From Photorhabdus heterorhabditis (GTDB lineage Bacteria > Pseudomonadota > Gammaproteobacteria > Enterobacterales > Enterobacteriaceae): 53,301 bases of DNA. Positions 1 to 53,301 of the stretch are shown here, piece after piece. A model generated the notes under the pieces. That model saw only the letters and a program-made list of their open reading frames with translations. It was not told where the DNA came from and did not search any database. The stretch spans positions 1-53,301 of the forward strand of contig NZ_RCWA01000033.1 in the NCBI RefSeq assembly GCF_018448905.1, given 5' to 3'. The translations under genes were made by a program, and so were the position numbers. Every line of letters begins with the position of its first letter. Positions within the stretch are counted from its first letter, which is position 1.

Positions 1-1
1 T

Positions 2-118
2 ATCAATGCGGCGCTCAACATCCGGCGCAAGGGCATACAGGAATTACAGGCGGCGGGACTCGTCGTTTCTGCCCATGGAGGCCAGCGTAAATCCGTCACA
101 CAGACGGTTGCGGCCTGA
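2..118 (+). CDS. tnpB: IS200/IS605-family TnpB (OrfB) transposon-encoded nuclease, C-terminal fragment
   Basis: Only the last 38 codons are in the window; the gene runs off the left edge. The frame reads INAALNIRRKG then LVVSAHGG and stops with TGA at 116-118. D-x-NAA-x-NI followed by a Gly-rich tail is the characteristic end of TnpB, where the last RuvC-like catalytic Asp normally lies just before the NAA motif (here just outside the window). TnpB is an RNA-guided endonuclease of IS605-type transposons. The stretch after the stop has a palindrome expected of the transposon right end. Family call is from motif recognition; whether the full gene is intact cannot be seen. Confidence 0.75.
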   Translation: MNAALNIRRKGIQELQAAGLVVSAHGGQRKSVTQTVAA

Positions 119-157
119 GAAGTGGGAAGACTCGCCGTTTACGGCGGGGAGCAGTCA
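119..157 (+). mobile_element. Probable IS605-type right end with hairpin; likely 3' part of the TnpB guide RNA
   Basis: Directly after the tnpB stop, CGCCG (133-137) and CGGCG (142-146) form a stem with a TTTA loop, flanked by GACT and AGTC-like bases. IS200/IS605 elements end in subterminal hairpins instead of inverted repeats, and the omega/reRNA of TnpB is made from the 3' end of tnpB through this right end. The exact end of the element (about 157) is inferred from the position of the hairpin and is not proven. Confidence 0.5.
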
Positions 158-176
158 CAGGGCAGATTTTACCTCA

Positions 177-1382
177 TTAACTACCTTTCAGCATGGCGGA
201 TTCAATTTTACGTTGATTAAATTGACGGTGCAGAGCATATAACGTGATCAAGCCAATAATCCCAAACAGGAACCAGGGCAATTGCGGAATATTCAATGCG
301 TGGCCGGTATCATATAACCAACCACCGCCGGTATAACCCAAGGCACCACCCAATGCCAGACCAAGACGGCTAAACCCCATATAACTACCGCGCGCGCGGG
401 GATCGGCCAGTGAGGCACTTAATGTTTCACGGGCCGGTTCAGCGGTGATGGTACCGAGATAGAACAGGCAAATAAGGCCAAACAAAGTATTTATTTCACC
501 AATTAAGCCTATTGGAAACATACTCAAGCTCATTAGGAAAAGCCCGGCCATTAAACGCTGTTCTAGCCGGAATCGTTTTTCGCTCCAACGGGCGATCGGA
601 TACAGTAAAGTGAGCGATAAGGTGGCTTCAATTGCGTACATCCATTTCACCGCAGCGGGTGTCCCGGCGATTTCATTGACGATAATCGGGAACATCAGCA
701 TCACTTGTACAGACAGCATAAAGTAGCCAGTCAATGTTAGTACATAAGTGAAGAAACGGCGGTCTTTAATGACGCGCCCCATACCTTCCCAAATGGGAGT
801 GCGGGTAGTAGAAATCCGGTAGGCAGGTAGGAACCCGGCATTCCAGATAGCAGCCAGGACGAAAACTCCGGCTCCTGTCCAGCAGACAAGCTGGAAGTCA
901 TATTGCAGCAACCAGCTGCCAATCAGCGCGCCGATAACCGCTCCAGCGCTGTCTTGCATCAACAGCAGCGAGAAGAAACGGCCACGCTCGTGCGGTCGGG
1001 TTAGTTTGATGACCAGTGCGGTTCGCGGAGGATCAAATAAGGTACCGCCCAGTGCGGATAATATGCAGGAAAGCCACAATATCCACGGTTCAGTGGCTAA
1101 GGCGATTAAAGCAAAGCCAAGAGCGCGTAACAGCATCCCGGTGACGATCATCGGCTTCGCGCCAAAACGGTCTGCAATTGCGCCCCCGAAAATGCCCAAA
1201 CCTTGTTGCACAAACTGACGCAAACCAAGAGCAAAACCGACAACTAATGCAGCCCAACCGAGTTGCTCAACAAAATGTATTGATATTAAAGGAAAGACAA
1301 CGAAGAAGCCCAGAACAACCAGTAAATTATCGAATAGCAGGAAGTATTTTCCCAGGCTACGTGCTTGCGAAACCAGTGACAT
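177..1382 (-). CDS. mdtH: Multidrug efflux MFS transporter MdtH
   Basis: 401 residues, matching E. coli MdtH (402). It is an inner-membrane major-facilitator drug:H+ antiporter. The protein is almost entirely hydrophobic with about 11-12 membrane segments, and the loop 2-3 signature [11 protein letters not shown] is at residues 66-76. The start ATG at 1382 is preceded by a GGTGAG-type ribosome site. It is divergent from rimJ, as in E. coli, with a 187-bp shared promoter region. The 3' end lies only ~20 bp from an IS605-type right end, so the insertion abuts but does not disrupt the coding sequence. Confidence 0.95.
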
Positions 1383-1569
1383 TGCTCACCATTGGGGTAT
1401 TGAGAAGAGAGGATAATATAGTTCTTCTATATTCTGTACTTAATTTAATTATTAGGATAGTGATTTATGGATAATATTTTTTTATCGTAAAGTGATGACT
1501 GGAAGGTGTGTTTTACGGGTAAGTGGTTTAAATTTTTAACGGATAAATTTGTATAGTTAGGGAGACATA

Positions 1570-2154
1570 ATGTTTGGTTATCGTTCCACTTTACCGAAAG
1601 TTCGTCTGATAACAGATAGAATGGTGGTGCGTTTAGTGTATGAGCGGGATGCTTATCGTTTGGCGGAGTATTATTCAGAAAATGATGAATTTCTTAAACC
1701 TTGGGAACCGGGCAGAGATAAAAGCCATTGCCAACCTTCTGGTTGGATGAACCGGCTTAATTTAATTACAGAAATGCAAAGACAGAGCGCGGCTTTTCAT
1801 TTTTTGCTGCTTGAACCGAATGAGAATGAAGTTATGGGGGTTGCAAACTTCAGTAACATATTGCGAGGTGCTTTCCATGCTTGTTATTTGGGATACTCTC
1901 TTGGTGAAAAATGGCAGGGAAAAGGGCTGATGTATGAAGCTTTACAGCCAGCTATTCGTTATATGCAACGTCAACAGGGGATACATCGGATTATGGCTAA
2001 TTATATGCCAAATAATCATCGTAGTGGAAAATTGTTGGAACGATTAGGCTTTGAACGAGAAGGTTATGCCAGGAAATACCTGATGATCAATGGAGTCTGG
2101 CAGGATCATGTATTAACGGCATTGACGGATGAAAAATGGAGTGAAAAAAGTTGA
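1570..2154 (+). CDS. rimJ: Ribosomal protein uS5-alanine N-acetyltransferase RimJ
   Basis: 194-residue GNAT acetyltransferase, the usual RimJ length. It acetylates the N-terminal alanine of ribosomal protein S5 in the cytoplasm. The acetyl-CoA pyrophosphate-binding loop is visible as WQGKGLM (residues 115-121), followed by the conserved N-x-x-S-x-x-L-L-E-x-x-GF segment near residues 155-170. The start is preceded by TAGGGAGACATA, a good ribosome site. It sits next to mdtH as in E. coli. In E. coli the genes yceH and mviM follow; here a CRISPR array and a lipoprotein gene lie between rimJ and murJ. Confidence 0.95.
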
Positions 2155-2239
2155 TGCTTAAGCTGTATTGTCACCAGATAAAGTGAAGCGGATTAGTAAT
2201 GATGAATTAAATTACTGTTGAAAATCTGCCAGGTTCCCC

Positions 2240-2384
2240 GCACCTTATTTTTGACCCTTTTTTAAGAGGCGATTTTAATTTATTGATTTTCAATGGAATA
2301 TTATTTCTCTTGTAAAAAAGGGTTTTTTCGTTGTTTTATTAAAATATACTTTAACTGTCAGTAAGTTAAGGTTAATATGCAACA
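2240..2384 (+). promoter_or_regulatory. Leader of the type I-F CRISPR array
   Basis: AT-rich, gene-free DNA immediately upstream of the first repeat, with T-runs at 2259-2265 and 2321-2331 and the junction AAGGTTAATATGCAACA next to the repeat. The degenerate terminal repeat is at the other (right) end, which fixes the leader at this side and transcription on the plus strand. The same pattern recurs beside a solitary degenerate repeat at 5077, which supports a leader identity. The outer boundary is approximate. Confidence 0.65.
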
Positions 2385-3733
2385 GTGCACTGCCGTACAG
2401 GCAGCTTAGAAATGCATATAAATGGTATTCCAGAGCATGACGGCGTGCACTGCCGTACAGGCAGCTTAGAAATCCGATAGTCGATGTGACTAACTATGTG
2501 TTACGTGCACTGCCGTACAGGCAGCTTAGAAACCTCTGACCGTGAAGCGGTTATGTAAAGCGTTGTGCACTGCCGTACAGGCAGCTTAGAAAGGCAGGAA
2601 AATATTTACTCTCAGGTTCAAGCTGTGCACTGCCGTACAGGCAGCTTAGAAAGCTCTTCGGGTTCTGCTGCCAGATTTCGGCACGTGCACTGCCGTACAG
2701 GCAGCTTAGAAATCGGCCATCATTCTATGAGAAAGATGCTCATCGTGCACTGCCGTACAGGCAGCTTAGAAAGTCTTCTACAAAGCTCATCCAAGAGTTC
2801 TTACGTGCACTGCCGTACAGGCAGCTTAGAAAACATTGTGCTCGCCAAATTCAAATTGTTTTCGGTGCACTGCCGTACAGGCAGCTTAGAAACAGTCGCT
2901 GCAACGCTGGCAGGAAAAACACGCGTGCACTGCCGTACAGGCAGCTTAGAAACTTTACTGAATAACGCCACCGCGCCAAAACTGGGTGCACTGCCGTACA
3001 GGCAGCTTAGAAAATCAAGAGTAAATGCCGAATAGACGTCAATAGGTGCACTGCCGTACAGGCAGCTTAGAAAAATCTCGTCTTGTATCTTCTGACGAAC
3101 TTCAAGTGCACTGCCGTACAGGCAGCTTAGAAAGAGGGTACGATGATCCCGGCAGGGACGATACTGTGCACTGCCGTACAGGCAGCTTAGAAAATTAATT
3201 CTGAGAAATTACTTTCAGATAACCAGTGCACTGCCGTACAGGCAGCTTAGAAAAGTAGTTATTGATGTGATTTGTATACTCAGCTGTGCACTGCCGTACA
3301 GGCAGCTTAGAAAGAAATCCCCCTCGAACATATCAAACGCGAGAAGTGCACTGCCGTACAGGCAGCTTAGAAATGCTTTATAGAAAAACAATCATCATTA
3401 TTGAAGTGCACTGCCGTACAGGCAGCTTAGAAATAAAGATTACGATATGTTCATAGCTGAGGGTGGTGCACTGCCGTACAGGCAGCTTAGAAAATAAGGT
3501 TGAATAAAAACGCCTCCATATCTTGGTGCACTGCCGTACAGGCAGCTTAGAAAGATAGTCAATTTCAGCCCCGTCTGTCACCGTTGTGCACTGCCGTACA
3601 GGCAGCTTAGAAAATGACTAGCGAATTCGAAAACGGACGCAGAACGTGCACTGCCGTACAGGCAGCTTAGAAACAGAAGTTGGATTTAAGGTATATGCAT
3701 CATACGTGCACTGCCGTACAGGCAGTTTATAAA
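2385..3733 (+). CRISPR. Type I-F CRISPR array, 23 repeats and 22 spacers
   Basis: A 28-nt repeat starts at 2385 and recurs every 60 nt: 2385, 2445, 2505 ... 2925, then 2986, 3046 ... 3706. It begins GTGCACTGCC, has the stem CTGCC-GTACA-GGCAG and ends in the handle CTTAGAAA, which is the type I-F repeat form. Spacers are 32 nt except spacer 10 (2953-2985, 33 nt). The first 22 repeats appear identical; the last (3706-3733) is degenerate with TTTATAAA at its 3' end, marking the trailer. All spacers differ from each other. No cas gene is present in the window, so the array depends on a Cas I-F (Csy) set elsewhere, or is orphan. Spacer targets were not searched. Confidence 0.98.
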
Positions 3734-3823
3734 AGTTAATGATTTATAGCGTAATGAGCTCTAGTGCATAAGCATGTGTTTATGTATACTCGCCGCGCTT
3801 ATTAATAAAGTGGATGATTAGTC

Positions 3824-4384
3824 ATGAATAATATTACCGCCTTGTCTTTGGCTGCTGTAATGTTTACTAGCGGTTGCGCTACGATTGTGGGGGATAAAAC
3901 TCAGCATATTCAGGTTGATAGTAATCCATCAGGAGCCACATTCTCCATCAAAGATGAGTTAGGCAGGGTTGTTGCACAAGGGAAAACGCCTCAAGATGTG
4001 ATTTTAGAGAAGTCCGACGGGAGTTATTTTGGTAAGAAAGGTTATCTGGTCTCTTTTACTAAAGAGAATTCTGAGTCTGTAACGTTACCAATTAAAGCGA
4101 GCGCTAATGGTTGGTATATTGGTGGTAATTTTATATTCGGTAGTTTAATTGGTTGGCTCTTATTTGATCCGTTTAATGGCGGGATGTATACGCTGCATCC
4201 AAAGGCAGTGATCGCTGAGCTACCTCAGACTCAGAAAGCAGTCAATGCAGAGGTAACTCAGAAACCAGTGAATGCTGGAACATCTCAGAATCAAGTAACA
4301 AATACGATTATTCTGATGTTAGACCCTAATAAGACGTTAGATCCTAATAAGATATCAGACCTTAATAAACAGGTAACCCGTTAG
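3824..4384 (+). CDS. Putative lipoprotein with PEGA-like domain, function unknown
   Basis: 186 residues; I do not recognise a named family. A lipobox TSGC lies at residues 15-18 (lipidated Cys18, next residue Ala, so probably outer-membrane directed), but the n-region (MNNITA) lacks the usual Lys/Arg. Residues ~28-85 read VDSNPSGATFSI ... GKTP ... GYLVSF, resembling a PEGA-type beta-sandwich that presents a turn on the cell surface. A hydrophobic Gly-rich segment follows at ~97-116. The C-terminus is built of short degenerate repeats (QKAVNAEVTQKPVNA; then LDPNK-type units). It lies between the CRISPR trailer and an ERIC element, in a region where E. coli has yceH-mviM. Confidence 0.7.
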   Translation: MNNITALSLAAVMFTSGCATIVGDKTQHIQVDSNPSGATFSIKDELGRVVAQGKTPQDVILEKSDGSYFGKKGYLVSFTKENSESVTLPIKASANGWYIGGNFIFGSLIGWLLFDPFNGGMYTLHPKAVIAELPQTQKAVNAEVTQKPVNAGTSQNQVTNTIILMLDPNKTLDPNKISDLNKQVTR

Positions 4385-4411
4385 GTTAAGCCAGAATGTA
4401 TTTGGCAGGTA

Positions 4412-4538
4412 TATACCCGTCGTCTTTCAAGTTGCCTCTTTGTTGGCGGCACTCACTCACCCCGGTTACAGAGTTATCTATGCTCCCGGGGATTCGTTCT
4501 CTTGCCGTCGCGATCCATCTTGAAATCCATTGGGTATA
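4412..4538. repeat. ERIC (IRU) element, 127 bp
   Basis: Begins TATACCCGTC and ends TTGGGTATA, with the central ERIC palindrome GTTATCTATGCTCCCGGGGA. Exactly 127 bp, the canonical length. Located downstream of the lipoprotein gene, so it would form a long hairpin in its 3' untranslated mRNA. Confidence 0.93.
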
Positions 4539-4970
4539 TGACAATAGGCCCTCTCATTTTTTGGGGGGGGTAATTGGTAGATTCAGACAATAAGTACAAC
4601 ATCGTTAATCCGAAAATAAATATGTCCGTGTTCCTTTAAATATTTCAATGAACATTTTATTATTATTGATTATGGATTTAATGAGTGCCGAGTTTCATTT
4701 CATAATGACTTGATGAGTTTTCATTTTTTGGATAATGTCAGTTAAATTGAAAATAAATATTTAGATGACTTGTTTTATGATTAATGGAATTTAATTTATA
4801 TTCATGTCATTGTTTTATCATTTATTTACTATTCGCTCCAGCGATTATAAAAGTTTCTGATAAATCGACTTATTTTAATGTCTATTCAGTTCTACCCAAA
4901 TCCGTGTTTTTGCTGCTATAAAAGGATGATGTTTGCGTCGAATCTGATTTGCTTTTTTTGTGTAAATTAA
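4539..4970. other. Gene-free AT-rich stretch
   Basis: About 430 bp with no coding frame I can support and no convincing terminator. It contains a G-run (GGGGGGGG near 4562) and becomes strongly AT-rich toward the CRISPR leader remnant that follows. Confidence 0.6.
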
Positions 4971-5104
4971 TAATTCATTGATTTTATGATGAAATTAAGT
5001 ATTTCTTAAAAGGATTTTTTCACTTTACAACCATTATATTCTTTGACAATCAGCAGGTTGAAGTTAATATCTAACGGTGTACTGCTATACAGACAGTTCG
5101 GAAA
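4971..5104 (+). CRISPR. Decayed type I-F leader with a single degenerate repeat
   Basis: At 5077-5104 a 28-nt sequence (GTGTACTGCT ... CGGAAA) matches the array repeat at 21 of 28 positions, with the same stem-loop position. The ~100 nt before it align with the leader of the intact array: TTGATTTT, TTTCTT, AAAAGG-TTTTTTC, CTTTGAC, and finally GGTTGAAGTTAATATCTAACG against AAGTTAAGGTTAATATGCAACA. No second repeat follows; murJ starts 30 nt later. I read it as a relic of a second I-F locus; an expressed solitary repeat RNA is an alternative. Confidence 0.75.
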
Positions 5105-5133
5105 TCAATTAACATGATTTTGAGATAAATACG

Positions 5134-6672
5134 ATGAGTTTATTGAAGTCGCTGGCTGCGGTCAGCTCTATGACTATGTTTTCCCGGGTGCTGGGTTTTA
5201 TCCGAGATGCCATTATTGCCCGTATATTTGGCGCGGGTGCGGCCCCGGATGCCTTTTTTGTTGCATTTAAATTACCTAATCTATTGCGCCGTATATTTGC
5301 AGAAGGGGCATTTTCTCAGGCATTTGTGCCTATTTTGGCAGAATATAAAAATCAACAGGGTGATGAAGCCACCCGGACGTTTATTGCCTATGTTTCCGGT
5401 ATGCTGACGCTAATTCTGGCGGTTGTCACTGTGCTGGGTATTTTAGCAGCACCGTGGGTGATTTATATTACGGCTCCGGGTTTTACTGATACCCCGGATA
5501 AGTTTATTTTGACGACGAATCTGTTAAGAATTACTTTTCCCTATATTTTCCTAATATCACTGGCTTCGTTGGCAGGGGCAATATTAAATACTTGGAACCG
5601 GTTTTCTGTGCCCGCTTTCGTCCCGACGTTGCTTAATATCAGCATGATTATATTTGCGTTGTTTGTCGCACCTTATTGCAATCCACCCGTGATGGCGTTG
5701 GGTTGGGCGGTGGTTGTCGGCGGTGTTTTGCAACTCGTCTATCAACTTCCCCACCTGAAAAAAATAGGCATGCTGGTATTGCCGCGTGTTTCTTTCCGTA
5801 ACAGCGGAGTATGGCGGGTGATGCGGCAGATGGGACCCGCGATTCTTGGGGTTTCAGTCAGCCAAATTTCATTAATTATCAATACAATTTTCGCCTCATT
5901 TCTGGTATCCGGCTCTGTGTCTTGGATGTATTATGCTGACCGTTTGATGGAATTACCTTCCGGTGTGTTAGGTGTTGCTCTCGGAACGATTCTTTTGCCT
6001 TCCCTAGCGAAAAGTTTTTCCAGCGGAAATCATGAGGAGTATACCAGGCTGATGGATTGGGGACTTCGGCTCTGTTTTCTATTGGCGTTACCCTGTGCTA
6101 TTGCGTTGGGTATTCTCGCAAAACCTTTGACGGTTTCTCTTTTCCAATATGGTAATTTCACTGCATTTGATGCGGAAATGACCCAGAACGTATTGATTGC
6201 TTACTGTTTTGGATTGATGGGGATAATTATTGTCAAAGTGTTGGCACCGGGCTTCTATTCCCGTCAGGATATTAAAACTCCGGTAAAAATTGCGATTGCG
6301 ACTTTGATTCTGACCCAATTAATGAACCTTGTTTTTATTGGTCCATTGAAACATGCCGGGTTGGCGCTTTCTATCGGTTTGGCCGCTTGTTTTAATGCCA
6401 GTATGCTTTATTGGCAATTACGTAAACAAAATATTTTTAAGCCATTAGCAGGTTGGGGCGTTTTCTTATTTAAACTGGTTGTGGCCATTGCGGTAATGAT
6501 CGCCGTATTAGCGGTGATTTTATGGTTAATGCCAGCATGGGAGCAGGGAAATATGGCAATCCGTTTGTTGAGGTTAATGATGGTGGTAATCGCCGGAGCG
6601 GGTAGTTATTTTGCTGCATTAGCTTTGATGGGATTCCGGTTGAAAGATTTCGCTCAACGCGATTTGCAATAA
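5134..6672 (+). CDS. murJ: Lipid II flippase MurJ (MviN)
   Basis: 512 residues with 14 predicted membrane helices, a MOP-superfamily protein that flips the peptidoglycan precursor lipid II across the inner membrane. Residues known to be essential in E. coli MurJ are at the same numbers: Arg18, Arg24, Asp39, Arg52 and Arg53, within SRVLGFIRD and [16 protein letters not shown]. Full length, essential gene. The 5' untranslated region carries the degenerate CRISPR repeat at 5077-5104, so any transcript starting upstream of 5077 would include it. Convergent with argS, separated by a composite ERIC. Confidence 0.96.
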
Positions 6673-6723
6673 GTTCAGGTAGCGCTAAGTAGACAACTTA
6701 AAATAAAAGGCGTGACAATACGA

Positions 6724-6975
6724 TATACCTGTTATCTTTCAAGTTGCCTCTTTGTTGGCTGCGTTCACTTACCCCAGTCACAGAGTTATCTATACCCTTT
6801 ATCTTTCAAGCTGTTGCTTTGTTGGCTACGTTCACTTACCCCAGTCACATAGTTATCTATGCTCCTGGGGATGCGTTCTCTTGCCGCCGCACTGCAACTT
6901 GAAATCTATTGGGTATAGGTGCCTGGGGATTCGCTCCCTGGCCGTCGCGATGCATCTTGAAATCTATTGGGTATA
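6724..6975. repeat. Composite ERIC: one 127-bp element interrupted by another
   Basis: Left arm 6724-6790 (TATACCTGTT ... GAGTTATC) and right arm 6918-6975 (GGTGCCTGGGGATT ... TTGGGTATA) are the two halves of one ERIC, split at its central palindrome by a complete ERIC at 6791-6917. Removing the inner copy and one TA restores a 127-bp outer element. It occupies the intergenic space between the convergent murJ and argS genes. Confidence 0.9.
6791..6917. repeat. Inner ERIC inserted within another ERIC
   Basis: A complete 127-bp copy running from TATACCCTTTATC to TTGGGTATA, inserted in the middle of the outer element. Both ends abut TA, as expected if the target dinucleotide was duplicated. Confidence 0.9.
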
Positions 6976-7024
6976 TATCCCATATCACGCCAATTTCTTA
7001 GCAAAGCAATGATTGCTCTATTAA

Positions 7025-8755
7025 TTACATCCGTTCTACTGTCTCTATGCCCAAAGTATTCAGACCTTGCTTTAATGTTTTAGCAGTCAATAGAGCCAGT
7101 TTCAGGCGGCTTTGACGTAATGCTTCACTTTCCGCATTGAGGATCTGGCAGTGTTCATAGAAGCCAGAGAACAGACCAGCCAGATCGTACAGGTAGGCAC
7201 ACATAACATGTGGCGTTCCTTCGCGGGCGACGGTGGTAATGGTTTCTTCAAATTGTAATAAACGGGTGGCTAACGCTTGTTCGCGATCTTCATTCAGGAT
7301 AACGGGCAGTGTCAGGCTGCTTTCATCAATTTCAGCACGTTTGAAGATTGAAGCTACACGGGTGTAGGCATATTGCATATAAGGTGCAGTATTGCCTTCA
7401 AAGGCGAGCATATTATCCCAATCGAAGATGTAATCTGTGGTACGGCTCTTGGAAAGATCAGCATATTTCACCGCGCCGATACCCACAGCTTCAACGATTT
7501 CTTTTAGTTCATCTTCTGGCATATCCGGGTTCTTTTCACGGATAAGGGTATTGGCCCGTTCAATGGCTTCATCCAACAGATCAGTCAGTCTGACCGTACC
7601 ACCGGCGCGGGTTTTAAATGGTTTGCCATCTTTGCCCAACATCATGCCGAACATATGGTGTTCCAGTGACACAGATTCTGGGATATAGCCTGCTTTACGG
7701 ACAATAGCCCAGGCTTGCATCAAATGCTGATGTTGACGGGAGTCGATGTAGTAAAGAACGCGGTCAGCGTGCAGGGTTTCATAACGGTATTTTGCACAGG
7801 CGATATCCGTTGTGGTGTAAAGGTAACCACCATCTTTCTTCTGGATAATAACGCCCATCGGTTCACCTTCTTTATTTTTATATTCTTCAAGGTAAACCAC
7901 GGTTGCACCATCACTTTCTACCGCCAGTCCTTTTTGTTTTAGATCAGCGACAATACCCGGCAGCAGATCGTTGTACAAACTTTCACCCATGACAGAGTCT
8001 TTAGTCAAAGTGACATTCAGACGATCATAGGTTTGCTGATTCTGGGCCATCGTGATGTCTACTAGCTTGCGCCACATGGTACGACAATATTCATCACCGC
8101 CTTGCAGTTTTACTACATAGCCACGGGCGCGAACCGCAAACTCTTCATCTTCATCGTAGTGCTTTTTCGCTTCACGGTAGAAAGCTTCGAGGTCGGAGAG
8201 CGCCATATCGCCAGCATTTTCGTTCTGCACTTTTTCCAGATAGGCAATCAGCATACCGAATTGGGTTCCCCAGTCACCAACGTGGTTAGCGCGGATAACC
8301 TTATGACCGAGGAATTCGAGCGTACGGACAGCGGCATCACCAATAATCGTGGAACGCAGATGACCCACATGCATCTGTTTAGCGACATTGGGAGCGGAAT
8401 AATCGACAACGATAGTTTGTGGTTCGACCGGGGTAACGCCCAGTTTTTCATCTTTCAGTGCCGTTTCGATATTGGCTGCAATCCATGCTTTATCAAGAAA
8501 AATGTTGATAAAACCGGGGCCAGCGATTTCAACTTTACTGGCGATACCTTGCAGATCTAGCAGGTTAACAACTTTTTCTGCCAGTTGTCGGGGGGGCATA
8601 CCCACTTTTTTCGCAGCGGCCATCACGCCATTGGCCTGATAGTCACCAAATTGTGCTTTCGCGGATTGGCGGATGTGAGCTTCGCTGTCGGTTGGAGCAC
8701 CGGCTGCAATCAGCGCTTGGCTGACTTTTTCTGAAAGAATCGCCTGAATATTCAC
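7025..8755 (-). CDS. argS: Arginyl-tRNA synthetase
   Basis: 576 residues, class I aminoacyl-tRNA synthetase that charges tRNA-Arg. The N-terminal Add-1 domain is followed by the HIGH-type motif HVGH (129-132, within [11 protein letters not shown]). The KMSKS motif is replaced by the [13 protein letters not shown] segment, as is normal for many ArgRS. The C-terminus ends VERM, like E. coli ArgS. A ribosome site lies before the ATG at 8755 (AGGTAACC-type). Essential housekeeping gene, convergent to murJ. Confidence 0.97.
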
Positions 8756-8930
8756 CTGGTTACCTTAAATTACGAACGAGAATAGGCATATTGTAGCAAA
8801 CAATACCCTATACAAAATGATTCATAAGAAAAAACGGCAGGTTTTATACCATATTCAACATATGACGTTCCACTTTACTGTTGCTTTGTGCCAGTCGGTG
8901 AAGATAAAAAACGTATTTTATCGAAAAATT

Positions 8931-8986
8931 ATGTGGCCGGAGTGAGTGCCGCCAATAAAGCAGCAGCTTGAAAGATGGAGGGTATA
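8931..8986. repeat. ERIC right-half fragment
   Basis: Only the half from the central palindrome to one end is present (ATGTGGCCGGAGTGAGTG ... GAGGGTATA). The other half is absent. It lies between argS and the cyclase-family gene. Confidence 0.75.
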
Positions 8987-9021
8987 TAATGCCGTAATGA
9001 ATATACGGCATTGGGGAACCA

Positions 9022-9759
9022 TTATGGGAGTATGGCAAACGAGCGAACCGGAAAACCAGAGGCTTTCTTAGGTTTGGCCACGATATTGAAAATGACGGCA
9101 CCACGCACAGGTACCTGATCCAAATTAGCCAAAAGTTCTATCTGATAGGTATCTTGTTTTAACACATAATCTTCGCTTAGCAACGCATTATTCTTTCTAA
9201 AATCTTTAGCGGCGTCGGTATCAAATGTTTCATGCCCAACGGCTTTAATATGGCGTTCTTCAAATAAAAATTTGAGGGCGTCTATTCCCCAACCCGGTGT
9301 CTGGTTATTGCCAGAATCATCTTTATTTTCCATTTTTTCCTGAGATGGCCAACGTTTACTCCAGTCAGTTCTGAGAGCAAGGAAAGTCCCTGCTTCAATA
9401 ATCCCGTATTCTTCTTCAAATTTAAGAATATCTGCTTTAGAAAGTGAAAAATTAGGGTCTTGTTTTGCTCTTTCTGATTGATCAAGTACGATTAAAGGTA
9501 AAACCAGCTCTTTTAATTCTAGCTCATCAGCATAACGGGTATTGGGAACAAAATGGCAGGGCGCATCAATGTGAGTCCCATATTGGCCGGGAAAAGAAAA
9601 TTGCTGAGTAAAAAAGCCATCTTTATAATCAAAAAGAGTTTTAAATTCTGCTGAATCAAACATAAAAAAACGTGGAGAGTCTTTATCGAAGCTGTGTGTC
9701 AAATCGACCCATTTTTTCGATTTTAATAAAGTAAGTGCTTGTAAGATGTTATCTGACAT
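9022..9759 (-). CDS. Cyclase-family (kynurenine formamidase-like) metal hydrolase
   Basis: 245 residues from ATG 9759, chosen because GAGG sits 7 nt upstream and the longer upstream frame has no such site. Family signature GTHIDAPCHF at residues 61-70, with metal ligands His63, Asp65 and His69; the usual first His two residues before Gly61 is Gln59 (GQYGTH), a variant I recall in a cyclase subfamily. These are Mn/Zn hydrolases opening amide or ester rings (e.g. N-formylkynurenine, isatin). The substrate cannot be told from sequence. Monocistronic, flanked by ~500 bp of AT-rich DNA; accessory to the backbone. Confidence 0.8.
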   Translation of the reverse strand: MSDNILQALTLLKSKKWVDLTHSFDKDSPRFFMFDSAEFKTLFDYKDGFFTQQFSFPGQYGTHIDAPCHFVPNTRYADELELKELVLPLIVLDQSERAKQDPNFSLSKADILKFEEEYGIIEAGTFLALRTDWSKRWPSQEKMENKDDSGNNQTPGWGIDALKFLFEERHIKAVGHETFDTDAAKDFRKNNALLSEDYVLKQDTYQIELLANLDQVPVRGAVIFNIVAKPKKASGFPVRSFAILP

Positions 9760-10255
9760 AAAAACCTCATTTTTGATAATTATTGATCTTATTTTTACCA
9801 CTATTACATGATTAATGCTGTAAGATTTGTTGCTGTAAATAGTGATATTCCTCATGTTTTATTCACTTTTATTGTTAAAATAATCAATATACGGTATAAA
9901 CGAAATTTTTTTCATCATAGCTACTTTTTTTTAGGTAATTAAATCCCTTATAAACAAAAAATTATAAAATAAACAATAGAGAATAAGATAATTGATTCGC
10001 TCATGAGTTAAAATTCAAAATCCAATATAATAAAAAGATATATATTATGTGTTTTTGGGTATCGCTATTAATCTGATTTTTCCCCTATTTCATTGTTATT
10101 TAATGTTTTTTATTCTTAAATGAGTTTTATTGATTAAAATTGAAAATCTTTTGCAAATTATTTGTTGAAATTTTTAATAAAAAAGAAATCCATATAGTTT
10201 ATGATTTAATTAATCCAAAACAGCTCACCAGCATTGACCTAAAAAGGAACTACAT
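9760..10255. other. Gene-free AT-rich intergenic stretch between divergent genes
   Basis: About 495 bp, strongly AT-rich, between the divergent cyclase gene and yceJ. It must hold both promoters. Short open frames here (for example one entering yceJ) have no ribosome site or codon bias. I see no repeat or RNA gene. Confidence 0.6.
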
Positions 10256-10810
10256 ATGCTTTGGAAGAATACTTCTAACCAATTTGGTCATTTATCCGTC
10301 CTTTTACACTGGCTGGTTGCATTGGCTGTGTATGGCATGTTTGCACTAGGATTGTGGATGGTGACATTGGGATATTACGATACGTGGTATCACAAAGCAC
10401 CTGAAATTCATAAAAGCATCGGAATAGTGCTACTGATAACGATGGTTGGGCGTGTTATCTGGCGTTTTGTATCACCACCACCAAAACCATTAGCCAGTTA
10501 TAGCTGTTTGACTAGGGTCAGTGCTGTTTTAATGCATATTCTGTTGTACATCTTACTGTTTGGCATTTTAATTAGTGGTTATTTAATTTCGACCGCTGAT
10601 GGACAACCGATTACTGTCTTTGATTGGTTTACTGTGCCAGCCACATTAATGGGTCAGGGCAAACAGGCAGATGCTGCTGGAATGATTCATCTTTACCTTG
10701 CCTGGACGGTGGTGATTTTATCGCTATTACATACTATTGCGGCGTTAAAACATCATCTTATTGATCGTGATGCAACCCTAAAGCGTATGCTGGGTTTCCG
10801 TTCTGAATAA
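10256..10810 (+). CDS. yceJ: Cytochrome b561 family protein YceJ
   Basis: 184 residues with four membrane helices, a di-haem b-type cytochrome of the bacterial cytochrome b561 family. Candidate haem ligands are His12 and His18 in helix 1, His52 (APEIHKS) and the C-terminal His pair near residues 160-167 ([11 protein letters not shown]). A ribosome site AAAAGGAAC precedes the ATG. It is followed 26 nt later by yceI, the same pair as E. coli yceJ-yceI, so they are likely co-transcribed. Probable quinone oxidase or electron-transfer role; the physiological partner is not known from sequence. Confidence 0.88.
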
Positions 10811-10836
10811 TACAAAAAATGCTTATGGAGAATAAT

Positions 10837-11418
10837 ATGTTGTTGAAGAAGACGTTACTTGGCCTGACTGCGGGTGCATTGTTACTGAATGCAAGTTCTG
10901 CATTAGCAGCCAATTATAAAATTGATATCCCAGGCCAGCACGCTTTTATTGAATTCCGCATTCAGCATTTGGGTTACAGCTGGTTATATGGGACATTTAA
11001 AGATTTTGATGGTTCTTTCACATTTGATGAGAAAAATCCGGCAGCGAATAAAGTTGATGTGACGATCAAAATAGCCAGTCTGGACACTAATCATGCTGAG
11101 CGTGATAAACATCTGCGTAGTAAAGATTACTTTAATACAGAGAAATACCCTGAAGCAAAATTCATTTCAACTGAAGTGAAAAAAGAAGGGGAGAAATATA
11201 TTGTTACAGGTGATCTGACTTTAAACGGTGTGACAAAGCCAGTGGTACTGAATGCAAAACTGATGGGTGAAGGTAAAGATCCGTGGGGTGGTTACCGCGC
11301 AGGTTTTGAAGCTTATGGCAAAATCAAACTGAAAGACTTTAATTTCCAAAAAGATTTGGGGCCTAAATCACAGGAAGCGGATTTATTAATTTCTCTCGAA
11401 GGTGTTCGGGAGAAATAA
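10837..11418 (+). CDS. yceI: YceI-family periplasmic lipid-binding protein
   Basis: 193 residues from ATG 10837 (GGAG 7 nt upstream; the upstream in-frame ATG at 10819 would spoil the signal peptide). Signal peptide [17 protein letters not shown] with cleavage after ALA-24. The mature part contains [20 protein letters not shown] and [11 protein letters not shown], hallmark YceI segments of a lipocalin-like beta-barrel binding polyisoprenoid chains. In E. coli it is base- and osmotically inducible. Forms a unit with yceJ. Confidence 0.93.
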
Positions 11419-11828
11419 TATTCTGATGACTTAATTCGCTAGTGCAATTTATTAAGGGCTGCGCATTGCGTGGCCTGTTTTGTTGATAGGCAAAACTTTC
11501 TTTTCCGTTGATGTCGTGGATAATGGAATACATTAAAAATTGAGTTATAAAAAGCGAAAGGGGGGAATGCTTACTTTCAGGTGGCTTTATTCTGACATAT
11601 ATTACCAATAGACCAAATAGAATCTTTTTCTTTATCTGATGTGGATGCTTATATCGTTTGAAGAAAAACATAGTAAGCATCCATTTGTAGGAAACAGTAA
11701 TAATAATGATGAGGCTGCTATTTAACGCGGACTTTTTCTTATCTGCCAAGTGAAATAATGTGATTTTTCACTTGGCGTTGTATTAAATAGAATGTTTATT
11801 ATATTAGTAATACATATTCATATAATTT
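11419..11828. other. Intergenic stretch without a supported gene
   Basis: About 410 bp between yceI and pllA (convergent). A 128-codon minus-strand frame crosses it and the end of yceI, but it lacks a ribosome site and has implausible composition. No terminator with a clear T-run was recognised. Confidence 0.5.
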
Positions 11829-12206
11829 TTATATTATTTCCTTTAGAGGGGAATACCGAGATTCTATTATGACCTCGACTTGAAATTCACCTGAATTATC
11901 ACCAAAAGTACCCGGTACGTCATTGAATAAAAGTATTAATTCTCCATCTACAGGAACTGTTTTATGAAGTACTCCGTTGTCAATTGCAAACTTCTTGTTG
12001 GCGATTTTAGCAACGAGAGTGACTATTGGTGACGGTTGTAGATTATTAGGTACAGAACCATCAGGTGCTGCCCATTCAAGATAATCACGGCCATATTTCA
12101 CCCAGCCATGAGCAACGACAGAGATTATATCTCCTTGTTTGAGAATAAGTCCTGTGGGTTTACCGTTTTCAGCGTTAGCTGGAACACTTCCTGACCAATC
12201 AGACAT
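11829..12206 (-). CDS. pllA: PA-IL-like galactophilic lectin (PllA type)
   Basis: 125 residues, matching Pseudomonas aeruginosa LecA/PA-IL in length and in the calcium/sugar loop: NDVPGTFGDNSGEF at residues 95-108 against NDVPGTYGNNSGSF of LecA. Predicted Ca ligands are Tyr38, Asp96, Thr100, Asp103 and Asn104; Asp103 replaces Asn107 of LecA. The LecA segment carrying His50 and Gln53, which shapes galactose specificity, is replaced by PNNLQPSP, as I recall for Photorhabdus PllA, an alpha-galactoside-binding tetramer. No signal peptide. Monocistronic with an AT-rich promoter region. A role in host binding is inferred. Confidence 0.88.
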   Translation of the reverse strand: MSDWSGSVPANAENGKPTGLILKQGDIISVVAHGWVKYGRDYLEWAAPDGSVPNNLQPSPIVTLVAKIANKKFAIDNGVLHKTVPVDGELILLFNDVPGTFGDNSGEFQVEVIIESRYSPLKEII

Positions 12207-12533
12207 AGTATTGCCTCAGAAATTATGTTTTATAGAAATAGTTTTGTCAAAGATGTTTACATATTTGACTAAAATGTAATTTATTTTCTTTATGGTTGGG
12301 TTTCAATGAGAAAATTAGTGTTTGTGATCTGTATCAATTACAATAATCTTTGTATCTACCGTTAATTTTAATATTGTGATTTTTTATTTTAAATAATTGT
12401 CCTGAATCGTTAGAATAAAAGAATAATATTCCTATTTTTAATTTCCTAATCTAATTATATTATAAAACCAGAATTCCCCTTAATTCCCCTTAATTCCCAT
12501 TACGTGCGGAAATTGTGTAAAATAAAATGGTTA

Positions 12534-12660
12534 TATACCCAATGGATTTCAAGATGGATCGCGACGGCAAGGGAGCGAATCCCCGGGAGCATAGATAACT
12601 ATGTGACCGGGGTGAGAGAGTGCCGCCAACAAAGAGGCAACTTGAAAGATAACGGGTATA
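12534..12660. repeat. ERIC element, 127 bp
   Basis: Complete copy from TATACCCAATGG to ACGGGTATA with the central CCCGGGAGCATAGATAACTA palindrome. It lies between divergent pllA and yecM. DNA on either side (12207-12533 and 12661-12929) contains no gene I can support; a weak CCC-AAGC-GGG-TTTTTT hairpin is at about 12707-12722. Confidence 0.93.
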
Positions 12661-12929
12661 GTAACTTATTGATAGATAGTGTTTCTTGCAAGGTATCAAA
12701 CCTTGTCCCAAGCGGGTTTTTTCGCTTAATTGCAGTTTTTTGTGAGTGAAATAGGGTAATGAGAATTCATGGAATTATTGAAAGAGTGATGGTGTTGGTA
12801 CCATCGAATTTCAATTATTACCAATCGAGAGTATCATTTGAGGTTTGAAACGGCGGCAACCCTTTAAAATTCTTGGGCTGTTTGGGGCCAAGGGAAGGGA
12901 CCAATCTATTGCATCTTAACTGGGATAAT

Positions 12930-13493
12930 ATGACACATTTTTCTTCCATTGTTGAATTACAGGATTTAGTGGCTGATCTGGCCATATTTGCGCAAAAATT
13001 GGCGCGGTTTAAACAGCGGCTTAATTTGAATGTTGAGCAATATCAAGCCGATCATATTTCTTTACGTTGTCATGACATATCTGTAGCGGAACGCTGGCGT
13101 AAAGGTTTTTTGCAATGTGGCAGTCTGATGTCGGAAAATATTATTAATGGGCGTTCGATTTACCTGTTTGATTTAGCGCAGCCAATCGCGGTGCTTAATT
13201 GGCAAATTGATTGTGTTGAATTGCCCTATCCGGGTAAGAAAATTTACCCGCATCAGGGCTGGGAACATGTAGAACTGGTGTTGCCTGTGGCTCCCGAAAT
13301 ATTATCAGCAACAGCAAAGGCGTTATTACCACAACCTTTGCCGACAGGTTTTTCTGTTAAACAGAGTCAGCCTAAAGGGGAGCAAGAACGGTTGCCTAAT
13401 CCTACCTTAGCTATCACTGATGGCGAAATCACCGTCAAGTTTCACCCATTTACATTGCGTGAGATTGTTAAAAGTGAATTCCAGGCCACATGA
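12930..13493 (+). CDS. yecM: VOC-family protein YecM
   Basis: 187 residues from ATG 12930 (length and N-terminus match E. coli YecM; the longer upstream frame is rejected). Contains ADHISLRCH near residue 40 and GWEHVELVLP near residue 112, metal-site-like segments of the glyoxalase/vicinal-oxygen-chelate fold. Biochemical function is not established. The C-terminus ends in EFQAT, whereas a second copy of the last ~122 bp, found at 14213 beyond a toxin-antitoxin module, ends in NEH. This suggests the 3' end was exchanged or extended when the module arrived. Confidence 0.9.
   Translation: MTHFSSIVELQDLVADLAIFAQKLARFKQRLNLNVEQYQADHISLRCHDISVAERWRKGFLQCGSLMSENIINGRSIYLFDLAQPIAVLNWQIDCVELPYPGKKIYPHQGWEHVELVLPVAPEILSATAKALLPQPLPTGFSVKQSQPKGEQERLPNPTLAITDGEITVKFHPFTLREIVKSEFQAT
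13356..13477 (+). repeat. Direct repeat, left copy (within the yecM 3' end)
   Basis: 122 bp from GTTAAACAGAGTCAGCC to the GTGA after GATTGTTAAAA, matching 14213-14334 with about six mismatches (~95% identity). The pair brackets the higBA module in direct orientation. Confidence 0.9.
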
Positions 13494-13508
13494 ATTAAAG
13501 TGATATTG

Positions 13509-13823
13509 TTATGTGAGGCTGGCAAGGAATTCTAGTGCCTGCGGGTGGCGCTCCACCATTTTAATCAGTAACACCGCTTGTTTATTTGGTTTGGCTCGTC
13601 CCTGCTCCCAGTTCTGATATGTTGTTTCACCAGTATGCAGGTACTGGGCAAAAACAGCCTGAGAAATATTCAGTTTACTCCGGATGGATTTCAACTCATC
13701 TGGATTGATGGTGATATCATTTTTTAACACTCTCTTGTGTGTTTTCAATGTGAGTTTGCCTTTATTAGCTTCCTCCCAAGCTTTCATTCCTTCATTGAGT
13801 TCTGCAAATAGATCACGGCTCAT
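13509..13823 (-). CDS. higA: HigA2-like antitoxin, Xre/Cro helix-turn-helix
   Basis: 104 residues. A helix-turn-helix of the Xre family occupies residues ~40-95 (LKSIRSKLNISQAVFAQYLHTGETTYQNWEQG region). The N-terminal ~35 residues are likely the toxin-binding arm, as in Vibrio HigA2. It begins one base after the toxin stop codon, so the two are translationally coupled in the order toxin then antitoxin, typical of higBA. It would neutralise HigB and repress the operon through the inverted repeat at 14174-14210. Confidence 0.9.
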   Translation of the reverse strand: MSRDLFAELNEGMKAWEEANKGKLTLKTHKRVLKNDITINPDELKSIRSKLNISQAVFAQYLHTGETTYQNWEQGRAKPNKQAVLLIKMVERHPQALEFLASLT

Positions 13824-14159
13824 TTATGTCCCCTTTTTTCTCATTTCTAACATTTGACGTAAAGATTCGCGTTGCTCTTTAGTCAAATCTGACATTTCAT
13901 CTTTATCGTAGATAGTGAAAAGCATGAATTGCGATTCAGATACCCACCAATAGTAAATTACCCGAATACCGCTCCGTTTTCCTTTTTTCCTTCGCGAATC
14001 AGTAAAACGTACTTTACGTAATCCGCCAGTGTGTTGGATAACGTCTCCTGCTGTTGGATCTTTCAACAGCATATTTTGGAAGGCTCGAAACTCCTCATCA
14101 CTTAGGTAGTTATGGCGGTAACGTTCAAAGGGTGGTAGTTCAATAAATATCGCTTCCAT
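13824..14159 (-). CDS. higB: HigB2-like type II toxin (RelE superfamily mRNA interferase)
   Basis: 111 residues closely resembling Vibrio cholerae HigB2: YLSDEEFRAFQ near residue 20, GDVIQHTGGLRKVRF near 38-52, then GIRVIYYW and FTIYDKDEMSDLT. HigB2 is a ribosome-dependent mRNA endonuclease. The basic run RRKKGKRSG and the YDKDE segment are conserved, so the toxin looks intact. The gene and higA lie between two copies of the yecM 3' end, marking the module as an insertion. Confidence 0.9.
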   Translation of the reverse strand: MEAIFIELPPFERYRHNYLSDEEFRAFQNMLLKDPTAGDVIQHTGGLRKVRFTDSRRKKGKRSGIRVIYYWWVSESQFMLFTIYDKDEMSDLTKEQRESLRQMLEMRKKGT

Positions 14160-14173
14160 CGTTTATCCATCTG

Positions 14174-14210
14174 TCCCCAACTTGAATATAATATACACCC
14201 AAGTTGGGGA
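14174..14210 (-). promoter_or_regulatory. Inverted-repeat operator and promoter of higBA
   Basis: TCCCCAACTTG (14174-14184) and CAAGTTGGGGA (14200-14210) are a perfect 11-bp inverted repeat around AATATAATATACACC. Read on the minus strand the spacer contains TATATT/TATAAT-like -10 candidates. It sits 15 bp before the higB start, where HigA-type antitoxins bind to autorepress. Confidence 0.75.
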
Positions 14211-14212
14211 TA

Positions 14213-14340
14213 GTTAAACAGAGTCAGCCCAAAGGGGAGCAAGAACGGCTGCCTAATCCTACCTTAGCGATTACTGATGGCGAAATCACCGTCAAGTTTC
14301 ACCCATTTACATTGCGTGAGATTGTTAAAAATGAGCACTA
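14213..14340 (+). pseudogene. yecM: Duplicated 3' end of yecM (direct repeat, right copy)
   Basis: Encodes the last ~42 residues of YecM in frame (VKQSQPKGEQERLPNPTLA ... EIVKNEH, stop TAG). It has no start and is separated from yecM by higBA. About 95% identical to 13356-13477. Probably the original end of yecM left behind, or an imported allele. Confidence 0.9.
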
Positions 14341-14505
14341 GTCAGCAAAAGTAACTTTTTCATCCCTACGATTCAGAGAAAAATTCTGACCTTGTGATTT
14401 CCTACAAATCATTGGAAATAGTTAAATGCCATAGTTAGTGAATTGACTTACTGAATCGTTTAGATTCATTGCTTGCTAAATGACCGGGTGTTTAAGGAAC
14501 TTCTG

Positions 14506-15252
14506 ATGACAAAGTTAGAGATTTGTTGTTTTAGCGTAGGTTGTGCATTGATCGCGCAACAGGCCGGGGCTGACCGGATAGAGCTGTGTGCCAGTCCGGC
14601 GGAAGGAGGATTAACACCGAGTTTTGGTACGTTAAAGCAGGCTATTGAGCAATTAAGTATTCCTGTACACCCCATTGTCCGCCCAAGAGGGGGCGACTTT
14701 TGTTATAGCCATTCAGATTTTGAGGTGATGAAAAATGATATCGCTCAGATCCGTGATATGGGATTTGAGGGTGTTGTTTTTGGCATATTGGATGAAGAAG
14801 GGCATATTGATTTGCCGCGTATGCAACAATTGGTGGCATTGTCTGGTGATATGGCTGTTACTTTTCACCGTGCATTTGATATGTGTTTTAATCCTTATGT
14901 CGCGTTGGACCAGCTAACTCAGCTTGGTGTTAAGCGGATATTGACTTCTGGTCAGCAACAGAATGCTGAATTGGGATTACCATTATTAAAAGAGCTGCAA
15001 CAAGCCAGTCAAGGGCCAATTATTATGGCGGGTGCAGGTGTTCGCCTTAGTAATATCCATAAATTTATCGACATAGGATTAACGGAAGTTCATAGCTCAG
15101 CAGGCCGGATTATGCCTTCTACCATGACTTACCGCAAAGCAGGGGTGACGATGAGTTCTGACAATGAAGTGGATGAGTTTTCACATTACGGTGTTGATGG
15201 TGGTGTTGTAGAGGTGATGAAGGGAATGTTGAGTCTGACTTTATTTGAATAA
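14506..15252 (+). CDS. cutC: Copper homeostasis protein CutC
   Basis: 248 residues from ATG 14506, the E. coli CutC length; the AAGGAAC ribosome site supports this start. TIM-barrel protein of the CutC family: N-terminal [39 protein letters not shown] and later [11 protein letters not shown] and [11 protein letters not shown]. Linked to copper tolerance in E. coli, although the direct biochemical role remains unsettled. It follows yecM as in E. coli, apart from the toxin-antitoxin insertion. Confidence 0.95.
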
Positions 15253-15270
15253 ATCCCGCTGTTAAGTAAA

Positions 15271-15304
15271 TTTGAGAACTGACTCTGTTGGGCCAGTTCT
15301 CAAA
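15271..15304. terminator. Bidirectional terminator hairpin between cutC and cmoB
   Basis: TTTGAGAACTG (15271-15281) pairs with CCAGTTCTCAAA (15293-15304), with A/T flanks on both sides. It lies between convergent cutC and cmoB. Confidence 0.8.
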
Positions 15305-15312
15305 TCAAATTA

Positions 15313-17120
<1,808 letters not shown>

Positions 17121-17234
17121 TTAATGGTCAGTTAGCATCGGGGATCTTCTGATTCTATATAAAAAAGTGAAGATACATTGAAGAGTACGTTTAAATGACC
17201 TATTTTTTGCTTACATAAAAGCGCGAGGTGGTGT

Positions 17235-17486
17235 ATGACATATCAGATCTTAACAAATTTAGCGGCAAGTATTACCGATTTGAAACGTAACCCAATGGGG
17301 ACCTATTTGCAGGGAGAAGGTGAGGCTGTCGCAATACTTAATCGGAATGAACCTGCGTTTTATTGTGTGCCGCCTGAGTTATTCGCCTACTATCAGGAAC
17401 TGGCTGAGGATGCCGCACTAAATAGAATTGCGGATGAACGTTTAAAAGATGCTGAATTTGTCAGTGTGAACCTGGATGAGCTATAG
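17235..17486 (+). CDS. stbD: StbD-family antitoxin
   Basis: 83 residues. N-terminal segment TNLAASITDLKRNPMG followed by EAVAILNRNEPAFYCVPPELF is the Phd/YefM-like DNA-binding part of StbD antitoxins; the acidic C-terminal tail (LKDAEFVSVNLDEL) is the toxin-wrapping arm. A GAGGTGGTG ribosome site precedes the start. Its partner starts 11 bp before its stop codon (ATG at 17476) but is cut short, so the antitoxin is now an orphan. Plasmid- or island-derived stability module. Confidence 0.85.
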   Translation: MTYQILTNLAASITDLKRNPMGTYLQGEGEAVAILNRNEPAFYCVPPELFAYYQELAEDAALNRIADERLKDAEFVSVNLDEL

Positions 17487-17568
17487 CCTGCAATTTGAAA
17501 AGCGGGTCTTAAAAGAGTGGAAGAAGTTAGGTCATCCCGTCAAGGAACAGCGACGGTTGGAGTCATAG
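17476..17568 (+). pseudogene. stbE: Truncated StbE/RelE toxin remnant
   Basis: Reads MSYSLQFEKRVLKEWKKLGH and 10 more residues, then TAG: 30 residues instead of the usual ~85-90. MSYSL-F-x-x-x-x-L-KEWKKLG is the characteristic StbE N-terminus. The catalytic C-terminal part is gone, so the toxin should be inactive. A GGCAGC/GCTGCC hairpin follows at 17569-17587. Confidence 0.85.
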
Positions 17569-17607
17569 GCAGCAGATCTCGCTGCCTGTCAAATAATGCC
17601 GAAAATA

Positions 17608-18006
17608 TCAGACATAAAGAGAAAATATCTGCTCCCAAGGCAAGTAGTAAATATTAGCCATGATCATTAATACCATTGAAAGATAGGTTGCCACCATACC
17701 TGAACGTCGCCAGCGGAACTCACGGTGGTGCAGGCCATAATAATGTAACAATCTTCCGATGAGTAGGATCAAACCACAAACATGTATCATCCACACATTT
17801 GAACCATTCATCTCCATCATGACCAGCAATAACATGGAAATAGGAATATATTCCACGGCATTGCCATGGATACGGATAGCTGTTTGTAATTCGTAGAAGC
17901 CGCCATCTCCATATGAGACTCGATATTGTGTTCTTAATTTAACCACATCAAAAGACAGCTTAATCAATAATAGTGCGCCCAACACAACATAAAGCGAGCT
18001 AACCAT
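17608..18006 (-). CDS. yecN: MAPEG-family membrane protein YecN
   Basis: 132 residues from ATG 18006 (MVSSLYVVLGALLL matches the E. coli YecN start; five upstream codons are dropped). Four membrane helices; QYRVSYGDGGFYELQTAIRIHGNAVEYIP is the MAPEG signature with the conserved R-x-HGNAxEY motif of membrane glutathione transferases. Substrate unknown. Located between cmoA and aspS as in E. coli, separated from cmoA by the stbD relic. Confidence 0.93.
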   Translation of the reverse strand: MVSSLYVVLGALLLIKLSFDVVKLRTQYRVSYGDGGFYELQTAIRIHGNAVEYIPISMLLLVMMEMNGSNVWMIHVCGLILLIGRLLHYYGLHHREFRWRRSGMVATYLSMVLMIMANIYYLPWEQIFSLYV

Positions 18007-18302
18007 TTTTAACTCCATTGCCTAACCGAAATTGGCCAATTAAGTAATGATAAACCGCAAAAATAAAACTGTCGCTATAAAAAAACAGTAATTGAAAATA
18101 AATTGCCTGATTATCAGACAGCAAGGCAATAGTATCATCAAGGGTATTGCCTGCCCTTATCTCTGAGCAGAATTTCTATTATAATAGCGGCCTTTTTTGA
18201 CAGTTTTGAATTTTTTAAGTTCTAAAAAAGAATTTTTCAAATGCAAAACCGATGCCAAAATTTCCGCAGCAACAGCACAACAGCCGAGTAAAAGGATATT
18301 GT

Positions 18303-20075
18303 ATGCGTACTGATTATTGTGGGCAGTTGAATCTGACCCATGAAGGCCAGAAGGTGACTCTTTGTGGTTGGGTAAACCGCCGCCGTGATCTGGGTGGACT
18401 GATTTTTATTGATATGCGTGATCGTGAAGGTATCGTTCAGGTATTTTTTGACCCGGATCAGCAAGCAGCATTCTCTCTGGCTGCTGAACTGCGCAATGAA
18501 TTCTGTATTCAAATCACCGGTACTGTACGCGCCCGTCCTGACAGTCAAATCAATAAAGATATGGCTACCGGTGAGATCGAGGTTTTTGCGGAAAGCCTGA
18601 ATATCATCAACCGTTCCGAACCTCTGCCATTGGATAGCAACCAGACGAATAGTGAAGAGCAGCGTCTGAAATATCGCTATATTGATCTGCGCCGTCCTGA
18701 AATGGCAAATCGCTTAAAAACCCGCGCTAAAATTACCAGTTTTGTTCGCCGTTTCATGGACAGTCAGGATTTCCTGGATATTGAAACCCCAATGCTGACT
18801 AAAGCGACACCGGAAGGTGCTCGTGACTATTTGGTGCCAAGCCGTGTTCATAAAGGCAAATTTTATGCATTGCCTCAGTCGCCACAATTATTTAAGCAAT
18901 TGCTGATGATGTCCGGTTTTGACCGTTATTATCAAATTGTTAAATGTTTCCGTGATGAGGATTTGCGCGCAGACCGCCAGCCAGAATTCACTCAGATTGA
19001 TGTGGAAACTTCCTTTATGACTGCTGAGCAGGTAAGGGAAATGATGGAAAAAATGATCCGTGAATTGTGGCTTGAAATTAAAGGTGTTGATTTAGGGCAT
19101 TTCCCGGTCATGACTTTTGCGGAAGCTATGCGCCGTTTCGGTTCAGATAAACCGGATCTGCGTAACCCATTAGAATTAGTTGATGTTGCTGATTTGGTTA
19201 AGAATGTGGAATTCAGCGTTTTTGCTGAACCGGCAAATGACCATAAAGGTCGAGTCGCCGTTATCCGTGTGCCGGGCGGCGCTGAATTGAGCCGTAAGCA
19301 AATTGATGAATATGGCAAATTCGTTGGGATTTATGGCGCTAAAGGGCTGGCGTGGATAAAAGTTAATCAGCGAGCTGCGGGTCTGGAAGGGGTACAAAGT
19401 CCAATAGTCAAATTCCTCGATGCAGAAGTGATTGAAGGGCTGCTTACTCGTACTGACGCGCAGGATGGTGATATTCTGTTTTTCGGTGCTGGAGCGGTAA
19501 AAGTGGTCACTGATGCGTTGGGAGCGTTGCGCCTGAAATTGGGTCGTGACCTAAATCTGACGAAACTGGATAGTTGGCAGCCGCTGTGGGTTATCGATTT
19601 CCCAATGTTTGAAGATGGTGAAGACGGTGGTTTGAGTGCAATGCATCATCCATTTACTTCACCGCGTAATATGTCAGCCGAAGAATTGGCGCAAGATCCG
19701 ATTTCGGCGATTGCCAATGCTTACGATATGGTAATTAATGGTTATGAAGTGGGCGGCGGTTCAGTACGTATTCATCGTAACGAAATGCAACAAGCTGTGT
19801 TCCACATTCTGGGTATCAATGAGCAGGAACAGCAGGAAAAATTTGGCTTCCTGTTGGATGCACTGAAATTTGGTACGCCACCCCATGCAGGCTTGGCATT
19901 TGGTCTTGATCGTCTGGTGATGTTGCTGACTGGTACTGATAATATTCGTGATGTTATTGCGTTTCCTAAAACAACGGCTGCCGCTTGTCTGATGACGGAA
20001 GCACCAAGCTATGCCAATACCGCAGCCCTTGAAGAGCTGTCAATTTCGGTGGTTGCCAGGAAAGAGAGTGAATAA
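18303..20075 (+). CDS. aspS: Aspartyl-tRNA synthetase
   Basis: 590 residues from ATG 18303, the E. coli length. Class II synthetase charging tRNA-Asp: N-terminal OB fold for the anticodon, motif 2 [18 protein letters not shown] near residue 217, a bacterial GAD insertion in the middle, and motif 3 [12 protein letters not shown] near residue 530. An AAAAGG ribosome site lies 8 nt upstream; the 17-codon upstream extension is rejected. The last base of the stop codon is the first base of nudB, so the two are coupled. Confidence 0.97.
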
Positions 20076-20512
20076 TGGCTTATAAGCGCCCTGAATCTGT
20101 GCTGGTGGTTATTTATGCATTTTCCAGCAGACGGGTGCTAATGTTACAGCGGCGTGATGATCCTGATTTTTGGCAGTCTGTGACTGGCAGTCTTGACGGA
20201 GATGAAACGCCGTGTGAGACGGCATTGCGCGAAGTGCAAGAGGAAGTTGGTATTAATATCATAGGTGAAAATCTTGAACTGATAGATTGCCGACGTTCTC
20301 TTTATTTTGAGATTTTTACCCACTTGCGCCATCGTTATGCTCCGGGAGTCACGCGTAATAAAGAGTACTGGTTCTGTTTGGCATTGCCTGAAGAGCGTGA
20401 ATTTCTGTTGACTGAACACTTGGCTTATCAGTGGCTGGATGCGGATAAAGCAGCAAAGCTCACTAAGTCATGGAGCAATCGGCAGGCAATTGAAGAATTT
20501 GTGATTGATTAA
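20075..20512 (+). CDS. nudB: Dihydroneopterin triphosphate diphosphatase NudB
   Basis: 145 residues; removes pyrophosphate from dihydroneopterin triphosphate in folate synthesis. Complete Nudix box G-x5-E-x7-REVQEEVGI at residues 38-60. The start overlaps the aspS stop by one base (TAATG). Same order as E. coli aspS-nudB-yebC. Confidence 0.95.
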   Translation: MAYKRPESVLVVIYAFSSRRVLMLQRRDDPDFWQSVTGSLDGDETPCETALREVQEEVGINIIGENLELIDCRRSLYFEIFTHLRHRYAPGVTRNKEYWFCLALPEEREFLLTEHLAYQWLDADKAAKLTKSWSNRQAIEEFVID

Positions 20513-20568
20513 AAATCTATTGAAATTAGGTTTTGAGTCTATGAGTAGATATTTTATCGGAGAACCTT

Positions 20569-21312
20569 ATGGCAGGTCATAGTAAATGGGCCAACACCAA
20601 ACACCGCAAGGCTGCACAGGATGCGAAACGCGGTAAGATTTTCACCAAAATTATCCGTGAGTTGGTAACGGCTGCTCGTTTAGGGGGGGGCGATCCTGTA
20701 TCTAACCCACGCCTGCGTGCGGCAGTTGATAAAGCGCTGTCCAACAACATGACTCGCGATACCTTGAACCGTGCTATCGCTCGTGGTGTTGGCAACGATG
20801 ACGCGGATAACATGGAAACCATCATTTATGAAGGGTATGGTCCGGGTGGTACTGCGGTGATGGTTGAGTGTTTGAGTGATAACCGTAACCGTACTGTTTC
20901 TGACGTTCGTCATGCTTTTACCAAAACTGGCGGTAATCTGGGAACTGATGGTTCTGTTGCGTATTTGTTCACCAAGAAAGGGGTGATTTCTTATGCTCCG
21001 GGGCTGGATGAAGATGCGGTTATGGAAGCGGCATTGGAAGCGGGTGCGGATGATGTAGAAACTTATGATGATGGCGCTATTGATGTTTACACGACACCAG
21101 AAACTTTTGGTGATGTGAAAGATGCGTTGGATGCAGCGGGTTTTGTTGCTGTATCAGCAGAAGTTGCAATGATTCCCTCGACTAAAGCTGAACTGGATGC
21201 GGAAACTGCCCCTAAGTTAATGCGTCTGATCGACATGCTGGAAGATTCAGACGATGTGCAAGAGGTTTACCATAACGGTGAAATCTCTGATGAAGTTGCA
21301 GCGTTGCTGTAA
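20569..21312 (+). CDS. yebC: YebC/TACO1-family protein
   Basis: 247 residues beginning [20 protein letters not shown], invariant in the YebC/PmpR/TACO1 family. Proposed to be a translation factor that relieves ribosome stalling and/or a DNA-binding regulator. Strong GGAGAA ribosome site. Followed by a hairpin terminator, then ruvC 105 bp downstream. Confidence 0.96.
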
Positions 21313-21333
21313 TTTCAATCGAGTTGTATAGCG

Positions 21334-21378
21334 TAGAGAAAGTGTGCTGTTATGCAGGGCACTTTCTCTAACGTTTTT
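21334..21378 (+). terminator. Rho-independent terminator after yebC
   Basis: TAGAGAAAGTG (21334-21344) pairs perfectly with CACTTTCTCTA (21360-21370), followed by ACGTTTTTAT. Confidence 0.85.
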
Positions 21379-21416
21379 ATCCCCTTTATTGATGGAGTAA
21401 AGGCGAATAAGCAAAT

Positions 21417-21938
21417 ATGGCGATCATCTTAGGTATCGACCCAGGTTCCCGTGTCACCGGTTATGGTGTGATCCGTCAGCAAGGGCGCCATCTGATTTAT
21501 CTTGGCAGTGGTTGTATCCGCACTAAAGTTGATGATCTACCGAGCCGATTACAGCGCATTTATGCCGGTATCACTGAAATTATTACGCAATTCCAACCGG
21601 ACGCTTTTGCTATCGAGCAGGTATTTATGGCGAAAAACCCTGATTCAGCCCTGAAATTAGGACAGGCGCGTGGGGTGGCTATTCTTGCCGCAGTCAATCA
21701 ATCGATACCGGTTTTTGAATATGCCGCCCGACAGGTTAAACAAACCGTTGTTGGAACCGGGGCCGCTGAAAAAAGTCAGATTCAGCATATGGTGCGTTCT
21801 ATGCTGAAATTATCTGCTAATCCGCAATCAGATGCGGCAGATGCATTGGCAATTGCGATCACCCATTGTCATTTTAATCAGAATCTTTTGCGTGTTGGTG
21901 ACCCCAGATTAATTCTGGCACGTGGACGTTTAAAATAA
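21417..21938 (+). CDS. ruvC: Holliday junction resolvase RuvC
   Basis: 173 residues, the E. coli length. Dimeric nuclease that cuts Holliday junctions during recombination repair. RNase H-fold catalytic residues are all present: Asp8 ([12 protein letters not shown]), Glu67 (FAIEQVF), Asp139 and Asp142 ([11 protein letters not shown]). Followed by a terminator, so ruvC is at least partly separate from ruvAB, as in E. coli. Confidence 0.97.
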
Positions 21939-21939
21939 T

Positions 21940-21966
21940 GGCTGGATATGCATCCAGCCTTTTTTG
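21940..21966 (+). terminator. Rho-independent terminator after ruvC
   Basis: GGCTGGATATGCATCCAGCC (21940-21959) is a self-complementary stem followed by six T residues. Confidence 0.9.
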
Positions 21967-22016
21967 TGTTATAAGCATGAGCAGAATAATCAGTTTTATT
22001 TTCAGGGGGTAAACAA

Positions 22017-22634
22017 GTGATAGGGCGTCTCAGAGGAATTGTGCTGGAGAAACAACCACCGTTAGTTTTATTGGAAACGAATGGTGTGGGTTATGAAGTG
22101 CATATGCCAATGACCTGTTTTTACGAATTGCCTGATATTGGACAGGAAACTGTCTTGTTTACTCACTTTGTGGTGCGTGAAGATGCGCAATTACTTTATG
22201 GTTTTAATGATAAACAAGAGCGGGCGCTGTTCCGTGAATTAATTAAGGTGAATGGCGTGGGGCCTAAATTGGCACTGGCGATTCTTTCAGGCATGTCTGC
22301 CCAGCAATTTGTTTCTGCGATTGAGAAAGAGGCAATTGCTTCTCTGGTTAAACTGCCCGGTGTGGGCAAGAAAACCGCTGAACGGCTGGTGGTTGAAATG
22401 AAAGATCGTTTTAAAGGGCTTAATGGCGATTTGTTCAATCAGAACAGTGATATTGATTTGCCTGCAACGGCTAAACAGACAACATCTGATGTTGATATAG
22501 AAGCAGAAGCCGCAGCTGCATTAGTCTCTCTCGGCTATAAGCCACAGGAAGCGAGCCGAATGGTCAGTAAGGTTGCTAAACCGGGGGCGGATTGTGAAAC
22601 ACTTATCCGCGAAGCGCTTCGCGCAGTTCTTTAG
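22017..22634 (+). CDS. ruvA: Holliday junction branch migration protein RuvA
   Basis: 205 residues. GTG start (22017) with AGGGGG 7 nt upstream; MIGRLRG N-terminus as expected. Tetramer that binds the four-way junction and loads RuvB. The HhH motifs are visible as [15 protein letters not shown] and [16 protein letters not shown]; the flexible C-terminal domain III ([11 protein letters not shown]) contacts RuvB. In operon with ruvB, 16 nt gap. An SOS/LexA box was not clearly recognised upstream. Confidence 0.97.
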
Positions 22635-22650
22635 TTGGTAGGGGTAAGCC

Positions 22651-23658
22651 ATGATTGAAGCTGACCGTCTGGTTTCTGCGGAAGTTTTGCAAGATGATGA
22701 AGCCATTGACCGGGCCATCAGACCTAAATTGTTGTCTGAATATGTCGGGCAACCGCAAGTTTGTGAACAGATGGAGATTTTTATTCAGGCTGCCAGGCAG
22801 CGGGGGGATGCTCTTGACCATCTGCTGATTTTTGGCCCACCAGGATTAGGGAAAACAACGCTGGCGAATATTGTTGCTAATGAGATGGGGGTGAACCTCC
22901 GAACAACTTCTGGCCCTGTTTTGGAAAAGGCGGGCGATTTGGCGGCAATGTTGACGAATCTTGAACCTCACGATGTGTTGTTTATTGATGAAATTCACCG
23001 TTTGTCTCCGGTAGTGGAAGAGATTCTCTATCCGGCAATGGAAGACTATCAATTGGATATTATGATCGGTGAGGGTCCGGCAGCCCGTTCGATAAAAATT
23101 GATTTGCCTCCTTTTACCTTGATTGGGGCTACCACCCGTGCAGGTTCTTTGACTTCTCCACTGCGTGATCGGTTTGGTATTGTGCAGCGGCTTGAATTTT
23201 ATAACGTGGATGATTTACAAAGTATCGTCTCACGCAGCGCTCGTTTTATGGGAGTCGATATTACTGACGATGGGGCGCGGCAGGTTGCTATGCGTTCTCG
23301 TGGGACGCCTCGTATAACCAACCGTTTATTGCGTCGGGTACGTGATTTTGCTCAGGTAAAAGGGAATGGTGCTATTGATGGTGATATTGCTACCAGGGCG
23401 CTGGATATGCTGAGTGTAGACTCTGCGGGTTTTGATTATTTGGATCGTAAGTTACTGATTGCCATCATTGATAAATTTATGGGCGGGCCTGTTGGGGTGG
23501 ATAACCTTGCCGCCGCTATTGGTGAAGAGCGGGAAACCATCGAGGATGTGCTGGAACCATTCTTGATCCAGCAAGGGTTTATTCAGCGTACTTCTCGCGG
23601 ACGAATTGCTACTAATCATGCTTATCGTCATTTTGGCATGGTTAAAGATCAGGAGTAA
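22651..23658 (+). CDS. ruvB: Holliday junction branch migration helicase RuvB
   Basis: 335 residues. AAA+ motor driving branch migration. Walker [10 protein letters not shown] (62-70), Walker B with DEIH (113-116), sensor GATTRAGSL, arginine finger region [11 protein letters not shown], and a C-terminal winged helix ending in HFG. Second gene of ruvAB. Confidence 0.97.
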
Positions 23659-23661
23659 CAG

Positions 23662-23700
23662 GAATGGGGACGCTTTCAAGGGCATCCCATTCTTGTTTTA
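23662..23700 (+). terminator. Probable terminator after ruvB
   Basis: GAATGGG (23662-23668) pairs with CCCATTC (23686-23692), followed by TTGTTTTA. It lies just after the ruvB stop, in front of the convergent znuB. Confidence 0.65.
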
Positions 23701-23746
23701 CTTGTAAAAATAAGAAATTGGGGAATGGGAATATCAGTGAGATAGA

Positions 23747-24532
23747 TTATTTTCTTGCTTTACTGACCAGGCTGATAATAAATAACACCGCAGCGCACAG
23801 AACAACAGAAGGCCCGGCTGGGGTATCGTAAAGGGCAGAAAAGGCTAATCCGCCAGTGACGGCGACGATACCCGTTGCAATGGCAATACCCGCCATTTGC
23901 TCAGGTGTACGGGCAAAACGGCGGGCGGTAGCAGCGGGGATAATCAACAGGGAGGTGATAATCAGAGCGCCGACAAACTTCATTGCCAGGCCAATGGTCA
24001 ACGCGGTTACCAACATTAACAGCACTCTCAATCGCTGTATTTTAATGCCATCGACAAAAGCCATTTCTTGGCTGACGGTCATAGAAAGCAGGGCGTTCCA
24101 TTGCCAAAACAGTAGCGTGGTGACAATAGCGACACCGATCGCAATCAACCAAATATCGGCATAAGTGACTGACAGTAAGTCACCAAACAGATAAGCCATT
24201 AAATCAACTCGCACATTAGACATTAAACTGACAACTACCAGTCCTAATGATAATGCGCTGTGGGCCATAATTCCCAATAAAGTATCAATTGCCAGTTGAG
24301 GGCGTTTTTCCAGCCAGACCAGAATGATTGCTAATATCAACGTGACAGCGATAATCGCGTAAAAAGGGCTAATATTTAGCAATAATCCGAAAGCAACGCC
24401 GAGTAATGAGGTATGCGCCAGAGTATCGCCAAAGTAAGACATTCTGCGCCAGACAACAAATGAACCTAATGGCCCAGCTGCAATGGCTAATAATATTCCT
24501 GCCAGCCAACCGGGAAGTAATAATTCAAGCAT
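23747..24532 (-). CDS. znuB: Zinc ABC transporter permease ZnuB
   Basis: 261 residues from ATG 24532 (matches E. coli ZnuB; three upstream codons dropped). Inner-membrane permease with ~7-8 helices and the conserved [21 protein letters not shown] and [23 protein letters not shown] segments. It overlaps the znuC 3' end by 8 bp, so the two are co-translated. Part of ZnuABC high-affinity zinc uptake. Confidence 0.97.
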
Positions 24533-25289
24533 CAGTGGCACATTCCCTATTTTTTTTCAAAACAATTTCCCCTTTCAGATCATGATGATGATTATGCTGA
24601 TGTCGGTATACTGCTAATTGCTTGGCGCCATGGTGACCAAACATAGCGATAAATTCAGGGTGAATAGAAACGACTTCAGGAGTACCGGAACAGCAAATAT
24701 GTTGATTAAGACATAAAACTTCGTCTGTTTTCGCCATCACCAAATGCAAATCATGGGATACCATAAGTACAGCACAATTCAGTTCAGTTCTGATTTGATT
24801 GATTAAATCATAGAGTGCTAATTGACCATTAACGTCAACTCCTTGTGTTGGTTCATCAAGAACCAATAACTGGGGTTTATTTAATAGCGCTCTGGCTAAT
24901 AAAACCCGTTGGCTTTCTCCGCCGGATAATTTTTGCATGGGTTGCTGCAATAGATGTGCAGCTTTGACCCGCTCAAGTGCTGGCAATAGATCGGCAGATT
25001 TTACACCGGGTTTCAGCATCATAAAGCGCTTGACGGTTAGTGGCAGGGTGGGATCAAGATGTAACTTTTGTGGAACATAGCCGATTCTTAACCCCTCGGT
25101 ACGTTCAATGGTGCCGGATGACGGCCCAATAAGCCCCAGAACAACACGGACTAATGTTGATTTACCGGCACCATTAGGCCCTAACAACGTCAGAATATTC
25201 CCTTGTTGTAAGCTTAGGGAAATATTGTTGAGTACCTGACGATTGCCAAAGGTAACGGCAACATTTTTTAAGGCGATAAGTATAGACAT
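24525..25289 (-). CDS. znuC: Zinc ABC transporter ATPase ZnuC
   Basis: 254 residues from ATG 25289. Walker [10 protein letters not shown] (37-45), signature LSGGESQR, Walker [11 protein letters not shown] and an H-loop SHDLH. The His-rich C-terminal stretch [11 protein letters not shown] is typical of ZnuC. The longer upstream frame would run into the Zur box, so it is rejected. Divergent from znuA, probably repressed by Zur under zinc sufficiency. Confidence 0.97.
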
Positions 25290-25314
25290 GTTAAATATAT
25301 CTTGCGTGAACATT

Positions 25315-25337
25315 GAGATGTTATAATATAACAATTC
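25315..25337. promoter_or_regulatory. Zur box between znuCB and znuA
   Basis: GAGATGTTATAATATAACAATTC closely follows the enterobacterial Zur operator (GAAATGTTATANTATAACATTTC). Its central ATGTTATAATATAACA is palindromic. Position in the 76-bp divergent region allows control of both transcription units. Confidence 0.9.
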
Positions 25338-25365
25338 TTGCTTATGTCCACGAGATATTTACATT

Positions 25366-26313
25366 ATGTTACACAAATCATATAAACTGACGCATAAATT
25401 TTTCTGCAAAGCGGCGATTGCCACTGTTTTAATGTCAGGAACAATACAATCAGCTAATGCTGATGTCGTAACATCAATCCGCCCGTTAGGTTTTATTGCT
25501 GCTGCAATGACTGATGGGGTCACTGATACACAGGTACTATTACCTGATGGCGCATCACCGCATGATTATGCATTGAAACCGTCCGATCTTAAGAAAATTA
25601 ATCAGGCAGATTTAGTTGTGTGGGTTGGACCTGATATGGAAGTCTTTTTGTCTAAACCGTTAGCCAAAGTTCCACAAGATAAGCAGCTGGCTTTAGCACA
25701 ATTACCGACGGTTAAACCATTATTGCTGAAAAATGATGAAGATTTACCCGAACCGGATCAGCATAAACATGAGGACGGTCATGAACATCATTCTCATGGC
25801 GAATATAATATGCACATCTGGTTGTCGCCAGAAATAGTGAAACAGGCTGCTCAGGCCATCCATGACCAATTATTGATGCACTATCCGCATAAAAAAGCTG
25901 CACTGGACGTAAACCTACGTAAATTCAACACTCAGCTTGCGCAAACTGACAAAAATATTGCTAATATTCTTAAACCGGTGCGCGGTAAGGGGTATTTTGT
26001 TTTTCATGACGCTTACGGTTATTTCGAACAGCATTATGGCCTGACTCCATTAGGGCATTTTACGATTAACCCTGCAATACAACCTGGCGCACAAAAATTA
26101 CATCAAATACGAACACAATTGGTTGAGCAAAAAGCAACCTGTATTTTTGCTGAGCCACAATTCAGGCCGACCGTGATAAATGTTGTCGCGAAAGATACGG
26201 GAGTGCGGATGGGCACTTTAGACCCGTTAGGAAGCCGCATTGTATTGGATAAGGACAGCTATATGAAATTTATAACCCAGTTGTCGGAACAGTACGCAGG
26301 TTGCCTGAATTAG
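25366..26313 (+). CDS. znuA: Periplasmic zinc-binding protein ZnuA
   Basis: 315 residues with an N-terminal signal ending near ANA-32. Cluster A-I solute-binding protein that hands zinc to ZnuBC. The His/acid-rich flexible loop [16 protein letters not shown] follows residue ~135, and the metal-site His residues are in [18 protein letters not shown] and FHDAYGYFE. Divergent from znuCB under the shared Zur box; mepM follows 20 bp later, as in E. coli. Confidence 0.97.
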
Positions 26314-26333
26314 AGTAATAAGGAATTCTATTA

Positions 26334-27644
26334 GTGCAACAGATAGTTAAAACTATCGTTCTGGTGTATAGGGAGTTACCGCGACCGCATAAGATTATGC
26401 TTGGTTCGTTGACTGTAGCAACATTGGTTGTCACGATGTGGCAGCCGATTGCTTATCATCATGAACAAGAAGAAATCACAACGGATAGCATTGCTATCAA
26501 TACTTCCGCAGCAAATACCGATGAGATTATTGCGGATAGCAGTGAACAGCTGCCGGATGAAGGTATTCCTGATGAGGAAACCAATTCGGAAGCTACAGCT
26601 CAAACTCCGCATGAATATATTGTTTCTGACGGGGACACTCTTAGTAGTATTCTGACTCAATTTGGTATCGACTCTTCTGATGTGGCGTTACTGGCTAATC
26701 AGCACCGGGTGTTACGGGGGCTTAATATTGGACAGCCATTGTCATGGACAGTAAACGACGCGGGAGACTTGCAAAGCCTGATCTGGGACGTTTCCCGTCG
26801 GGAAACCCGCATTTATACCCGTGAAGGTGATGTATTTAAAGAGACGAAAGAGTTTCAAAAAGGTGAATGGAAAAATAGCGCTATTATAGGTGTTGTTGAT
26901 AATAACTTTACCAGCAGTGCTTTAAATGCGGGCTTAACCAGTGGCGAAGCTCGTGAAGTCACTAAGGCACTACAATGGCAAATAGATTTGCGTAAATTAC
27001 GCAAAGGTGATCGTTTCTCTGTACTACTTTCCCGTGAAATATTGGATGGTCACAGTGAACAAAGTCAATTACTTGGCGTTCGTCTGAACAGTGGTGGTAA
27101 AGATTATTATGCAATCCGGGCGGAAGATGGTCGTTTTTATGATCGAGAGGCTTCCGGTCTTGAGCGCGGTTTTTTACGTTTTCCAACAACCAAACAATTC
27201 CGCGTCTCGTCACAATTTAATCCCCGGCGTGTGAATCCGGTGACAGGTCGAATTGCGCCGCATAAAGGCGTGGATTTTGCCATGCCAGTGGGAACACCTG
27301 TTTTGGCGGTAGGGGATGGCGAGGTTATTGTCTCTAAATATAATGGGGCCGCAGGTAACTTTATTGCTATCCGGCATGGCCGCCAATATACCACCCGCTA
27401 TATGCACCTGAGAAAACTATTGGTGAAACCGGGGCAGAAAGTAAAACGTGGTGATCGTATCGCACTGTCTGGTAGTACCGGTCGTTCTACTGGCCCTCAT
27501 TTGCACTATGAATTCTGGAACAATCAGCAGGCAGTCAATCCATTAACCGCGAAATTGCCGCGTTCTGGTGGTCTGAGTGGTAAAGAACGCACAGAATTCT
27601 TGGCAACGGTGAAAGAGGTGACGCCTCAGCTTTTGCTAGATTGA
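26334..27644 (+). CDS. mepM: Murein DD-endopeptidase MepM (M23 family)
   Basis: 436 residues. GTG start at 26334 with AAGGAAT upstream, reproducing the E. coli N-terminus MQQI. One N-terminal membrane anchor (~20-40), LysM-like peptidoglycan-binding part (EYIVSDGDTLSSIL, 94-107), and a C-terminal M23 zinc peptidase with ligands His310, Asp314, His391 and catalytic His389 (HKGVDFAM, GPHLHYEFW). Cleaves D-Ala-mDAP cross-links to allow wall growth. Followed by a terminator. Confidence 0.96.
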   Translation: MQQIVKTIVLVYRELPRPHKIMLGSLTVATLVVTMWQPIAYHHEQEEITTDSIAINTSAANTDEIIADSSEQLPDEGIPDEETNSEATAQTPHEYIVSDGDTLSSILTQFGIDSSDVALLANQHRVLRGLNIGQPLSWTVNDAGDLQSLIWDVSRRETRIYTREGDVFKETKEFQKGEWKNSAIIGVVDNNFTSSALNAGLTSGEAREVTKALQWQIDLRKLRKGDRFSVLLSREILDGHSEQSQLLGVRLNSGGKDYYAIRAEDGRFYDREASGLERGFLRFPTTKQFRVSSQFNPRRVNPVTGRIAPHKGVDFAMPVGTPVLAVGDGEVIVSKYNGAAGNFIAIRHGRQYTTRYMHLRKLLVKPGQKVKRGDRIALSGSTGRSTGPHLHYEFWNNQQAVNPLTAKLPRSGGLSGKERTEFLATVKEVTPQLLLD

Positions 27645-27675
27645 GTTTAACTGATCATAAATAACAGACTTTAAA

Positions 27676-27708
27676 GCGGATGATTGATATCATCCGCTGT
27701 CGTTTTGT
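27676..27708 (+). terminator. Rho-independent terminator after mepM
   Basis: GCGGATGAT (27676-27684) pairs with ATCATCCGC (27689-27697), then TGTCGTTTTGT. Confidence 0.85.
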
Positions 27709-27795
27709 ATTGCAAAACAAGAGATGTTGACATCTGTTGATATAAATCCCAGTACTAAAATGCCAAATTATCGTTTTGTTTTAAAGAGTTAGCTC

Positions 27796-28764
27796 ATGAA
27801 TAAAGAGACAGATACAGACAGTAAAGTGGGTTATGTACCGACATTCCATAAATCCTACCTGCATCCTCGTTACTGGGGAATATGGGCGGGAGTGGGGGTG
27901 TTGGCTGGGCTAGCTTACGTTCCAGTTAAACTGCGTGATCCTTTGTTGGCGAAAATAGGATGGTTGGCGGGTAAGTTTGCAAAAGGGGCGCGGCGCAGAG
28001 CGAGAATAAACCTGTGTTACTGTATGCCGGAACTGACTGGGCAGCAGCGCGAAGCATTGATTGATAAAATGTTTTCTACCGCGCCTCAACCTTTTGTCAT
28101 GCTAGCTGAAATGTATTTACGTGGTACAAAATCAGCGTTAAACCGGACTCATTGGCATGGCGAAGAGATTACTCTTCAACTGAAAGAGCAGGGAAAAAAC
28201 ATTATTTTCATGGTTCCTCATGGCTGGGCTGTGGATATTCCGGCGATATTGCTGACAGCGAATGGACAGAAAGCAGCGGCTATGTTTCATCATCAAAAAA
28301 ACCCAGTATCAGATTATTTGTGGAATAAAGCTCGCAGTCAATTTGGTGGTCGTTTACATTCCCGTGATGCGGGAATTAAACCTTTTATCGCCTCTGTTCG
28401 CCAGGGTTTCTGGGGATATTATCTTCCTGATCAGGATCATGGTGAAGAACACAGTGAATTTGTTGATTTCTTTGCAACTTATAAAGCAACATTACCGGCA
28501 ATTGGGCGATTGATGAAAGTTTGTCGTGCGGCTATTGTTCCCTTGTTTCCGGTTTATAATTACCGTACTCACCAGCTTGATATTTATATTCGTCCACCAA
28601 TGGATGATATTGATGGCAAAGATGATGCTTTTATTGCTCGTCGGATGAATGAAGAATTAGAACAATTAGTGCGACCAAATCCTGAACAGTACACCTGGAT
28701 ACTTAAATTGCTTAAGACCCGGAAACAGGGTGATATTGAGCCGTATAATAGAGAAGATCTGTGA
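27796..28764 (+). CDS. lpxM: Lipid A biosynthesis myristoyltransferase LpxM (MsbB)
   Basis: 322 residues, E. coli LpxM length. Adds the last secondary acyl chain to Kdo2-lipid A at the inner membrane. One N-terminal membrane segment (~27-43) and the LPLAT catalytic H-x4-D motif His142/Asp147 (PHGWAVD). Downstream NYRTHQLDIYIRPPMDDI is conserved. Separate from mepM by a terminator. In E. coli pykA comes next on the opposite strand; here ~7.5 kb containing the darobactin cluster intervenes. Confidence 0.96.
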   Translation: MNKETDTDSKVGYVPTFHKSYLHPRYWGIWAGVGVLAGLAYVPVKLRDPLLAKIGWLAGKFAKGARRRARINLCYCMPELTGQQREALIDKMFSTAPQPFVMLAEMYLRGTKSALNRTHWHGEEITLQLKEQGKNIIFMVPHGWAVDIPAILLTANGQKAAAMFHHQKNPVSDYLWNKARSQFGGRLHSRDAGIKPFIASVRQGFWGYYLPDQDHGEEHSEFVDFFATYKATLPAIGRLMKVCRAAIVPLFPVYNYRTHQLDIYIRPPMDDIDGKDDAFIARRMNEELEQLVRPNPEQYTWILKLLKTRKQGDIEPYNREDL

Positions 28765-28779
28765 TTCTAATCATAACTG

Positions 28780-28932
28780 CCTATCCCAATAGGGCTATTT
28801 TATTTGCCCTTCTTTGCCATAAAGAGCGAACCTGGGCAGTGCTCAAAATCCTCACGTACTACGTGTACGCTCCGGTTTTTCCGCGCTGTCCGTGTTCAAA
28901 CTGCCTGCAACAATTACGCCTATTGAGATAGG
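28780..28932. repeat. 153-bp dispersed-repeat-like element with terminal inverted repeats
   Basis: Starts CCTATCCCAATAGGGC and ends GCCTATTGAGATAGG; the ends are inverted copies of each other with one mismatch and one indel. The interior holds the palindrome-like CACGTACTACGTGTACGC and TCCGGTTTTTCCGCGCTG. I recall similar TACGTGTACGCTCCGG-type intergenic sequences in other enterobacteria. No reading frame. Probably a non-coding MITE-like repeat. Confidence 0.6.
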
Positions 28933-28969
28933 CTCTAAGTCATAATCACAGTTTGAAAATTTAAATTGT

Positions 28970-29012
28970 ACCCCTAATGCTGGACATAATATATCCAGTG
29001 ATTAGGGGGGGT
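28970..29012. terminator. Large imperfect palindrome between lpxM and darE
   Basis: ACCCCTAAT plus CTGGA (28970-28984) pairs with TCCAG plus ATTAGGGG (28994-29008), with small internal mismatches. It lies between the convergent lpxM and dar operon ends and may end transcription from either side, although the T-tracts are weak. Confidence 0.55.
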
Positions 29013-29057
29013 ATATGATGAAGCATTTTACTTACACTTGAAATATCAGGACAACAT

Positions 29058-30347
29058 TTATGCGGCTATGGTTTGTTTGATTGTCTCTAACAGACCGCCC
29101 GTTCCACAGCAAGAACCATCATAGTTTGGATTATGCTTCCTGTTAGTCACTCGATCGTGGGGGCATCCGCCATTACATAAATGAAACCATTTGCATTGAT
29201 GCATTTTTTCGTATGATTCCCTCTCCTCTATAAGATGGTTTTTATTTGTATCTGATTTAACTAATAAATTCCCAAGATCATTATCGATAATTGAACCATA
29301 ATTATTCCCTTCGGCACCAACATATTTGTCACATGCTGATACAGTACCGTTGGGTTCCAATGTAATGATTTCCTGAGAGCAGTTACCAGCCCAATAACAA
29401 TCTGATATTTTCTTTTGAGATGATTTAATACTGTCAATAAATCCATCAAACAGACGAATATTTATTTTACCTTTATAACCATCCCACCAGACCCGGAAAA
29501 CATTAGAAAGGAAATTGATATAATTATGGTAAGTGATATAACTTCCTCCAGGATCGTCACCGGGTTGACACCGGTTATCTGGAACAATATTCAGAAATTC
29601 GATATCCGTTAAACCAATTTCGTAAAAATAAGAGAGCATTTTTTCGATATTAGATTCGTAAACATCTCTATCGACGACAACCAGTGCACCGTAAGGTATG
29701 CCATAACTTCTCAATTTCTTCATACCCGCAGCAACCTTATGAGATGTTGGTCTTCCTCTATAATCTAATCTTCTGCTATCGTGTATTTCTGGAATACCGT
29801 CAACGCTTATACCGACTCCCATTCCGATACCTTTAAGGAATACCAACCAGTCTTCGGGAATGTTGACGGCATTGGTTTGTACCGAATTAGTGATAACTTG
29901 ATCTGGCTTTTTAAATTGCTCCTGCAACCAGATTAATTTCTTAAAATAATTAACATTCAATAAAGTGACTTCACCACCATGCCAAACGAATTCGAATCGC
30001 TTTATATTGGGTATGGATAAGAAACGGTGCATAGAGCGCATCAAGTTAAAAAACGTTAAGGTATTCCCTTTTCCTTCAGCCCAGGAGTGACAATAAGTAC
30101 ACCTCAAGTTGCAAAGCCTTGTAGCTTTAACAACAACAACTAACTTATTGGCATTGACCACTTCAGGGCTAAATTGTATACCAATTTCCTCATTATATAG
30201 AGCCAGTTCATCATCATCTAATATTTTTTCGGCAGGAATTTCACCAATAATTCTACAAGCTAGTTGCCTATAATTAATTTTAGGCGATTTCTTGAGAATC
30301 GATGATCCGTCTGAATCTAAATGTTTTATTGGGATTATAGTATCCAT
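29058..30347 (-). CDS. darE: Darobactin maturase DarE (radical SAM/SPASM)
   Basis: 429 residues from ATG 30347, chosen because AAGGAG lies 6 nt upstream; an in-frame start at 30392 lacks this. The radical SAM cluster motif is Cys79-x3-Cys83-x2-Cys86 (CNLRCTYC). C-terminal SPASM cysteines follow (CYWAGNC, VSACDKY, CKWFHLC, GGCPHD, SCC) and would hold auxiliary [4Fe-4S] clusters. In darobactin synthesis this enzyme installs the W1-W3 ether and the W3-K5 carbon-carbon cross-links. Assignment rests on linkage to the two DarA precursors and the DarBCD exporter; with two different cores present it must accept both. Last gene of the operon. Confidence 0.93.
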   Translation of the reverse strand: MDTIIPIKHLDSDGSSILKKSPKINYRQLACRIIGEIPAEKILDDDELALYNEEIGIQFSPEVVNANKLVVVVKATRLCNLRCTYCHSWAEGKGNTLTFFNLMRSMHRFLSIPNIKRFEFVWHGGEVTLLNVNYFKKLIWLQEQFKKPDQVITNSVQTNAVNIPEDWLVFLKGIGMGVGISVDGIPEIHDSRRLDYRGRPTSHKVAAGMKKLRSYGIPYGALVVVDRDVYESNIEKMLSYFYEIGLTDIEFLNIVPDNRCQPGDDPGGSYITYHNYINFLSNVFRVWWDGYKGKINIRLFDGFIDSIKSSQKKISDCYWAGNCSQEIITLEPNGTVSACDKYVGAEGNNYGSIIDNDLGNLLVKSDTNKNHLIEERESYEKMHQCKWFHLCNGGCPHDRVTNRKHNPNYDGSCCGTGGLLETIKQTIAA

Positions 30348-30388
30348 AACGAACTCCTTCATGTTATTTATTCTCAAACAAGTTATGC

Positions 30389-31060
30389 TCAAACAAGCAA
30401 ATGGCCATCCTTCATTGTTAATATTCTGTCAGAAAATGAAGCCGCTTCTACGGAATGGGTTACCATAACAATAGTCGTGCCGTTTTCATTCAGATTTTTC
30501 AGTGAAGACAAGATATTTTGACCATTTATGCTATCCAGGTTCCCCGTTGGTTCATCAGCTAATAAAATAGTCGGGTTTGAGATCATTGCCCTGGCGATCG
30601 CGACACGTTGCTGTTGCCCACCAGATAATTGTATCGGTTTATGATTTCCCCGATTTTCTAATCCAAAATTATTTATTGTATCAAGTACTTTATTCTTTCT
30701 CTGCTTTTTAGAAAAACCTCTATATTTCAAAGGTAATTCTATATTTTCAAATACAGTTAGATTGGGTAATAGATTGAATGATTGAAAAATATAGCCAATA
30801 AATTCGCGTCTGAATGATATTTTCTCAGAATATTTCATCTTTAAAATATTATTATTATTCAGTGTCAATTGACCACTGTCGATGGTTTCGAACATACCAA
30901 TAACATTCAGTAATGTTGATTTCCCTGATCCAGAGGCTCCCATTATAGAAATAAACTCACCTTTATCTATATTGAGATTTATTTCATTCAAAACATTTGT
31001 CTGAATGAATTTCGTTTTATATGATTTACAGACATTCATCATGCTAATCATTTTATTCAA
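30389..31060 (-). CDS. darD: Darobactin export ABC ATPase DarD
   Basis: 223 residues, MacB/LolD-like ATPase. Walker [10 protein letters not shown] (41-49), Q-loop [10 protein letters not shown], signature LSGGQQQR, Walker [11 protein letters not shown]-loop THSVE. It overlaps the darC stop by 8 bp if the first ATG (31060) is used; ATG 31051 (MISMM) is an alternative. Provides energy for the permease DarB. AT-rich like the rest of the cluster. Confidence 0.92.
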
Positions 31061-32306
31061 TCCTTACAGTATCATTATTAACTAATCTATTCTTACCAAA
31101 GCTAACTATTGTTTGCCCTTCAGTAACACCATTTTTGATCTCAATATCAGAGCCATTATCTTGGCCGGTGGAGACCTGAATGCGCTGGGCAATTTTTTTA
31201 TCTGGATGGTAAATAAACACATAGCTCTTGTTGTCAATGGAAAACACCATAGATGAAGGTACAGAGAATATTTTCCTATCTTCATCAAGTTTAATGATAA
31301 TATCAACCGATTGACCTCGTTTGAAGTCAAGAGCTTTCTTATCTTCTAATTCAAATCTAACTTTGAAAGTTCCATTATTCACCTCAGATGAAATCAATTT
31401 CACAAGCAAAGGTGTTTTTCCGTTGTTATAGACTAAATTAGCAGATGAGTTGTATGTTATTTTTTTCAAGTAGTATTCGTTGATCTCTGATTCGAAATAA
31501 AAACTTGATAAATCATCAACAATGGCTATTTGATCACCGGGTTTTAACCGTTGACCTAAAATTAAATCTAATGAACTTATATTACCTGCTATAGGTGATT
31601 TTATTGAAAGTTGTTCAAAACCATTTTCAATGATTTCAGAGAGTTTTCTTTGTTTTTCAACAAATTCGTCTATCTCTTTTAATTGCTTTGATATGTCACG
31701 ATCTTTATCATTTTTTAATTTTTTGTAAAATAAATAAACATCATGCCAATAGTCTTTTTTAATCTTTAAATCAGAAATGGTTTCTTTAGAAACATAATTT
31801 TTATTTACCAGGTTATTATATCTTCTTAACTTATCTTCTGTTTCTTTTAACTCTTTGGATGCTTCTAAGAATCTGTTATTGATATCTCTATAATCAGATT
31901 GCAAGTTTATTCTTATATTTATTAAATTATTCAGCTTGTCTGTAACGTCTGCTAACATGGCAGAATTATTCAATGTGAAATTAAAATTAGATAATTTAAC
32001 TATTTCTTCTCCCTTTAAGACATTTTGTGATGGTTTTTTCATTATATCGGTAACGATTCCGCCAATCTCTGTTGAGATCGATACACTTTTATTAGGAACA
32101 ACAACCGCTCTTGTTTTTAAAATATCACTATCTATTTTGCTACTGATACGAAATTTTTTGACCTCATTTCCATTTACGGAAGCTTCTTTAGATGAAATAA
32201 CATAATAAGCAATAAATACGACAAATGAAATAAAAGCGATAAAGAAAATAAGAATTAATAACTTCTCTTTATTATGTGTGCCTTTTTTTCTGATTTCTAT
32301 ATCCAT
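31053..32306 (-). CDS. darC: Darobactin export membrane-fusion protein DarC (HlyD/MacA-like)
   Basis: 417 residues from ATG 32306; a GTG at 32318, overlapping the darB stop as GTGA, is an alternative. One N-terminal membrane anchor (LLILIFFIAFISFVVFIAYYVI, ~17-38 region), lipoyl/barrel-sandwich halves (SISTEIGGIVTDI; LSIKSPIAGNISSL), and a long coiled-coil hairpin of charged heptads between them. This is the periplasmic adaptor that would bridge DarB to an outer-membrane TolC-type channel, which is not encoded here. Confidence 0.92.
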   Translation of the reverse strand: MDIEIRKKGTHNKEKLLILIFFIAFISFVVFIAYYVISSKEASVNGNEVKKFRISSKIDSDILKTRAVVVPNKSVSISTEIGGIVTDIMKKPSQNVLKGEEIVKLSNFNFTLNNSAMLADVTDKLNNLINIRINLQSDYRDINNRFLEASKELKETEDKLRRYNNLVNKNYVSKETISDLKIKKDYWHDVYLFYKKLKNDKDRDISKQLKEIDEFVEKQRKLSEIIENGFEQLSIKSPIAGNISSLDLILGQRLKPGDQIAIVDDLSSFYFESEINEYYLKKITYNSSANLVYNNGKTPLLVKLISSEVNNGTFKVRFELEDKKALDFKRGQSVDIIIKLDEDRKIFSVPSSMVFSIDNKSYVFIYHPDKKIAQRIQVSTGQDNGSDIEIKNGVTEGQTIVSFGKNRLVNNDTVRIE

Positions 32307-32314
32307 GATTAATC

Positions 32315-34684
32315 TCACAAAAATTTAGTAGCAGATAATTTTCTATAATTCATCAGATAGGTAGTGATCATTATAATAACGGTGAATATCATTGTCGCAG
32401 ATAAGGCGAGAGCGCTATATACAAAAGAATCAGTGTAAATCACATTATATTCGCCGAGTAAATAAACCAAAATGGTTCTTCCTGATATATATGCTATGAA
32501 AATTGATGCAATTATAGGAATGACGCTTTTCGATAAAAAATGGATAAGATTTGTATAAATAGAACCCCCAATAGACTCCATTATACTTAATTCCTTTTTC
32601 ATATGGTTGAAATCAGTCATGCTGGTAGTAAAGCAGGCTATAATCAATAATAATATTGAGAAAATAGCGACAGCAGATGATAATTTTATCACTTTTAAAT
32701 AATTATCATAATAAGAACTGAATAAATCACTGGTTAAATTAATGTCATTTTTATCAAAGCCATGTGCTAACAATTCATTAAATACCGCTGAAAGGTTATT
32801 TATGCTATTTAAATTTAGTGAAGCATATTTACTCTGATCCTTTTTTATAAAAATAACTATTGGCTTGAATGGTTCATCTATAGCACCTAAATTAAAATCT
32901 TCTATAATCTGAATAAACCTGATTTGGATTTTTTTACCTTCGATTGTATACCAATAGTAGTTGTTAAAAATATCATCGTACTTGATAATTCCATTTTGTT
33001 TCAAAAACTCTTTTGTAACTAATGCATTAACAACATCCGTATTATCGCTTTGGTATATTCGTTTGTCATTACCCGCTAATATCTTCATTTTCCAAACATC
33101 AGTAAAGTTCTCGTCTGCAATAATGACATTTGAAGATATATAATTATTTATATCTTGTTGACCAGAATAATAAATAGTTATATTGTCTCTTGACATATCA
33201 AATGGTTGCCAGTTACTAAGTGTTATTTTCGAAGTGCTATATTTGCTAGTAAGGTCATAGCTTAATTCATTAATACTTAATTTCTTATTATTGTCATTAT
33301 TAATGGTGATCGATATTGTTTTGGTATTATCATATGGAGTATGTACATCAACAAGATGGATATACTGATTAACTAATCCAGTGACTAAATAGATAGAGAT
33401 GCCAGAAACAAGCAATTGAATAGCTAATGATGATTTCCTAAACCAAGAGGACAAGGTTGACTCATATCTCATATCCATTTTTCGGTTTCTCTGATAAATA
33501 TAGAAGCGTAATGAGAATGAAAAATGTATTGATGAAACAAGAATAAACGCAATAAGAATAGAAAATACCCCGAGATATATTAAATTGTTTATTTCTAAAG
33601 TGTAAAATAGGTTTTTTATATATAGGGATGTATTGAATATGGTTATGATAAGTAATAAGAAAATAAGAGTGGAAAATACCATTCTTACTAACATTGTTGG
33701 TAGCGAATCACAAATAATATTGAAGGTTGATGCACCCAACGCTTTTTTTAATTGATAGATATCCCTTTTTTCTGATGAATCAGCGGAAGTTAAATTATAA
33801 TAATTTGTTAACGCAGCAAATAAAATAAATGCGAAGGCTATATATGAGCTATAGATGACTTCCTTTGATAAACCAATAGCAATTTCATCAGGCAATTTAT
33901 CCTGATAATGAATGTCTTTTAATTTCTTTAATGATAAATGAATAAATTCACTGGCGGTAAATGGCGCACCGGGAAGATTGGATGCTTTTGTTTCAATGAT
34001 ATTTTTGAGAAATGTATCTTTATTAAATATTGTGTTTTTATCAGTAAATTTCACAAAAATATAAGCGTGTGTATCATACCAATTGAATATTTCTTTATTA
34101 TAGTCTTTTATAAGGTTTGGTTTGAATGAAATAATAGCATCCATATTAAGACTAGAGTCATGACGTCTTTCTAAGATATCCTTGATGATATAGGTTTCAT
34201 TATCCAGAGTAATAGATTTTCCTTTGGGATCTTCCAAGCCGAGATATCGGTTGTTGAAATCTTTTGTGATATAAATTTCATTTGCTCCCAGAGTGTTATC
34301 TGCTTTCTTAAAGGGAGATAAGGTATTCAGGAATTCATGGCTCACGGCAAATACCGGAACTTTAGTGATCTTTTTACCTTGTAGTTCAATGGTCGTATTA
34401 AGTTTGAAAATGTAGTCTACATGATTTACTCTTGCATCTTTTCTTAGTTCCTCAATGAGTGGCAGTGGAGATTTTGCCGATCTTACTTTTTCTCCGTTAG
34501 GCAAATTGAATGTGGTTTCTATCCGGTAAAGGTTGCTATTATCCTGGTAATAGTTATCGATTTGAGTATCTGAATAGAAGGCGGTAGAAAGTAAATAAAG
34601 GGCTAAAATTGCTATTGACACCGAGAGTATCGATACCGATATGTTGAAACGCTTCATGGATTTTGAGAGGTTAATAGCGTTCAT
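32315..34684 (-). CDS. darB: Darobactin export permease DarB (FtsX/MacB-type ABC permease)
   Basis: 789 residues. Topology is a duplicated FtsX-type unit: N-terminal helix (~12-35), extracytoplasmic domain, three helices (~275-395), a further helix near 420, second extracytoplasmic domain, then three C-terminal helices (~680-780). LKKALGASTFN and ELSIMESIGGSIYTN are coupling-helix-like segments facing the ATPase. It forms an exporter with DarC and DarD and probably gives self-protection by removing the BamA-targeting product. The ribosome site is weak (AAGGAA is ~17 nt away). An ERIC separates it from darA1. Confidence 0.92.
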   Translation of the reverse strand: MNAINLSKSMKRFNISVSILSVSIAILALYLLSTAFYSDTQIDNYYQDNSNLYRIETTFNLPNGEKVRSAKSPLPLIEELRKDARVNHVDYIFKLNTTIELQGKKITKVPVFAVSHEFLNTLSPFKKADNTLGANEIYITKDFNNRYLGLEDPKGKSITLDNETYIIKDILERRHDSSLNMDAIISFKPNLIKDYNKEIFNWYDTHAYIFVKFTDKNTIFNKDTFLKNIIETKASNLPGAPFTASEFIHLSLKKLKDIHYQDKLPDEIAIGLSKEVIYSSYIAFAFILFAALTNYYNLTSADSSEKRDIYQLKKALGASTFNIICDSLPTMLVRMVFSTLIFLLLIITIFNTSLYIKNLFYTLEINNLIYLGVFSILIAFILVSSIHFSFSLRFYIYQRNRKMDMRYESTLSSWFRKSSLAIQLLVSGISIYLVTGLVNQYIHLVDVHTPYDNTKTISITINNDNNKKLSINELSYDLTSKYSTSKITLSNWQPFDMSRDNITIYYSGQQDINNYISSNVIIADENFTDVWKMKILAGNDKRIYQSDNTDVVNALVTKEFLKQNGIIKYDDIFNNYYWYTIEGKKIQIRFIQIIEDFNLGAIDEPFKPIVIFIKKDQSKYASLNLNSINNLSAVFNELLAHGFDKNDINLTSDLFSSYYDNYLKVIKLSSAVAIFSILLLIIACFTTSMTDFNHMKKELSIMESIGGSIYTNLIHFLSKSVIPIIASIFIAYISGRTILVYLLGEYNVIYTDSFVYSALALSATMIFTVIIMITTYLMNYRKLSATKFL

Positions 34685-34718
34685 TTTGTTGCTAACGTTC
34701 CTTTTCTTGAGATTAAAC

Positions 34719-34823
34719 TATACCTGTTATCTTTCAAGTTGCCTCGTCAGTCACAGAGTTATCTATGCTCCTGGGGATTCGCTCTCTTGCTGTCGCGATC
34801 CATCTTGAAATCTATTGGGTATA
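34719..34823. repeat. ERIC element with internal deletion, inside the dar operon
   Basis: Starts TATACCTGTTATC and ends TTGGGTATA but is only 105 bp: about 22 bp of one arm (after AAGTTGCCTC) is missing. It lies 35 bp upstream of darB, between precursor and exporter genes. Confidence 0.9.
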
Positions 34824-35094
34824 TAGTATTTAGATACCGATATCTTCGTCTCTGTTTCTGAGTATTTCACATAATATGCATGAAGATCCAACTAAAATGT
34901 TTTTTTCTGTCAATATTGATTTTTTATCGTGTTTTTACTCTTTTTAGTTACTGGAATGTATTATATTTTTATGTGGAAATTAGAATGTTTAATAATATTA
35001 GTGGTAAAAGGTAGTAATATTCAAGGGTAAAATTTTAAACGTAAAACACTTATCTATATTGTTCAAATTATCATATTAACATGATGAGATTATT
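34824..35094. other. AT-rich intercistronic stretch between darB and darA1
   Basis: Together with the ERIC and the stem-loop at 35095-35129 this makes a 480-bp gap between precursor and exporter genes. No reading frame is supported. It contains T-runs near 34899-34925 that, on the minus strand, are A-runs, so no terminator in the operon direction is evident here. Confidence 0.5.
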
Positions 35095-35129
35095 TAGGGT
35101 AATCCTAATGAATTCATAGGGTTACCCTA
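35095..35129 (-). other. Intercistronic stem-loop just after darA1
   Basis: TAGGGTAA (35095-35102) pairs with TTACCCTA (35122-35129), and the interior CCTA-TGAATTCA-TAGG can extend the stem. It starts 36 bp past the darA1 stop on the minus strand. There is no T-run after it in the operon direction, so it looks more like an mRNA 3'-end stabiliser or processing/attenuation site than a classic terminator. Confidence 0.6.
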
Positions 35130-35164
35130 TGGTTAAGGTTTAATAAATGTCTTAATTTGAAGAA

Positions 35165-35341
35165 TTAAATTTCCTGAAAGCTTTTCGACCAATTCCAGGC
35201 AGTGATTTCAGGAATTTTTGGTTTGCTGCTTAATTCATTCAGCGCTTTCTCAGTAATTGAAAGTTCGGTTTCTTTGAATGATGCAGCGAGGGAATTTAAT
35301 GCTTCTTGAGTTTTGCAAGTTTCAACTAAGATATTTTGCAT
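35165..35341 (-). CDS. darA: Darobactin precursor peptide DarA, copy 1 (core WNWSKSF, darobactin A)
   Basis: 58 residues from ATG 35341 (GGAG 8-9 nt upstream; an ATG four codons earlier overlaps that site). Leader MQNILVETCKTQ ... IPEITA, core W49-N-W-S-K-S-F55, tail QEI. The core is identical to darobactin A, the heptapeptide antibiotic that binds the lateral gate of BamA in Gram-negative outer membranes. Residues W49, W51 and K53 are those cross-linked by DarE. It shares with copy 2 the segments MQNI, ETCK, SLxxSFKxTELSITEKAL, IPEI and AWNW. Confidence 0.96.
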   Translation of the reverse strand: MQNILVETCKTQEALNSLAASFKETELSITEKALNELSSKPKIPEITAWNWSKSFQEI

Positions 35342-35458
35342 GATAATCTCCATTTTGTTTTACAGATGGTTAATGAGATAACTTCCTATTTCCTTCGGAT
35401 AAAAACATGGTCAGGAAATTCTTACTTCCATATGGAAAATGCTGATATCAACGTCCAA

Positions 35459-35487
35459 TTACTAATACTATGTTGAATAATTGTCAA
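35459..35487 (-). promoter_or_regulatory. Promoter of darA copy 1
   Basis: On the minus strand TTGACA (-35, 35482-35487) is followed after 17 bp by TAGTAA (-10, 35459-35464). The -35 is a perfect consensus. The sequence around it is conserved in front of copy 2. It predicts a 5' untranslated leader of ~110 nt. Confidence 0.65.
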
Positions 35488-35593
35488 TGTGTTTTTCTGT
35501 TTTTTATGACTCAATCTAGAAGATAAAAATTAATTCTTTTAGATATGTCAAGTTATTACTTTGCGATTAAAGATTAATAACATCCCTTTTTAT

Positions 35594-35767
35594 TTAGATA
35601 GGGAATCTTTTTGTCCAGTTCCAGGCATTAATTTCAGGGATCTCGGTATTATTGGCTAATTCGTCCAATGCCTTTTCCGTAATTGATAGTTCTGTCCCTT
35701 TGAATGATGTGACAAGGGAATTTAGTAACTCTTGATCTTTACAGGTTTCAATAGGAATGTTTTGCAT
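35594..35767 (-). CDS. darA: Darobactin-family precursor peptide DarA, copy 2 (core WNWTKRF)
   Basis: 57 residues from ATG 35767 with CGGAGA 7 nt upstream; short enough to be missed by length-filtered gene calling. Leader MQNIPIETCKDQ ... IPEINA, core W49-N-W-T-K-R-F55, tail PI. The three cross-linked positions (W49, W51, K53) are kept; Thr and Arg replace Ser at core positions 4 and 6. This is the core I know as darobactin B. About 60-65% identical to copy 1 by eye, offset by 426 bp: a tandem duplication that has diverged. First gene of the dar operon on the minus strand. Confidence 0.94.
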   Translation of the reverse strand: MQNIPIETCKDQELLNSLVTSFKGTELSITEKALDELANNTEIPEINAWNWTKRFPI

Positions 35768-35892
35768 GATATTCTCCGCTCACATTTTCAGATGATTAGT
35801 TAAGTTATTGATTATTACCTTTAAATACAAATGTATTATCAGGATGTCTCTTGTTCTATATCCATATGAAAAATGCTGATATCAGCATTTAA

Positions 35893-35921
35893 TTAATAGT
35901 ACTATGTTAAAGAATTGTCAA
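35893..35921 (-). promoter_or_regulatory. Promoter of darA copy 2 (dar operon)
   Basis: Minus strand TTGACA (35916-35921), 17-bp spacer, TATTAA (35893-35898). Both boxes are near consensus. The flanking ACATTGACAATT ... AACATAGTA is shared with the copy 1 promoter, so the duplicated unit included promoter and gene. Confidence 0.72.
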
Positions 35922-35979
35922 TGTGTTTTGTTGTCTTTTATGACATCGCTTAAGAAGTAAAAATCTGGATTTTTGTATG

Positions 35980-36106
35980 TATACCCAATAGATTTCAAAT
36001 TGCAGCGCGGCGGCAAGAGAACGCATCCCCAGGAGCATAGATAACTCTGTGACTGGGGTAAGTGAACGCAGCCAACAAAGCAGCAACTTGAAAGATGAAG
36101 GGTATA
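35980..36106. repeat. ERIC element, 127 bp
   Basis: Complete copy from TATACCCAATAG to AAGGGTATA, between the dar promoter and the pykA terminator. The remaining DNA to pykA (36107-36330) is AT-rich with no supported gene. Confidence 0.92.
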
Positions 36107-36330
36107 TCAGATAAGTATCGTCTTGTAGGATTTAATTTTATAAGTCATGAGAATTGATTTAAGCCGTTATTATTACTGTTATTTAAGGTAAATGTATTTA
36201 GCCTGAATTTAATATCATGTTTTATAATATAAAATTAAAATATTTCTACAGTAAAATATTAGCAGAGATCAAAATTATTGGATTATGATCATTAAATTAC
36301 CGATTAAATTTCTGGTCGATATCAATATAA

Positions 36331-36365
36331 AATTAAGGCGCGCAGTTCGGGTGCGCCCCTTAATT
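36331..36365 (-). terminator. Terminator of pykA
   Basis: AATTAAGG-C-GC (36331-36341) pairs with GC-x-CC-CCTTAATT (to 36365). On the minus strand the stem ends in TTAATTTTATAT, a plausible T-rich tail, 14 bp after the pykA stop. Confidence 0.75.
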
Positions 36366-36379
36366 TCCGTAGTAATGTT

Positions 36380-37822
36380 TTATTCCACTTCAAGAATACG
36401 GCAGGTGTTAGTGCTGCCAATTGTCCCCATTTGGTCGCCTTGAGTAACCAGAACAAGGTCGCCGGAAATCAGATAACCTTTATCACGCAGACGGTTAACG
36501 GCCTCATTAGCGGCTGTTATGCCGTCAGTATGACTGCTGCAATAAACGGGTGTAACGCCACGGTAAAGCGCCGTTTGATTCAACGTTTTTTCATGACGCG
36601 ACATAGAGAAAATGTGCAAACCAGAACTGATGCGGGACATCATCCGAGTGGTGCGACCTGATTCGGTCATTGCGATAATTGCCTTCACACCTCTTAGATG
36701 GTTTGCTGCATACATGGTAGACATGGCAATGGCTTCTTCGGTGCTTTCGAAAATAGTGTCTAACCGATGTTTGGATACATTGAGTCCCGGCATTTTTTCT
36801 GCCCCCAAACAGACCTGAGCCATGGCAGCAACCGTTTCAGCCGGGTATTGTCCTGCGGCTGTCTCAGCGGAAAGCATCACTGCGTCAGTACCGTCAAGCA
36901 CTGCGTTCGCTACATCCATAACTTCTGCACGGGTAGGCATTGGATTGGTAATCATGGATTCCATCATCTGGGTAGCGGTAATGACGACGCGATTCAATTG
37001 GCGGGCACGACGGATCAATTTTTTCTGAACACCGACCAGTTCTGGATCACCGATTTCTACGCCGAGATCACCACGGGCAACCATTACAACATCGGAAGCC
37101 AGAATAATTTCGTCAATGATTTCATCACTACTGACGGCTTCTGCACGTTCAACTTTTGCCACGATTTGCGTTTCGCAGCCGGCATCCCGCGCCAGACGGC
37201 GGGCATAATTGAGATCTTCGCCAGTGCGAGGGAAAGAGACGGCGAGGTAATCAACGCCAATTTTGGCGGCGGTGATAATGTCTTCTTTATCCTTTTCGGT
37301 CAGAGCTTCAGCGGATAAGCCTCCACCGAGTTTGTTGATTCCTTTATTGTTAGACAGCGGGCCGCCAACAGTGACTTCCGTGAATACTTTCATGCCCTGA
37401 ACTTCTAATACTTTCAGTTGAACACGTCCATCATCCAGCAGCAGAATATCACCCGGTACAACATCAGCGGGTAATCCCTTGTAATCGATACCGACTTTCT
37501 CTTTATTGCCTTCGCCTTTGTTAAGGTTGGCATCAAGTAGAAATTTATCTCCGACATTCAGGAAAATTTTGCCCTCTTTAAACGTTGATACGCGGATTTT
37601 AGGTCCCTGAAGATCGCCAAGAATAGCGACATGGCGGCCCAGGCGGGCTGCTATTTCGCGGACTTTATTGGCACGTTGGAGGTGATCTTCTGCCGTGCCG
37701 TGGGAAAAGTTGAGGCGGACTACGTTTGCACCAGCAATAATAATTTTTTCAAGGTTATTATCGCGGTCGGTAGCCGGACCAAGGGTAGTAACAATCTTCG
37801 TTCTTCTGAGCCGTCTGGACAT
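36380..37822 (-). CDS. pykA: Pyruvate kinase II
   Basis: 480 residues, the E. coli PykA length. Final step of glycolysis: phosphoenolpyruvate to pyruvate with ATP formation, AMP-activated in this isozyme. N-terminus [19 protein letters not shown], and the family active-site motif with [12 protein letters not shown] plus [14 protein letters not shown] ribosome site lies 8 nt upstream of the ATG. An ERIC sits 31 bp upstream of the start codon, so it either carries or is flanked by the promoter. Separated from lpxM by the dar insertion and from hexR by a secretion/effector island. Confidence 0.97.
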
Positions 37823-37852
37823 GTATTACTCCGTTGACCTGTGAGTATTGGT

Positions 37853-37975
37853 TATACCCGTTATCTTTCAAGTTGCTTCTTTATTGGCTGTACTCACCCC
37901 GGTCACAGAGTTATCTCTGCTCCCAGGAATTCGCTCCCTTGCCGTCGCGATCCATCTTGAAATCCATTGGGTATA
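37853..37975. repeat. ERIC element (123 bp) in the pykA upstream region
   Basis: TATACCCGTT to TTGGGTATA with a 4-bp deletion in one arm. It is 31 bp from the pykA start codon, so it may be within the 5' untranslated mRNA. Confidence 0.9.
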
Positions 37976-38366
37976 GATAAAAATAATCAATAATCTATTA
38001 ATTATCCTATAAAACGAGTAAGAAAACCTCTTCGGCAATCCAACTATCAAGGCTGGTTACAGATTACATTTTTAAAATTACCGTTAGTATATGCTATCAG
38101 TCTAACAATTTAATAAATAGTGAACAAAAACACAGCATTATTCTAGAAGTTATTTATCTAGTATACGTGCCATTTGTTCATCTGTTTATTTTGTTCCTAT
38201 TTATATAATGGCTTAAATATTTGTATATATTAGCATTTTTATGCTAAATGGCGCAGTGTGGAAGGTAGTAAGGCTTCCTATGGCATACTGATCGGGGATA
38301 ACCGATGATGTTTGATCGGTATTTTTGGATGAATGTCGTCACCAAGAAGAAGGGGCAGTGATATTG
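37976..38366. other. Gene-free AT-rich stretch before the effector island
   Basis: About 390 bp with no supported frame. From ~38285 onward it resembles the sequence preceding the intact effector gene at 39006 (TTTTTGGATGAATGTCG against TTTCTGGGTGTAGTCG), and GATCGGGGATAACCG at ~38297 resembles the 3' half of a type I-E CRISPR repeat. Confidence 0.5.
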
Positions 38367-38480
38367 ATGAGTAAATTAGGTCCGTTGGATTGCATTAACG
38401 GTGCGAACATTCTGAAACACAGGATAGAGTTCCAGTTGGTGGATGAGCGTGCTGGCTTAAAGAAAACTCAAATAACTTGA
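38367..38480 (+). pseudogene. Truncated N-terminal copy of the downstream effector-like gene
   Basis: Reads MSKLGPLDCINGANILKHRI EFQLVDE, nearly the same as the N-terminus of the gene at 39006, then runs into unrelated AGLKKTQIT and stops. Homology ends at about 38447. The stop codon lies in AATAACTTGA, the first bases of the leader-like unit described next, so that unit interrupts or replaced the rest of the gene. Confidence 0.85.
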
Positions 38481-38689
38481 CAATGAGTAGCTGCCTAAGC
38501 TAATTCATTATTCATAATAAATGATGGATAATATTTTACTCTGTCATGTCACCGGGTAAACCTTAATTCAGTCTATCCTACATAGTATTCAGTCATATGT
38601 TCTCTGTACCTACGGAGATGAACCATAAATGAAGTGATAGTTCAATTTATTTCAACCACTGTTCCCTGTGCTCACGGGGATGAGAACGG
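38470..38689 (+). CRISPR. Relic type I-E CRISPR unit A: leader-like DNA plus two degenerate repeats
   Basis: Repeats at 38597-38625 (TGTTCTCTGTACCTACGGAG, then ATGAACC) and 38659-38689 (CTGTTCCCTGTGCTCACGGG, then GATGAGAACGG), 62 nt apart, with one 33-nt spacer-length interval. Their form follows the 29-nt type I-E repeat, with palindromic GTxxxTAC-type arms and GATGAACCG end. The ~120 nt in front start AATAACTTGACAA and align with unit B. Confidence 0.6.
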
Positions 38690-38745
38690 AATTAACCTCA
38701 GGGTCGAGTGAATATCAGTAGCAATGCTATTGGTGACTGGAAAAT

Positions 38746-38957
38746 AAAATAACTTGATAAGGGTTATCTGCCAACTCTATCTAAATATGAACAATGGATT
38801 ATCGCTTTGTTATGTCAGCGGGTAAGTCCTGATGTTTTCTATCCTAATAATCCTAAGTACCTGTTCTTCGTATCTACGGAGATGAACCGAGAATAACAGC
38901 GTGGTTATTCGATTGGCTGTCATCATTATTTTCCTGTGTTTACGGGAATGAGAACCG
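38746..38957 (+). CRISPR. Relic type I-E CRISPR unit B: leader-like DNA plus two degenerate repeats
   Basis: Repeats at 38861-38889 (CTGTTCTTCGTATCTACGGA, then GATGAACCG) and 38927-38957 (TTTTCCTGTGTTTACGGGAA, then TGAGAACCG), with 37 nt between. The upstream part starts AATAACTTGATAA and shares GTTATGTCAGCGGGTAA and TCTATCCTA with unit A. Second repeats of both units carry the same GA insertion before ACCG, so the units are duplicates of one another. Confidence 0.6.
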
Positions 38958-39005
38958 CTTGTGTTTCTGGGTGTAGTCGCAATTAAAGAAAGAGGCGTGA
39001 TATTG

Positions 39006-39806
39006 ATGAATAAATTAGGTCCACTCGATCATATTGACTGTAAAAACATTCTGAAACACTGGATAGAATTCCAATTGGTGGATGAGCAAGGCAAGCCGAT
39101 TGTGAATATGCCTTACCGGTTGAGAAGTCGGGGAAATCCGCGAGATAAACGTCGGGGGGTAACGGATGGTTTTGGTATGATCCGGGAAGAAACCTTTCCA
39201 CCCCATCTGGTGAGGTTGTATATCGGTGCTCAGGAACTGGCGAATGAGATGGAGAAGCATCCGTTGCGGGAAAAACGCGGTGAAGAGGCATCGGTGGTGA
39301 AACCAAAAGCAGAAACCGAAGGTCATCAATACCGTTATGTGACGATAGGGCAAATCAGTGATGGGGTGCCGGTGCTTGATGATTGGAATGATCCTAAAAA
39401 AATTCCACCTCCCTATCATTTCCCGGACCCGGAGCCAAAAGGCTATCAGGTTCATCCGTTAAATCAGCGATATGTATTGGAAGTCTGTCCATTCCGGGCC
39501 TGGGTTTTGCAATTGCATCATCAAAAAGAGTATTCAATTGTTAATGCCTATAACCAGTGTTTGATGAGTGTATTGGCCTATGCGGGCGGGGATATCAACG
39601 TAGAAGGCTCAGTGCCTCACTTTTTTAACCGGCAGATGGTGGATGTCTCGAAGCTGCCTAATAAGGTAGAGACATTGTCGGCAACCCCGATTGTTTATGA
39701 TGTGCCAGAGATTGGTTCACCTTTACATAACGCTTTACAAGCACAACTGGAATCAGCGGAGCGAGCAATCCATGTTATCGACAATAATTACTCTAAGAAA
39801 AATTAG
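39006..39806 (+). CDS. Uncharacterised protein, possible secreted effector
   Basis: 266 residues from ATG 39006 (AGAGGCG upstream; the truncated paralogue starts at the equivalent codon). I do not recognise a named family. Residues ~15-75 (HWIEFQLVDEQGKPIVNMPYRL ... VTDGFGMIREETFP) resemble the small Ig-like N-terminal module seen in type VI secretion-associated effectors. The middle is Pro- and charge-rich (DDWNDPKKIPPPYHFPDPEPKG); the C-terminal half contains QLHHQKEYSIVNAYNQCLMS. No signal peptide or membrane helix. A truncated copy lies upstream at 38367. Effector role is inference only. Confidence 0.65.
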   Translation: MNKLGPLDHIDCKNILKHWIEFQLVDEQGKPIVNMPYRLRSRGNPRDKRRGVTDGFGMIREETFPPHLVRLYIGAQELANEMEKHPLREKRGEEASVVKPKAETEGHQYRYVTIGQISDGVPVLDDWNDPKKIPPPYHFPDPEPKGYQVHPLNQRYVLEVCPFRAWVLQLHHQKEYSIVNAYNQCLMSVLAYAGGDINVEGSVPHFFNRQMVDVSKLPNKVETLSATPIVYDVPEIGSPLHNALQAQLESAERAIHVIDNNYSKKN

Positions 39807-39918
39807 CAAAGCGGAACTGAAGTTTCGGGAAGCCTTTGAGCGCCTGAAAGCAGGTAAGACGGATATATTACCGAAAGGAACCCCGCTCAGCCAAAACTTA
39901 GATCAAATTTCAAGGTAA
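39772..39918 (+). CDS. Small ORF overlapping the end of the effector-like gene
   Basis: 48 residues from ATG 39772, overlapping the previous gene by 35 bp in another frame. Sequence KAELKFREAFERLKAGKTDILPKGTPLSQNL is well composed and looks like the beginning of a longer conserved protein family whose members continue NNVAxEAG; here it stops early with LDQISR. Probably a truncated or decaying gene. No good ribosome site is visible. Low certainty. Confidence 0.4.
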   Translation: MLSTIITLRKISKAELKFREAFERLKAGKTDILPKGTPLSQNLDQISR

Positions 39919-40078
39919 TTTAGGAAAAAATTTACACCAGTTGCTCAGTTAGACCGTCAGCAATCCACTGCGCTTTTCCGTATATATAATCATTATCATT
40001 TGTAATTAATAATAAATATCAATATGATTGTTATTATTTTTAATCGGCGGTTTTTTTACTTTCAACAAGGAAACAGTT

Positions 40079-41389
40079 ATGCCAGTTTTTCCTTTTCCAT
40101 TTAAGCCATCTGGACCTATGTCACCGATAACAACTAAGCCTTGGTCACCTTTTCCATCTTTGCCATCCGGACCTATGTCACCAATACCATCTGGACACTC
40201 ATATGGATTTATTGGAGCCTACGACGTCATGCGTGGAAAGTCTTCAGGCACATATTTTAACAAAACTGACGCCGACTTATTACCATACCATGGTGGTATA
40301 ACAATAAAGGTAGCGCCATCAGGAACGGAATATACAAATGCTGCGGGAGTTGTTAGTAAATCTCCATTTGGGCACGCATGGGTTGAATTCCAGGGAGAAT
40401 CTATCGGATGGGGTTTAGGTGACAATAAGAAAGTCGGAGGGGTTGATAACCTTACATTTCGAGACTCTATGGCCTACGATCCATCAAAGGTTGTCAGTGT
40501 CACATATCCATTATATTCAGAACCTGTTGTTGGTAATATAGAGAGATACATTTCTGAATTGAAAAATAGTAACTTTTCAGGTTTCAAAAAAGATTATAAT
40601 CTCCTGACTAATAATTGTATCGATTTTGTAAACTCTATTTTAGAAATCACAGAGTACGATAATGAATTACATTATTTAGATTACATTCAACCATTACACG
40701 GATTAACTCCAGATGGGGTGATACGTCTTTTAGATTTAGACCTAAATCAGGTGAAAGAGATTATTGAACAACACATTGATGAATTTGAAAACAAAGAAAC
40801 ACCACTTGTTATTGACTTGACCGGTGACGGCATTACTACGATACCAGAAAACGGTAATCTCTTTTTTGATCACGATAATAACGGCATTATTGAAAGTTCG
40901 GGATGGATAGAGTCAAGCAGTGCTTTTTTAGTGTGGGATAAAAATAAAGATGGGAAAATAAACAATGGAAGTGAGTTGTTTGGGAATAACTCAATATTAA
41001 AGAATGGAAACAAAGCAGATAATGGATTCACGGCATTAGCTGATCTGGATGATAACGGTGATGGTATTTTTGACCAGAATGATAGCCTATGGCATTCATT
41101 AGAGTTATGGATTGATGCGAATCGTGATGCGATAACTGACAGCGGAGAGTTACATAAATTAAGTGAATCAGGGATTTCATCTATCAATCTTGCGTATAAA
41201 GAAGATGGATTCAAAGATGTTAACGGTAATATCCATGGGTTGGAAAGTACCGTGAACTGGGATAATGGAAATGTGACTCAGATAGTGGATGTGTATTTTG
41301 CAGTGAATAAAAATAACACCATTGACTCAGTTACCCCTTACGTTGACATCATCGGGGTAAATGAGACCTTGAGTGAAGCCATTTTATGA
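40079..41389 (+). CDS. Proline-rich EF-hand protein with putative papain-like domain; probable secreted toxin
   Basis: 436 residues from ATG 40079 (AAGGAA 7 nt upstream). Residues 1-36 are a Pro/Ser repeat region (PFPFKPSGPMSP, then PFPSLPSGPMSP). Residues ~40-190 include GHAWVEF and, ~85 residues later, NNCIDFVNSI: a His ... Cys pattern of permuted papain/LRAT-type folds, possible catalytic residues. Residues ~240-350 have the FrpC/RTX-like signature VIDLTGDGITT, FFDHDNNGIIE and EF-hand loops DKNKDGKINNGSE and DDNGDGIFDQND. No Sec signal. The downstream gene overlaps by 4 bp. A toxin role is inferred from architecture and the linked partner. Confidence 0.7.
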   Translation: MPVFPFPFKPSGPMSPITTKPWSPFPSLPSGPMSPIPSGHSYGFIGAYDVMRGKSSGTYFNKTDADLLPYHGGITIKVAPSGTEYTNAAGVVSKSPFGHAWVEFQGESIGWGLGDNKKVGGVDNLTFRDSMAYDPSKVVSVTYPLYSEPVVGNIERYISELKNSNFSGFKKDYNLLTNNCIDFVNSILEITEYDNELHYLDYIQPLHGLTPDGVIRLLDLDLNQVKEIIEQHIDEFENKETPLVIDLTGDGITTIPENGNLFFDHDNNGIIESSGWIESSSAFLVWDKNKDGKINNGSELFGNNSILKNGNKADNGFTALADLDDNGDGIFDQNDSLWHSLELWIDANRDAITDSGELHKLSESGISSINLAYKEDGFKDVNGNIHGLESTVNWDNGNVTQIVDVYFAVNKNNTIDSVTPYVDIIGVNETLSEAIL

Positions 41390-41970
41390 TTAATTTCTTT
41401 TTAAAAAACAAAAAGAACTTTATTTTTTCTTTGTTACTTTTAGCTTTTACGGTGCAGAGTGCTCACATGAATAGACATAATATTCCATCAGCTATATTTA
41501 ATTACCCGGATGATTTTTTATCAGCATTATCTATCCCGATGCCTAAAAATGAAAATGACTATTTTGAGTTGGTAAGTAAAGCAGACGCCGGAGATCCAGA
41601 AGCAAATTGGATGCTCGCTGTAATACAACAAACTGTAGGTCATTATCAGGAGGCCAGTGAACGGTATCATTTATCTATTTCCAGAAATGATAAATATAAG
41701 ACAGAGTCTATGGTTAACTTAGGGTTTATTCTTGAAAAAGAAAATAAATTCTTTGAAGCTCGGTCTCTTTTTGAACAAGCCGGAGAAAGTGGTAATTTTG
41801 AAGGTTATCGTACTATTGGGACTAATTATTTGAATGGTATAGGAGTAACCCAAGACTTTAATAAGGCGGAGGAATATTATAAGAAAGCAAGTCAAATTGG
41901 ATGTGATGAATGTACACGTTTTATTAATAATTGGGATGAAATTGTTAAATTAAAAAAATCAGAAAAATAA
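41386..41970 (+). CDS. Sel1-like repeat protein, candidate immunity or accessory partner
   Basis: 194 residues starting in the ATGA overlap with the previous gene, so translation is coupled. N-terminal basic-hydrophobic segment (KNKKNFIFSLLLLAFTVQSA) is a signal peptide or anchor. Sel1/TPR-like helical repeats follow: ADAGDPEANWMLAVI, YKTESMVNLGFILEKENKF, NFEGYRTIGTNYLNGIGV, DFNKAEEYYKKASQIG. Sel1-repeat proteins are frequently paired with secreted toxins as periplasmic immunity proteins; that role here is inferred from position. Confidence 0.75.
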   Translation: MINFFLKNKKNFIFSLLLLAFTVQSAHMNRHNIPSAIFNYPDDFLSALSIPMPKNENDYFELVSKADAGDPEANWMLAVIQQTVGHYQEASERYHLSISRNDKYKTESMVNLGFILEKENKFFEARSLFEQAGESGNFEGYRTIGTNYLNGIGVTQDFNKAEEYYKKASQIGCDECTRFINNWDEIVKLKKSEK

Positions 41971-42294
41971 ATTTCGACTTGAAATAAATGGCGTAATTTT
42001 TTTTGATTAAAATCATCTAAAAATACGGCAGCTAAAATTTCCTTCTTGATAAAAGAAGGAAATGATGGCCGCAGATGATGAATAAACAACCGAATTAAAA
42101 ATTTATTATTGCTATTTTTGTTGTTAATTAGAACTAATTAATTTTAAACAGGTAAAAAAGTATGTTGAGATATTTCAAGCAGCAAGGGAATGCTGAGTTT
42201 AAAAAAAATGGAAAAGACATCGGACTGAATTAGTTAATACTCATTTTATCGATATTTTTGCAAGTCTCACGTTAGTGATGGTGAAGGAATTATT
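41971..42294. other. Intergenic stretch with a perfect 11-bp hairpin
   Basis: ATTTCCTTCTT (42037-42047) and AAGAAGGAAAT (42053-42063) form a perfect stem, perhaps ending the toxin operon, though no T-run follows. A 23-codon frame at 42162-42233 (MLRYFKQQGNAEFKK ...) has no recognised relative; it could be a small remnant of the secretion locus. Confidence 0.5.
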
Positions 42295-43527
42295 GTGAAA
42301 TTACACTTTCCGAAAGGGGAAATCACGGACGTTATCCGTGCGCGCAGCAAAATATTTTGGACTATCGGTTTATTTACCGCCTTCATCAACCTTCTGATGC
42401 TGGTTCCTTCTATCTATATGCTGCAAGTCTATGATCGAGTATTGCCCTCCAATAATGAAATGACTTTGTTAATGTTGACGCTGATTACTCTTGGTATGTT
42501 CGCCATCATGGGCGGGTTGGAATATATCCGAAGCATGGTAGTGATACGCATTGGTAATCAATTTGATATGAATCTGAATCAACGAGTTTATACCGCTTCG
42601 TATGAATCCAACTTAAAAAATGGTTCAACAAATGCCGGCCAGATGCTCAATGATTTGGCGACTATCCGCCAGTTTCTCACAGGAAATGCGCTGTTTGCTT
42701 TTTTTGATGCCCCTTGGTTTCCCGTTTATTTGTGTGTCATTTTTTTATTCAGCCCGTATTTAGGTTTGTTGGCATTAGTTGGCGCTATTATTCTGATTTC
42801 TCTAGCGGTATTGAACCCGTGGTTATCTCAGTCTCCTTTAGCTGAAGCAAGTCAGCTTTCTTTACGCTCAACTAATTTAGCCAGTACTAATTTGCGTAAT
42901 GCCGAAGTCATCGAAGCGCTTGGAATGTTATCCGTATTGCGTCATCGATGGTTTGGGTTGCATGAGCGTTTTCTGAATTTTCAGCGTATTGCCAGTGAAC
43001 GCGCCGCGTCCATTACAGCGTTAACTAAAACAGTACGTATGGCTTTACAGTCGTTGATTTTGGGCTTGGGGGGCTGGTTGGCAATTCAAGGAAATATCAC
43101 ACCAGGAATGATGATTGCAGGCTCTATTTTAATGGGAAAGACGTTATCTCCGATTGAGCAGCTAATACAGGCATGGAAGAGCTGGAGTGCCGCACGTTTA
43201 TCATGGCAGCGGTTAGATACATTATTGCAAGCCCAACCCGAACGTAAAAAAGGCATATCATTGCCTCCTCCTAAGGGATCATTGTTGTTAGAGAATGTAT
43301 CTGCAATGCCTCCCGGAACAGTACGTTCAGATCAAAACCAGACGCCGAAAAACAATGCCTATGTTTTGCAAAATCTTAATTTCGCTCTAAACAGCGGTGA
43401 AATTTTGGGAATAATTGGTCCCAGCGCATCCGGAAAATCCACATTAGCACGTTTATTGGTCGGAATTTGGCCTACTCAAGAAGGCGTAGTGCGGCTTGAT
43501 GGGGCCGATAGTTACGATATCGTTTAG
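42295..43527 (+). pseudogene. Truncated type I secretion ABC transporter (PrtD/AprD/PrtB-like)
   Basis: 410 residues against ~575 for the family, which exports RTX metalloproteases such as Photorhabdus PrtA. Six-helix membrane domain is complete (FWTIGLFTAFINLLMLVPSI ... GSILMGKTLSPIEQ). Walker A is GPSASGKST (375-383), but the frame ends after RLDGADSYDIV, before the signature and Walker B. It cannot hydrolyse ATP as such. An unusual insertion, PPGTVRSDQNQTPKNNAYV, precedes the last beta-strands. Start is GTG. No adaptor or protease genes remain alongside. Likely decayed. Confidence 0.88.
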
Positions 43528-43641
43528 AATGTGGGGATGACATTGGTAAATTGACCAGTGCAGATTATTTACAGACACTCAATGAGCAATAGGCGATCGC
43601 TGACTGCGCAATCGTTGCGAGTCAGCCTGACAGTAAAGGTT
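43528..43641. other. Scar DNA after the truncated transporter
   Basis: A 22-codon open stretch (ECGDDIGKLTSADYLQTLNE then Q and stop, 43525-43593 region) looks like the C-terminus of another gene fused by deletion; I cannot name it. A GCTGACT/AGTCAGC hairpin follows at ~43597-43625. Confidence 0.4.
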
Positions 43642-44502
43642 TCAGACCGGGGGAAAGCCAATCTTATCAAAGCGTGAATTTCGTAGTGCTTCTTTGACTC
43701 TTTTTAAGTTATCTCTGAATGTTGTGCCACGACGCAGGGTAAATCCGGTAGCTAGAACATCGATAACAGTTAATTGGGCGATTCTTGAAACCATTGGCAT
43801 ATAGATATCCGTATCTTCCGGTACATCCAGAAGAATGGCGAGCGTTGCTTCGCGAGCAAGTGGGGAATTTTGTGAGGTAATCGCGATGACCGTTGCATTA
43901 TTTTCACGCGCAAGTTGTGCCGCTTCAACCAGGCTTTTCGTCCTGCCAGTATGGGATATCAACACGACTACATCATCTTCGGCACTGTTAATACAGCTCA
44001 TCCGTTGCATCACAACGTCATCAAAATAAATAACCGGAATATTGAACCGGAAGAATTTATTCATTGCATCATGAGCAACAGCGGCAGAAGCACCTAAGCC
44101 AAAAAATGAGATTTTCCGGGCCTGAGTCAGTAAATCGACAGCCCGATTAACCGCAGTGATATCCAAATTGTTTTTTACCGTGTCCAGCGTCGCCATTACT
44201 GATTCAAATATCTTATTGGTGTAGGCGCTAACAGTGTCACTTTCTTCAACATTACGGTTTACATAAGGCGTGCCATTGGCAAGGCTTTGGGCCAGATGGA
44301 GTTTGAAATCGGGGAAACCTTTGGTATCCAGACGACGGCAAAAACGGTTAACGGTTGGTTCACTGACTTGTGCCATTTTTGCCAGCGTTGCAATACTGGA
44401 ATGAATTGCTGTTTGCGGTGAAGCCAGAATAATTTGCGCCACTTTTTTTTCTGATTTACTTAAAAATTCAATACTGTTTTGCACCCGTTCCAGTGTGTTC
44501 AT
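43642..44502 (-). CDS. hexR: Transcriptional regulator HexR (RpiR family)
   Basis: 286 residues: N-terminal RpiR-type helix-turn-helix (IATLAKMAQVSEPTVNRFCRRL, residues ~38-60) and C-terminal SIS sugar-phosphate domain (ARKISFFGLGASAAVAHDA; VVVLISHTGRTKSLVEAA). In enterobacteria it binds 2-keto-3-deoxy-6-phosphogluconate and controls zwf, edd-eda and other central-carbon genes. Divergent from zwf as in E. coli. Confidence 0.95.
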   Translation of the reverse strand: MNTLERVQNSIEFLSKSEKKVAQIILASPQTAIHSSIATLAKMAQVSEPTVNRFCRRLDTKGFPDFKLHLAQSLANGTPYVNRNVEESDTVSAYTNKIFESVMATLDTVKNNLDITAVNRAVDLLTQARKISFFGLGASAAVAHDAMNKFFRFNIPVIYFDDVVMQRMSCINSAEDDVVVLISHTGRTKSLVEAAQLARENNATVIAITSQNSPLAREATLAILLDVPEDTDIYMPMVSRIAQLTVIDVLATGFTLRRGTTFRDNLKRVKEALRNSRFDKIGFPPV

Positions 44503-44804
44503 AAAACGTAGTTACCTATGGTTTTAACGATTTCATTCAAAGGAGAAATCTATGTAAGTTTTATGAAAATATACTACTAGTAAATTGAAGCTGGCAGCAG
44601 GAAATCACAATAATTTAATATTTTTCATAAAAGTATGACAAGTGTCTAACTTTCATATTAGTAATTATCTTTCATATAAGTTGCAAAATTACATATGAAT
44701 ATAACTATTCAGTGGTGGTAGCCCCCGTTGTTAATGGAAGATTAGAGTTATTTACTATAGCTGTTTACGCGCTATAACCAAAAGGGTACATTATTGGTTA
44801 AGGC

Positions 44805-44819
44805 TGTAACAAAATTACA
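44805..44819. promoter_or_regulatory. Putative HexR operator upstream of zwf
   Basis: TGTAACAAAATTACA is an imperfect palindrome of the TGTAAT-N-ATTACA type bound by HexR. It lies 26 bp before the zwf start, within the 342-bp hexR-zwf divergent region, which holds no other recognisable feature. Confidence 0.65.
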
Positions 44820-44844
44820 ATATCCCGCAATGAGGAGATGCAAT

Positions 44845-46320
44845 ATGGCGGTTACTTCCACAGCTCAGGCTTGTGATTTAGTAATTTTTGGGGCTAAAGG
44901 GGATTTGGCTCGCCGGAAATTATTACCTTCCCTTTATCAGCTCGAGAAAGCGGGTTATATCCATCCTGAAACACGGATTATTGGTGTGGGTCGGGCTGAT
45001 TGGGATAAAAAAGCTTATACCAAAGTTGTTGAAGAAGCTTTAAATACATTTTTGCCGGAAGAATTAGATCCAAAGTTATGGCAGACGTTGAGTGCACGTT
45101 TGGCGTTTTGTAACCTGGATGTGAACGAAAAGGAAGATTTCACCAGACTGAAAAAAATTCTTAAGCAAGATAACCGGCCTGCAATCCACTATTTTGCGAT
45201 GCCACCAAGCACTTTTGGTGCTGTTTGCCACGGATTGGGTCTTGCGGGGTTGAATAAAGAGCCAAACCGAGTTGTGATGGAAAAGCCTCTGGGGACGGAT
45301 CTTGAGTCATCCAAAGCCATTAATGATGAGGTTGCTAAATATTTCAATGAGTGTCAGGTTTATCGCATTGACCATTATCTGGGCAAGGAAACGGTATTAA
45401 ACCTGTTAGCACTGCGTTTTGCCAATTCGTTGTTTGTCAATAACTGGGATCACCGGACAATTGATCATGTACAAATTACAGTAGCGGAAGAAGTCGGTAT
45501 TGAAGGTCGTTGGGGTTATTTTGATCAAGCCGGGCAGATGCGCGATATGATTCAAAATCATCTGTTACAAATTCTAACTATGATTGCTATGTCCCCACCG
45601 GCAGATTTGACAACAGACCATATCCGTGATGAGAAAGTGAAAGTATTGCGTTCCCTGCGTCGTATTGATCGCACCAATGTGCGGGAGAAAACGGTACGCG
45701 GTCAGTACACCGCCGGTTTTGTACAAGGGAGTAAAGTTCCGGGTTATCTGGAAGAAGAGGGCGCGAATCAGTCTAGCAGGACAGAAACTTTTGTCTCTAT
45801 CCGTGTCGATATTGATGACTGGCGTTGGGCCGGGGTGCCTTTCTATCTGAGAACCGGTAAACGATTGCCAACTAAATGTTCTGAAGTGGTAGTTTATTTT
45901 AAGAAACCAGCGTTGAATCTGTTTTCTGAATCTTATCAACAATTACCGCAAAACAAGCTGACTATTCGTTTGCAACCGGATGAAGGTATTGATATTGAAG
46001 TGCTGAATAAAGCACCGGGGCTTGAACATAAGCACCGTTTGCAAACCACCAAGCTGGATCTGAGTTTTTCTGAAACTTTCAATCATATTCCGTTAGCAGA
46101 TGCTTATGAAAGGCTGCTGCTGGAAGCTATGCGTGGTATTCAGGCGTTATTCGTTCGTCGTGATGAAGTGGAGGAAGCCTGGAAGTGGGTTGATTCCATT
46201 ATGGAGGCATGGGTGGCAGATAATGACGCTCCTAAGCCTTATCAGGCGGGAACATGGGGGCCAGTTGCTTCTGTTGCTATGATCACTCGTGATGGCCGTT
46301 CGTGGAATGAGTTTGAGTAA
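44845..46320 (+). CDS. zwf: Glucose-6-phosphate 1-dehydrogenase
   Basis: 491 residues from ATG 44845 (GAGGAG 8 nt upstream; E. coli length). First enzyme of the oxidative pentose phosphate pathway, producing NADPH. Nucleotide-binding VIFGAKGDLARRKLLP near residues 12-27; active-site motif RIDHYLGKE near residue 175. The GAKGDL form replaces the more common GASGDL, as also in some enterobacterial enzymes. Upstream in-frame codons overlap the HexR-like operator and are rejected. Confidence 0.97.
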   Translation: MAVTSTAQACDLVIFGAKGDLARRKLLPSLYQLEKAGYIHPETRIIGVGRADWDKKAYTKVVEEALNTFLPEELDPKLWQTLSARLAFCNLDVNEKEDFTRLKKILKQDNRPAIHYFAMPPSTFGAVCHGLGLAGLNKEPNRVVMEKPLGTDLESSKAINDEVAKYFNECQVYRIDHYLGKETVLNLLALRFANSLFVNNWDHRTIDHVQITVAEEVGIEGRWGYFDQAGQMRDMIQNHLLQILTMIAMSPPADLTTDHIRDEKVKVLRSLRRIDRTNVREKTVRGQYTAGFVQGSKVPGYLEEEGANQSSRTETFVSIRVDIDDWRWAGVPFYLRTGKRLPTKCSEVVVYFKKPALNLFSESYQQLPQNKLTIRLQPDEGIDIEVLNKAPGLEHKHRLQTTKLDLSFSETFNHIPLADAYERLLLEAMRGIQALFVRRDEVEEAWKWVDSIMEAWVADNDAPKPYQAGTWGPVASVAMITRDGRSWNEFE

Positions 46321-46341
46321 CGGGCAATAAATGAGGAACGC

Positions 46342-46424
46342 ATAACCCCAATAGATTTCAAGATGCATCGAGACGGCAAGGGAGCGCAGCCAACAAAGCA
46401 GCAACTTGAAAGATGAAGGGTATA
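46342..46424. repeat. ERIC element with central deletion
   Basis: ATAACCCCAATAGATTTC to AAGGGTATA, 83 bp. About 44 bp including the central palindrome is missing, joining GGGAGCG directly to CAGCCAACAAAG. Located downstream of zwf. Confidence 0.88.
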
Positions 46425-46439
46425 CCTTCATTGAGGCTC

Positions 46440-46466
46440 AAGCCGCGTTATAAGCGGCTTGGTCTT
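46440..46466 (+). terminator. Probable terminator after zwf
   Basis: AAGCCGC (46440-46446) pairs with GCGGCTT (46454-46460), followed by GGTCTTAT; the T-run is weak. The remaining DNA to 46670 is AT-rich and presumably holds the mdtJI promoter. Confidence 0.55.
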
Positions 46467-46670
46467 ATCGGTTTATACTGATATCTGCGCTGTTTTTTTA
46501 TTCATTTTGTGATGTTAGACGAGAAAAGAATAAAATTGAATAATTGCTTTCTATTATTCCATATGGTAGAAGTATCAAAGTAATCGACCCTATAACTTAA
46601 CCGACACTATAACTATGAGGATTCTTAGTATATCGCACAGATTGTCGGTGCGATGAAAGAATAAAATACC

Positions 46671-46769
46671 ATGAACAGCGCCAAAAGCGTCAAGTTTCAA
46701 AGTTCCACCCACGTACTTTTCCTTTCTGCCATTTTATCCAGTGAACATTACTGGTGCGGTGCATTGTAG
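46671..46769 (+). CDS. mdtU: Small upstream ORF of mdtJI (MdtU-like leader peptide)
   Basis: 32 residues: MNSAKSVKFQSSTHVLFLSA ILSSEHYWCGAL, ending 148 bp before mdtJ. E. coli mdtJI has a 34-codon upstream ORF, mdtU, whose translation controls spermidine-responsive expression of mdtJI. Size, position and the C-terminal YWCG-type ending suggest an equivalent. The alignment is from memory and the ribosome site is weak, so the call is tentative. Confidence 0.55.
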   Translation: MNSAKSVKFQSSTHVLFLSAILSSEHYWCGAL

Positions 46770-46917
46770 CGTTTGACTCCTGTTAACCGGTTTTCAACCG
46801 GTGTTTCTGTTTCGTCAAAACATCAGGTTATTTATTTTTCATCTCATGCGTAGGTGGGATTAGATTATTTGTGACTTGTGTCTTGACGTGCATATTTGCG
46901 TGTTCAGGAGAAAGAAA

Positions 46918-47334
46918 ATGATTTATTGGTTATTCCTTGCAATGGCAATTGTTACCGAAGTTATCGGTACCTTATCGATGAAACATGCCAGTGTTTCCGG
47001 TGGTGTAGCTGGCATGGCAGTTATGTACATCATGATCGCCACATCCTATATCTTGCTGGCAATGGCAGTGAAAAAAGTTGCATTGGGCGTTGCGTATGCT
47101 TTGTGGGAAGGTGTTGGCATTCTATTTATTACTGTTTTTAGTGTGATGTGGTTTGATGAATCACTGTCATTGATGAAAGTGGGCGGTTTGGCTCTGCTGG
47201 TGACAGGAATTATGCTGATTAAATCTGGCACTAAAAAAGCCACGGTCAAAAAATCAGCTGAGGCAATGAAACAGATGGCAAGTAAGGCTGTCAGTGCCGC
47301 AACCACCAAAAACAGTAAAATAAAGGAGGCATAA
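46918..47334 (+). CDS. mdtJ: Spermidine export protein MdtJ (SMR family)
   Basis: 138 residues from ATG 46918 with AGGAG 8 nt upstream. Small multidrug resistance protein with four helices; the membrane-embedded Glu14 ([13 protein letters not shown]) and YALWEGVGI are family hallmarks. Works as a heterodimer with MdtI to export spermidine. The C-terminal tail is longer and more Lys/Ala-rich than in E. coli (121 residues). A ~150-bp leader including a small ORF precedes it. Confidence 0.95.
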
Positions 47335-47335
47335 C

Positions 47336-47668
47336 ATGTTGCAACAATTTGAATGGTGGCATGCTGCGTTTCTGTTTCTTGCTGTAGTGTTAGAAATTTT
47401 AGCGAATATTTTACTAAAATTTTCTGATGGTTTCAGACGTCCTTGGATGGGCATTCTCTCACTTGTTGCTGTCCTTGGGGCTTTCAGTGCGCTTGCTCAG
47501 GCAGTGAAGGGAATTGAGCTTTCTATTGCTTATGCTTTGTGGGGGGCTTTCGGTATTATCGCAACAGTTGCAGCTGGTTGGATTATGTTTAATCAACGTT
47601 TGAATGGTAAAGGTTGGGGGGGAATTGCTTTATTGCTGTTGGGGATGGTGATGATCAAGATGGCTTAA
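47336..47668 (+). CDS. mdtI: Spermidine export protein MdtI (SMR family)
   Basis: 110 residues, four helices. Glu20 ([16 protein letters not shown]) and YALWGAFGI are conserved. It starts one base after the mdtJ stop codon, so the heterodimer partners are co-translated. Ribosome site AAAGGAGG overlaps the mdtJ end. Confidence 0.96.
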
Positions 47669-47887
47669 GCCATAGTGTAACCCAATCTGGGGGAGTGTGA
47701 TTTACAGCGATTGTTTTAATTTTTTAGCTTCTGATGCAGCTTATAATTATTTTTTCTCTGCTCAGATATTTTAATTAAATACTGTATGTCGCCTCCCTTT
47801 TTAATTTTAAAAATCAGGGCAAAGATATATATCTGCTGGTATACAACTATTTTGCATAATAGCCAGCAGATATAGATAAAATGACTT

Positions 47888-48124
47888 TTAGCAAGTAAAA
47901 CATACATCTGGTGTATGACCATCTTTCGAACGACAGCCAGGGCACCAAGATTGAACGATATGGCGACCATCACCCATATCCCTCATGCCAAAGTCTTCAT
48001 AGCGATAGAAAATGTGTTGACCAATTGAGACAGAACAAGATGGGCAACTTTTGTAGAGCTTGCCTTCTAGTTCTGCAACAATTGAATCATGAAAGGAACA
48101 ATTACAACTTGAACAAACATCCAT
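47888..48124 (-). CDS. Small multi-CxxC (zinc-ribbon-like) protein, unknown function
   Basis: 78 residues from ATG 48124 (GGAG 6 nt upstream; an ATG four codons earlier contains that site). Nine cysteines, eight of them in four pairs: Cys4-x2-Cys7, Cys27-x2-Cys30, Cys61-x2-Cys64 and Cys75-x2-Cys78, plus Cys9. This pattern would bind two zinc ions or a cluster. Between them is a basic/aromatic stretch, GQHIFYRYEDFGMRD. I do not recognise the family. Monocistronic, flanked by an ERIC. Confidence 0.65.
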   Translation of the reverse strand: MDVCSSCNCSFHDSIVAELEGKLYKSCPSCSVSIGQHIFYRYEDFGMRDMGDGRHIVQSWCPGCRSKDGHTPDVCFTC

Positions 48125-48183
48125 AGAATGCTCCATACCAAGTGATAAAAGTTATTAAAGGTTTAGGCCACGTTGATATTCAC

Positions 48184-48310
48184 TATACCCGTCATCTTTC
48201 AAGTTGCTTCTTTGTTGGCTGCACTCACTCACCCCGGTCACATAGTTATCTATGCTCCCGGGGATTCGCTCCCTTGCCGTCGCGATGCATCTTGAAATCC
48301 ATAGGGTATA
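48184..48310. repeat. ERIC element, 127 bp
   Basis: Complete copy from TATACCCGTCATC to ATAGGGTATA upstream of the multi-CxxC gene. The following ~340 bp (48311-48652) are AT-rich and hold no gene I can support. Confidence 0.93.
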
Positions 48311-48652
48311 AACAATGGCCAGGCACTTATGTGCTTATTAGAAAGTATGGATGACTCATAAGCATAATTCAATATTTGAAGTGTAAATATAGAAAATCCG
48401 TTTGGTGTATTAACTTTGTCAGATGAAATAAACTCTCTTTATTATAAACAGTAGTTGTGATTATTTTGTTTAAATTTATTATCAAAATCTTATTAGTTAC
48501 TTAAACATGGCATAATTTAAAGTTATTTTAAAAAAGGGCCATTGTTAAAGTCGATGTTTTGGTCTGAGAGATTGATTTATAGTAAGTTTTGGTATCAAAT
48601 TTTTGTCAGCTATTGTCTGCAAAGCTGGAAATATATCTGAAACAGTAAAATA

Positions 48653-48809
48653 TATACCCAATGGATTTCAAGATGCATCGCGACGGCAAGGGAGCGAATC
48701 CCCGGGAGCATAGATAACTATGTCCATAGATAACTATGTCATAGAGAACTCTGTGACCGGGGGGAGTGAGTGCAGCCAACAAAAAGGCAACTTGAAAGAT
48801 AACGGGATA
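48653..48809. repeat. Expanded ERIC element, ~157 bp
   Basis: TATACCCAATGG to ACGGGATAA. It is ~30 bp longer than canonical because the central CATAGATAACTATGTC unit is duplicated, followed by a third partial copy ATAGAGAACTCTGTG. Opposite orientation to the copy at 48184. Confidence 0.9.
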
Positions 48810-48843
48810 ACTACGGGTAGTAAAGAATATCCCGAGATTAATA

Positions 48844-49188
48844 TTAAATTCCCGCGATAATTTTTATTTCGACTTTATATTTGGGGTTCATCAGTTTGGC
48901 TTCAATTGTGCAGCGCACGGGCGCACTTCCTGCGACAACCCATGCATCCCAGACGGTGTTCATACCGGCAAAGTCTTCTGTATTAGCCAGAAAAATAGTG
49001 GCATCGATAATTTTACTTTTATCAGAACCAAGGCGCTGTAACATGATATCAATAGCGGCCAGTGTATCAGCCATCTGCTCCGTAATATCACCATCCAGTT
49101 TTTCTGGGACACTGGTGTAATAAATGGTTTTGTTGTGGATTACTGCTTCGGACCAGCGATCTTGTGGATCAATACGTTCAATTTTCAT
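48844..49188 (-). CDS. yoaB: RidA-family protein YoaB
   Basis: 114 residues, trimeric RidA/YjgF/Rid fold. The conserved Arg is in SAPVRCTIEAKL near residue 95, and YTSVPEKLDGDITEQM matches YoaB. RidA proteins hydrolyse reactive enamine/imine intermediates; the physiological substrate of YoaB is uncertain. Divergent from yoaA, as in E. coli. Confidence 0.93.
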   Translation of the reverse strand: MKIERIDPQDRWSEAVIHNKTIYYTSVPEKLDGDITEQMADTLAAIDIMLQRLGSDKSKIIDATIFLANTEDFAGMNTVWDAWVVAGSAPVRCTIEAKLMNPKYKVEIKIIAGI

Positions 49189-49290
49189 GGATACCTCTTT
49201 AAGTTAACGACTATATCTGCCGGATTTTGGGTGGTGATCAGGGAATAGTATTGGCATAATCTCCATCCATTCTATTAAAAGAGACGGTCT

Positions 49291-51201
49291 GTGTCAGACG
49301 ATTTTGCGAAAAACGGTACGCTTGCTAAAGCAATAAAAGGTTTTAAACCCCGTGATGCTCAACGAGAAATGGCTGTTGCTATTAAGTGTGCAATTAAAAA
49401 CCATCAACAATTGGTGGTAGAGGCGGGCACAGGAACGGGTAAGACATTTGCTTATCTGGTGCCTGCATTGCGTTCTGGGCAAAAAGTGATTATTTCTACT
49501 GGTTCCAAAGCATTACAGGATCAGCTTTATAATCGTGACTTGCCGACTGTTGCTGAGGCAATTAATTTCTCTGGTAAACTGGCACTGTTAAAAGGCCGTT
49601 CAAATTATCTTTGCCTGGAACGACTGGAACAGAATTCTTTTAGCGGAGGGCAACTGGAAGCGGAAGTTCTGTCAGATATGGTTCGACTGAAAAGCTGGTC
49701 TTCGCAAACGGAAGAGGGGGATATCAGCACTTGCCATCAGATAGCGGAAGATAGCCAGGTTTGGCCGTTGGTAACCAGTACTAATGATAATTGCCTTGGC
49801 AGTGATTGTCCGAGTTATCAGGAATGCTTTGTTTTGAAAGCTCGTCGTCGGGCAATGGATGCGGATGTGATCGTTGTCAACCATCATCTGTTTATGGCGG
49901 ATATGGTGGTGAAAGAAACTGGATTCGGTGAGTTGATCCCACAAGCGGAAGTCAAGATATTTGATGAGGCACATCAAATTCCCGATATCGCTAGTCAATA
50001 TTTTGGTCAGCAATTAAGCAGTCGCCAGCTAATGGATCTATCCAGAGATATTATTATGGCGTACCGCACGGAAGTACGGGATCAAGCTCAGTTACAAAAG
50101 AGCGCAGATCGCCTAAGTCAGAGTACACAGGATTTCCGGCTGGCGTTGGGCGAGAATGGTTATCGTGGCAATTTGCGAGAGTTATTGCAAAATACGCATG
50201 TGCAACGGGCACTCGTATTGCTTGATGATGCACTTGAGCTTTGTTATGACGTGATGAAATTATCTTTAGGGCGTTCAGTTATGCTGGATGCTGCATTTGA
50301 AAGAGCGACAGTTTATCGTAATCGCCTTAAGCGTTTGAAAGAGGTGACCATCCCCGGTTACAGTTATTGGTTTGAAAGTTATGGTCGCCATTTTCTTCTA
50401 GCGTTGACACCTTTGTCAGTTTCCGACAAATTCAGTGAAATTATTAATGAACAATCCAGCTGTTGGGTTTTTACGTCAGCCACATTATCTGTTAACGAAC
50501 AGCTTTCACATTTCACCGAACGGCTTGGGCTAAAACAAGCAAAGACCTTATTGTTGCCAAGTCCATTTGATTATCAGAGTCAGACACTACTTTGTGTTCC
50601 TCGGCATTTGCCGTCACCTAATCAGGCGGGTGGTGCAAAATGGTTGGCGAAGATGCTTAAGCCGCTGATTGAAACTAATAAAGGTCGTTGTTTCTTTTTA
50701 TGCACTTCACACCAGATGATGCGCAGTTTGGCTGAAGAGTTCCGTGCCAGCATGACATTGCCGATTTTAGTTCAGGGCGAAACGAGTAAAAGTCAGCTAC
50801 TTTCGCAGTTTATTTCTGCCGGCAATGCGTTATTAGTGGCAACCAGCAGTTTTTGGGAAGGTGTAGATGTGCGGGGTGATGCGCTTTCTTGTGTCATTAT
50901 CGATAAGTTGCCATTTACGGCGCCAGATGATCCATTATTAAAAGCGCGTATTGAAGATTGTCAGCTAAAAGGTGGTGATGCATTTAATGAAGTTCAGCTG
51001 CCAGATGCGGTTATCAGCCTGAAACAAGGTGTCGGGCGGCTTATTCGTGATGTCGATGATTATGGTGTGGTCGTGATTTGTGATAACCGACTGGTGATGC
51101 GTCCTTATGGCGAAGTGTTTCTTAACAGTTTACCCCCTTCGCCACGAACTCGTGATTTGACAAAAGCCATTGCTTTCCTTGAGGCTCGGCAATCTTCTTG
51201 A
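49291..51201 (+). CDS. yoaA: DinG-family DNA helicase YoaA
   Basis: 636 residues from GTG 49291, matching E. coli YoaA. XPD-like 5'-3' helicase: Walker A GTGTGKT (46-52), four iron-sulfur cysteines (Cys108, Cys168, Cys173, Cys179), DEAH box (225-228), SATLS and QGVGRLIRD near the C-terminus. In E. coli it works with the polymerase chi subunit HolC in repair of stalled forks. Complete and intact. Confidence 0.96.
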   Translation: MSDDFAKNGTLAKAIKGFKPRDAQREMAVAIKCAIKNHQQLVVEAGTGTGKTFAYLVPALRSGQKVIISTGSKALQDQLYNRDLPTVAEAINFSGKLALLKGRSNYLCLERLEQNSFSGGQLEAEVLSDMVRLKSWSSQTEEGDISTCHQIAEDSQVWPLVTSTNDNCLGSDCPSYQECFVLKARRRAMDADVIVVNHHLFMADMVVKETGFGELIPQAEVKIFDEAHQIPDIASQYFGQQLSSRQLMDLSRDIIMAYRTEVRDQAQLQKSADRLSQSTQDFRLALGENGYRGNLRELLQNTHVQRALVLLDDALELCYDVMKLSLGRSVMLDAAFERATVYRNRLKRLKEVTIPGYSYWFESYGRHFLLALTPLSVSDKFSEIINEQSSCWVFTSATLSVNEQLSHFTERLGLKQAKTLLLPSPFDYQSQTLLCVPRHLPSPNQAGGAKWLAKMLKPLIETNKGRCFFLCTSHQMMRSLAEEFRASMTLPILVQGETSKSQLLSQFISAGNALLVATSSFWEGVDVRGDALSCVIIDKLPFTAPDDPLLKARIEDCQLKGGDAFNEVQLPDAVISLKQGVGRLIRDVDDYGVVVICDNRLVMRPYGEVFLNSLPPSPRTRDLTKAIAFLEARQSS

Positions 51202-51259
51202 ATCAAAGAGGAAAAAGATAGGTTAATTGAAAAGGGGCATTTTTCAGAGGTGATTAAAT

Positions 51260-51575
51260 GTGGTTAAAAAGTATCGTAGTGAGGCATTTGCTGCAATTCA
51301 CGAAACGATGGAAGCATTGAGTGAAATAGGGGGTGTCAATAAGCAAATTATGCGTGAGTTTGATGCCGCCTGTTTGACCCCCATAGAATCATTATCTCCA
51401 GAGGAAATACGTTTTCTTCGTGAGCGGGAACATTTGTCACAACCTGTTTTTGCCCGGTATTTAAATGTGAGTAAAAATCTTATATCGGATTGGGAGCGAG
51501 GGACAAAAAAAACAGAGGGCCGGCTCTTGGTTGCTTACGATAGTTAAGAAGAATGGTATTCAGGCCATTGCGTAA
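51260..51575 (+). pseudogene. Decayed NadS/HigA-family antitoxin
   Basis: GTG-started frame of 95 codons to 51547: VKKYRSEAFAAIHETMEAL, LSPEEIRFLREREHLSQPVF and YLNVSKNLISDWERGTKK are the Xre antitoxin hallmarks. After ERGTKK the expected PxGPALxLL is lost: the intact ending (LLTIVKKNGIQAIA, stop at 51573-51575) is found in another frame, so small deletions near 51520-51535 shifted the frame. The 58 bp before it may be the tail of a deleted toxin gene (in-frame LIEKGHFSEV). Inserted between yoaA and tsaB. Confidence 0.75.
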
Positions 51576-51707
51576 CGTAATTAAGAATGTTCCATGTTGT
51601 GAAAGTAGTAAATAGCCGGCTTATGGCCGTCTGCTGGGTAAAATAGACAAAGTTATGATAAGATAGCGCCTTATTTCGAATTATATATTACTTGCCGAGG
51701 TTAAGGC

Positions 51708-52403
51708 ATGTCCACACGAATTCTGGCTATTGATACTGCAACGGAAGCCTGTTCAGTTGCTCTTTGGAATAATGGTGCCGTTTTGGCACAGTTTGAAATT
51801 TCTCCACGTGAACACACACAACGTATTTTACCTATGGTCCAATCTGTTCTGGCAGAAGCGGGTGTCAGTTTACAGCAACTTGATGCCCTAGCTTTTGGTC
51901 GTGGACCGGGTAGTTTTACTGGTGTGCGTATTGGTGTTGGTATTGCTCAGGGGTTGGCTCTGGGAGCTGAATTGCCGGTAATTGGTGTTTCAACGCTCAA
52001 TACAATGGCACAAGGTGTTTTTCGTCTGACAGGATCAACCCAAGTATTAACGGCTATTGATGCCCGGATGGGGGAAATTTACTGGGGGCAATATGTTCGT
52101 AATCAGAGAGGTGAATGGCAGGGTAATGAAACAGAAGCCGTGCTGAAACCGGAGCGGGTACAGGAGATTATGGCTTCATTGAATGGAGATTGGGTGATTG
52201 CTGGTACTGGCTGGCAGGCTTATCCTCAATTGGTGACAAGTCATTTAACGCTAACTGATAGTGATATCACATTACCTCATGCTGAAGATATGTTACCCCT
52301 GGCTGTGCAGATGTGGCGGAACGGTGAGATAACGGCCGTAGAACACGCTGAACCGGTATACTTACGTAATGAAGTTACTTGGAAAAAATTACCGGGCCGT
52401 TAA
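51708..52403 (+). CDS. tsaB: tRNA threonylcarbamoyladenosine biosynthesis protein TsaB
   Basis: 231 residues, the E. coli TsaB (YeaZ) length. ASKHA-fold scaffold that partners TsaD and TsaE to form the t6A modification on ANN-decoding tRNAs. [20 protein letters not shown], the [14 protein letters not shown] loop (~62-75) and the C-terminal [13 protein letters not shown] are characteristic. Essential gene. Its E. coli neighbours yoaA and yeaY are kept. Confidence 0.96.
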
Positions 52404-52497
52404 GCATCGATTGATGAAACTTGTAGTAAAACAAAGCATCAAATAAATAGAGTTATTTTGATCGTATTATTGGATCAATTTTCAGGAGAAGGTGGTT

Positions 52498-53079
52498 ATG
52501 TTAAAAGTAATAAACTGCCGAATGAGTATTCAAGCACTAGTCGTATTAGCTGTTGTCATGCTCACAGGTTGTATCTCTGTTCCTGATTCAGTAAAAGGAA
52601 CGTCGCCATCACCAGTTCAAGATCTGCTTTCTGTTAAGAATGCACCTGAGTTGTTTATCGGTCAGGAAGGGAGGTTTGGTGGTAAGGTACTTGATGTGGT
52701 GAATGAAAATCATCGTACCCGTCTGGAGATATCGTCATTGCCATTAGCATCAGATGCCAGTCCAGAACTGCATGAGCCTTCTTTCGGTCGTGTCTATGCT
52801 TATGTTAATAACTTTCTTGAGCCTGATGATTTTAAAGGAAATTACGTCACTGTTGTTGGCCCGATAATGGGGTTGGAGAAGGGTAAAATTGGTCATGCGG
52901 ATCACGCCTATGTTGTGATTAATGCAACGGGCTATCAACGTTGGAAGACTGTTCAGCGGGTATTGGTGCCTTATAATTCTGGGGCCTGGAATTATTATGG
53001 TTATCCATATTATTCAGGTTGGGGATGGAATTGGTATTATCCCGATCCAGCGTCTGTTGAGACTATTTTGACCCGGTGA
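52498..53079 (+). CDS. yeaY: Slp-family outer-membrane lipoprotein YeaY
   Basis: 193 residues from ATG 52498; a GTG two codons earlier is possible, but AGGAG spacing favours the ATG. Signal peptide with lipobox LTGC (22-25). Core VPDSVKGTSPSPVQDL, GQEGRFGGKVLDV and NYVTVVGPIMGLEKGKIG match YeaY/Slp. The C-terminus is rich in Gly, Tyr and Trp (NYYGYPYYSGWGWNWYY). Slp proteins are linked to starvation and acid stress. Followed by a terminator hairpin, then a group II intron; in E. coli fadD is next. Confidence 0.92.
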   Translation: MLKVINCRMSIQALVVLAVVMLTGCISVPDSVKGTSPSPVQDLLSVKNAPELFIGQEGRFGGKVLDVVNENHRTRLEISSLPLASDASPELHEPSFGRVYAYVNNFLEPDDFKGNYVTVVGPIMGLEKGKIGHADHAYVVINATGYQRWKTVQRVLVPYNSGAWNYYGYPYYSGWGWNWYYPDPASVETILTR

Positions 53080-53143
53080 GCTAATTTCAATACCGGGAAC
53101 TGTTAATAAGCAGTTTATGGGTGCCGTAATCTAATTTTGTTGG

Positions 53144-53170
53144 AACCGCCGCATTTATGTGGCGGTTATT
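53144..53170 (+). terminator. Terminator hairpin after yeaY
   Basis: AACCGCCGC (53144-53152) pairs with GTGGCGGTT (53159-53167), one G-U, loop ATTTAT, followed by ATTTAT. It is also the likely recognition structure for the intron that starts 8 nt later. Confidence 0.8.
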
Positions 53171-53175
53171 TATGT

Positions 53176-53301
53176 GTGCGCCGGGCATGGCGCGTAGCGC
53201 CGTGACAGGCGCTGTTCTTTAGCTGTGGTGGCCAAAGAGCGACTAAGAGGTGAAAGTCCTCCACACACCCGGTGAGGGGAAGTGTTAGCTGAACGGCAAG
53301 G
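53176..53301 (+). mobile_element. Group II intron, 5' end (truncated by the window)
   Basis: Starts with the group II consensus GUGYG as GTGCGCCGGGCATGG, followed by domain I-like structure: GGCGCGTAGCGCC, ACAGGCGCTGTTC, and the stem with internal GAGGTGAAAGTCCTC that holds the conserved GAAAGTCC (epsilon-prime-like) segment, then GGGAAGTGTTAGCTGAACGGCAAGG. The maturase ORF and 3' end are beyond the window. Placement 8 nt past a terminator stem resembles bacterial class C introns, although the class was not confirmed. Confidence 0.8.

Follow-up and report, generated by a model that had tools for sequence, protein, structure and literature searches.

Darobactins are lead compounds against Gram-negative pathogens; in culture, the clusters that encode them naturally may stay silent. 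PMC9055067 describes DarE as sufficient to introduce both crosslinks into the precursor DarA, with no need for DarBCD in their formation; the peptidase that releases darobactin is given as unknown in PMC10726357. According to PMC8694152, darobactin B could be produced in an engineered system, its binding to BamA resembles that of darobactin A, and multiple strains of Photorhabdus have its precursor together with that of A.

Here, we analysed a 53,301-nt stretch of a Photorhabdus heterorhabditis genome, referred to as the window, which carries a complete darobactin cluster on the minus strand between lpxM and pykA (Table 1). All six proteins (two DarA precursors, DarB, DarC, DarD and DarE) scored above the curated NCBIfam cut-offs, DarD by a narrow margin, which bears out the original prediction of a complete cluster at this site. 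The transporter genes darB, darC and darD adjoin a DarE-type maturase gene and WxWxKxF-type precursors, the gene content of a darobactin cluster. Site, flanks and gene order are shared with six other Photorhabdus dar loci.

Table 1. Features of the dar locus and its flanks, numbered from the first base of the window.
Feature	Coordinates	Strand	Evidence
lpxM	27796-28764	+	TIGR02208, 432 bits (cut-off 336.05)
Strong hairpin 3' of darE, candidate terminator between darE and lpxM	28971-29008		fold z -4.38, 0/200 shuffles as good
darE, radical SAM/SPASM maturase, 429 aa from chosen start	29058-30347	-	NF038005, 742 bits (cut-off 650)
darD, ABC ATPase, 220 aa from chosen start	30389-31051	-	NF038007, 380.4 bits (cut-off 375)
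darC, periplasmic adaptor, 417 aa from chosen start	31053-32306	-	NF038010, 494.8 bits (cut-off 450)
darB, permease, 789 aa	32315-34684	-	NF038008, 961.2 bits (cut-off 700)
Presumed ERIC-like repeat	34719-34823		repeat families D3, D4, I2; RNA fold z -2.08, 7/200 shuffles as good
First precursor, darobactin A core WNWSKSF, follower QEI, 58 aa	35165-35341	-	NF038004, 70 bits on 62-aa ORF (cut-off 45)
26-bp double-palindromic element, A copy	35427-35452	-	9-match set across 13 Photorhabdus genomes
Promoter-like site, A precursor: TTGACA, 17 nt, TAGTAA	35459-35487	-	conservation
Second precursor, darobactin B core WNWTKRF, follower PI, 57 aa	35594-35767	-	NF038004, 67.5 bits (cut-off 45)
26-bp double-palindromic element, B copy	35861-35886	-	9-match set across 13 Photorhabdus genomes
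Promoter-like site, B precursor: TTGACA, 17 nt, TATTAA	35893-35921	-	conservation with the B units of P. asymbiotica and P. thracensis
pykA	36380-37822	-	TIGR01064, 569 bits (cut-off 306.4)

The frames of DarE, DarD, DarC, DarB and the A precursor each contain a single, terminal stop. For DarC, DarD, DarE and the A precursor, the mechanical ORF starts lie further upstream than the starts used here, which were chosen from RBS-like sequence and profile ends. DarE carries CNLRCTYC at residue 94 (numbering of the long ORF), and DarD a Walker A motif and LSGGQ; a Walker B pattern search found no match in DarD, where the sequence reads ILLADE. Pfam assigned Radical_SAM to DarE and, above cut-off, MacB_PCD to DarB, with FtsX just below cut-off in the latter, and returned no family for the precursors. 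The cluster has a G+C content of 31.8% versus 42.3% in the remaining window. Its candidate terminator was not among the six sites of a terminator scan. Between the A precursor and darB lies a repeat that we take to be ERIC-like. An Rfam scan of the dar region gave nothing at gathering level; weak scores for V_AS5 (39.9 bits, gathering 96) and Ysr49 (28 bits, gathering 95) at 35979-36141 were attributed to an ERIC-like repeat and rejected.

The maturase class was clear from both scores and phylogeny. DarE exceeded the cut-off of the DarE equivalog model and stayed below those of DarW, the monocyclic daropeptide maturase (507.4 versus 650 bits), and of DynA, the dynobactin maturase (181.4 versus 450 bits). 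In the tree, it clustered with six other Photorhabdus DarE proteins on a branch separated from all other rows with support of 100, DynA being too distant for placement. A radical SAM protein belonging to a different maturase clade, the outcome that would have spoken against the original prediction, was thus not what we found.

The cluster encodes two precursors, the B precursor sitting 252 bases upstream of the A precursor, and the predicted products are therefore darobactins A and B, with calculated [M+2H]2+ values of 483.7089 and 525.2512, respectively, the same values as in PMC8694152. A degenerate back-translation of the core hit two places in the 5.05-Mb genome, both in the dar locus, and the reversed-pattern control hit none. 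The original prediction correctly placed a WNWSKSF precursor here and left out the WNWTKRF precursor, although the latter lies inside the span assigned to the cluster; as six proteins were mentioned and five listed, the second precursor may have been seen. That span ended at 35921, where the -35 hexamer of the B promoter-like site starts. Both precursors are letter-identical to the P. heterorhabditis VMG pair in Table 1 of PMC8694152, the B precursor to VMG (1) and the A precursor, from its chosen start, to VMG (2), and the cluster is therefore already known. It adds no new chemistry.

By analogy with the published pathway, the locus should give both darobactin A and darobactin B. One DarE would act on both cores to form the W1-W3 ether and the W3-K5 carbon bond, a peptidase would trim leader and follower from both modified precursors, DarBCD would export the product, and the heptapeptides would block BamA of competing Gram-negative bacteria. 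In this scheme, the cross-link chemistry, the export role and the BamA target come from the literature, and the genes, frames, families and duplication from the present analysis. Taken as a whole, the locus is almost certainly the published two-precursor cluster of P. heterorhabditis or a near strain, predicted to make and export darobactins A and B against BamA. The earlier argument that the locus is functional because every frame is intact did not hold: open frames do not show function, and PMC8694152 reports, in a section that does not name the strains, five predicted producers of alternative darobactins that gave neither a congruent activity hit nor a mass in three media.

We also considered self-protection through an altered target and rejected it. 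Across the BamA proteins of 13 Photorhabdus genomes, 113 of 795 columns were variable, and none separated the seven genomes with dar from the six without; other routes, such as export, are neither supported nor excluded by this comparison.

The A and B units form a tandem repeat, in which a 228-nt block spanning the coding sequence and adjacent leader shows 70% identity and an 84-nt upstream block 86%. Five of the seven dar-plus Photorhabdus genomes have a B-type copy; the other two, P. australis and P. khanii, lack one. In four other species, the B-type copies are 75.7 to 92.2% identical to the window's B unit and 69.4 to 71.9% to its A unit; because they are closer to B than to A, the duplication is older than these species. 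Intact frame and B core are both kept in two of the five copies, those of the window and P. asymbiotica (core WNWTKRF). Of the remaining three, the P. thracensis copy has an open frame with the core WKWSKNL, given as DAR F in PMC8694152, that of P. namnaonensis lacks an ATG start (core WNWIKKF), and that of P. luminescens contains a stop inside the leader. Such alterations in three of five copies, together with the missing copies in P. australis and P. khanii, would fit a decaying duplicate no longer used by DarE or the cell, with darobactin A as the only product. We consider this unlikely, since the two copies with intact frame and B core (window and P. asymbiotica) also retain an RBS-like sequence, a promoter-like site and the 26-bp element described below, and differ by few nonsynonymous changes (seven synonymous and two nonsynonymous, dN/dS 0.06 from nine differences only). 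A literature search that left out many subscription papers found no paper on the cores WNWSKGF and WNWIKKF or on darobactin pseudogenes in Photorhabdus.

To place the locus within the genus, we compared the same 13 Photorhabdus genomes, the window's own included. At E <= 1e-60, DarE matched in eight of them, with at least 94% identity in seven and only 49% in G008, and five gave no match. All seven dar-plus genomes carry the cluster at the same lpxM-pykA site; in the six dar-minus genomes, which lack DarE of this type, lpxM and pykA are 144 to 1127 bases apart. Four of these six still hold dar fragments between the two genes, namely part of darD in G002 and G005, a 35-nt darD piece in G001 with the same junction as in G002 and G005, and the 3' end of darE in G006 (91% over 32 residues); no dar gene remnant was found there in G007 and G008. 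Fragments at the same site indicate that four or more of the six dar-minus genomes lost the cluster by deletion, and at least two deletions are needed because the G006 scar differs. A three-gene tree covering all 13 genomes and rooted at its midpoint has dar-plus members in each of its three main groups, and a darBCDE tree of the seven dar-plus genomes recovers the same groups. Support was weak (63 to 84) at several nodes. G002, which has its junction in common with G001 and G005, groups with the dar-plus P. luminescens (97), so that recombination or a tree error may be involved. Acquisition of dar before the radiation of the genus is possible. A recent horizontal arrival in scattered species, with cluster-less genomes that never had dar, draws on the low G+C content, cited as an acquisition sign in the review PMC11547657, on a dar cluster carried by a Vibrio plasmid typed as conjugative and on the two dar-minus genomes lacking remnants, but is very improbable given the shared lpxM-pykA site, the matching tree groups and the fragments in the other four.

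The most useful lead from the comparison is a 26-bp element composed of two palindromes, which lies directly downstream of the promoter-like site in both the A and the B unit and offers a concrete handle on how the dar cluster may be switched on. Searching for GYTGATATCAGCAYTTTYCATATGGA with up to three mismatches returned nine matches in the 13 Photorhabdus genomes, each located upstream of a dar precursor, versus none for the reversed control. All seven dar-plus genomes have the element, twice each in the window's genome and P. asymbiotica, and none of the six dar-minus genomes does. As the element was found in these same alignments, its matches at dar loci do not count as independent support; the informative points are that it is absent elsewhere and conserved between species. 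Of the P. thracensis copies, only the first (F-type) is preceded by it, and it is missing from the B-type copies found in P. luminescens and P. namnaonensis.

The assignment of promoters to the A and B units is based on conservation. A consensus promoter scan listed neither of the two dar sites, because it requires the -10 hexamer to end in T, and it returned fewer sites than shuffled sequences (32 versus 43.4). An RNA structure was rejected for the element, as neither leader region folds better than shuffled sequence (z -0.37 and 0.29); on this ground we infer a DNA operator instead, and a putative operator near the transcription start is our best guess. With at most one mismatch, TGCTGATATCAGCA occurs at 10 places in the genome versus one for the reversed control, the exact occurrence being upstream of the B precursor. 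Four of the nine other places were inspected by position only, and two of these (L097, L100) lie outside stop-to-stop frames of at least 100 aa. A wider TGCTGATATCAGCA regulon is neither shown nor excluded.

Tentatively, these observations can be drawn together in a scenario that we regard as possible rather than established, in which dar is an ancestral, repeatedly lost trait, the 26-bp operator and one putative regulator control the darA promoters, the duplication in this genome co-releases darobactins A and B, and a dynobactin-type system with the same BamA target is also encoded.

Compared with known systems, the locus shows no difference from the P. heterorhabditis VMG cluster of PMC8694152, where B is listed first and A second, a comparison made by the precursor sequences alone. 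The P. khanii cluster described in PMC9055067 has the same site and the same darA-darB-darC-darD-darE order, with DarE 94% identical, but contains a single precursor (darobactin A) instead of two. More distant are the monocyclic daropeptide clusters (cluster IV in PMC9055067), whose core differs from that of the window and which are described there as having no DarBCD. Radical SAM proteins 49-50% identical to DarE are present in three other Photorhabdus genomes and, judged by sequence, appear related to cluster IV. Short ORFs ending in QWTFRF adjoin these three genes. Finally, the dynobactin system also employs a radical SAM/SPASM maturase, DynA, below whose cut-off the window's DarE falls, and its product is likewise aimed at BamA (PMC11547657); a separate DynA-type maturase gene is encoded elsewhere in the same genome, outside the dar locus.

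The Photorhabdus heterorhabditis genome (5.05 Mb) also encodes a dynobactin-type maturase, which scores above the DynA family cut-off, and a short reading frame located directly 3' of this gene (around position 6874 of L083, the locus extracted around it) ends in WNSNVHSYRF, the dynobactin A core. Among the 13 Photorhabdus genomes compared, this one included, three passed the DynA cut-off by maturase profile score.

Coordinates of repeat elements, the dynobactin-type maturase and WNWSKGF clusters
Feature	Location	Basis or content
ERIC-like repeats	window 34719-34823, 35980-36106, 37846-37983	repeat-family analysis
CRISPR array	window 2385-3733	23 Rfam CRISPR-DR4 matches
DynA maturase	own genome G000:C23:25521-26588 (L083 5516-6709)	610 bits, cut-off 450
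Clusters with WNWSKGF-ending precursors	L009 5322-5534; L011 5281-5469; L012 5285-5473	darB to darE relatives present

Within the darobactin locus, one of the repeats, which resemble ERIC elements, separates the A precursor (core WNWSKSF) from darB, and another lies upstream of the unit of the B precursor (core WNWTKRF). Similar copies were found in several related loci, at varying positions. Allowing at most one mismatch, the palindrome TGCTGATATCAGCA occurred at 10 places in the genome versus one for the reversed control, and two of the near-matches among these, at position 1501 of the loci L097 and L100, fell outside long reading frames.

Darobactin-type clusters with the core WNWSKGF were detected in Candidatus Symbiopectobacterium, Cedecea and Klebsiella sp. 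BIGb0407. Their precursors scored 28.6 to 34.8 bits against the NF038004 cut-off of 45, and their DarE proteins exceeded the DarE family cut-off. In P. namnaonensis, the B-type precursor copy (L007, around 4557) carries the core WNWIKKF and has no ATG start. Searches of the accessible literature for the cores WNWSKGF and WNWIKKF found no publication for either. Separately, a dar cluster (L086, NZ_AP025478.1 26766-42040) lies near traI on a plasmid of Vibrio crassostreae that was classed as conjugative, and an additional ABC transporter gene follows its darE.

Finally, three other Photorhabdus genomes encode radical SAM proteins with 49-50% identity to DarE (L022, L023 and L024), each accompanied by short reading frames with a QWTFRF end. 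These loci resemble the monocyclic daropeptide clusters described in PMC9055067.
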